The notes below the pieces were generated by a model. That model made no database searches. It had not been told where the DNA came from and saw only the letters and a list, made by a program, of their open reading frames with translations. A stretch of DNA of 35,941 bases from a bacterium c-19 (GTDB taxonomy: Bacteria; Bacillota_I; Bacilli_A; Erysipelotrichales; Erysipelotrichaceae): contig QZED01000018.1 in the NCBI GenBank assembly GCA_009917405.1, positions 1 through 35,941 on the forward strand, read 5' to 3'. Below, one piece after another: positions 1-35,941 of this stretch. Within the stretch, counting starts at the first letter, position 1, and each line of letters opens with the position of its first letter. Both the position numbers and the translations under genes were made by a program.

Positions 1-144
1 GTTGATATAGCTGTTTCTCGTTCCATAAATCGGCAGATTAACAATAAGAAAAGAAAGATTCTTGGCTACATCTCTGCTGAACAATCTTTCTTACATGAAT
101 TAACTATCATTGGTTTCTATGATGATTCTTGCTTCTATGTTTAA
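1..144 (+). pseudogene. 3' end of a DDE transposase (IS30-like), cut by window edge
   Basis: Frame 1 is open from the first base for 47 codons and ends at TAA 142-144. The residues NNKKRKILGYISAEQSF resemble the C-terminal end of the integrase-core domain of IS30-type transposases, where an asparagine- and arginine-rich stretch leads to an LGY-x-(S/T)-A/P-E-x-x-F motif. The start lies outside the window, so it cannot be said whether the element is intact or a remnant. A stretch around 163-183 (cttgcaattcaggg) could be part of its terminal repeat, but the other end is not visible. It could also be an unrelated ORF tail. Confidence 0.45.
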
Positions 145-345
145 TCTCTTATTTTATTTCCACTTTCTACTTGCAATTCAGGGAAAAAATCTCCGAAATA
201 GCATTGAAAAATAAGCGATTCGATTTTAAACTTGTTATAAGAATGAGGGGGATTCCGTAATAGTCGGCATTTGTAGGAATGTGTATAACTGGCGGTCTAT
301 CTCTTGTTTTCGGTTGCTTGATTCTTTACCGTACATGAGCATTGA
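145..345. other. Intergenic stretch, no gene seen
   Basis: AT-rich sequence between the transposase tail and the stop codon of the TatD-like gene. I see no convincing ORF, terminator or promoter. It may contain the right end of the putative insertion sequence. The thi operon has no obvious hairpin terminator here. Confidence 0.4.
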
Positions 346-1068
346 TTAAGTATTTTCAGCATAACTAATGAAGTGCATTAGATTTTGATTTAGCTGAGTT
401 TCCATGTTCATATGTCCTTTAAGTGCTTCAATGTAAGCAACACTGCGCTTCATGAGAGCAAGATACTCTGACATCTGAACATGTCGATTTTCACACCATG
501 ACAACGCTGAGATACCGTCACTTTCCAATAACAGCCGATCCAACGGAACGCTTTTTGCCACCTGCTGTACCGCACGATCCTTATAAACTGAAGGACCGAT
601 GGAAAAGTAACAATCCAGTGCGATATATTCATCAAGATAAGCGTCGCAGGAATACCAGTGGACGAAATATTTATTCTGATATTTGCGCAACAGCGGCAAG
701 GCTTCTTTTTCCATACCCTTTAAGTGCAGAATCACCGGCTTATGATGTTTGGAAGCATATGCAAGTTGACGTTCAAATATTTCATATTGCTTTAACGGAT
801 CAACCTCACACCAAACATTATCTAACCCTATTTCACCGATTATCTGTACTTGTTCCAGTATCACTCGCATTTCTTCCCATGAAACTCGGTCACTGTCCCA
901 CGGGTGAATACCGGCGCTGATTCGGATACCTTTAAGCTGTTTCAGCCATGCACTTAAGCGCAGATATTCCTGCGGAGATGACGCATTCACGATCCCTTGT
1001 ATCAGTTGTTGAGCCAAAAAATCCAAGAAGGCATATTCATCCGTGTGGAAATGAGCATCATGCATCAT
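346..1068 (-). CDS. TatD-family metal-dependent hydrolase in the thiamine operon
   Basis: A 240-residue protein of the TatD-like amidohydrolase fold. The metal-site motifs are complete and in family order: DAHFH (H6, H8), GIHPW (53-57), GEIGLD with E79, H115 (HLKG), H137 (HWYS) and ESD with D184. TatD proteins are usually about 250-260 residues and act as nucleases or unspecified hydrolases. Here the gene is the last of a TPP-riboswitch operon. Its ATGATG start overlaps the end of the ABC ATPase gene by about 11 bases, with a GGAG ribosome-binding site inside that gene, so translation is probably coupled. By analogy with the amidohydrolase YlmB, which works with ThiXYZ in Bacillus, it may process the imported pyrimidine. 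That role is inference; the family assignment is firm. Confidence 0.88.
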   Translation of the reverse strand: MMHDAHFHTDEYAFLDFLAQQLIQGIVNASSPQEYLRLSAWLKQLKGIRISAGIHPWDSDRVSWEEMRVILEQVQIIGEIGLDNVWCEVDPLKQYEIFERQLAYASKHHKPVILHLKGMEKEALPLLRKYQNKYFVHWYSCDAYLDEYIALDCYFSIGPSVYKDRAVQQVAKSVPLDRLLLESDGISALSWCENRHVQMSEYLALMKRSVAYIEALKGHMNMETQLNQNLMHFISYAENT

Positions 1069-1798
1069 TGTGAGTCTCCTGTAACAGCCGATGTATATCC
1101 CGTTTTAATTTCGCTTGTTCAAACAGCCAGTCACGTGATTTTGTCACTTCTCGCAAATCGATTTGGCGAATGATGCTTGCGGGACGATTTCCCAAGATTA
1201 AAATTCGATCGGCCAAATATAAGGCTTCTTCAATATCATGCGTTACCAATAAAATCGTTTTATGCAGATCATTTCGCAGCTGTAACAGCCAATCCTGCAT
1301 CTCATTTCGCGTAATCACATCTAATGCACCGAACGGTTCATCTAACAACAGAATATCTGCATCACATAACGCAGTGCGCAAAAATGCTGCCCGCTGTCTC
1401 ATTCCTCCTGATAATTCATGAGGATATGCACTCTCATAGCCGTCTAAACCAAAGCGCTTCCACGCTTTGAGTGCTTGTTCCTTTGCGGCTTTTTTTTGAT
1501 GCTTCAGCGCACCGTACAGACAAACATTGTCTAAGATTGTTGCCCAAGGCAACAGTAAATCATTCTGCGGCATATAAGCAAAGTGTGAAGATACCCCGTT
1601 GATTTCCTGTTGATCGACACGGATGCTTCCCGATTGTGCGCTCAGCGATCCTGCCAATACATTTAACAGAGTGGACTTCCCGCATCCGCTTGTTCCGATG
1701 ATTGCGACGAATTCCCCCTCATCTATCGACATGCTGAATTCCTTTAACACCTGCTGATCTGAAAATGCGATCGATAAATGTTCAATTTGCAGTTTCAT
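1058..1798 (-). CDS. thiZ: ABC transporter ATPase for thiamine precursor (ThiZ-like)
   Basis: ATP-binding subunit of a nitrate/sulfonate/taurine-type importer. It shows Walker A GTSGCGKS (35-42), the ABC signature LSGGMRQR, Walker B ILLLDEPFGALD and the switch histidine in LLVTHD. I place the start at 1798 (MKLQIEHL) because GAGG lies 8 bases upstream; an upstream in-frame ATG at 1825 overlaps the thiY end and has a weak ribosome-binding site. It should power the ThiX permease to import a hydroxymethylpyrimidine-type compound delivered by ThiY. Regulation is through the TPP riboswitch at the head of the operon. Substrate specificity follows from the riboswitch and ThiY, not from this protein alone. 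Confidence 0.88.
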   Translation of the reverse strand: MKLQIEHLSIAFSDQQVLKEFSMSIDEGEFVAIIGTSGCGKSTLLNVLAGSLSAQSGSIRVDQQEINGVSSHFAYMPQNDLLLPWATILDNVCLYGALKHQKKAAKEQALKAWKRFGLDGYESAYPHELSGGMRQRAAFLRTALCDADILLLDEPFGALDVITRNEMQDWLLQLRNDLHKTILLVTHDIEEALYLADRILILGNRPASIIRQIDLREVTKSRDWLFEQAKLKRDIHRLLQETHNDA

Positions 1799-1808
1799 TC
1801 TCGGTACC

Positions 1809-2801
1809 TCAGCGAATGAATTCATTCGTATATTGCTGCTCTGCCGGAATCATCTGTTCAATCAGCCCCGCTTCCTGCATAAATTGTGTATAGCGATCCC
1901 ATACCTCATCCCGCATCAATCCCCATGTATCCGCATCTGCCTGATATTCATGGCTGACAAACGCTTGGCTTTGTTTCAGAAATTCAAAGTCACTGTCCGG
2001 CAGAACCTCATGAAGGATCTTCGCTGCTTCTTCGGGATTCACAGCCGCATATTCATACCCTTTTTTTACAGCTTGTACAAAAGCTTTTACCGTTTGCGGA
2101 TCGTTCTTGATCATGTTCTCATTTGTGATAAACAACGGCGTGTAATAATCCAGCCGCTCATCCAAATCCTTTAACGGCATATAATTCAAGTCATAACCGT
2201 CAAGCCTTCCCTTTAAAACTGCCCAGCCTTCAAAGTCCCATTGCAGATCTACGCCGTTTCCCAGTGCCGCAAAGCCGCTTCCGTCTGCCCCCACCATCGT
2301 CAGCTGACTGAAGTCGGCGTTGCCTTTTTTCATAACGGATTGTATTACCGCTTCTTCACTCGGTGCCTGCCATCCGGCATAAACCTTTCCTTCAAAGTCC
2401 TTCACCGTTTGAATATTCGCACTCTTTAAGGACACAAATCCACTTGTATTATGCTGCATAATTGTCGCAATCGCACGTATCGGAAGCGGCTCCTTTGCAC
2501 AGCGGGCATAAGTCACATCCTCTTGATAACTCACGCCGAATTCACCTCGATTCGCCGCCACCAGAGTCGCACTTGTTTCGTTATCTCCCGGTTCAATAAT
2601 GTTTACACTCAAACCGGCTTCTTCAAAATAGCCGTTTTTTTCCGCAACATATATTCCTGTATGATTCGTATTCGGTAAATAATCCAAAATCAAAGTAACC
2701 TCTTTTAATCCGTTATCTGTTTCTGTTTGTGGTGAAGCACAGGCACTTGTTCCCACCAAAAGTGTTGTCAACACCCAACCGATTTTCAATTTATTTTTCA
2801 T
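1809..2801 (-). CDS. thiY: NMT1/THI5-like substrate-binding lipoprotein (ThiY)
   Basis: Extracellular binding protein of an ABC importer, 330 residues from the chosen start MKNKLKIG at 2801. That start follows AAAGGGA inside the last codons of thiX; an upstream in-frame start at 2855 would lie wholly within thiX. The N-terminus is a lipoprotein signal with a lipobox ending TSAC (C21). The first strand reads LDYLPNTNHTGIYVA, very close to the family motif of ThiY/NMT1 proteins that bind formylaminopyrimidine or hydroxymethylpyrimidine. The internal GADGSGFAALG and the tryptophan/glutamate-rich region fit the periplasmic-binding fold. Position between permease and ATPase, and the TPP riboswitch upstream, support a thiamine-precursor role. 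The exact ligand is inferred. Confidence 0.9.
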   Translation of the reverse strand: MKNKLKIGWVLTTLLVGTSACASPQTETDNGLKEVTLILDYLPNTNHTGIYVAEKNGYFEEAGLSVNIIEPGDNETSATLVAANRGEFGVSYQEDVTYARCAKEPLPIRAIATIMQHNTSGFVSLKSANIQTVKDFEGKVYAGWQAPSEEAVIQSVMKKGNADFSQLTMVGADGSGFAALGNGVDLQWDFEGWAVLKGRLDGYDLNYMPLKDLDERLDYYTPLFITNENMIKNDPQTVKAFVQAVKKGYEYAAVNPEEAAKILHEVLPDSDFEFLKQSQAFVSHEYQADADTWGLMRDEVWDRYTQFMQEAGLIEQMIPAEQQYTNEFIR

Positions 2802-2802
2802 T

Positions 2803-3615
2803 TTATTTTCCCTTTCTCTGATATGGAAGCACGATTTTTTCAATCCATGCAACACATAGATGTAACAATAAACTCCATAAAATGATCACAATGACACAGG
2901 CAAATACTTTATCCAGCATATAACCGTTTTTCACTCTAATCATATAATAACCCAAACCTGCCGATGCGCTCAGCCATTCGCCGACAATCGCTCCACCGAT
3001 ACAATAGGTAGCCGCTACTTTCAGTCCTGAGAAAAACGCATGTGCGGCAGACGGAATCTTTACATAACGGTAAAGCTGCCATCGCTTTGCCTGAAAGCTT
3101 TTTAACAAATTCAACTGCTGCGGATCCGTTTGCGCCATCGCATCATAAAAGGATATCGCAATTGGAAAAAAGCACATGAAAATCACCATTATAATTTTCG
3201 GTGTCATCCCAAAGCCGAACCATATCGCAAACAGCGGTCCTAAAATCATCACCGGGACAGTTTGTGTCACAATTAAGTGCGGATACAGACTGCGCTTACA
3301 GATTTTGAACATATCCATCAAAATCGCAATCGCAAATGCCGATATTGCCGCAAGCATTAATCCAATAAGTGCTTCACTTAAAGTTACGACGGAATGACTC
3401 CACAAAACTCCCACATTCTCTCTCACAGCGATCAGTATATCGCTCGGTGCCGGCAGGATATACAGACTGATATCAAATGTGTGAACAACCCATTCCCATA
3501 TGAGCAAAACAATCAGAATTGACATTAACGGGTCTGTCACTTCACGCAGTTTGCTTTTTGAAACCACTTTTTTTGCGGCTGATTGCTTCGCCGCTTTCGA
3601 CTGCTTCTTAAACAA
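2803..3615 (-). CDS. thiX: ABC transporter permease for thiamine precursor (ThiX-like)
   Basis: Integral membrane permease of the BPD_transp_1 (SsuC/TauC) type with about six hydrophobic segments and the EAA-type cytoplasmic loop near LNLLKSFQAKRWQLYRYVKIPSA. A positively charged Lys/Ala-rich tail precedes the first membrane segment. The longest frame opens at a TTG at 3651, upstream of the real ribosome-binding site. I place the start at the TTG at 3615, because GGAGGTG (3624-3630) lies about 10 bases before it; this gives 270 residues. An ATT at 3618 is also possible. It is the first gene of the TPP-riboswitch operon, and its ribosome-binding site is buried in a hairpin that is part of the switch's expression platform. 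Confidence 0.87.
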   Translation of the reverse strand: MFKKQSKAAKQSAAKKVVSKSKLREVTDPLMSILIVLLIWEWVVHTFDISLYILPAPSDILIAVRENVGVLWSHSVVTLSEALIGLMLAAISAFAIAILMDMFKICKRSLYPHLIVTQTVPVMILGPLFAIWFGFGMTPKIIMVIFMCFFPIAISFYDAMAQTDPQQLNLLKSFQAKRWQLYRYVKIPSAAHAFFSGLKVAATYCIGGAIVGEWLSASAGLGYYMIRVKNGYMLDKVFACVIVIILWSLLLHLCVAWIEKIVLPYQRKGK

Positions 3616-3623
3616 AATAAAAA

Positions 3624-3639
3624 CACCTCCGATGAGGCG
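3624..3639 (-). promoter_or_regulatory. Riboswitch expression platform: hairpin hiding the thiX ribosome-binding site
   Basis: On the minus strand CGCCTC-ATCG-GAGGTG forms a 6-bp hairpin whose 3' arm is the GGAGGTG ribosome-binding site of thiX. A T-rich run (TTTTTATTTTG) follows at once, so the hairpin might also act as a weak intrinsic terminator. Either way it offers an OFF state when TPP is bound. The mechanism is inference from sequence. Confidence 0.6.
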
Positions 3640-3667
3640 TAAGTGAACCAATCTAAAAAAACAAATA

Positions 3668-3745
3668 GAATGACTCCCTACGCTAGTATTACCTAGGTCA
3701 GGTCTAAGGGTATTATCTCAGCTTATTCAGCACCCCTGTCTTGAC
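3668..3745 (-). promoter_or_regulatory. TPP (THI-box) riboswitch
   Basis: Read on the minus strand, the conserved aptamer blocks are present in order: GGGGTGC (3740-3730 region), GCTGAGA, ACCCTT, ACCTGACCTAGGTAATACTAGCG and a closing TAGGGA. GAC and GTC flank the ends and can pair as part of P1. The thi-box signature CTGAGA plus ACCTGA...TAATACTAGCGTAGGGA is specific to this class. It sits between a good promoter and thiX and should switch the operon off when thiamine pyrophosphate is abundant. Confidence 0.96.
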
Positions 3746-3751
3746 TTTTTT

Positions 3752-3780
3752 ATTATAGAACAGCGTAAAGAAAAAAGCAA
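3752..3780 (-). promoter_or_regulatory. Promoter of the thi operon
   Basis: On the minus strand TTGCTT (3780-3775) and a perfect TATAAT (3757-3752) are separated by 17 bases. They lie just upstream of the TPP aptamer, which fits transcription of the riboswitch leader. Confidence 0.65.
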
Positions 3781-3836
3781 TGTTTTTTTATTCACGTTCT
3801 TTTTCGAGTTTACCGCGATGATGCATCAGTCCTTGT

Positions 3837-4121
3837 TTATCTTTCCCAAACACACACCGCTACTTCATCTCCTTCACCCTTACCAAGCTGAACACGGATC
3901 GCCTTTAGCACACCGATGATATAACAAATACTGCCGTCTTCATGCTTCTTCCCCATATTTACGATACTGCCATCATAAGGAATACCGTCAAAGGTCACAT
4001 GTACCTTGACTCTGCCTTTTTTAAACTCCTTGCGGATATCATAAGGAAATTCAATATACGCACCGCCTTTATCATGCACCGTATGAATCACTGCCTGAAA
4101 CTGATAATATTTATCGCTCAT
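3837..4121 (-). CDS. DUF1905 domain protein
   Basis: A 94-residue protein made up entirely of a DUF1905 domain, a small beta-barrel of unknown biochemical role. Family features visible here are the opening YYQFQAVIHTV, the segment GGAYIEFPYDIRKEF, the VKVHVTFDGIPYDGSI strand pair, and GKGEGDEVAVCVWE near the end. Its start overlaps the folC stop by about 11 bases, so it is probably the last gene of an ung-folC-DUF1905 operon. No catalytic residues can be proposed. A short AT-rich gap follows before the divergently regulated thi operon promoter region; no clear terminator is seen. Confidence 0.82.
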   Translation of the reverse strand: MSDKYYQFQAVIHTVHDKGGAYIEFPYDIRKEFKKGRVKVHVTFDGIPYDGSIVNMGKKHEDGSICYIIGVLKAIRVQLGKGEGDEVAVCVWER

Positions 4122-5358
4122 CTTTCACCTCATTTTTTAACTGCTTAAAATACGCTCTTACTTCAGAAATAAAGTACAAAGATCCAGTAATGATCAGCGG
4201 TGTTTCTCCATCACGCAGTGCTGTCCGTATCGCCTTTTGATAATCAGGCTCGATCTGTACCGGAAAATCCCCTGCCAAAGCAGCTGCTTTTTTACACCGA
4301 TAAAAATCAAACTCACTGACCGTAACGTCACTGCTGCATTCACAAAGTGCTTTTAACATGGAATCTGTTTCCTTATCCTTTAACGCACTGAATAAAATGC
4401 GTACTTTCCCCATCGTTTGAAGTGTTTCACATAACGCCTGTATGCCTGCCTCATTATGCGCACCATCGATAATTACTAAAGGTTTCTCCCACACCTTTTC
4501 AAAGCGTCCTTTCCAGTTTGCTTTTTTCAATCCATTGAGCAAGGCGGCTTCAGATATTTGATAATGATATTGCTTGCTTAAAATTCGCAGTGCCTCGATT
4601 GCACAGGCACCGTTTTCTGCTTGATAATAAGCAGGTTGTGATAAAGTAAATTGCTCCTGATCATAAGTAAAAGTAAGTTGATCCTGATGAATTTGTGCAT
4701 GTTCAATCGGCTTTGTCAAAATCATTGAAGCATTCAGTGAGTCCGCAATACTTTTCAACACCGATAAAGCTTCTGCTCTTTGTTCATTGATGACTGCCGG
4801 GGTATCAGGCTTTATAATGCCGCCCTTTTGCCATGCGATTGACTCAATCGTATCCCCCAGATAATCCATATGATCCAAACCGATACCGGTAATCACACTT
4901 ATCAGCGGATGGATAACATTCGTACAATCATAGCGTCCACCGATTCCTGCTTCGATAATACATATATCAACTTTCTGTTCATAAAAATATAAAAATGCGA
5001 TCACCGTATCTATCTCAAAAGCACTCAGTCCATAATCATACCACCCTTGATGATAACGATCATAATAAGATAAAAAGGCTTCTTCACCGATAAATTCATC
5101 ATTAATGCGAATGCGATCATAATGTGTCTCTAAGTACGGTGATGTAAAGGTTCCGACACGATAGCCCGCTTCCTGAAGCACACTGCGCAGATCATTGACA
5201 CAGGAGCCTTTGCCGTTGGTTCCTGCGACATGAATACAGGTCAGCTGTTTATGAATATCGTTTATCGTATGTAAATATGCTTCAAAATTGGCAATACCCT
5301 TTTTTTGATTACGACGTGCTTCTATTTCCTGTAATACAATTTTACTTCGCTTCATCAT
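4111..5358 (-). CDS. folC: Folylpolyglutamate synthase / dihydrofolate synthase
   Basis: Mur-ligase-type enzyme that adds glutamate to folates, and often also makes dihydrofolate from dihydropteroate. The protein has 415 residues, normal for FolC. The P-loop is GTNGKGS (46-52), followed by the family motif TFTSPYLETHYDRIRIND. The central region has the TNVIHPLISVITGIGLDHMDYLG signature in two parts and the ADP-site GRFE with IIDGAHNEAG. The ATGATG start overlaps the ung stop codon, giving translational coupling. The adjacent Ung is thematically linked, since folate shortage leads to dUTP misincorporation and uracil in DNA, but this co-occurrence may be coincidental. Cytosolic. Confidence 0.95.
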   Translation of the reverse strand: MMKRSKIVLQEIEARRNQKKGIANFEAYLHTINDIHKQLTCIHVAGTNGKGSCVNDLRSVLQEAGYRVGTFTSPYLETHYDRIRINDEFIGEEAFLSYYDRYHQGWYDYGLSAFEIDTVIAFLYFYEQKVDICIIEAGIGGRYDCTNVIHPLISVITGIGLDHMDYLGDTIESIAWQKGGIIKPDTPAVINEQRAEALSVLKSIADSLNASMILTKPIEHAQIHQDQLTFTYDQEQFTLSQPAYYQAENGACAIEALRILSKQYHYQISEAALLNGLKKANWKGRFEKVWEKPLVIIDGAHNEAGIQALCETLQTMGKVRILFSALKDKETDSMLKALCECSSDVTVSEFDFYRCKKAAALAGDFPVQIEPDYQKAIRTALRDGETPLIITGSLYFISEVRAYFKQLKNEVKDER

Positions 5359-6011
5359 TCATGAATCTCCCAGTTGATTTCCTCGCGCTGATGCGCCTTT
5401 AGATAATCATTTATTTGCGAAAACGGCTTCGATCCGAAAAAACCGCGATAAGCAGATAATGGCGAAGGATGCGGTGCACATAAAACTGCATGTTTATTAC
5501 TGTCAATAAGACTCTGCTTGCGCTGTGCCGGCGCACCCCATAATACAAACACCACGGATTCACATTGCTCATTAACCGTCTGAATCACATGATCGGTAAA
5601 GGTTTCCCACCCTTTGTTATGATGACTGCCTGCTTTTCCTTCCTGCACGCTCAATACAGCATTTAACATAAACACTCCTTGTTTCGCCCAATCGATTAAA
5701 CACCCGTGAGACGGCATTGCAATGTTAAGATCATCATGTAATTCCTTATAGATATTTCGTAAACTCGGCGGTATTTTTATCCCTTTGCGTACCGAAAAAG
5801 CTAAACCATGTGCTTGATTTTTTTCATGATACGGATCTTGCCCCAGTATTACAACCTTTATTTGATCCATGTCGCAATATTGAAATGCCGAAAACAACTC
5901 AGATCGTGGCGGAAAAATCTGTTTTTCTTGGTATTCTTGATCAAGAAACTGCATCAGTTCCTGATAATACGCCTGTTCCTGTTCCTGCTTCAGCCATGTT
6001 TCCCATTTCAT
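5355..6011 (-). CDS. ung: Uracil-DNA glycosylase (family 1)
   Basis: Removes uracil from DNA to begin base-excision repair. All family-1 motifs are present: the water-activating loop GQDPYH (57-62, with D59), the LLN-type FMLNAVLSV segment, VLWG, and the DNA-intercalating HPSPLSAYRGFFG (181-193). The 218-residue length is typical of the family. The ribosome-binding site CGAGGTG lies just upstream of the ATG. It heads the ung-folC-DUF1905 operon; a TACAAT box about 20 bases before the start could be its -10 element, but the -35 is not clear. Confidence 0.97.
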   Translation of the reverse strand: MKWETWLKQEQEQAYYQELMQFLDQEYQEKQIFPPRSELFSAFQYCDMDQIKVVILGQDPYHEKNQAHGLAFSVRKGIKIPPSLRNIYKELHDDLNIAMPSHGCLIDWAKQGVFMLNAVLSVQEGKAGSHHNKGWETFTDHVIQTVNEQCESVVFVLWGAPAQRKQSLIDSNKHAVLCAPHPSPLSAYRGFFGSKPFSQINDYLKAHQREEINWEIHE

Positions 6012-6228
6012 ATGATCACCTCGTTTTTATTGTATCACATTTTATCAGAAAGCAATACAATGAATCTTGCGGTTCATGTATAGCGGTTCATAATTAAATA
6101 ATAATAAAATCAGAGAATTGTTTTGTTTAATGAAAAAAAGCCATTTCACTCAATAGTTATTATTTTCTTTGATGATTCTTATTTCGATTAAGAAAATTGA
6201 AAAAAAGTAAAATAATCACATATTTTTA

Positions 6229-6257
6229 TTGACTTTTGATAGCGCTTAACGGACAAT
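6229..6257 (+). promoter_or_regulatory. Promoter of the GH13-like gene with an overlapping cre-like site
   Basis: TTGACT (6229-6234) and GACAAT (6252-6257) are 17 bases apart. Between them, TGATAGCGCTTAAC (6237-6250) resembles the CcpA catabolite-responsive element, sharing the AGCGCTT core but with about three mismatches to the consensus. A CcpA complex bound there would block RNA polymerase. The promoter is reasonable; the operator call is tentative. Confidence 0.45.
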
Positions 6258-6283
6258 TAAGGTGTACACAAGGAGGATCGTTT

Positions 6284-8290
6284 ATGATCGACTTCACGCA
6301 AATGATTAAAGCTATTCAGCTTTCTAAAAAACAACACACAATGATTTATAATTATACAATTCCTCAAGCATGGAATACATTTGGCTTTGAACGGGGAAAA
6401 CGGCTGCGAAATCATGAGATGATTGTAGATCCGCATGACTTTTACAGCTTCGCATTAACTAAAATGGCAGAAAGTGAGACAAGCTGTCGAGAACTTAAAA
6501 AGGAAAAGGGAAAGCACGGAAGCTGGATTGAAAAAGAAGTGATTTATGCACTGGATATGCGTACTTTAACAAGCTGGGATCATGATCGTAATGATGCGAT
6601 TGATGACAGCAATTTATACGGATTAAATGACAGCGGCACGTTTTTAAAAGCGATCATATTATTACCACTGTTGAAGCGCAGTGGAATAACTACTGTGATT
6701 CTTCATCAATTATTTGAGTTGGATCAGCCCCGTTTTCCGCATGACTATGCACACCCTTATGCATTAAAACATCCGTTGAGGATCGCATCCGCTTTACAAG
6801 ATCCTTTGTTAAGCGGAATTGATGTCATGGCTCAATTTCAGTTGTTTATGCAGGCGGCACATCATTACGGCTTCCGTGTGATATGTAACAGTTCACCGGC
6901 TCGCTTAGGCAGAGACAATGAGCTTTTGGAGTCGCATCCGGACTGGTTTTACTGGATTAAAAAAGACTGTGAAGCACAATACTGTGCTCCGATCGTAAAG
7001 GGATTGCCGAATAACTGCCTTCCCGGTAAAAATGCCTGCAAGCTTTTGTATCAACAGGATACCACACAAGCGCATTTGGATATGTTTGCGTATGATCCTG
7101 AAACAAGTGATCCGAAGGCTTATCAAGAGTGGCGCAGTCAATCTGACTGTTGTGATTTGGCGGCTATGGAAAAGCATTTCCGCATCACAAGCGCTCCGAT
7201 GTTTTCCGATCAATTAAACACTTCACTCCCGATTCAAAAAGAAACGACATATCTGCGTTTTTACCGTGATCAACCTATTGATCAGGCACCTTATCTTTTA
7301 CAGGATACGCTTCGTCCCGATCTATTTGCGGGCAAACATGCCAATGAACCGCTGTGGGACTTTATCTGTTCTTATACTACTACACTAATAGAGGATTATC
7401 AATTTGACGGTTTATTTATCGATGAGGTTTGGCTATTGCCGCAGAAGCTTTTAAAAGCAGTGATTCAAAATATGCGCAAACAAAAGCCGCAGTGTGCCAT
7501 ATTAGTAAACTGCAATGAGGAACAAGCATTTACAAAGTGGCGCAAGCTCGGTGTAAATGTTATCAGCGGAAACAGTGCATATATGATCCATGATGATCTT
7601 GAATCGTATCGAAGCTTTGCCTACAGCCGATTAAATGCGGAATCAACCTTACTGGCTGCCGGTGAATTCATTGATACTCCGAGAGTCCCACAATATCAGG
7701 GTGGTGAAGCTATGGCAAAAACATTGATGTTTATGAATTTATTTTTGCCGCACTCCATTCCTTATTATACTTCTGGTCAGCTTTCGTTAGCGATTCAACC
7801 GCAGTTTTTATCCCCTTATGCAGATCCCGCTTATCAAAATGCTTTGCCGACAAATGATATACGTTGTCATAAACAAGCTTTTATTGATAAAAGCTATTAT
7901 ACTTATACAAGAGGTGATTATCATATTTTAATCAATCAGATGGAGCATTTCAATAAACTGCGCAGACAGTATCTTCCGGCGATGATGAATGATGAGACCT
8001 CAATACCCGTTTGGTTTGATAAGCCCAATGATCCCGGTATCGGATTTACTTATACATTAGCGGATCGCGCCTTGCTTGTCGTCTGTAACATTGATGTCAA
8101 AAATGCACAGACTTTGACAATCCATACGGAAAATATGTTGTGGGAACTGCCTTTTATCTGGAAACATATCTACCAAATATATTCCAGTCATGACCCGTAT
8201 ACACATGATATTGAATTAAACGCATTCCAAAACATTCCGCTGTATTTTGAAGCGGGTGAGGTCAAGATTTTAGAAATACGTGAAGAATGA
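6284..8290 (+). CDS. GH13-like (alpha-amylase superfamily) protein with altered catalytic motifs
   Basis: The start at 6284 follows AGGAGGA by 7 bases; an in-frame upstream ATA at 6236 lacks this signal. The resulting 668-residue protein resembles GH13 enzymes, especially GlgE-like ones. It has a strand-2 block GFRVICNSSPAR followed by ESHPDWFYW, a nucleophile-type strand FDGLFIDEVW (D380), a strand-7 block EFIDTPR (461-467) and a C-terminal beta-sandwich with LLVVCNID and a closing YFEAGEVKILEI. Two canonical features are missing. The His before the strand-7 Asp is Ile463, and no clean acid/base Glu motif is seen at strand 5, where NCNEEQ (409-414) occupies the place. There is no signal peptide, so it is cytosolic. 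It is a single-gene unit with a possible cre-like promoter and a strong terminator. Substrate and even activity are uncertain. Confidence 0.7.
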   Translation: MIDFTQMIKAIQLSKKQHTMIYNYTIPQAWNTFGFERGKRLRNHEMIVDPHDFYSFALTKMAESETSCRELKKEKGKHGSWIEKEVIYALDMRTLTSWDHDRNDAIDDSNLYGLNDSGTFLKAIILLPLLKRSGITTVILHQLFELDQPRFPHDYAHPYALKHPLRIASALQDPLLSGIDVMAQFQLFMQAAHHYGFRVICNSSPARLGRDNELLESHPDWFYWIKKDCEAQYCAPIVKGLPNNCLPGKNACKLLYQQDTTQAHLDMFAYDPETSDPKAYQEWRSQSDCCDLAAMEKHFRITSAPMFSDQLNTSLPIQKETTYLRFYRDQPIDQAPYLLQDTLRPDLFAGKHANEPLWDFICSYTTTLIEDYQFDGLFIDEVWLLPQKLLKAVIQNMRKQKPQCAILVNCNEEQAFTKWRKLGVNVISGNSAYMIHDDLESYRSFAYSRLNAESTLLAAGEFIDTPRVPQYQGGEAMAKTLMFMNLFLPHSIPYYTSGQLSLAIQPQFLSPYADPAYQNALPTNDIRCHKQAFIDKSYYTYTRGDYHILINQMEHFNKLRRQYLPAMMNDETSIPVWFDKPNDPGIGFTYTLADRALLVVCNIDVKNAQTLTIHTENMLWELPFIWKHIYQIYSSHDPYTHDIELNAFQNIPLYFEAGEVKILEIREE

Positions 8291-8301
8291 TGAATGATTT
8301 G

Positions 8302-8329
8302 ACTGCAGTTCAAAGCTGCAGTTTTTTTA
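8302..8329 (+). terminator. Intrinsic terminator after the GH13-like gene
   Basis: ACTGCAG-TTCAAAG-CTGCAGT forms a 7-bp stem and is followed directly by a run of seven or more T. It ends 39 bases after the stop codon. Confidence 0.88.
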
Positions 8330-8360
8330 TGACAGATAAAAACAAGCTTAAACCGATAAT

Positions 8361-8384
8361 TAAAAACAGCCGTTTCCGACTGTT
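8361..8384 (-). terminator. Intrinsic terminator after ptsI
   Basis: On the minus strand AACAGTCG-GAAA-CGGCTGTT folds with one G-U pair and a GNRA-type loop. It is followed by TTT and more T. It lies 30 bases beyond the ptsI stop. Confidence 0.75.
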
Positions 8385-8413
8385 TTCATATATATTGTTA
8401 ATCAAATAAACAA

Positions 8414-10114
8414 TTAGTCTACTTTGCTTTTGACTAGATCTAATACTTCTTCTGCCGTAGACAGCTGAATTGCTTCCGCTGCCAGTTTTTCACATTCTGC
8501 CTTACTTAAAGAAGTAACCATTTTACGTGCTTTCAAGATTGAAGTTGCACTCATAGAGAATTCATCTAAGCCAAGTCCCAGTAACAACGGTACTGCATAT
8601 GGTTCTCCCGCCATTTCACCGCACATACCTGCCCATTTTCCTTCTTTATGCGCGCCGTCGATTGTCGCCTTGACAAGTCTTAGAATCGAAGGATTATATG
8701 GCTGATACAGATAAGATACATGCTCACTCATACGATCGGCTGCCATAGTATACTGAATCAAATCGTTGGTGCCGATAGAGAAGAAATCTGCTTCTTTGGC
8801 AAAGTTATCGGCATTTACCGCAGCTGCCGGAATTTCTACCATCATACCGACTTCAATATTATCCGCAACTTTTACACCTTCACTGATTAATTTCGCTTTT
8901 TCTTCATTGAAGATTGCTTTTGCATCTCTGAATTCCTTTACGGTTGCGATCATCGGGAACATAATGCATAGTTTACCGTAAACAGAAGCACGGATCAATG
9001 CACGAAGCTGAGTGCGGAATATATCTGTACGATCTAAGCACAGACGAATTGCACGATAACCCAAGAACGGATTCATTTCTTCCGGGAATTCAAAGTAAGA
9101 CAGTTTTTTGTCACCGCCAATATCTAGTGTACGCACAACAACTTTGCGTCCGCCCATACCGGTTAAAACTTCTTTATATGCTTCAAACTGCTCATCTTCG
9201 GTCGGGAAATGATCGGAATTCATATACAGGAATTCGGTACGGAATAAACCGACACCTTCTCCGCCGTTATTTAATACGCCCTCTACATCTTTAACACCGC
9301 CGATATTCCCTGCCAATTCAACCTGATGTCCGTCGGTAGAAATTGACTTCGCGGTCTTTAATACCTTTAATGCTTCTTTTTCTTCTGCATAAGCTTTCGC
9401 TTTTTCTTCATATTTTTGAATAGTTGCTTCATCAGGATTTAAAATCACTTCACCCTCTAACGCATCCATTACGATGACATCACCGTGTTTCGCTTCTTCC
9501 ATAATGCCGCTGCATCCGACAACCGCCGGAATTTCCAAGGAACGTGCCATAATCGCAGAATGAGAAGTGCGTCCGCCAATCGCAGTCGCAAAGCCTTTTG
9601 CATACGTATTCAGCTGTGCCGTATCACTCGGTGTTAAATCATATGCTACGACAACGGAATCCTCATTGATTAAGCTTAAATCGGGTATCATCAATCCCAA
9701 CAGATTACATTTTAAACGGAAGGTAACATCCTTTATATCTGCCGCACGTTCACGCATATAATCATTATCCATAGATTCAAAAATCATAATCATCTGATTC
9801 GCAACTGTCTCTGTCGCATAATCCGCATTTACTTTATCATTTTCAATCATACTGATAATTTGTGCCGAAAGATCAGGATCGGATGCCATCATCAAATGCG
9901 CATCAAACACTGCCAGTTCTTCTTCACTTAAACGCTTGGAAGCAATCTCTTTGATTCGCTCAATATCGTTTTTTGTTTTTTCCAGTGCCTCATTGAATTT
10001 CGCAATTTCAGCAGCCGGATCAGCATCTTTTTTCACAATTTCCACTGTCGGCTGTTCCAGCTTATAAACCTTCGCAATCGCAACACCGGATGACGCAGCT
10101 ATACCTTTTAACAT
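8414..10114 (-). CDS. ptsI: PTS enzyme I (phosphoenolpyruvate-protein phosphotransferase)
   Basis: First enzyme of the sugar phosphotransferase system. It takes phosphate from PEP onto a histidine and passes it to HPr. The 566-residue length is normal. Domain order is the N-terminal HPr-binding helical region ([14 protein letters not shown] opening), the swivel domain with active-site H185 in [21 protein letters not shown] (split here as two family motifs), and the C-terminal PEP-binding TIM barrel with [19 protein letters not shown] and the [10 protein letters not shown] cysteine loop. No ptsH lies next to it, so HPr must be encoded elsewhere. It has its own promoter with a cre-like site and its own terminator, so it is probably transcribed alone. 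Cytosolic. Confidence 0.98.
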
Positions 10115-10161
10115 AACAAATTTTCCTCCTATTATTCAATCTTGAGAAAGATGTCATTTTT

Positions 10162-10175
10162 TCATAGCGCTTTCA
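10162..10175 (-). promoter_or_regulatory. cre-like (CcpA) site downstream of the ptsI promoter
   Basis: On the minus strand TGAAAGCGCTATGA matches the catabolite-responsive element consensus TGWAANCGNTNWCA at all but one defined position. It lies about 20-35 bases past the -10 box, where bound CcpA would act as a roadblock. The CcpA gene itself is not in the window. Confidence 0.6.
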
Positions 10176-10195
10176 ATTCTTTCTCTCTGGTATAA

Positions 10196-10224
10196 ATAAT
10201 AACATTTTCAAACATAAATTTCCA
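10196..10224 (-). promoter_or_regulatory. Promoter of ptsI
   Basis: On the minus strand TGGAAA (10224-10219) and TATTAT (10201-10196) are spaced by 17 bases. This gives a leader of about 75 bases, with GGAGGAAAA before the ptsI ATG. Confidence 0.5.
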
Positions 10225-10273
10225 GTCTTTTTCATCTATTGTGATCGGAAAATCATCACTTTGAGTCAATTTA

Positions 10274-10606
10274 TTATTGAGCTGTATACAGACGATTCAA
10301 TAAAAGGTCAACAGCTTCTTTCTTACAGCGGTTATAAGAACTGCGTGAATAGATAGAATGCCACCATCCCCGCTCTTTCACTTCAAAAAAATCATTCAGG
10401 ATAATCATCGCATATTCACGATTCATCTGTCTTAATATTAAGCGTAAAAGAGCTGTGATTTCCATATCATTTTCCTGTACAGGATGATCCTCAACCATCC
10501 CCTGTTTCATGAACGCTTCATGAACGCTGCCTTTGCGATACAGCTTCCCCAGATAGTGAATCAGCTGTTCTTTTTCCTGTGTTGAGAGTGATTCCAATTT
10601 TTCCAT
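10274..10606 (-). CDS. Small hypothetical protein with a C-terminal HTH-like segment
   Basis: A 110-residue, charged, soluble protein that I do not recognise by name. The C-terminal third (about residues 78-106) reads RGWWHSIYSRSSYNRCKKEA and continues VDLLLNRLY. This resembles the helix-turn-helix end of sigma region 4 and ArpU-type regulators, where a Y-S-x-S-x-Y-x-R-x-K recognition helix precedes a short hydrophobic helix. Similar small proteins are known in Erysipelotrichia and Mollicutes. It has a good ribosome-binding site (AGGAGG before ATG). It is a single gene between pfp and ptsI, both on the same strand, and could be a regulator of either, but nothing shows this directly. Confidence 0.7.
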   Translation of the reverse strand: MEKLESLSTQEKEQLIHYLGKLYRKGSVHEAFMKQGMVEDHPVQENDMEITALLRLILRQMNREYAMIILNDFFEVKERGWWHSIYSRSSYNRCKKEAVDLLLNRLYTAQ

Positions 10607-10748
10607 AATACCTCCTATAAAAATAGCTTTACTGTTCTCTATCTTTTATTATTCACATAAAAACGGCATTATACAGAAATTCACATAATTTCACAATTTA
10701 TCGTTTTATAAGATAATTACAATAAAATGCAAAGAAGATAAATTGCAT

Positions 10749-10778
10749 AAAAAAACGATGCCGCTTATCACGACATCG
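10749..10778 (-). terminator. Intrinsic terminator after the phosphofructokinase gene
   Basis: On the minus strand CGATGTCG-TGATAAG-CGGCATCG pairs with one G-U and is followed by seven T. It ends 20-50 bases after the stop codon. Confidence 0.85.
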
Positions 10779-10798
10779 CATTTTATTATAACTAATGA

Positions 10799-12004
10799 TT
10801 AACGCATATTGAACGGTTTGATCGTTTTCGGAATACCGTTTTCCATGATCAATGTAGGTTCACCTTCAATTAACGGTGTAATATAATCATAGAACTCCTG
10901 AGTTAAACCTTGGTAATCATCTAAGATCCACTCAGTCGGTACATGTTTTACATGATTAGCGAAGTTTTCAGCCGGTCCGCTGATGAATTTCGCATTGTAT
11001 TTACCGTCGATGTATTCACGCTGTACTGCGACAACTTCTCCGGTGAATTTACCGTCAGCGCTTCTCATATGTGCAGACATACCTAATTCAAATGCTTCAC
11101 TTACATCAACCAAAGACTGTGCAAAGTTGGAAGAACGAGCGGCTGTACTTAAATCCTGTACTTTCGCACGAGGTGCAATACCTGCTTCCAAAATCATATT
11201 TTTCAATGTTTCTCCGGCACCGCCTAAGATCGCATGACCGAAGCCGTCATTTTTTGCTTCACCGGCAGAAATATAAGTACCGTCGGCATAATGAGCACCT
11301 TCACTTGTAACGATGTAGCATTTGCCTTTTTCTTCCATGCATTTCTTAACCTGTGCTAAGAATTTTTCTTTATCAAAATCAATTTCCGGTAATACAACTA
11401 AATCAACACGACCTGTCACAACCGTAGATCCTGCCAGCCATCCGGCATCTCTACCCATTGTTTCCAGAATGAATACTTCTTCACGTGTATATACATTGTA
11501 ATCCAACCAAGTAGCGTTTACTACTTCGTTCGCAAACTTAGCACCTGATGCAAACCCCGGACAGTGATCGGTAACCATCAAGTCATTATCAACTGTTTTC
11601 GGAATGCCGACAAAACGCTTATCGATATTGTTTGCCTTTGCCCATTGACTTAATGCATCTACTGTATCCATTGAATCATTACCGCCAATATAGAACAAGA
11701 TTTCAATATCATGCTTGTCCATGATTTCCACTAATTTGCGATAATCGGTTTCATCATTTCTTTTTAATTTGTAACGGCAGCTTCCCAGTGCTGATGACGG
11801 TGTCTGACGAAGCAGCTTGTTTTCTGTTTCGCTCATGTTTGTAAGATCATATAGGCGATCCTGCAAGATTCCTTCGATTCCGTTTAATCCACCATATACA
11901 TGATCATAAACAGGATTTAACTGATTTGCCCGTACAACACCTGCCAAAGAAGCATTGATTACTGTAGTAGGTCCGCCGGACTGTGCAACTAAACAATTAG
12001 CCAT
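10799..12004 (-). CDS. pfp: 6-phosphofructokinase, PPi-dependent type
   Basis: Phosphorylates fructose 6-phosphate in glycolysis. The 401-residue protein starts with the family motif AQSGGPTTVINASL. Two positions that decide the phosphoryl donor point to pyrophosphate rather than ATP. The GGDGS loop of ATP enzymes is GGNDS here with D110, and the PGTIDND loop is PKTVDND with K136. The catalytic Asp of that TVDND block and the MGRDAGWLAG substrate segment are present. The start ATG follows AGGAGGAAT. Upstream lies only 100 bases, which must hold its promoter; TATGATAAAAT is a weak -10 candidate. Donor use is inferred from the motifs; the enzyme would be reversible and save ATP. Confidence 0.93.
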   Translation of the reverse strand: MANCLVAQSGGPTTVINASLAGVVRANQLNPVYDHVYGGLNGIEGILQDRLYDLTNMSETENKLLRQTPSSALGSCRYKLKRNDETDYRKLVEIMDKHDIEILFYIGGNDSMDTVDALSQWAKANNIDKRFVGIPKTVDNDLMVTDHCPGFASGAKFANEVVNATWLDYNVYTREEVFILETMGRDAGWLAGSTVVTGRVDLVVLPEIDFDKEKFLAQVKKCMEEKGKCYIVTSEGAHYADGTYISAGEAKNDGFGHAILGGAGETLKNMILEAGIAPRAKVQDLSTAARSSNFAQSLVDVSEAFELGMSAHMRSADGKFTGEVVAVQREYIDGKYNAKFISGPAENFANHVKHVPTEWILDDYQGLTQEFYDYITPLIEGEPTLIMENGIPKTIKPFNMR

Positions 12005-12104
12005 GTGTCTATTCCTCCTAATATTTGTATGACAGGTTTATTTTATCATAATCGGCTTTATTTTAAAAGGGCATTTTAAGAATATAGCAATGTTCACATT
12101 AAAC

Positions 12105-14462
12105 CTATTCACGCTTCAGCTTCCACCATGCAAGTAAGCTGAAACCGCTGCATACGCTAATCAAAAGATACAATGTGTAAGGTACTTCAACTCCTGTCAT
12201 CGGTGAATTATTTCCCTCATGTTGATCTGTTTTGATTTGTGTATTGCCGTTATTTTTATCGACATCATTATTCAACGGCGGAATAGTATCTTCCGGATTT
12301 ATATAATTAGGATCTTTTTCATGACATTTGATGCATTCTCCGTTGACATATTCATGACCTGTTTTCGCTATAACTGTTCCTTTACGAACGATTTCATTAC
12401 AGTGTACACAGAGATAATCACCTGTATAGCCTGCTTCCGTACAGGACGCTTCCTTCGCATTGATCAGCTTAAGTTCCGTATGTCCGCTTGCTTCTAAAAG
12501 CGTTTCCTTTAATGTAATTTCAATCGTCAAAGCCTCATCCGCATAATATTTGCCGCAGCTTTCACAATACCAATATGCAATATGTCCCTGCCCTGTACAA
12601 GTAGGCTCCTTTGCCTTGATTTCACTTATTGTATGTCCCGTTTTCTCTAACAGCACATCGTCTTTATTAATCTTTATCGTAAGAGCCTCATCCGCAAAAT
12701 ATTCATCACAAGCTTCACAATGCCAATATGCAATATGTCCCGCTTCGCTGCAAGTAGGCTCCTTTGCCCTGATTTCACTTATTGTATGTCCCGTTTTCTC
12801 TAACAGCACATCGCCTTTATTAATCTTTATCGTAAGAGCCTCATCCGCAAAATATTCATCACAAGCTTCACAATGCCAATATGCAATATGTCCCGCTTCG
12901 CTGCAAGTAGGCTCCTTTGCCTTAACTTCACTTACAGTATGTGCCGTTTTTTCCAACAGCACATCGTCTTTGTTGAGCTTTATCGTAAGAGCTTCATCCG
13001 CAAAATATTCATCACAAGTTTCACAGTGCCAATATGCAATATGTCCCGCTTCGCTGCAAGTAGGCTCCTTTGCCTTAACTTCACTTACAGTATGTGCCGT
13101 TTTTTCCAACAGCACATCGTCTTTGTTGAGCTTTATCGTAAGAGCTTCATCCGCAAAATATTCATCACAAGTTTCACAGTGCCAATGATCGATATTGCCG
13201 GTTTCAATACAGCTCGCATCCTTTGCCTCAATATGCACCGCATGATGTCCGGATGCCGGAATAATCGTATCGGCTTCTGTTATTTCCTTGCTCAACAACA
13301 AATCTGCATAATATTTCAAATTGCTGAGCCAATGCTCTATGCGGCCTGCCTCAAGACATGTCGGCTCAATCCTTGTATAATGAACGGCAATACCCGCTGC
13401 ACTGTCCTTTGCGTTGTTACTGCCCTTAAAGTTTCCTGTCACTAAATTATCGCTTAAGTCCGGTGTTGTGCCGCCTGTTGCTCGTGATAAACCGTACATA
13501 TATCCCGCTGTCACACTCTTTATAATATTTTCAGGTATAATGAATTCAATATCACTGACTGTTGATGAACTGATATGACCCGTTTCGGAATATGAATTAA
13601 ATACTCCGACTAAGCCGCCCAGTCCCATCGAAGATTTTGTAAGCAGTGCGTAACCAGTGCTCGCATTCGTCTCAATGATAACATTATTTACATTGCAGTT
13701 TTCGATATTATTGCTTAAAAATGTGGCACCGATCAATCCACCGATTTTTCTAGTACCGGTTATTTTCAGATTCGCAACGCTACAATCAGAAATCAGATTA
13801 TTTCCCTCTCCTCTTAAGCCGACCAAGCCGCCGATATTATCACCTTCACTATCGGCTTTAACGTACAAACCGTTCACGCTGCTTCCCTCATTACCCTGCA
13901 CATGAGAGTTTGTGATCATTGAATAATGATCGCCTGCTAAGCCTCCGACCATAAACGTACCGGTAATCGTAATATCTCCGATCACATTACAATTCATCGT
14001 CTTGGTAACCATATACCCCCCTAATGCCCCTACTGTATGATTTGCCCGTATATCCACATTTTCCAGTGTTAAATCCGCAATTACGGCTTCTGGCGCACCT
14101 TGCGCATTACCGAAAAATCCTGCTTCATTCAGATCCTCATTCGTTATTTTAAGGTTCTTCACTGTATTTTGATTTCCCTGAAAAGAACCGGCGAACGGAT
14201 GTTCCTTACTTCCGATCGGGATCCATTCTTCATTGTTTAAATCGATGTCTGCCGTTAATGAAACAGTTTTCTTTGAAAAACTTTTTCCGCTGTTCACCAT
14301 ATCACGAAAAGCAATCAGTTCTTCTTTATCGGAAATCGTAAATTCTGTCGCTGAATCATAATCAAATCCCCAATTTGTTGTGTCAGCCTTTACAATTGCC
14401 GATAACGGCAGTGTAGAAAAAATGACAGCCAGCGAAACCACAATTCTTATAAGTTTTTTCAT
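12105..14462 (-). CDS. Cell-surface protein with GLUG repeats, Cys-containing tandem repeats and a sorting signal
   Basis: A 785-residue secreted protein. A signal peptide (MKKLIRIVVSLAVIFSTLPL, cleavage probably after VKA) is followed by a beta-rich region (about 30-350) carrying GLUG-type motifs such as IGGLVG, VGGLAG and IGGLIG, seen in M26-type peptidase N-domains and adhesins. Residues about 400-650 hold repeats of 51 residues with PTCSEAGHIAYWHCE-x-CDEYFADEALTIK; the paired cysteines may bind zinc or form disulfides. The C-terminus is NSPMTG, a hydrophobic segment and KLKRE, a sortase-type sorting signal in which SPMTG replaces the usual LPxTG. It has its own promoter and ribosome-binding site CAGGAGG. 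It probably acts in adhesion; the ligand is unknown. Confidence 0.85.
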   Translation of the reverse strand: MKKLIRIVVSLAVIFSTLPLSAIVKADTTNWGFDYDSATEFTISDKEELIAFRDMVNSGKSFSKKTVSLTADIDLNNEEWIPIGSKEHPFAGSFQGNQNTVKNLKITNEDLNEAGFFGNAQGAPEAVIADLTLENVDIRANHTVGALGGYMVTKTMNCNVIGDITITGTFMVGGLAGDHYSMITNSHVQGNEGSSVNGLYVKADSEGDNIGGLVGLRGEGNNLISDCSVANLKITGTRKIGGLIGATFLSNNIENCNVNNVIIETNASTGYALLTKSSMGLGGLVGVFNSYSETGHISSSTVSDIEFIIPENIIKSVTAGYMYGLSRATGGTTPDLSDNLVTGNFKGSNNAKDSAAGIAVHYTRIEPTCLEAGRIEHWLSNLKYYADLLLSKEITEADTIIPASGHHAVHIEAKDASCIETGNIDHWHCETCDEYFADEALTIKLNKDDVLLEKTAHTVSEVKAKEPTCSEAGHIAYWHCETCDEYFADEALTIKLNKDDVLLEKTAHTVSEVKAKEPTCSEAGHIAYWHCEACDEYFADEALTIKINKGDVLLEKTGHTISEIRAKEPTCSEAGHIAYWHCEACDEYFADEALTIKINKDDVLLEKTGHTISEIKAKEPTCTGQGHIAYWYCESCGKYYADEALTIEITLKETLLEASGHTELKLINAKEASCTEAGYTGDYLCVHCNEIVRKGTVIAKTGHEYVNGECIKCHEKDPNYINPEDTIPPLNNDVDKNNGNTQIKTDQHEGNNSPMTGVEVPYTLYLLISVCSGFSLLAWWKLKRE
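12601..13212. repeat. Four tandem 153-bp coding repeats
   Basis: The block beginning gtaggctcctttgcc recurs at 12601, 12754, 12907 and 13060, an exact 153-base (51-codon) period. The first two units differ at only about two bases, and the last two are identical over about 125 bases, while the two pairs differ more from each other. Diverged copies flank the array on both sides (about 12448-12600 and from 13213). The pattern suggests recent duplication or gene conversion inside a surface-protein gene, so copy number may vary between strains. Confidence 0.95.
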
Positions 14463-14524
14463 TCTATAGCCTCCTGTCTTATATGCAATTCATCTGTATC
14501 ACATTGTATTGAATTATCCTTTTA

Positions 14525-14553
14525 ATTCTAATATAAAGCAAATAGTTTTACAA
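14525..14553 (-). promoter_or_regulatory. Promoter of the GLUG surface-protein gene
   Basis: On the minus strand TTGTAA (14553-14548) and TAGAAT (14530-14525) are spaced by 17 bases, about 60 bases before the start codon. Confidence 0.5.
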
Positions 14554-14821
14554 GTAAATTTTTATCAAATTGTTCTTTTTTACACAATCAAAAGTAATAT
14601 TCACTTAAATATTATTAATAATGTTATAATTAACAAATAGATTCACTTACATCTGTTTTGAACAACGATTTTGTTTCATCTCTTAAAAATGATGGAATGT
14701 TCCTCGGTCTTTATCTGTTTTATCAACCTTATTATAAAAATATAATTCATTTTAATCACAGACAGCCTGTATTTATTCATCTCATTCATAAAGAAATGTT
14801 TTATTCTTATCTTATTGACTA

Positions 14822-14830
14822 TGCTATAAT
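14822..14830 (+). promoter_or_regulatory. Extended -10 promoter of mscL
   Basis: TGCTATAAT is a perfect extended -10 element (TG-N-TATAAT). The -35 region is poor, as is usual for such promoters. The mscL start is 45 bases downstream, after AAGGAGG. Confidence 0.6.
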
Positions 14831-14874
14831 AATTAAGTAATAAGCTTTATGCTTAAACAGTATAAGGAGGACTT

Positions 14875-15330
14875 ATGAAAAAAATAATTGAAGAATTTAA
14901 AGTATTCATCATGCGCGGAAATGTACTTGATTTAGCAATCGGTGTGATCATCGGCGGGGCATTTCAAAAAATCGTTAATTCATTAGTAAATGATGTGATT
15001 ATGCCGCTGATTTCATTAATTACCGGCGGTATCAATTTCAGCAACTGGTTTCTTGCATTAGATAACAGTTCCTACGCTGTTTTGGCAGAAGCACAGGCAA
15101 ACGGTGCCAACACCTTAAACTATGGGCTCTTTCTGACTGAAGTTCTGAATTTTCTGATCATGGCTTTTGTGATCTTTATGTTTGTTAAAACGATGAATCG
15201 CATTGCCTCCAAGCGAAAGAAAGTTGATGTCAAAGAAGAAGCGGTGAAGACCAAGCAGTGTCCGTATTGTAAAACGGAAATCGATGCACAAGCTACTCGC
15301 TGTCCTCACTGTACATCTGTGCTGGAATAA
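14875..15330 (+). CDS. mscL: Large-conductance mechanosensitive channel with C-terminal zinc ribbon
   Basis: Pressure-release channel of the cytoplasmic membrane that opens on osmotic downshock. The 151-residue protein begins with the conserved amphipathic helix and pore helix, MKKIIEEFKVFIMRGNVLDL then AIGVIIGGAFQKIVNSLVND. A second membrane helix lies near 85-106. In place of the usual C-terminal helical bundle it ends in CPYC (C129, C132) and CPHC (C143, C146), a zinc-ribbon arrangement C-x2-C-x10-C-x2-C. The pore part is ordinary; the tail may be an assembly or sensing module, which is inference. Single-gene unit with its own promoter and terminator. Confidence 0.95.
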   Translation: MKKIIEEFKVFIMRGNVLDLAIGVIIGGAFQKIVNSLVNDVIMPLISLITGGINFSNWFLALDNSSYAVLAEAQANGANTLNYGLFLTEVLNFLIMAFVIFMFVKTMNRIASKRKKVDVKEEAVKTKQCPYCKTEIDAQATRCPHCTSVLE

Positions 15331-15333
15331 TAC

Positions 15334-15394
15334 AAAAAAAGCTTGTGAGCACTTTCTCTGTTCAAACAGCGGAATGCATTCACGAGCTTTTATT
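15334..15394. terminator. Bidirectional terminator candidate between mscL and the SDR gene
   Basis: AAAGCTTGTGA (15338-15348) can pair with TCACGAGCTTT (15380-15390) through one wobble, flanked by an A-run on the left and T-rich sequence on the right. It can end mscL on the plus strand, and could act for the SDR gene on the minus strand about 100 bases past its stop. Confidence 0.65.
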
Positions 15395-15498
15395 ATGCTT
15401 TATAATAAAATTCTTTTTCTTGTACAACGCACATTTGATAAGAAAATCTCCTTTTACAGAACTCTCTTACAAATACTTTGTTGCGTCGAAAAGTCATC

Positions 15499-16260
15499 TT
15501 ACCCGACAAAACCGCCGTCTACCGAAAGGACAGCCCCGGTAATATAAGAAGCGGCATCACAAGCTAAAAACAGCACCGCATTTGCAATATCCTCACTCTC
15601 TCCCAAACGCCTCAGCGGAATGTTGGCTGCCATGCGCTCAATAATCGTCTGATCCAACGCCTTCACCATATCGGTTGCGGTAATTCCCGGAGCTACTGCG
15701 TTCACACGGATTCCATCTTTACCAAGTTCTCTTGCCAAAGACTTCGTCATTCCGTTTACCGCGAATTTGCTTGTAGGGTACGCACTGCCCGAAGTTTGTG
15801 CATAAAGTGAAACCATGGAACTCGTATTGATGACAACCCCCTTGCCTTTTTCTTTCATCATCGGAACACATAATCGTGTTAAGCGAAACATCGCATCTAC
15901 ATTTACTTGCATCACATCCGCAAAATGCGTATCATCATACTCATAAATTGACTTTGCATCAGAGATACCGGCATTATTCACTAAAATATCCACGGAAGCA
16001 GCGAGCTTCTTTTTTACATCTTCCAGCATTTCAACGATTTCGTTTTCTTTGCTTAAATCAGGGTAATAGCCAAGCACTTCATAAGCTTCGTTTTCATTCT
16101 TCAGCTTTGTTAATGCACGATCTACACTCTCTTTACGTGATCCCAGCAGTACAACCCTTGCCCCGCTGTCCAAAAAGCCTTTGACGATCGCATAACCGAT
16201 GCCGCGAGTTCCGCCGCTTACCAAAACAACCTTATTCTTTAAAGACATATACTGCTCCAT
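15499..16260 (-). CDS. Short-chain dehydrogenase/reductase (FabG-like)
   Basis: NAD(P)-dependent oxidoreductase with a Rossmann fold, 253 residues. It has the cofactor motif GGTRGIG (16-22), NNAG (95-98), catalytic Ser (SSM, about 147-148), Tyr161 and Lys165 (YPTSK), and the end motif GAVLSVDGGFVG. These are typical of the classical SDR subfamily that includes FabG 3-oxoacyl-ACP reductases. It is a lone gene and not in a fatty-acid operon, so the substrate could equally be a sugar or other alcohol. A second in-frame ATG at residue 5 is preceded by GGAG and is also a possible start. No gene symbol is given because SDRs of this type cannot be told apart by sequence reading. Confidence 0.9.
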   Translation of the reverse strand: MEQYMSLKNKVVLVSGGTRGIGYAIVKGFLDSGARVVLLGSRKESVDRALTKLKNENEAYEVLGYYPDLSKENEIVEMLEDVKKKLAASVDILVNNAGISDAKSIYEYDDTHFADVMQVNVDAMFRLTRLCVPMMKEKGKGVVINTSSMVSLYAQTSGSAYPTSKFAVNGMTKSLARELGKDGIRVNAVAPGITATDMVKALDQTIIERMAANIPLRRLGESEDIANAVLFLACDAASYITGAVLSVDGGFVG

Positions 16261-16448
16261 ATTTAAAACCTGCCTTTCTGTTTACAATATAGCACACCGA
16301 TATATAAAATACAATGCAAATGACCTCTTTGGCGCTGTCGTGTCCTCTTTCTATGACTATGCCTTTTTTTTGCACATCAGTACTGTCACATTTCATATTC
16401 AAACAACATTCGCATAGAATAGAATAACCGACATTAGGGGGAATATAC

Positions 16449-17519
16449 ATGATCACCATATCATTGGCAATGATTGTCAAAGATGAAGAAGCTGTATTAG
16501 ACAGATGTCTTGCCTGTGCTGCACCGTGTGTGGATGAAATTATTATAGTCGATACAGGAAGCAGTGATCGCACGATTGAAATTGCCGAGAAATACACAAA
16601 GCACATTTATCATTATGTCTGGAATGATGATTTTGCGAGCGCCCGCAACGAAGCATTTTCACATGCGACTCAGGATTATATCCTTTGGTTAGATGCGGAT
16701 GATATTATAATTGAACATGAACAGGCAAAGCTGCTTGACTTAAAACAATCATTATCACCTGACATCGATATTGTTATGATGAAATATCATGTGGCATTTG
16801 ATCAGGACAACCGCCCCACCTATTCTTATTATCGAGAACGTTTAATCCGCAATCATCATGGATTTTATTGGAGCGGTAAAATTCATGAAGCGATTAATAT
16901 ACAGGGAAAGATCATCTATTCGCAAATTGCGATCCATCATAAAAAAATCAAACAAAATGATTCAATGCGAAACCTGCGTATTTTAGAAACACTTCATGAA
17001 CAACAGCAGCTATCTGCCAGAGAACGCTATTACTATGCCAAAGAACTTTATGAACATGCACAATATGAGAAAGCATTGATTCAACTGGATCAATTTATGA
17101 ATGAAAAAGATGCCTGGATCGAAAATAAAATAGATGCCTGTCGTATTAAAGGACATTGCTTATCTGTGTTGCAGAAAAAAACAGCGGCATTGTCTGCGTA
17201 TTTTGAAAGCTTCATCTATACCTTGCCGCGTGCTGAAATATTATGCGATATTGGCTTCCTATATTTACAAGAAGAGAACTATGCATCGGCAATTTACTGG
17301 TATCAGTTGGCTTTATGCGCTGAAAAAAATGAAATGAGCGGGGCCTTTATTCAACCGGATTGTTATGACTTTATTCCGTATGTTCAGCTTTGTGTATGTT
17401 ATGATAAGCTAAAGGATAGTGCTAAAGCGATCTATTATCATCAACAAGCTGCTTTATTGAAGCCAAATGATCCGATTATCGTAAAAAACAACAGTTATTT
17501 TGAGTCGTTAAAAAAATAA
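16449..17519 (+). CDS. Family 2 glycosyltransferase with TPR-like C-terminal half
   Basis: A 356-residue protein. The first 200 residues form a GT-A glycosyltransferase domain: ISLAMIVKDEE opening, VDTGSSDRT nucleotide-binding segment, the DFASARNEAF block and the DxD metal motif LDADD (D82, D84). This version, with MIVKDEE and SARN, is typical of the SunS/glycosyltransferase subfamily found with TPRs. The second half is alpha-helical with paired-helix repeats such as ARERYYYAKELYEHAQYEKA and YASAIYWYQLAL, consistent with tetratricopeptide repeats. The ribosome-binding site is AGGGGG. No polysaccharide genes lie beside it. The acceptor (protein, lipid or glycan) cannot be read from sequence. 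It has no membrane segment. Confidence 0.88.
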   Translation: MITISLAMIVKDEEAVLDRCLACAAPCVDEIIIVDTGSSDRTIEIAEKYTKHIYHYVWNDDFASARNEAFSHATQDYILWLDADDIIIEHEQAKLLDLKQSLSPDIDIVMMKYHVAFDQDNRPTYSYYRERLIRNHHGFYWSGKIHEAINIQGKIIYSQIAIHHKKIKQNDSMRNLRILETLHEQQQLSARERYYYAKELYEHAQYEKALIQLDQFMNEKDAWIENKIDACRIKGHCLSVLQKKTAALSAYFESFIYTLPRAEILCDIGFLYLQEENYASAIYWYQLALCAEKNEMSGAFIQPDCYDFIPYVQLCVCYDKLKDSAKAIYYHQQAALLKPNDPIIVKNNSYFESLKK

Positions 17520-17544
17520 ACAGCACCAATTCATTTGAACAGTG

Positions 17545-18021
17545 CTATTTATGATATGGTTGATGATGTAAAATCGTAAAGGCACGATAAAGCTGTTCGG
17601 CTAAAAGTACTCTTACCAGTTGATGAGGGAAGGTTAAGTCAGAAAGCTTCCAGCGAAAATTTGCCCGTTCGATCAATGCTTTACTGACACCGAGAGAACC
17701 ACCGATGATAAAGACAATATTGCCGGCAGAATATGTTTGAAGCTGATCAATCTTTTGTGATAACTTTTCACTTGTCAACATAACACCAGCTAAATCCAGC
17801 AGAATCACATAATCACTGTCTTTAATATGGTGTAATAAGCGCTGCCCTTCTTTATCTTTAATCTGTTCCATTTGCAGAACAGACAACGACTGCGGAGCAT
17901 TTTCATCCGCTACTTCAATAATTTCTATTTTAGTAAAAGCTTGCAGTCGTTTTACATACTCATCTGTCAGCTGACGCATCGCTTTTTCTTTTTGTTTTCC
18001 TATTGCCAAAAGCTTTATCAT
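17545..18021 (-). CDS. rlmH: 23S rRNA pseudouridine-1915 N3 methyltransferase
   Basis: SPOUT-class methyltransferase that methylates pseudouridine 1915 in helix 69 of 23S rRNA. The start at 18021 gives MIKLLAIGKQKE, the standard RlmH opening, and lies just after GGGAGAG; an in-frame upstream ATG at 18045 is not needed. The resulting 158 residues match the usual length. The family SAM-site features are visible: VILLDLAGVMLTSE, FIIGGSLGVSK and the closing LAEQLYRAFTILHHQPYHK. It is the last gene of the conserved dnaB-M23-walJ-rlmH run, 43 bases after walJ. A weak inverted repeat (AGCAC/GTGCT, 17522-17546) overlaps the converging ends of this gene and the glycosyltransferase gene. Confidence 0.97.
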   Translation of the reverse strand: MIKLLAIGKQKEKAMRQLTDEYVKRLQAFTKIEIIEVADENAPQSLSVLQMEQIKDKEGQRLLHHIKDSDYVILLDLAGVMLTSEKLSQKIDQLQTYSAGNIVFIIGGSLGVSKALIERANFRWKLSDLTFPHQLVRVLLAEQLYRAFTILHHQPYHK

Positions 18022-18064
18022 AAATTCTCTCCCTGCATAAATCATTCATTGCCTTTTCAAAATT

Positions 18065-18814
18065 TTATTGATTCTTATCGCCGCCGATATAAATACCGAA
18101 TTGTTCTGCGGCATAAATGCGCAGTTTTTCACACGGTAAATCTTTACGCTTCAACTGAGCAATCAAAGTATCCGAAGCGAGCTGGCGATGATTGCCTTCC
18201 TGTGAGATATGTGCCAAGACGATCTCCTTGGTCTTATCACCGATTACTTGGGATAATATATATGCACTGTCCTCATTACAGAGATGTCCCATATCGTTTA
18301 TAATTCGCTGTTTTACGAATACCGGTCTTGAGGTCTGCATTAACATTTCAATATTATGATTGCTTTCAAACACATAATAATCGGCATTCATAATATACGG
18401 CATCACATCCTTACGAATATATCCGGTATCGGTGACATAGACCATTTTACCGAATGCGCCTTCTATCACAAACCCGATAGTTCCTTCACAGTCGTGGCTC
18501 ATCGGTAAAATCGTAATATCGAAATCTTTAATACGAATGCGTTCATATGCATTCACATAATTGGCCTCATTTCGTTCCAGCTTAGCACAGGCAAATGCAG
18601 GAATTTCATCAAACATTTTCAGCTGAGATACATGATCCTTGTGCGTATGAGTAACTAACAGTGCATCGGCATTTTGAAATTGATAGGAAAGACGCTCGAA
18701 ACAATGATTCAAATAGCGCTTGGTCGTCCCACAGTCAATGATCAGCTCGGTATTTCCGTCTTTCATCAGACAACAGTTTCCTTTTGAGCCGCTGGCGAGT
18801 AATGCGAACTTCAT
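18065..18814 (-). CDS. walJ: Metallo-beta-lactamase fold hydrolase (WalJ/YycJ)
   Basis: A 249-residue MBL-fold protein. The metal-binding motif is HTHKDHVSQ, preceded by LLASGSKGNCCL at the N-terminus, which is the YycJ/VicX opening. Further metal-site features are MSHDCEGTIG, VTDTGYI and the C-terminal LAHISQEGNH. YycJ proteins are nuclease-like and are usually found next to the walRK two-component genes and rlmH. Here walRK are not present, and the gene follows an M23 peptidase: its ATG overlaps that gene's stop (TAATG). The neighbourhood supports the YycJ assignment; substrate is probably DNA in related proteins. Confidence 0.9.
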   Translation of the reverse strand: MKFALLASGSKGNCCLMKDGNTELIIDCGTTKRYLNHCFERLSYQFQNADALLVTHTHKDHVSQLKMFDEIPAFACAKLERNEANYVNAYERIRIKDFDITILPMSHDCEGTIGFVIEGAFGKMVYVTDTGYIRKDVMPYIMNADYYVFESNHNIEMLMQTSRPVFVKQRIINDMGHLCNEDSAYILSQVIGDKTKEIVLAHISQEGNHRQLASDTLIAQLKRKDLPCEKLRIYAAEQFGIYIGGDKNQ

Positions 18815-20322
18815 TATTGGCCCACCACCGTCTGCGGATCTATTTGAACGCCGTTATAACGTATTTCAAAATGAACATGCGGTCCTGTCGCCACACCGGT
18901 CATACCGATATTACCGATTGCCTCCCCCTGTTGTACCACTGTACCGACCGGATAGAAACCCGGTCCGCTCATATGCCCGTAATAAGTTTGATAACCGTTG
19001 TTATGATCGATCACCACACGATAGCCACCGACTCCGTGATAATCATTTTGAATGATTGTGCCGCGATCGCTTGCCAACACCTGACCGTAGAAATTATAGC
19101 GGTTCTGTACATCGGTTGCCGTATGTCCGCTGTAACAATACCAGCCGCACGTGATTGATGCGACTTCTACCGGCCAGCGGAAATGTCCGCTACCAATATG
19201 CGGATATACCTTCGTGCCGACTCGCTTCACTTCTCGAACCGGCTGCTTGGTAATTACACCGGATATTTTCTTACCACTGCCGGTACTTTGCCCGTTCACA
19301 AAGATTTCCTGATAACGCGCATTTTCTTTTCCCAATTCCTGTTTTGTATCAATAACTTCCATTCCCTCTCGCAAGGTATCATCATATACGATTAAAGTAG
19401 ATTCTGGATATACCGTTTCTTCTACCTGATTCTCTTTAATAACCTCATAGTGAATCGGTGAATTAATCGCCGTAACATTTAACTTCATACCGACTTTTAC
19501 CAGCTGATTTTCACTGACTAAAGAATCCTGATTTAATGCCAATAAATGAGAAGTCGGAATGTGATTCAACCATGCGATACCTTGAATTGTATCATATTCT
19601 TTTGTAGTATAAAATTTCGTTTCACTGTCATAACCATAGCTGATTACTTTTAATGCTTCTTCTTTATTTTTCGCAATCTTATTTACCGGCGCAAGACCTT
19701 TAGAAACTGTCATTTCTTCTTTGAAATAAGCTTTTTCTACACGTGTTCCGTACTCACGATCGCCCAGCGGCGGCACTTCATTTCCGCCGTTGATTAAATT
19801 AAATGAATTTTCATCGATAAAATTTAACGCAAAATCATCTCTCGCTGCCACAAAATCATCTAAATTTTTTACATAGATAATTTCACCGTTTGAAAATTCA
19901 ATCTTATTCGCTTCTACACTGAACAAATTATTTTCATTAATATATTTCAATATTTCATCATCTTTATTTTCATAAGTAAAGAAATTGATTTCTTCAACGA
20001 TATGTACATCTTCACCTAATCCAAGCTTGGTATCGGGAAAATCCTTTTGATAACGATTTTTATAAACATCGTCCAGCATTTGATCTAATTTTTTCTCATC
20101 GTTCAATACGCCGATAATACTGTCTTTATAATAAATCACCGCATTGTTTTGTTCCGTTTCCGTTGTCTTTAGAACCTTTTGCGGAATAATCGCATTTTCA
20201 ATATCAAAGGCACTGTTAAAATTACCGCTGAAGGCTTTTGGTTCAAAATAACCGGATATAAAGGTTAAACCGAACGCAAACAAAATTGCCGCAATCAGTG
20301 CATAGCCTTGCTTCATGCGCAT
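18814..20322 (-). CDS. M23 family metallopeptidase with LysM and G5 domains
   Basis: A 502-residue cell-wall protein. One N-terminal membrane anchor or signal (YALIAAILFAFGLTFISGYF) is followed by a long unrecognised region. A LysM-type segment follows (YDTIQGIAWLNHIPTSHLLALN), then a G5-like domain (VYPESTLIVYDDTLREGMEV), then a C-terminal M23 (LytM-like) peptidase domain. The zinc residues of M23 are visible: H400 and D404 in GHTATD, and HVHFEI with H482 and H484. It should cleave peptidoglycan cross-bridges or stem peptides. It lies between dnaB (gap about 11 bases) and walJ (overlap), so it is co-transcribed with them; this replaces the walHI-type genes often found here. Confidence 0.9.
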   Translation of the reverse strand: MRMKQGYALIAAILFAFGLTFISGYFEPKAFSGNFNSAFDIENAIIPQKVLKTTETEQNNAVIYYKDSIIGVLNDEKKLDQMLDDVYKNRYQKDFPDTKLGLGEDVHIVEEINFFTYENKDDEILKYINENNLFSVEANKIEFSNGEIIYVKNLDDFVAARDDFALNFIDENSFNLINGGNEVPPLGDREYGTRVEKAYFKEEMTVSKGLAPVNKIAKNKEEALKVISYGYDSETKFYTTKEYDTIQGIAWLNHIPTSHLLALNQDSLVSENQLVKVGMKLNVTAINSPIHYEVIKENQVEETVYPESTLIVYDDTLREGMEVIDTKQELGKENARYQEIFVNGQSTGSGKKISGVITKQPVREVKRVGTKVYPHIGSGHFRWPVEVASITCGWYCYSGHTATDVQNRYNFYGQVLASDRGTIIQNDYHGVGGYRVVIDHNNGYQTYYGHMSGPGFYPVGTVVQQGEAIGNIGMTGVATGPHVHFEIRYNGVQIDPQTVVGQ

Positions 20323-20333
20323 ACTCCTTTCTT

Positions 20334-21677
20334 TTACATCGATTCACTGTAATTATAAAAAGCGGAAATCGCTTTGGAAAAAGCTAAATCAACATTGCCG
20401 GTCGCACCGTTACGATGCTTGGCAATATTCACTTCGGTACGCTCGGGAAGATTTTGCTCTTCCTCAGTTTTATCTTTATTGTAATAATCCTCACGATAGA
20501 GGAACATAACGATGTCGGCATCCTGCTCGATAGATCCGGACTCTCTCAAGTCGGAAAGCATCGGATGCTTATTCGGGCGCTGCTCGACAGCACGGGAAAG
20601 CTGAGACAAGGCGATCACCGGACACTCCATCTCTCTTGCCAAACCTTTTAAGGAACGTGAAATTTCCGATATTTCCTGTTGGCGGTTATCTCCGCTGCTT
20701 CTTGAAGAACCGCTGATCAGCTGAAGGTAATCGATCACGACCATATCTAAGCCGTGTTCACTTTTCAGCTTACGACATTTTGAATAGATTTCCGCAATTT
20801 TAATATTTGAAGAATCATCGATAAACAGCTTCGCTCCACTTAAATCGCCGGCAGCCTCGTTGATTTTATTAAAATCCTCATCACTCATATTACCGCTTCT
20901 CAGCTTAAAAGATTCCACTTCACTGTGGGCGCTTATAATACGCCTCATCAGCGCTTCAGCAGGCATCTCTAATGAGAATATCGCAATTGCGCCACTGTTA
21001 AACTGCGCCGCTCGCATTGCCAAGTTCAGCGCAAAGGCTGTTTTCCCCATGGCCGGTCGCGCTGCCAGTATAATCAAATCACCACGCTGAAAGCCGTTAG
21101 TCATTCGGTCTAAGTCATAACCGGTCTTAATGCCTGTCACATGATCACTGAATGAGCGAAGCTTCGTAAGCTCTTGAATCACGTTGGAAATGACTTCCTT
21201 ACTGCTTTTGAATTCTGTCGCTTTTCTGCTTCTGGTGATCTGTAAAATATTGCGCTCTGCCTGATCCATTACATCATCTAATTCTTGATCCACTTGATAA
21301 GCATCCTGCGCAATCATTTCCGCCGTTTCGATTAAGCGACGTAAATGCGCACGATTTTTGATGATTTCAATATAATGCGCACTGTTCGCTTGAGAAACAG
21401 CCGTATCGGACAGCTTTAAAATATAGTCCGCACCACCTACCATATGCAGCTCATCACTGTCCTGTAGGCGGGTAATCAATGAAGTAGCATCTATCGGCTT
21501 CCCGTTTTCACTCAAATAATTCATTGCATGAAAGATGCGCTGATGAATATTCAAATAAAAATCCTCTGCCTGTAGCCCTTGATCAAATACAACACGAACT
21601 ACTTTCGGATACACGAGCATGGATCCTAAGATAGCCTGTTCCGCTTCATTACTGTGTGGTAATTCCTGACTCATCAC
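20334..21677 (-). CDS. dnaB: Replicative DNA helicase
   Basis: Hexameric 5'-3' helicase of the replication fork, called DnaC in Bacillus. The 447-residue protein has the N-terminal DnaB domain (PHSNEAEQAILGSML) and a RecA-like C-terminal domain. The Walker A is ARPAMGKT (about 206-213), followed by SLEM, the Walker B VVIDYLQL, and the arginine-finger segment EISRSLKGLARE and LSQLSRAVEQR. No intein is present. The start (MMSQELPHS) lies 5 bases after the rplI stop, consistent with the rplI-dnaB pair typical of Firmicutes near the origin. Confidence 0.98.
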   Translation of the reverse strand: MMSQELPHSNEAEQAILGSMLVYPKVVRVVFDQGLQAEDFYLNIHQRIFHAMNYLSENGKPIDATSLITRLQDSDELHMVGGADYILKLSDTAVSQANSAHYIEIIKNRAHLRRLIETAEMIAQDAYQVDQELDDVMDQAERNILQITRSRKATEFKSSKEVISNVIQELTKLRSFSDHVTGIKTGYDLDRMTNGFQRGDLIILAARPAMGKTAFALNLAMRAAQFNSGAIAIFSLEMPAEALMRRIISAHSEVESFKLRSGNMSDEDFNKINEAAGDLSGAKLFIDDSSNIKIAEIYSKCRKLKSEHGLDMVVIDYLQLISGSSRSSGDNRQQEISEISRSLKGLAREMECPVIALSQLSRAVEQRPNKHPMLSDLRESGSIEQDADIVMFLYREDYYNKDKTEEEQNLPERTEVNIAKHRNGATGNVDLAFSKAISAFYNYSESM

Positions 21678-21682
21678 TTCAC

Positions 21683-22129
21683 CTACTCACTTAAATGTAC
21701 TCGTATAACACCGATTACTTTATTCTTATATAAGTCGATTTTTACATCAGTATAACCCATGGAAGCGATCGGAGCGCTGTCGATCACCTTGCGCTTATCT
21801 ATTTTGATCTCATATTTCTGCATTAGCTGTTCCGCTATCTGTTTCGTAGAAACACTGCCGAACACTCTGCCGTCTTTTCCACTCTTCACTTTAAACTCTA
21901 ATGTCAGCTTTGCCAAACGCGCCTTTAATGCTTCCGCATTCGCTTCCAGCTGTTTTTCTTCTAACGATTCTTGCAGTTTTTGTTCATCTAATATTTCCAT
22001 TGATTTTTTAGTCGCTTCTACTGCTAAACGCTGACGAATCAAAAAGTTTCGTCCGTATCCATCTGCGACTTTTACAATATCACCTTTTTTACCTAAATTC
22101 TTTACATCACTTAACAGAATCACTTTCAT
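21683..22129 (-). CDS. rplI: 50S ribosomal protein L9
   Basis: Ribosomal protein L9, 148 residues. The signature N-terminal domain reads [19 protein letters not shown] and then [17 protein letters not shown], followed by the long connecting helix (about 42-75) and the C-terminal domain with [12 protein letters not shown]. It overlaps the end of gdpP by about 23 bases, so translation is coupled. It binds 23S rRNA domain V and extends from the ribosome. Confidence 0.98.
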
Positions 22130-24092
22130 GCTTCATGTCCTCCTGTTCTTTTTTATATTGATCGATTACTTCGTGTAATTCCTTTTCCAAATCCTCAACC
22201 TTCGCATGATCTCTGGACAATGCGGCTGCCGAGAAATGTCCGCCGCCCTGCATTTGTTCCATTATGATCTGAACATTTACATTTCCTTTAGAGCGTGAGG
22301 ATATTCCGACGGTATGCTCAGCAGTATAGGCGATGACAAAACTTGCCTCAATGCCCTTGATATTTAATAAGGCATCTGCCGCCTTTGACATCATCGTACG
22401 ATGGAAAATACGATCTTCCTTCACCGCCGCAATCAATAGATTGCCTTGATAAACATGCGTATATTTCATAATATCGGTCTGCTCGGCAAAATCTTGAAAA
22501 TTCTCTTTCAGCATGTTTTCCGCAGATGCCGCATTTACACCGAGCTTGCGTAAATATGCCGCTGCCTCAAAAGTACGACTGCCGGTACGCATTTTAAAAC
22601 GATTGGTATCGACAAGAATTCCCGTGTACATCAGGGTCGCTTCTTCTTCATTTATATGAATGCTGTTAGATTGATAAGGGAAAAATTCGGTAATTAGCTC
22701 ACATACGGAAGAAGCACTGCTTTCAATATAAACTAACAACGGATTATCGATAAAATCTTCACCACGGCGATGATGATCGATAATCATAATCTTTTCCGCA
22801 GCTGCCAAAGTCAACGGCGCGCCGCATTGATTTGGTGCATTATGATCAACGACGATGACAAGATCTCGCTCATTTACCATTCGAGCAGCCTCTTCATCGT
22901 CTAAAAAGCCGTGACGCTCTTCCAGCTGATCCATACATCCCCTCAGCGCTTCCTGTAGCTGTAGCTCAACACCGCCGCTTTTAGAAACGATATACGCCGG
23001 GGCATCATAGGCACTGCACAAGCAGCTAACTCCCAATGCCGCACCCATGCAGTCAAAATCCATCAACTTATGGCCGACAATAAAGACGCGATTCGCTTCC
23101 ATAATAGCTTCCTTCACCGCCTGTGCCATGACTCGAACCCGCACTTTGCTGCGTTTTTCTTTTGCTTCACTGTTACCGCCATAATATTTCACATTTTCGC
23201 CGTATTTTTTTACAGCGACTTGATCGCCGCCGCGGCTTTGTGCCAGCTCCAGCAAATCATTTACCATTTGATCCAGCAAGCGATAATCCGTTGTACCGCG
23301 TGCATAAGACATCGATAAAGTAATTGACACATCGATTTCATCGGCAGCGGCACGAATATCGTTCAAAATCGAAAAGCGATCCCTGACGATTTCCGTATAG
23401 ATGCGCTCATCGAGTACGACAAGAAAACGATCGGAACGCAGTCTGCGCACAAACATGCCGTATTTCTTTGCCCAGTTCAATACCGGCTGACGCAGATTCG
23501 TATTGATCAGCGCCATTTTTTCTTCATCCTCATATTGTTGAATTTCCATATAGTTGTCCAGCTGCAATAAGCCGACAACGATCGCTTCCTGCATATATTG
23601 TGTTTTCAGGCGCAGGATTTCCGAAACATCTCGGACATACAGTACTTGTGCATTTTCTTTTCGGGTGATTTCATAAACATTATTTTCATCGGTACCGACA
23701 ACCATATCCACATCATCCTGAAACAGCTCGCTGACCTCAGGAATCCAAGTCGAAAGCTTTTTGCCGACAAGATTCAAACCGCGTTCACTGATCACATCGT
23801 TTACCCAAGTCGCACAATAGTTTTCATTATAAGTGATAATTCCGATCTGACCGAAGTCCAAAGCATCCTTCGCATCATTTCCGAGGATTCTCGATATATC
23901 GATATCGCGTGATTCCTTTTCACTTTCAAAGCGATAAATAATCCACAGAATCATTACGATATGAATGGCTGTCAACAGCCATACCAAATAATTATTCAGT
24001 TCCATTCCCGATAACAGGAACATGACTAACGCAACAATTTCCGCAAGAATCAAAATACCGATCTGGACCTTAAGATCTTCCAATCGTTCCAT
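22107..24092 (-). CDS. gdpP: Cyclic-di-AMP phosphodiesterase GdpP
   Basis: Hydrolyses the second messenger c-di-AMP. The start at 24092 ([10 protein letters not shown]) follows GAGGTG by 6 bases; an upstream ATG at 24158 lies inside the DUF2232 gene. The 661-residue protein has two membrane helices (about 11-28 and 36-53), a PAS-like domain (about 80-150), a degenerate GGDEF domain (about 170-300) and a DHH-DHHA1 phosphodiesterase. DHH motifs are [15 protein letters not shown] (D345, D347), VVDHN (D416) and IIDHHRR (439-441), with [10 protein letters not shown] near the end. The operon is DUF2232-gdpP-rplI-dnaB. The adjacent cell-wall peptidase fits the known link of c-di-AMP to wall and turgor homeostasis. 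Confidence 0.97.
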
Positions 24093-25002
24093 GAATGACA
24101 CCTCGTTTCCACCTTTGTCTAAAATTTTGATAAATACTGATAATTCCGCACCATACAATAAGCGTTCCGCTCGGCAAAAACATCAGTCCCGCTATACATA
24201 ACAGCGAGCAGATGATACCGATCAGGCGTTTTTGATACAAAATCGTTATACACATGACATCCATGACACACTCTGCACATAGAATTATGCAGTCTATGAA
24301 ATAAATGCTTGTGATTCCCACTAATAAATTACCCTCTAATTTTAACATATTTTTGAGCAAAAATAACAGCCAAATACAAATACTTACCGATGCGAACCAT
24401 TTCGGCAGCGCAATGTCAAAGATTGATTTCATCGGCATAATATCGTAGTTCATGCGTTTCAGTAACAAACAAGCGAATAAATGGATGCAGACAGTCTGTA
24501 GAACAGCGCATACAACACTGGTAATGACGGCAATAATCATTGCCAGCTCCGTAAGCTCTCCGTTCACAATTTGTAACTGCTGCACCAGCTGCTGAGCAAG
24601 CATTAGATCCTCTTGCAGATCATAGCCGAAGGCAGCGGCAAATAAAACCATCGTAATAAAATAAGAAAACAGTGTCAGCACACCGGTGAGCAGCAGTAAA
24701 TTCGCATGCTTCCAGCGATGATAGACTCCGTAGCCGTAACCAATTCCGCACAAAAGCGCCGATGCGAGATAAAAAACAGTCGTCCAAGCAGAAATCATCA
24801 AGGATAACAACAACATAGAAACAGCCGGTATTAAAGCGGCTTTCCATCCATATCGCACCGTATAGATCAAAATCGGAAAGGACAAGATCCAATAAATTGC
24901 ATATTCGATCATACCGCCCAACTGCCGATTGATAAACAGAATCAATCCGACTAAGGCACACATCATCGCACCTTCCGTTATTTTTCTTGTATCGTTTCGC
25001 AT
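24070..25002 (-). CDS. DUF2232 (YybS-like) membrane protein
   Basis: A 310-residue polytopic membrane protein with about eight hydrophobic segments, spread over the whole length. Its opening (TRKITEGAMMCALVGLILFINRQLG, in two parts) resembles the YybS/DUF2232 family, which almost always lies just upstream of gdpP in Firmicutes. The fold is related to the S-components of ECF importers, but no ligand is known. It ends inside the first codons of gdpP (overlap about 23 bases), so the two are translationally coupled. Its ribosome-binding site is AAGGATG before the ATG. It probably starts the transcript of this operon, because a strong terminator lies between it and rpsR. Confidence 0.85.
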   Translation of the reverse strand: MRNDTRKITEGAMMCALVGLILFINRQLGGMIEYAIYWILSFPILIYTVRYGWKAALIPAVSMLLLSLMISAWTTVFYLASALLCGIGYGYGVYHRWKHANLLLLTGVLTLFSYFITMVLFAAAFGYDLQEDLMLAQQLVQQLQIVNGELTELAMIIAVITSVVCAVLQTVCIHLFACLLLKRMNYDIMPMKSIFDIALPKWFASVSICIWLLFLLKNMLKLEGNLLVGITSIYFIDCIILCAECVMDVMCITILYQKRLIGIICSLLCIAGLMFLPSGTLIVWCGIISIYQNFRQRWKRGVIHGTIGRS

Positions 25003-25125
25003 GTATTCACATCCTTACTCTATATTTTCAATAACATCCTCACACGGCATATCCAATGCCGTCTGACCATGCTTTGAAGCTTTCGGTAATGTTGACATTG
25101 CTTCAATATAAAATACGATCTTCAA

Positions 25126-25156
25126 TAAAAAGAAGAAAACCTCCGCCGAACGGAGG
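25126..25156 (-). terminator. Terminator of the rpsF-ssb-rpsR operon
   Basis: On the minus strand CCTCCG-TTCGG-CGGAGG forms a GC-rich stem with TTTTCTTCTTTTT directly after it. It starts 10 bases past the rpsR stop and separates this operon from DUF2232-gdpP. Confidence 0.92.
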
Positions 25157-25165
25157 AGGTTATAC

Positions 25166-25396
25166 TTATTCGCTGACGTAAGGCAATAATGCCATCTGAC
25201 GAGCGCGTTTGATTGCAGTCGCCAGCATACGCTGATATTTTGCACGTGTGCCTGTTACACGACGAGGAACGATCTTTCCGTTTGCGGAAATATAGCGTTT
25301 CAATAATTCAACGTCCTTGTAATCAATATATTCGATTTTATTTTTCGTAAAGTAGCAAACTTTTTTGCGACCCATACGCTGTTTTCTAAATGCCAT
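25166..25396 (-). CDS. rpsR: 30S ribosomal protein S18
   Basis: Small-subunit protein that pairs with S6 on the platform. The 76-residue protein contains the family core [31 protein letters not shown] and the [29 protein letters not shown] stretch (each here as several shorter conserved blocks). It is the last gene of rpsF-ssb-rpsR and follows ssb by about 20 bases with its own AAAGGAG site. Confidence 0.98.
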
Positions 25397-25416
25397 CGGG
25401 TATTCTCCTTTCTGAA

Positions 25417-25881
25417 TTAAAACGGCAAATCATCACTTGCGATATCTAATGTATCCGCACTTGAAAAATCTGCGTCAAAGCTGTTTGCAGCAGGCTGATC
25501 TGGTGTATAACCCATATCCGGCTGCATCGGCTCCTGCGGTGTATAGCTTCCGTGTTCCGCAGCTGCTTTTTTGCTTTCCAAGAACTGAACGCTGTCCGCA
25601 ACAACCTCAGTAACATAAACACGTTTTCCGTCTTTATCGTCGTAGCTGCGCGTTTGGATTCTGCCTTCAAGCCCCAACAAAGCACCTTTTTTTACATATT
25701 GTGCCATAAAATCAGCGGTTTTATTCCATGCGACACAGTTAATAAAATCTGCATCCTGTCCCTGACTCGGCACACGGCGATTACATGCGATCGTAAACGA
25801 AACTACGGAAACACCGCTCTGCGTTTTTCTCAGCATCGGATCTTTCGTAATTCTGCCTACTAAAACTACTCGATTAATCAT
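25417..25881 (-). CDS. ssb: Single-stranded DNA-binding protein
   Basis: Binds and protects single-stranded DNA in replication and repair. The OB-fold opens with [20 protein letters not shown], then [11 protein letters not shown] and [12 protein letters not shown], which are highly conserved. After about residue 105 the sequence becomes a flexible Gln/Pro-rich tail. It ends in SDDLPF, the acidic tip that recruits partner proteins. The 154-residue length is normal. It lies between rpsF and rpsR, the standard Firmicute order. Confidence 0.98.
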
Positions 25882-25895
25882 AGCTTCATCCTCGC

Positions 25896-26189
25896 TTATT
25901 CTTCGCCTTGTGTTTTTACAATCAAATAACGAACAATATTCGGATTGATGCGAGTCAAACGATCAAATTCCTGAATACCTTCATTGTTTGCCGTAACATT
26001 GATGACTACATAGTAGCCTTTGTTCATGTGATTAATTTCATACGCGAACTCTTTTACGCCCCATTCGTCCACTTTATCAATGGAACCTTCACGGTCGGTA
26101 ATGACCTTGTGCATTTCATCCATTACCTGCTGGCGCGCTGCATCTTCTAAAGATGCGTTCACGATGTACATGATCTCGTATTTCTTCAT
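25896..26189 (-). CDS. rpsF: 30S ribosomal protein S6
   Basis: Ribosomal protein S6, 97 residues from the start at 26189 (MKKYEIMYIVN). That ATG lies 7 bases after TAAGGAGGTG; the open frame continues upstream to 26366, but that part overlaps the promoter and leader and is not S6-like. Family blocks include the opening, VDEWGVKEFAYEINHMNKGY and VRYLIVKTQGEE. First gene of rpsF-ssb-rpsR, controlled by the promoter and leader structure described separately. Confidence 0.97.
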   Translation of the reverse strand: MKKYEIMYIVNASLEDAARQQVMDEMHKVITDREGSIDKVDEWGVKEFAYEINHMNKGYYVVINVTANNEGIQEFDRLTRINPNIVRYLIVKTQGEE

Positions 26190-26198
26190 TACGTACAC

Positions 26199-26241
26199 CT
26201 CCTTATGGTCTATAGGCCCTGTCTTATGACAGAACAAGGAG
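26199..26241 (-). promoter_or_regulatory. rpsF leader structure, candidate S6:S18 autoregulatory site
   Basis: In the rpsF leader CTCCTT (26241-26236) can pair with AAGGAG (26204-26199), which is the rpsF ribosome-binding site. A CTGUC-AUAA-GACAG hairpin (26232-26219) lies between, followed by GGCC and ACC. S6 and S18 of many bacteria repress this operon by binding a leader RNA of similar shape with an essential CCG. I do not see a perfect CCG in the expected bulge, so this is a candidate only. Confidence 0.4.
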
Positions 26242-26265
26242 TAGAGATTATCTACCCGTTTAAAG

Positions 26266-26294
26266 ATTATAACAGTTTTCGCCGTGTAAGTAAA
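26266..26294 (-). promoter_or_regulatory. Promoter of rpsF-ssb-rpsR
   Basis: On the minus strand TTTACT (26294-26289) and perfect TATAAT (26271-26266) are separated by 17 bases. Transcription would begin just before the ACGGG of the leader. Confidence 0.7.
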
Positions 26295-26344
26295 CTGTTT
26301 TTTGTGATTTAATGAAGTTCTCTTTCCATTCTCAAATACACTTA

Positions 26345-26394
26345 AAAAAACTCTTTCGACAATCATAATAATTATGAATCAAAAGAGTTTTTTC
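26345..26394. terminator. Inverted repeat, bidirectional terminator candidate
   Basis: AAACTCTTT (26348-26356) pairs with AAAGAGTTT (26382-26390), with an inner CATAAT-A-ATTATG repeat. A and T runs flank both sides. It would stop read-through from the XRE gene into the rpsF promoter region. Confidence 0.6.
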
Positions 26395-26414
26395 ACCAGA
26401 CAGCTTCATATAAG

Positions 26415-26453
26415 AAAAAAAGGCCAAAGACATTCGCATGAATTTTCTTTGGC
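26415..26453 (-). terminator. Intrinsic terminator downstream of the XRE regulator
   Basis: On the minus strand GCCAAAGA...TCTTTGGC forms an 8-bp stem with an inner ATTC/GAAT pair, followed by a run of seven T. It lies about 150 bases past the XRE stop, so the mRNA would carry a long AT-rich 3' tail. Confidence 0.85.
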
Positions 26454-26601
26454 TTTATGGCTGACGCTTCCCATGCATATCATCTTCTATCATAATTAAA
26501 TTAATAAATAATTCTCTCCAATTATAATATCATCATAAGATTTTGGCTTTCAGATCCAATATTTAATTGGGTGTCTTTGCTTCATTTTACGTCTGATTCA
26601 G
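26454..26601. other. Intergenic tail after the XRE gene
   Basis: Non-coding AT-rich sequence between the XRE stop and its terminator. It contains TATAAT-like words and a 12-codon minus-strand frame without a ribosome-binding site. A small RNA ending at the terminator is conceivable but no convincing -35/-10 pair was found. Confidence 0.3.
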
Positions 26602-26928
26602 TTATCCTGCCACTTCATTCTCCAGCATCTCCATCATGTGATGAAGCATTTCATGCAAAGCTTCCTTTTGTGTCTCATTTAAATGAATAAACAATCTGAC
26701 TAACTGATTCTCCAGTGCATCATCGCCTTCAAATAAATAATTGTCTATTCTTATATTTAATATTTTACACACATTTAAAAATGTATCTGCTTCGGGAATC
26801 GCTTTACCGACACACCAGCGATTGACGGTCGCTCTTTCAATATTCAAGGAAGATGCGAGCTGTGCCTGTGTCATATGATTCTTTTTCAATCCATTTTTTA
26901 TAATTGTTTTTATTTCCAGCTTCTCCAT
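26602..26928 (-). CDS. XRE-family helix-turn-helix regulator
   Basis: A 108-residue DNA-binding protein. Residues about 8-62 form a Cro/C1-type HTH: HMTQAQLASSLNIERATVNRW is the helix-turn-helix proper (given here as an overlapping pair, MTQAQLASSLN and IERATVNRWC). The rest is a short acidic, methionine-rich helix (EALHEMLHHMMEMLENE) that may dimerise. The neighbouring palindrome at 26948-26963 lies in its own promoter region, which suggests autoregulation. Targets are unknown. It stands alone, divergent from the 44-residue ORF at 27149. Confidence 0.88.
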   Translation of the reverse strand: MEKLEIKTIIKNGLKKNHMTQAQLASSLNIERATVNRWCVGKAIPEADTFLNVCKILNIRIDNYLFEGDDALENQLVRLFIHLNETQKEALHEMLHHMMEMLENEVAG

Positions 26929-26947
26929 ATGCTTACCTCTTACTTAA

Positions 26948-26963
26948 CATATTGTACAATGTG
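26948..26963. promoter_or_regulatory. Palindromic operator candidate upstream of the XRE gene
   Basis: CATATTGTACAATGTG has a perfect 10-bp palindrome core ATTGTACAAT and CA/TG outer pairs. It lies 19 bases before the XRE start and contains a TACAAT -10-like word on the minus strand, the usual arrangement for an autoregulatory XRE operator. Confidence 0.45.
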
Positions 26964-27148
26964 CTGTTCAGAAATAATTAGTCTATTGATATAACAGTGT
27001 TGATGAATAATACTCTTTCATAAAAATTATGATACTTATTGTATAAAACACATTAGTAACCAAAACAAGATGAAATAAAGGACGCCATAAAAAACTGTTC
27101 ATTTCATCTGAAACATGATAAGATGATAGTCGGAAAGAAGGCGATTAA

Positions 27149-27283
27149 ATGGAAGAAATGATTGAAGAATTAGCAGCGTATTATGGTGCTTTAGGTTATC
27201 CGCTGTATGAGATTGAAGAACTGAAAAAAATGAGTGAAGCCGAAATCAACGATTTATATGAAATTACTTTTCCCAATCGCTAG
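27149..27283 (+). CDS. Small acidic protein, 44 residues, unrecognised
   Basis: ATG at 27149 after AAAGAAGG (weak to moderate ribosome-binding site) opens 44 codons ending TAG at 27283. The product begins MEEMIEELAAYYGALGYP and ends with LKKMSEAEINDLYEITFPNR. It is acidic and predicted to be helical, with no signal or membrane segment. The LxxMSxxEIxxLY pattern is seen in several families of tiny Firmicute proteins, but I cannot name one. TGATAAGAT (extended -10) lies about 25 bases upstream. It sits between a divergent XRE gene and tsaC, and could be a stand-alone gene. Shorter than usual ORF cut-offs, so easily missed. Confidence 0.6.
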   Translation: MEEMIEELAAYYGALGYPLYEIEELKKMSEAEINDLYEITFPNR

Positions 27284-27386
27284 AACTGCGTCTTAAAAAA
27301 TTACTGGTTATTTTCTAAACTTTTTGTAATCTACTGTTTTTATCCGAATATTCATGGTAAAATGAAGCAGATTAAGCGAGGTAAAG

Positions 27387-28010
27387 ATGAAAACGATCCG
27401 TTATAATAAAAACGATACAGATGCAATCATACAAACACTGCTCAGCGGAAAGACTGTCGCATTTCCCACTGATACGGTTTACGGACTGGGTGTCATTTAC
27501 GATGAACATGCATTGGCCACATTAAAACAGGCAAAAGGACGGGCGGAAACAAAGCCGATACCGACTATGGTTGCCTCTTATACACAGTTGGAACAAATTG
27601 CTGAAATCAATGAAACGGCGCTAAAGCTGATTCATTCATTTATGCCGGGCGCCCTTACGTTAGTTCTGAAGAAAAAGGCATGTGTGCCGGATTTTGTTAC
27701 AAACGGCAAGCCGACGATCGCCGTCAGAATGCCTGATGATCCCTTTGTGCTGGACTTGATTGCGAAGTGTCAAGGTCCGTTGTTAGTGAGCAGTGCAAAT
27801 CGCTCTGATGAAGCGAGTACTCATTATGCATCTGAGGTACTGGAACAGCTTGAGGGAAGAATTCATGCGATTGTTATGGGAGAAGCGCAAGGTAATACGG
27901 CAAGCACAATAATTGATGTCAGTGAAGCGAATATCAAGATTTTGAGAAAAGGTGAAATTTCAGAAGCTGAAATTCACAACGCATTACAAATAAAGGAGGA
28001 ACACAAATGA
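27387..28010 (+). CDS. tsaC: L-threonylcarbamoyladenylate synthase (TsaC/YrdC type)
   Basis: Makes threonylcarbamoyl-AMP for the tRNA modification t6A37. The 207-residue protein is a single YrdC domain, without the extra C-terminal domain of Sua5. Motifs include the N-terminal FPTDTVYGLG, KQAKGRAETKPIP (K and R of the active site), PGALTLVLKKK, TIAVRMPDDP and LLVSSANRSDEAS. A promoter with extended -10 TGGTAAAAT (27355-27363) lies about 25 bases upstream. The ATGA at its end overlaps the rpiB start, so the two form an operon. Confidence 0.95.
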   Translation: MKTIRYNKNDTDAIIQTLLSGKTVAFPTDTVYGLGVIYDEHALATLKQAKGRAETKPIPTMVASYTQLEQIAEINETALKLIHSFMPGALTLVLKKKACVPDFVTNGKPTIAVRMPDDPFVLDLIAKCQGPLLVSSANRSDEASTHYASEVLEQLEGRIHAIVMGEAQGNTASTIIDVSEANIKILRKGEISEAEIHNALQIKEEHK

Positions 28011-28450
28011 AAATCGGAATCGCCTGTGATCACGGCGCATATGAAGCAAAAGAAGCAATTAAAGAAATGTTGATCGAGGAAGGACATGAGGTTAAGGACT
28101 TCGGTACTTATTCAACCGCTTCCTGTGATTATCCTGATTTCGCCTATGCCTGTGCAAAATCAGTCAGTGAAAAAGAAAACGAACGCGGCATTGTGATCTG
28201 CGGCACGGGGATCGGTGTCAGTATCACAGCCAATAAGGTAAAGGGTATCCGCTGTGCCTTATGCAGTGAAACGACAAGCGCACGTCTTACAAGAGAACAC
28301 AACGATTCTAATGTGCTGGCAATGGGACAGCGCACCTGCGGAATTGAAATCATGAAGGATATTGTACATACTTGGATAAACACTCCGTATTCGCAGGATG
28401 AACGACATCAGAGACGCATTGATAAGATTACTGAAATTGAACAAAAATAA
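28007..28450 (+). CDS. rpiB: Ribose 5-phosphate isomerase B
   Basis: Interconverts ribose 5-phosphate and ribulose 5-phosphate in the pentose phosphate pathway. The 147-residue protein has MKIGIACDHGAYEAKEAIKE, the VKDFGTYS segment, CGTGIGVSITANKVKGIRCALC with the active-site cysteine region, and HNDSNVLAMGQRT. All are standard for RpiB/LacAB-type isomerases. The AGGAGG ribosome-binding site lies in the tail of tsaC and the genes overlap by four bases. This pair is common in Firmicutes. A clear terminator follows. Confidence 0.96.
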   Translation: MKIGIACDHGAYEAKEAIKEMLIEEGHEVKDFGTYSTASCDYPDFAYACAKSVSEKENERGIVICGTGIGVSITANKVKGIRCALCSETTSARLTREHNDSNVLAMGQRTCGIEIMKDIVHTWINTPYSQDERHQRRIDKITEIEQK

Positions 28451-28456
28451 CCAACA

Positions 28457-28480
28457 ACCGATAAGCATATCGGTTTTTTT
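28457..28480 (+). terminator. Intrinsic terminator after rpiB
   Basis: ACCGATA-AGCA-TATCGGT forms a perfect 7-bp stem followed by seven T, only 7 bases beyond the rpiB stop. Confidence 0.92.
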
Positions 28481-28615
28481 ATGGTTCATTATCCTGTTGA
28501 GCAACATTAAAAATCACTTTAACAATCTTATTTCATTTTTCACATAATGTTCATACAACAAACAACTGTTTTCCATATGCCGCTGATAAAATAGAGGCAG
28601 AAAAGAGGTGAAGCA

Positions 28616-29398
28616 ATGGCATCTGTTAAAATGGTGTTTCAGCGCTTGGAAAAGAAATATCTTATTAATGAAGCACAAAAAAGCGAACTATTACAAAGGG
28701 CATCTAATTATCTAACCGATGATGTATTTGATGCCGCAACCGTCTGTAATATATATTTTGATACCGATCGGTATGATTTAATTACCACATCGCTTCAAAA
28801 ACCGCCGTATAAAGAGAAACTTCGTTTAAGAAGCTATGGAGTGGCCCATAAAGACAGCACCGTATATCTTGAAATCAAAAAGAAATGCAAAGGCATTGTT
28901 AATAAACGGCGCATTTCATTGAATGAAACAGAAGCGGTATTGCTGCTTCAAACAGGCAAACTGCCTCATCACAACACACAGATTCAAGCTGAAATCGATT
29001 ATTTTATTCAATATTATCAACCGAAGCCGATGGTCTATATCGCTTATGAGCGATCGGCATTGATCGGTAAGAGTGCGCCTGATTTGCGAATTACCTTCGA
29101 TCAAAATATTCGCCGCAGATATGATCATTTGGATTTAACATATGAAACCGACGGAAAGACGGTGCTTGATGATGACAAAATTCTGATGGAGATTAAAGTA
29201 CCCGGCGCCTACCCTTTATGGCTTACCCGTAGTTTATCCGATATGAAACTGTATCCGACTTCTTTTTCTAAATACGGAACAGTATTCCTGCACGATATGG
29301 TAAAAAGTAAAACACCAATAATACAAAAGCAGGATCAATTTATTTCTAATCCCGCGATACAAAAGGAGGAAGCTTTTTCATGTTTACAAGTATATTAA
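28616..29398 (+). CDS. VTC-domain protein (polyphosphate polymerase-like)
   Basis: A 260-residue soluble protein of the VTC family, related to the catalytic tunnel domain of eukaryotic Vtc4, which makes polyphosphate from ATP. Tunnel-type residues are conserved: FQRLEKKYLI near the start, YKEKLRLRSYG, VYLEIKKKCKG, YERSAL, LRITFDQNI, ILMEIKV and SFSKYGTV near the end. Bacterial members almost always sit beside DUF4956, as here. An extended -10 TGATAAAAT (28584-28592) and AGAGGTG serve it as the first gene of the three-gene cassette. Whether it makes polyphosphate or another polymer is inference. Confidence 0.88.
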   Translation: MASVKMVFQRLEKKYLINEAQKSELLQRASNYLTDDVFDAATVCNIYFDTDRYDLITTSLQKPPYKEKLRLRSYGVAHKDSTVYLEIKKKCKGIVNKRRISLNETEAVLLLQTGKLPHHNTQIQAEIDYFIQYYQPKPMVYIAYERSALIGKSAPDLRITFDQNIRRRYDHLDLTYETDGKTVLDDDKILMEIKVPGAYPLWLTRSLSDMKLYPTSFSKYGTVFLHDMVKSKTPIIQKQDQFISNPAIQKEEAFSCLQVY

Positions 29399-30051
29399 GT
29401 GAAGGAACTAATCTAACGATATGGGAAGGCGGTTTATGTACCGGCTGTTCCCTGTTGATCGGTTGCTTGATTGCCTATATCTATGCCTATCAAGGCTGTG
29501 CGACCAAAAATTTCAAAATAACGATTGCGCTGTTGCCGGCACTTGTACAGCTGGTAATTATGATGGTAAACGGCAATTTAGGAACCGGAGTTGCTGTACT
29601 CGGTACCTTTTCACTGGTGCGCTTTCGTTCGGTACCGGGAAGCTCCAAAGAAATTCTGTTTATCTTTTTTGCGATGGCAGTCGGATTGGCAGCCGGAATG
29701 GGGTATTTAAGCTTTGCGCTTTTCACCGCCGTAGTCATCGCATCAGCCTTTATGATATTGTCTCGGCTTTCGTTTTTACAAAGAGTGCAAACTGAAAAAG
29801 ATCTGCGCATTGTCATCCCAGAAGATTTAGATTATACGGAAATATTTGATGATATTTTTGAACGATATACGCAACAGGTCGAAATGATCCGTGTCAAAAC
29901 GATCAATCTTGGCTCTATGTTTGAGGTCTTTTATCAAATTACATTAAAGGAGCCGTCACAGGAAAAAGCGATGATTGATGAAATTCGCTGCCGTAACGGT
30001 AATCTGGCAGTGGTATTAGCGAGAAGGCAGGCGAACAGTGATGAATTATAA
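29380..30051 (+). CDS. DUF4956 membrane protein
   Basis: A 223-residue protein with four to five membrane segments in the first 125 residues (about 19-37, 48-63, 66-82, 92-107, 109-127) and a soluble cytoplasmic C-terminal domain. The conserved family loop GTFSLVRFRSVPGSSKEI follows the third segment. It overlaps the VTC gene by about 19 bases and the next gene by about 14, so all three are translationally coupled. DUF4956 proteins probably form the membrane partner of VTC enzymes, but their activity is not known. The GGAGGAAGC ribosome-binding site lies inside the VTC gene. Confidence 0.88.
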   Translation: MFTSILSEGTNLTIWEGGLCTGCSLLIGCLIAYIYAYQGCATKNFKITIALLPALVQLVIMMVNGNLGTGVAVLGTFSLVRFRSVPGSSKEILFIFFAMAVGLAAGMGYLSFALFTAVVIASAFMILSRLSFLQRVQTEKDLRIVIPEDLDYTEIFDDIFERYTQQVEMIRVKTINLGSMFEVFYQITLKEPSQEKAMIDEIRCRNGNLAVVLARRQANSDEL

Positions 30052-31906
30052 AGCGCGAAGCCGACTTTTACTTTCACTCTTGTGCATGTTATGGTTATGC
30101 GCCTGTGCGCCAAAACAAGCATCTGAAAATAATCGACAGTCAACTGAAAGCACACAAATCAGTTATGAGGAAGATGATTTCTATCTTGATTTTGATCAAG
30201 AAAGCGTTAATGAAATTAATTTAGATCAAAAGCAAGGAGAAGTCACAATCACAAATGCAGGAACCTATATACTGCACGGCAGTCTTCAAGGATCGCTTTC
30301 TATTGATGTCGGTGAACAAGACACGGTAAGGCTCGTTTTGAAAGAGGCTTCAATCACATCAAGCAGCGGATCGGCAATTCGCTGTGACAACGGCAAAAAG
30401 CTGATTATATCATTATATCAGGATACAAAGAATCAGTTGATCGATGCGGTGGATCCTGCGGACAGTGAAGCTGATGCGACAATTTTGGTACAAAACGATC
30501 TGACTGTGAACGGCAGTGGAAGCTTGAGCATTCAAGCAAATATTCAAAATGCGATCAAAGCAAAAGATACCTTAAAGCTAATGGACGGCAATTATCAGAT
30601 ACAAACTGTAGGTAACGGCATCATCGGAAAAGATACGCTCTATATACATGAAGGCAGCTATCAGATTGATGCGTCGGGAGATGCGATTAAAAGCAACTAT
30701 GATAAAGATAATGAAAAAGGTGATATCTTCATTGAAAACGGCAGCTTTGAATTAAAGGCAGCGCAGGACGGGATTCAATCAGCACGCAATTTGACGATTT
30801 ATAACGGCAACTTTCAAATCACAGCGGGAGGCGGGAGCACCAATGCGGTAAAAACGAACGACAACTTTCAGCACGGCGGATTTTCTCAGCGTGAGCAAAC
30901 GGACAGTGAAGAAGAAACGATCAGCACCAAGGGCGTCAAAGCGACAGGCACACTGATCATCAAAGACGGTGTATTCACTTTAAACACATGTGATGATTCC
31001 CTTCATGCCAACGGTGATATAACCCTGACAAACGGCAGTTTCACAATCGCAAGCGGCGATGACGGTATTCACGCGGATGAAACGCTTACGATTGATAACG
31101 GCAGTATTAACATCACAGAGAGCTATGAGGGGCTTGAGGGGGCTGATGTTATTATCAACGGCGGCGATATACAAGTCGTTTCCGATGATGACGGAATCAA
31201 TGCGGCTGGCGGTAGCGATCAAGCTTCTGCCGCAGAGCCCTTCCCTGATCAGTTTAGGCAGGGTGGAGATTATACGGTTCAGATCCACGGCGGAATCGTC
31301 TTAGTTTATGCGAGGGGTGATGGCTTGGACTCTAACGGCACAATCGAAATGGACGGTGGCAGTGTTGTCGTCTTCGGTCCCTCTGACGGAGGAAACGGCG
31401 CCTTAGACTACGAGGAATCATTTAAGATCAACGGCGGTATTCTGATCGCCGCAGGCAATTCGCAAATGGCACAAGCACCGTCATCCGATTCGTCGCAAAA
31501 TGCTATAATGTTTAACATTTCCCAACAAGAAGCGCATACCCTTTTCTATCTGTGTGATGCATCCGGTAATCCGATTATTGCCGCAGCACCAAACCGTACT
31601 TATGATAATATTGTAATCAGCACTCCGAAGCTGACACTTCAAAAGGAATACCAGCTGTACATCGGCGGCAGCGGCACTGAAAATGATGCCGGCTATATGG
31701 ATAGCGGATTCAGCGGCGGCACACTGTTTACAACAATAACACTTACCGATACAATCACTCAGTCCGGACAAGGCGGAATGAACATGCCCGGAAACAGAGA
31801 AAAAGGTAACGGCAGAGGTGATATGCCTCCCGGCGAGATGTTCCCAGGTGAGCGCAAAGAGTTCGATTCACCTGTGGATCAGTCTCGTGAGGAAGCACAA
31901 ATGTAG
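30041..31906 (+). CDS. Cthe_2159-like carbohydrate-binding beta-helix lipoprotein
   Basis: A 621-residue exported protein. The start is the ATG at 30041, or the GTG just before it. A lipoprotein signal (LLLSLLCMLWLCAC) suggests anchoring through the second Cys. The body is a long right-handed parallel beta-helix of repeated blocks such as LTIDNGSINITES, GDDGIHADETLTI, DGLDSNGTIEMDGGSV, typical of the Cthe_2159 (DUF4353) family that binds acidic polysaccharides and calcium. The tail (about 570-621) is low-complexity Gly/Met/Pro-rich, with MPGNREKGNGRGDMPPG. It is the third gene of the VTC-DUF4956 cassette, which suggests a surface polymer-binding role. No CotH gene, often found with these, is present. 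Confidence 0.82.
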   Translation: MNYKARSRLLLSLLCMLWLCACAPKQASENNRQSTESTQISYEEDDFYLDFDQESVNEINLDQKQGEVTITNAGTYILHGSLQGSLSIDVGEQDTVRLVLKEASITSSSGSAIRCDNGKKLIISLYQDTKNQLIDAVDPADSEADATILVQNDLTVNGSGSLSIQANIQNAIKAKDTLKLMDGNYQIQTVGNGIIGKDTLYIHEGSYQIDASGDAIKSNYDKDNEKGDIFIENGSFELKAAQDGIQSARNLTIYNGNFQITAGGGSTNAVKTNDNFQHGGFSQREQTDSEEETISTKGVKATGTLIIKDGVFTLNTCDDSLHANGDITLTNGSFTIASGDDGIHADETLTIDNGSINITESYEGLEGADVIINGGDIQVVSDDDGINAAGGSDQASAAEPFPDQFRQGGDYTVQIHGGIVLVYARGDGLDSNGTIEMDGGSVVVFGPSDGGNGALDYEESFKINGGILIAAGNSQMAQAPSSDSSQNAIMFNISQQEAHTLFYLCDASGNPIIAAAPNRTYDNIVISTPKLTLQKEYQLYIGGSGTENDAGYMDSGFSGGTLFTTITLTDTITQSGQGGMNMPGNREKGNGRGDMPPGEMFPGERKEFDSPVDQSREEAQM

Positions 31907-31931
31907 CTGTCATAAGCTACAATTCAATCAG

Positions 31932-31975
31932 GACAGTGTAATTACTCCTATCGTTGCACTGTCTTATTTTTTTAA
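31932..31975 (+). terminator. Terminator after the VTC cassette
   Basis: GACAGTG (31932-31938) pairs with CACTGTC (31957-31963), followed by TTATTTTTTT. It can also act in the opposite direction for the converging gene whose stop is at 31964. Confidence 0.78.
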
Positions 31976-32764
31976 TATTGACAAGGGATGTTGAGAAGCA
32001 TTCTCAATCAATGCAGTCACAGAACCCTCAAAACCTGCATCGACATATTCTTTTATACGTCTTTCCCCACCCGCTTGATACAAACAATCGCAATAAAACA
32101 TTCCTGCAATATCAGTAAATCTTTGCCATAAATCTAATTTATCCAACATGTAAAGAATTTGTTCACGGAATTGTTTCTCCTTGATTTCAAACGCTTTATT
32201 CAATGTATAAAAAGCGTCCTTTTTACGATGGACATATCGTGCTTCCTTTAATCGATATTCCGTAACATTCTCATTCCACGATAAATATTGAATCAGTCCC
32301 TCGCAAAAGAAACGATATTCTAACTGCGGAATATAAGCCATCGGCTTTTTATAAGCATGATTCAAATAGTATCGCAGTAAATGTACATGACAAAGATTAT
32401 GCAAGATATAGCACATCTCCATTACACTGCTTGTATAATCAGCGATATTCAATAAATCAACGACTAAATAATCTGTTCCGTCATGTGTCAGCACCTTTGC
32501 ATCGAAATGCTTACCGCTGCCCACGATCGGAAGCATCACGATTTGATCAATCATAGTGCTGCAATACGGAAATAAGTAAACGATAAGATCATGATTCCAT
32601 AACGGAAACTTTTCGTAACAACACACTTCTTTACAAAGCCGCAGAACCACCTCTTTTCTTGTCGGACTGATCGCTTCCACACCGCAAAACGGCTGATACC
32701 AAGCATCCTTTTTTTGTTCCGACTCTTTCACATAATAATCCACTTCACTCAGTTCAATATACAT
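31964..32764 (-). CDS. Unrecognised protein resembling an inactive gluzincin metallopeptidase
   Basis: A 266-residue soluble protein with no signal peptide. I cannot name a family. Residues 115-162 resemble the zinc site of gluzincin peptidases: a helix reading ILHNLCHVHLLRYY in which HNLCH (H122, H126) takes the place of HExxH, and then CEGLIQYLSW where E155 matches the third ligand of an EGxAxY motif, 29 residues later. The catalytic Glu is Asn123 here, which should abolish ordinary proteolysis; the zinc site may be kept for binding. Its promoter has ATGAAA, 17 bases, then TATAAT, with a perfect inverted repeat in the leader. It converges on the VTC cassette. Function unknown; the peptidase link is a motif-level resemblance. 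Confidence 0.75.
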   Translation of the reverse strand: MYIELSEVDYYVKESEQKKDAWYQPFCGVEAISPTRKEVVLRLCKEVCCYEKFPLWNHDLIVYLFPYCSTMIDQIVMLPIVGSGKHFDAKVLTHDGTDYLVVDLLNIADYTSSVMEMCYILHNLCHVHLLRYYLNHAYKKPMAYIPQLEYRFFCEGLIQYLSWNENVTEYRLKEARYVHRKKDAFYTLNKAFEIKEKQFREQILYMLDKLDLWQRFTDIAGMFYCDCLYQAGGERRIKEYVDAGFEGSVTALIENASQHPLSILKK

Positions 32765-32775
32765 GTATCTCTTCC

Positions 32776-32791
32776 ATTCCTTTCAAGGAAT
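32776..32791. promoter_or_regulatory. Inverted repeat in the leader of the gluzincin-like gene
   Basis: ATTCCTT-TC-AAGGAAT is a perfect 7-bp inverted repeat with a 2-base spacer, too tight for an RNA loop but suited to a dimeric repressor. It overlaps the ribosome-binding region (AAAGGAATGG) of the gene starting at 32764. Confidence 0.35.
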
Positions 32792-32820
32792 ATTATAACC
32801 TACTCTGTCGTCTTTTTCAT
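32792..32820 (-). promoter_or_regulatory. Promoter of the gluzincin-like gene
   Basis: On the minus strand ATGAAA (32820-32815) and perfect TATAAT (32797-32792) have a 17-base spacer, about 30 bases from the start codon. Confidence 0.5.
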
Positions 32821-33029
32821 CAACTCGAGCGCGTATCGCTCTCGCTGTCTAAATTCTTTAAAAACAATGCGATATAAAAAAACAACTTGAGTTCGTCGAT
32901 TTTCTCTTTCTTTATTTGAAATTTATGCATATGCCCATTTTATCGTGTTTTTTGCACTTCAGGTCCATTTATCCTCTATCCTTCAAAGACACCAACATAG
33001 TATAAAAAAGACAGGAAAGGAGTGATTTT

Positions 33030-33311
33030 ATGCAAATTCCGCAGACAAATATCAGCGCATATCGAAGCCGAACGGGGTCTCAGAATGCTCAAAACCAACT
33101 GATTCCGACAATTTGTAATGAAAATAAAGCGAATGTGCAGTATACCGGCTCACAGGTAGCTCTCATCAGCGGCACTTTAGATGAGGGAGCGCGTTATCGC
33201 GGATACGGCTGTTACAGACCCAACGCCCCATGTAATTTATGTAATGTATACTGTCCAATCTTTTATAATAATAAAAGCAATGTAAAGGCAGACAATGCAT
33301 GGTTTCTCTGA
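33030..33311 (+). CDS. Cysteine-rich 93-residue protein, unrecognised
   Basis: The ATG at 33030 follows GGAAAGGAGTG, a strong ribosome-binding site, and a terminator closes the unit, so it is probably a real gene. The product has an N-terminal Gln/Asn/Ser-rich half without a signal peptide. The C-terminal half ends GYGCYRPNAPCNLCNVYC (C61, C68, C71, C75; spacing C-x6-C-x2-C-x3-C), plus C29. The pattern could hold a metal or disulfides, or be the core of a modified peptide, but no modification or export genes lie next to it. A TATAAA-like -10 box lies about 30 bases upstream. Not recognised; function unknown. Confidence 0.6.
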   Translation: MQIPQTNISAYRSRTGSQNAQNQLIPTICNENKANVQYTGSQVALISGTLDEGARYRGYGCYRPNAPCNLCNVYCPIFYNNKSNVKADNAWFL

Positions 33312-33325
33312 TTGTTTCAAACAAA

Positions 33326-33361
33326 AACATGGATTCGGAATATTCCGTACCCATGTTTTTT
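33326..33361. terminator. Bidirectional terminator between the Cys-rich and deacetylase genes
   Basis: AACATGG (33326-33332) pairs with CCATGTT (33351-33357). An A-run lies to the left and a run of seven T to the right, and a GGAAT/ATTCC pair sits inside. It serves both converging genes. Confidence 0.85.
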
Positions 33362-34620
33362 TAAAGTCCTGTTTTTTCACTCTTATATTTAAATAATTCA
33401 GATACCGTTACTAATTGATAGCCTTTGCTTTGGAGGTACGGAACTAATTCTTTAACCGCCTCCAAGGTTGTCGGATATAAGTCGTGGAAGAGAATCATAG
33501 CTCCGTCAAATTCACCTGCTTTTGCGCGTTCCAATGTGATCTGCTTATCGCGATTTTTCCAATCTTCACTGTCGACATTCCATAAAGCAACCTGTAAACC
33601 GTTTTGATTCAGCACTTGCTTAGTTGTATCGTTCCACGCTCCGTAAGGCGGTCTCACATAAACTGCTTCATGCCCGGTCAGCTCATAAAGTACATCCTGT
33701 GTATCAAATACTTCCTTGCGAATATGCTGTCGATCATCTGATTCAATACTTTTGTGATCCCATGAATGATTACAGATTTCAAACCCGTTTTCCACCATAT
33801 GCTTCACCGTATCAGGATAATTTTGAATATTTTGTCCTAACATAAAGAAAGAAGCATTTGCCTGATGCTCTTCAAACACCTTCATCACCTCATCCGTATA
33901 AGGTGACGGGCCGTCGTCAAAAGTCAATGCGATCATCGGTTTTTTAGGATCAATCTTCAGTTTGCGCTTTACCTCAAGCGGCTTTTTATTCGTTCCCTTA
34001 CCTGCCAGCTTTATATATTTTTGATAATCACTGTATTTTAATTTGACAGATGCATTGTCACAATGAACATGCACAGCTTCTTCATCGAGTGAAATCACCG
34101 CTTTATCAGGCGCAGTTATTTTTTTGTTCGCTTGTTTCTGAAATTCCTCGCTGATTAAATCTACATAATTGCCGCGAAAAATATCCTGTAAACGTATCTC
34201 TCGATTGGCTTCAAGATCAAAGCTGATATATTGATAATCTTCTTTCAACGGCTTCTGTTCTTTATCTAATAACTGATAATGAAACTTGACACTGACATAG
34301 CGATCATTTAAGGAATTACTTTCATAATCAAGAAAGGTAATGCCGTTTTCCTGCGGCAGTTTCTTTATATATTCATTGATCTTTGTATTCATTGACTCTG
34401 ATTCAAATTGAGGATAATGGAGAAATCTCAACTGTTCCTCATTTTCTTCATTAAATTGTTCTTTCTGTTCACCTGCTAGCTTTGTCTGATTTGATACCTC
34501 TTTTAATGCTTTGTACGGATCACCTGATCCCAATATCCTTGAGATTCCGAAACTAAACAACAGAAAAACCGCAATTACAAATATCAGACGTTCATATCTT
34601 AATTTTTTACCTTTTATCAT
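33361..34620 (-). CDS. Membrane-anchored polysaccharide deacetylase (PdaC-like)
   Basis: A 419-residue protein. One N-terminal membrane helix (about 11-28) anchors it outside the cell. Residues about 65-205 resemble the DUF4163/DUF3298 region of PdaC, a peptidoglycan deacetylase of Bacillus. The C-terminal half is a NodB-type CE4 deacetylase: TFDDGP (233-238, catalytic Asp and metal Asp), NHSWDH (284-289, metal histidines), RPPYGAWN (323-330), a WNVDSEDW block and the final ILFHD histidine. All catalytic residues appear intact. It probably removes acetyl groups from peptidoglycan or a related wall polymer. Single-gene unit. Confidence 0.92.
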   Translation of the reverse strand: MIKGKKLRYERLIFVIAVFLLFSFGISRILGSGDPYKALKEVSNQTKLAGEQKEQFNEENEEQLRFLHYPQFESESMNTKINEYIKKLPQENGITFLDYESNSLNDRYVSVKFHYQLLDKEQKPLKEDYQYISFDLEANREIRLQDIFRGNYVDLISEEFQKQANKKITAPDKAVISLDEEAVHVHCDNASVKLKYSDYQKYIKLAGKGTNKKPLEVKRKLKIDPKKPMIALTFDDGPSPYTDEVMKVFEEHQANASFFMLGQNIQNYPDTVKHMVENGFEICNHSWDHKSIESDDRQHIRKEVFDTQDVLYELTGHEAVYVRPPYGAWNDTTKQVLNQNGLQVALWNVDSEDWKNRDKQITLERAKAGEFDGAMILFHDLYPTTLEAVKELVPYLQSKGYQLVTVSELFKYKSEKTGL

Positions 34621-35104
34621 AGTGTGCCTTTCTTTTCATACTTTATATATGCTTTTTATATATCAATATATGTATATGATTCATTTTTTTGTTTCTTTTA
34701 TTATAACACATATGAATTTTATTACTACACTTTTGCTTATTTTATTTTTTATCATTTTTGTTACGCAAATGATCAAGGAAAAACTTTAAGGAATCTTTAT
34801 GTGTAATTGTTCCTTCGATGAATCAGATAAAATTGAAATTGTATTTTTCACTAGGATCTTTGGTTTCTTGTTTGTGGAGTCACATCACATGTTAAAAAGG
34901 TCGTGTCTCGATGTTTTTATCGTATTGATGTCGATAAATTCAATCATTGCTGCTCTGTTATCAACTCTGATGGTGAAATCCTTTTGGATCATGGATTTGG
35001 AGTAGGTCTTAAATCCTATTTCTATCAATGTCAAGCTTCCTTAAAAAGTTAGAAAAATGCTTCAATTTGCTTTCTAATGTCGAAATAGTTTTACATTAAA
35101 GAAA
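34621..35104. other. Intergenic region with a decayed frame, no gene called
   Basis: AT-rich sequence. The part near 34621-34750 must hold the deacetylase promoter. On the minus strand one frame runs from about 35019 to 34786 but has an in-frame stop at 34887-34885 and no good ribosome-binding site; its peptide (for example IRVDNRAAMIEFIDINTIK) is unlike anything I recognise. A 68-codon plus-strand frame at 34799-35005 overlaps it and is not supported. It may be a pseudogene remnant or chance. Confidence 0.4.
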
Positions 35105-35135
35105 TCAAAAAAGGTTTGCCGTAAAGACAAACCTT
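35105..35135 (-). terminator. Intrinsic terminator of the right-edge surface-protein gene
   Basis: On the minus strand AAGGTTTG-tctttacgg-CAAACCTT forms an 8-bp stem followed by TTTT. It begins 6 bases after the stop codon at 35141. Confidence 0.88.
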
Positions 35136-35140
35136 ATAGA

Positions 35141-35941
35141 TTATTTACGTTTTGAATTACGTTGTTTCACTCGTGTCAACATCATAGTAATAGTTGTGAG
35201 AATCAACATGATCCACCACCATACCCATTTGGTATTATCTCCGGTATTCGCTCCGCCAAGATTCTTCTTTAATTCAGTTTCATTGTCATTGTTATTATCC
35301 AACAGATTCTTGTCCGGAATGCCGTCTCCGTTTGTATCGATATTATAGTCAGCTTTGCCATCGCCGTCCGCATCGATATTCAGATATGGTTTTAATCCGC
35401 CCATCGTATTGTAAGTGAATCCATTCACAGTTACGGTTTTGTTCGGCTTCCATGACTTGAGTTCAAGGATGTTCAAATCTGCTTTACCGTCGCCGTCTGT
35501 ATCAATGTTGATGTCCGGTTTCCCATCGCCGTCACTGTCTATATCAATATCAGGTATACTATCGCCGTTCATATCTACATTAAGATCTGCGACACAATCT
35601 TTATCCAGATCAATATTGATGTCCGGAATACCGTCTCCGTCTGTATCCACATTCAATTTTGTACCCTCAAGCTTACATTGCTTATTTGGTTTCTTATTGC
35701 CGTTTGAATCATATTCGGTACCATCAGGTAATACGACTGTTCCATCAGGCTTGATGATTGCGCCATCAGGTGTTTCAAGCTCGCTTCCGTTAGGGAATTC
35801 TACTTTGCCTCCTTTAGGCACTTCCACACTGCCGTCAGGCTTCTTCTCAGGCTGCTTGCCGTCTTCACTCGCTGCCCCACAAACCTCATCTCCACTGTTC
35901 TTATTCCCATCAGGTCCTACTACACATGTATCATCTTTATT
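35141..35941 (-). CDS. Surface protein with calcium-binding repeats, C-terminal part, cut at window edge
   Basis: The frame is open without a start to the last base of the window (the GTG at 35827 is not a real start; 38 more in-frame codons precede it), so the gene continues beyond. The visible part begins with short PDG-type repeats (KPDGTVVLPDGTEY and similar). It then has 12-residue blocks of the form NIDTDGDGIPDI, five in a row and two more later, each a DxDxDG calcium loop like thrombospondin type 3 or dockerin repeats. It ends with GANTGD, a Trp-rich hydrophobic segment and KQRNSKRK, a degenerate sortase signal. It should be wall-anchored and calcium-stiffened. The function of the missing N-terminus is unknown. 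Confidence 0.85.
   Translation of the reverse strand, partial: NKDDTCVVGPDGNKNSGDEVCGAASEDGKQPEKKPDGSVEVPKGGKVEFPNGSELETPDGAIIKPDGTVVLPDGTEYDSNGNKKPNKQCKLEGTKLNVDTDGDGIPDINIDLDKDCVADLNVDMNGDSIPDIDIDSDGDGKPDINIDTDGDGKADLNILELKSWKPNKTVTVNGFTYNTMGGLKPYLNIDADGDGKADYNIDTNGDGIPDKNLLDNNNDNETELKKNLGGANTGDNTKWVWWWIMLILTTITMMLTRVKQRNSKRK
35306..35656. repeat. 36-bp calcium-loop coding repeats
   Basis: Five 36-base (12-codon) units lie at about 35468-35656 and two more at about 35306-35383, encoding DxDGDGxPDxNI loops. Some units are altered, for example one with DLDKDCVAD. They are imperfect at the DNA level, so the array is older than the 153-bp array at 12601. Confidence 0.8.

Follow-up and report, generated by a model that had tools for sequence, protein, structure and literature searches.

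The stretch of DNA analysed here, hereafter the window, is 35,941 nucleotides long and forms one entire contig (QZED01000018.1) of the 2.24 Mb, 98% complete genome of the gut Erysipelotrichaceae bacterium c-19 (assembly GCA_009917405.1). Three overlapping genes lie in its last third, and the rest of the contig is mostly ordinary core genome. The first gene (28616–29398, forward strand) encodes a VTC-domain protein of 260 aa, predicted to be a polyphosphate polymerase that has the triphosphate-tunnel fold and lies in the cytosol (Pfam PF09359, E=1.6e-39). The second (29380–30051, forward strand) encodes a DUF4956 protein of 223 aa with five predicted membrane helices and a predicted C-terminal cytosolic domain (PF16316, E=1.5e-17, the sole Pfam family matched). 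The third (30038–31906, forward strand) encodes a Cthe_2159-type beta-helix lipoprotein of 622 aa with the lipobox LCAC (PF14262, E=1.5e-81, match at residues 66–343). The VTC and DUF4956 genes overlap by 19 nt (29380–29398) and the DUF4956 and lipoprotein genes by 14 nt (30038–30051); the GTG start of the lipoprotein at 30038 is directly followed by an ATG at 30041, so that an ATG start is possible and the second overlap is perhaps 11 nt. A terminator stem-loop followed by a T run (31930–31965, forward strand; 13-bp stem, fold −15.5 kcal/mol) is common to both convergent genes that meet at this point. The gene facing this predicted operon (31964–32764, reverse strand) encodes a 266-aa protein without a known family and adjoins the operon in the close relatives L076, L077 and L084 as well. 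Elsewhere in the window, a 684-aa protein (6236–8290, forward strand) has no match in Pfam or PHROGs, and a 785-aa protein (12105–14462, reverse strand) yields only weak zinc-ribbon and phage-family fragments. Among named records, the nearest relative is an uncultured Erysipelotrichaceae bacterium, whose VTC protein is 92% identical. Against the nearest relative (L084), dN/dS is 0.095 for VTC, 0.045 for DUF4956 and 0.159 for the lipoprotein, and each of the three genes is therefore under purifying selection. An earlier reading made from the sequence alone had recognised three overlapping genes, which the coordinates, the overlaps and the Pfam matches bear out; the VTC–DUF4956–Cthe_2159 module is real, conserved and functionally constrained.

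Upstream of the operon we find the direct repeat TTCACA-TAATG-TTCATA (28539–28555, forward strand), a candidate binding box for an OmpR/PhoB-family regulator with an 11-bp period, and a candidate −10 element, TAAAAT (28587–28592, forward strand), whose position is conserved and which reads TATAAT in L076. A sigma-70 scan of the window returned 11 promoters versus 9.6 expected, that is, chance level, and the sigma-70 and terminator scan was set aside as promoter evidence because its promoters are not separable from chance; the promoter upstream of VTC is supported by conservation instead. Thus, of the single promoter and single terminator proposed earlier, the terminator stands, and the promoter is backed by the conserved repeat and −10 candidate and not by the scan. 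TTCACA is the most enriched hexamer upstream of VTC (26 of 69 upstream regions, compared with 11 among 503 other genes in these loci, p=4e-18), and as a dyad with a spacer of 5 it is found in 28 of the 69 VTC upstream regions versus 5 of the 503 (p=1e-23), with far weaker enrichment for other spacers. TTCACA-N5-TTCACA is carried by promoters of class II of the module (see below), and many genera retain its spacing and approximate position ahead of VTC; the box was first spotted in an alignment of five promoters and tested afterwards, so that those five are not independent. The promoters of L062 and L068 carry three copies at 11-bp steps, and that of L117 reads TTAACA-N5-TTAACA. Regulators of the OmpR/PhoB family typically bind repeats with an 11-bp period, and 14 VTC copies have OmpR-family two-component genes next to them. 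NCBIfam searches placed none of the adjacent response regulators above the cut-off for PhoB or any other equivalog, and the name "Pho box" is therefore unjustified for this repeat. A two-component regulator of the OmpR/PhoB family probably sets the expression of the operon via the 11-bp direct repeat, the box being observed and the regulator predicted from it.

A profile built from 65 VTC homologues matches the solved Vtc4 structures with an E-value of 9.1e-20, and the predicted structure of the VTC protein (pLDDT 90) could be superimposed on Vtc4 (PDB identifier 3g3r) with a Z-score of 18.5 and an rmsd of 3.0 over 218 residues. In the alignment, K200, R264, R266, K281, K294, R361 and R373 of Vtc4, which we take to be catalytic residues, correspond to K14, R70, R72, K88, K97, R146 and R158 of the VTC protein, all of which are invariant in the 65 homologues from both classes of the module described below. 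The yeast VTC complex is inactivated by R264A/R266A/E426N (PMC9911596). E192, K194, S218 and K219 of the VTC protein are invariant or nearly so and lie inside the matched fold range, by which alone they can be compared with the metal ligand E426 and with K458 of Vtc4; the sequence alignment stops short of this region, and a sub-profile alignment to these C-terminal catalytic residues failed. By Pfam, the 260-aa protein consists of a VTC domain only, with neither an SPX nor a Vtc1-type membrane domain. We propose that this protein makes polyphosphate, and likely so, since its active site is intact as far as it can be aligned; the VTC enzyme named in the earlier reading is indeed Vtc4-like by profile and by fold. 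The same reading treated the product of the bacterial enzyme as not yet established, which agrees with the literature found, where activity is predicted only (PMC7112168, PMC12345266) and reports of enzyme activity are lacking for bacterial VTC proteins. Alternatively, the VTC protein could be a CYTH-type triphosphatase or nucleotide enzyme instead of a polymerase; CYTH enzymes share its fold (Z 13–15.5) and tunnel chemistry. We regard this alternative as very improbable, given that the Vtc proteins are the best matches in sequence and in fold (Z about 18 for both Vtc4 and Vtc2/3, against 15.5 for the best other triphosphate-tunnel enzyme) and that the seven aligned Vtc4 residues are kept in every homologue.

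Searches of the genome found no match to PPK1, PPK2 or Ppx/GppA. Given that both PPK1 and PPK2 are missing, VTC is the sole recognised polyphosphate synthase candidate of the genome; a VTC protein that makes no polyphosphate would accord just as well with a genome lacking PPK and Ppx. A replacement of PPK1 by VTC was considered and rejected as a weak link, PPK1 being present in 9 of 29 module-bearing genomes versus 18 of 31 others.

The VTC protein is strictly paired with DUF4956. Both are present in an identical set of 29 among 60 relatives, and in 295 phylum-wide genomes VTC is found in 54, 52 of which have DUF4956, while DUF4956 without VTC is found in none; in the two remaining genomes, one VTC lies at a contig edge and the other is a 66-codon fragment. 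Three of 14 control genomes are positive for VTC and DUF4956 alike (Bacteroides ihuae, Corynebacterium glutamicum and Methanosarcina acetivorans). DUF4956 lies directly downstream of VTC in 103 of 112 copies and overlaps it in 65. DUF4956 is an obligate, co-evolving membrane partner of VTC. The suggestion made from the sequence alone, that DUF4956 couples VTC to the membrane, fits this pairing, an agreement that extends to the coupling and not to the product or its exit from the cell. In L131, L132 and L146, whose branches are also the longest in the VTC tree, the order is reversed, with DUF4956 before VTC. Another arrangement is seen in L107 (6286–8796, reverse strand), where a lipoprotein with metallo-beta-lactamase and lamin-tail domains has a DUF4956 gene on each side; a lamin-tail domain is also present in the large class I CotH protein of L092.

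The DUF4956 model (pLDDT 81) shows five helices and, at the C-terminus, an alpha-beta domain, for which a fold search gave ACT/ferredoxin-like hits only (E >= 2.6e-3), and a sequence search of solved structures found no significant relative. A DUF4956 profile matched the MgtC proteins of related genomes with a probability of 97.2% and an E-value of 4.4e-11 over 204 columns, spanning the membrane core and the C-terminal domain; negative controls for this comparison (shuffled, reversed and seven other membrane families) scored 0.1–0.7. A search of the window's own genome found no match to the MgtC Pfam family PF02308. The loop charges point to an N-out, C-in topology, which would place R81 (96% conserved) and R83 (100%) at the cytosolic end of TM3; both arginines are missing from the MgtC profile, and by their conservation and predicted position they would suit the mouth of a path for a polyanion. 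These profile and fold comparisons mark DUF4956 as a divergent relative of MgtC that has a predicted cytosolic ACT-like domain. The same MgtC/ACT architecture was given for SIR_1592 in a 2025 paper (PMC12345266), which the present analysis confirms and extends. DUF4956 shares the membrane core and the ACT-like C-terminal domain with the MgtC/SapB family, but has a VRFRS motif in place of the MgtC signature and pairs with VTC. MgtC relatives act as regulators, and we know of none that is a channel. Their regulatory action has been described for PhoR and ATP synthase (PMC12345266).

It is possible, though unlikely in our view, that the operon is a regulatory membrane module without export, in which VTC makes or cleaves short polyphosphate inside the cell, the MgtC-like DUF4956 reads a ligand via its ACT-like domain and tunes the ATP/phosphate balance and envelope genes, and the surface protein is merely co-expressed. 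The MgtC homology and ACT-like fold of DUF4956, the OmpR-type box and the adjoining two-component genes would all agree with such a module, as would Streptococcus intermedius, in which the DUF4956 gene affects the amount of Pel and the VTC gene has no reported phenotype (PMC12345266). However, the arginine pair missing from the MgtC profile speaks against it, and a purely internal regulator does not predict the observed tie between the class of surface partner and the classes of VTC and DUF4956, which has lasted over long evolutionary times.

At the 112 VTC copies, the partner is Cthe_2159 in 58, CotH in 28, neither in 26 (some of these loci are ended by a contig edge, and divergent partners are possible) and both in none. 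Partner labels come from iterated profiles, with Pfam applied to part of the genes, and four loci in which a simple ORF caller missed VTC (L071, L099, L113 and L147) are excluded from the counts. Among loci sampled without bias to the window's VTC, the partner is Cthe_2159 in 29, CotH in 28 and neither in 15. The VTC tree splits into class I, with 26 CotH, one Cthe_2159 and one neither, and class II, which includes the window, with 57 Cthe_2159, two CotH and 23 neither (Fisher p=1e-18, related loci being non-independent points). The split remains after removal of long branches, and the DUF4956 tree repeats it with one change and a support of 100, both trees coming from quick searches in which SH-aLRT is the only support measure. 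The genomes G021, G025, G029, G121 and G298 each have one class I and one class II copy. Both alternative partners have a lipobox or membrane-anchor segment at the N-terminus, and most class I CotH proteins start with a membrane segment. A single exception, L145, has a class I VTC beside Cthe_2159, and its genome has two CotH copies. The module has two ancient classes, class I with an exported CotH and class II with an acidic beta-helix lipoprotein. CotH was rejected as an obligatory component, being missing from the window's genome and never sharing a locus with Cthe_2159; the co-occurrence survey shows the two to be alternatives and not co-components.

The CotH version of the module beside pel has already been published, as SIR_1592–1594 in the S. 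intermedius pel locus (PMC12345266) and as the accessory genes cotH-PPP-DUF4956-DUF4832 (PMC7112168). Both resemble the window in combining a polyphosphate-polymerase-domain protein with DUF4956, the MgtC/ACT membrane protein of S. intermedius, but they belong to class I, whereas the window has Cthe_2159 and its genome gave no match to CotH or PelG; a Pel-locus reading of the window operon was rejected on these grounds. Similarly, in C. perfringens NELoc-2 (PMC2879425) VTC adjoins a membrane protein of 222–226 aa, but the arrangement is of the class I type with CotH, and the membrane protein is annotated there as tubulin/FtsZ. PelG is above the cut-off in one of the 29 module-bearing relatives (G031, locus L091, class I beside pel). 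The 2025 paper did not find the three-gene synteny including CotH outside the Pel locus (PMC12345266); that statement is qualified by 28 relatives that have no confident PelG and yet carry the VTC–DUF4956 pair, together with one or the other partner. The module is known yet uncharacterised, widespread and barely studied. The strict VTC–DUF4956 pairing, the non-Pel lipoprotein class and the class II promoter box, of which we found no report in the literature, appear to be new.

The N-terminal half of the window lipoprotein matches the Cthe_2159 structure (PDB identifier 4peu; E=3.8e-27, residues 12–268), but the window protein is twice as long, and its most conserved acidic cluster lies past the matched region. 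Among its relatives, the N-terminus bears either a lipobox or a hydrophobic anchor, and the median net charge is −50. D342, E364, E367, D384, D385, N388, D428, D431, N433 and D457 are conserved in 58 of 58 aligned lipoproteins, the invariant acidic cluster E364, E367, D384, D385, D428, D431 and D457 being outside the Pfam match. From this conservation, the acidic/amide run at 342–457 resembles metal sites or an active centre and not a basic clamp that would grip polyphosphate. As the lipoprotein is strongly acidic, any binding of polyphosphate would need bridging metal ions; the earlier suggestion that it holds the anionic product is weakened by both the charge and the cluster, and would require bridging Ca2+ or else another ligand. 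In L045, L047, L048 and L055 (Oribacterium, Lachnospiraceae), genes for a GT2-GtrA glycosyltransferase and an NAGPA phosphodiester glycosidase lie downstream of the lipoprotein.

A role in decorating envelope glycans is decidedly unlikely. In such a role, an acidic surface polysaccharide would be modified or assembled with phosphate or pyrophosphate from VTC and would be bound or processed by the beta-helix lipoprotein, and CotH would phosphorylate surface targets in class I. The name of the Cthe_2159 domain refers to carbohydrate binding, class I is found beside pel, and several loci have glycosyltransferase and glycosidase genes downstream of the lipoprotein, but 28 of the 29 module-bearing relatives have no confident PelG, and most loci, including that of the window, are without adjoining glycan genes, none of which is conserved across class II.

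The yeast VTC complex (Vtc1/Vtc3/Vtc4; PMC9911596) likewise joins a membrane partner to a polymerase domain of the triphosphate-tunnel type in the cytosol, and this domain shares its aligned catalytic residues with the predicted bacterial polymerase. The window differs in having no SPX domain, in the replacement of the Vtc1-type three-helix domain by the MgtC-like DUF4956 in a separate gene and in the addition of a surface lipoprotein. We tentatively favour, with somewhat less than even confidence, the explanation that the three genes specify a polyphosphate synthase coupled to the membrane, together with a partner that acts at the surface. In the cytosol, the VTC enzyme would convert ATP to polyphosphate in its tunnel, as the intact active site suggests, and VTC and DUF4956, whose pairing is observed, would work as a unit in physical contact. 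R81/R83 at the cytosolic mouth and the ACT-like domain of DUF4956 may either take over the chain or act as a gate on the enzyme, and passage of the chain through the membrane is probable. On the outer side, the beta-helix lipoprotein, which is acidic and probably binds metal, may act on the product or on the matrix receiving it, its place being taken in the sister class I by the exported CotH kinase. Against this explanation stand the acidity of the lipoprotein and the fact that MgtC relatives are regulators and, to our knowledge, not channels. Further, aggregation of S. intermedius is affected by the loss of SIR_1592 and SIR_1594, with no reported effect for the loss of the VTC gene SIR_1593 (PMC12345266).

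A broader and more doubtful hypothesis is that VTC–DUF4956 generally serves bacteria and archaea as a combined synthase and exporter of polyphosphate, with an MgtC-fold protein in place of the membrane channel of eukaryotic Vtc, and that the polyphosphate put outside Gram-positive cells is anchored or processed by a metal-binding lipoprotein or used by a CotH kinase as a phosphate donor where ATP is lacking. If the operon works as we propose, many gut Bacillota would make polyphosphate at the membrane, possibly for the surface, despite having no polyphosphate kinase, and would do so by the route of yeast and protozoan parasites. DUF4956 would gain a function, the MgtC fold would be linked to polyphosphate, and extracellular CotH kinases would have a phosphate source. 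The two classes offer matched natural experiments, in which the enzyme pair is constant and the surface partner differs.
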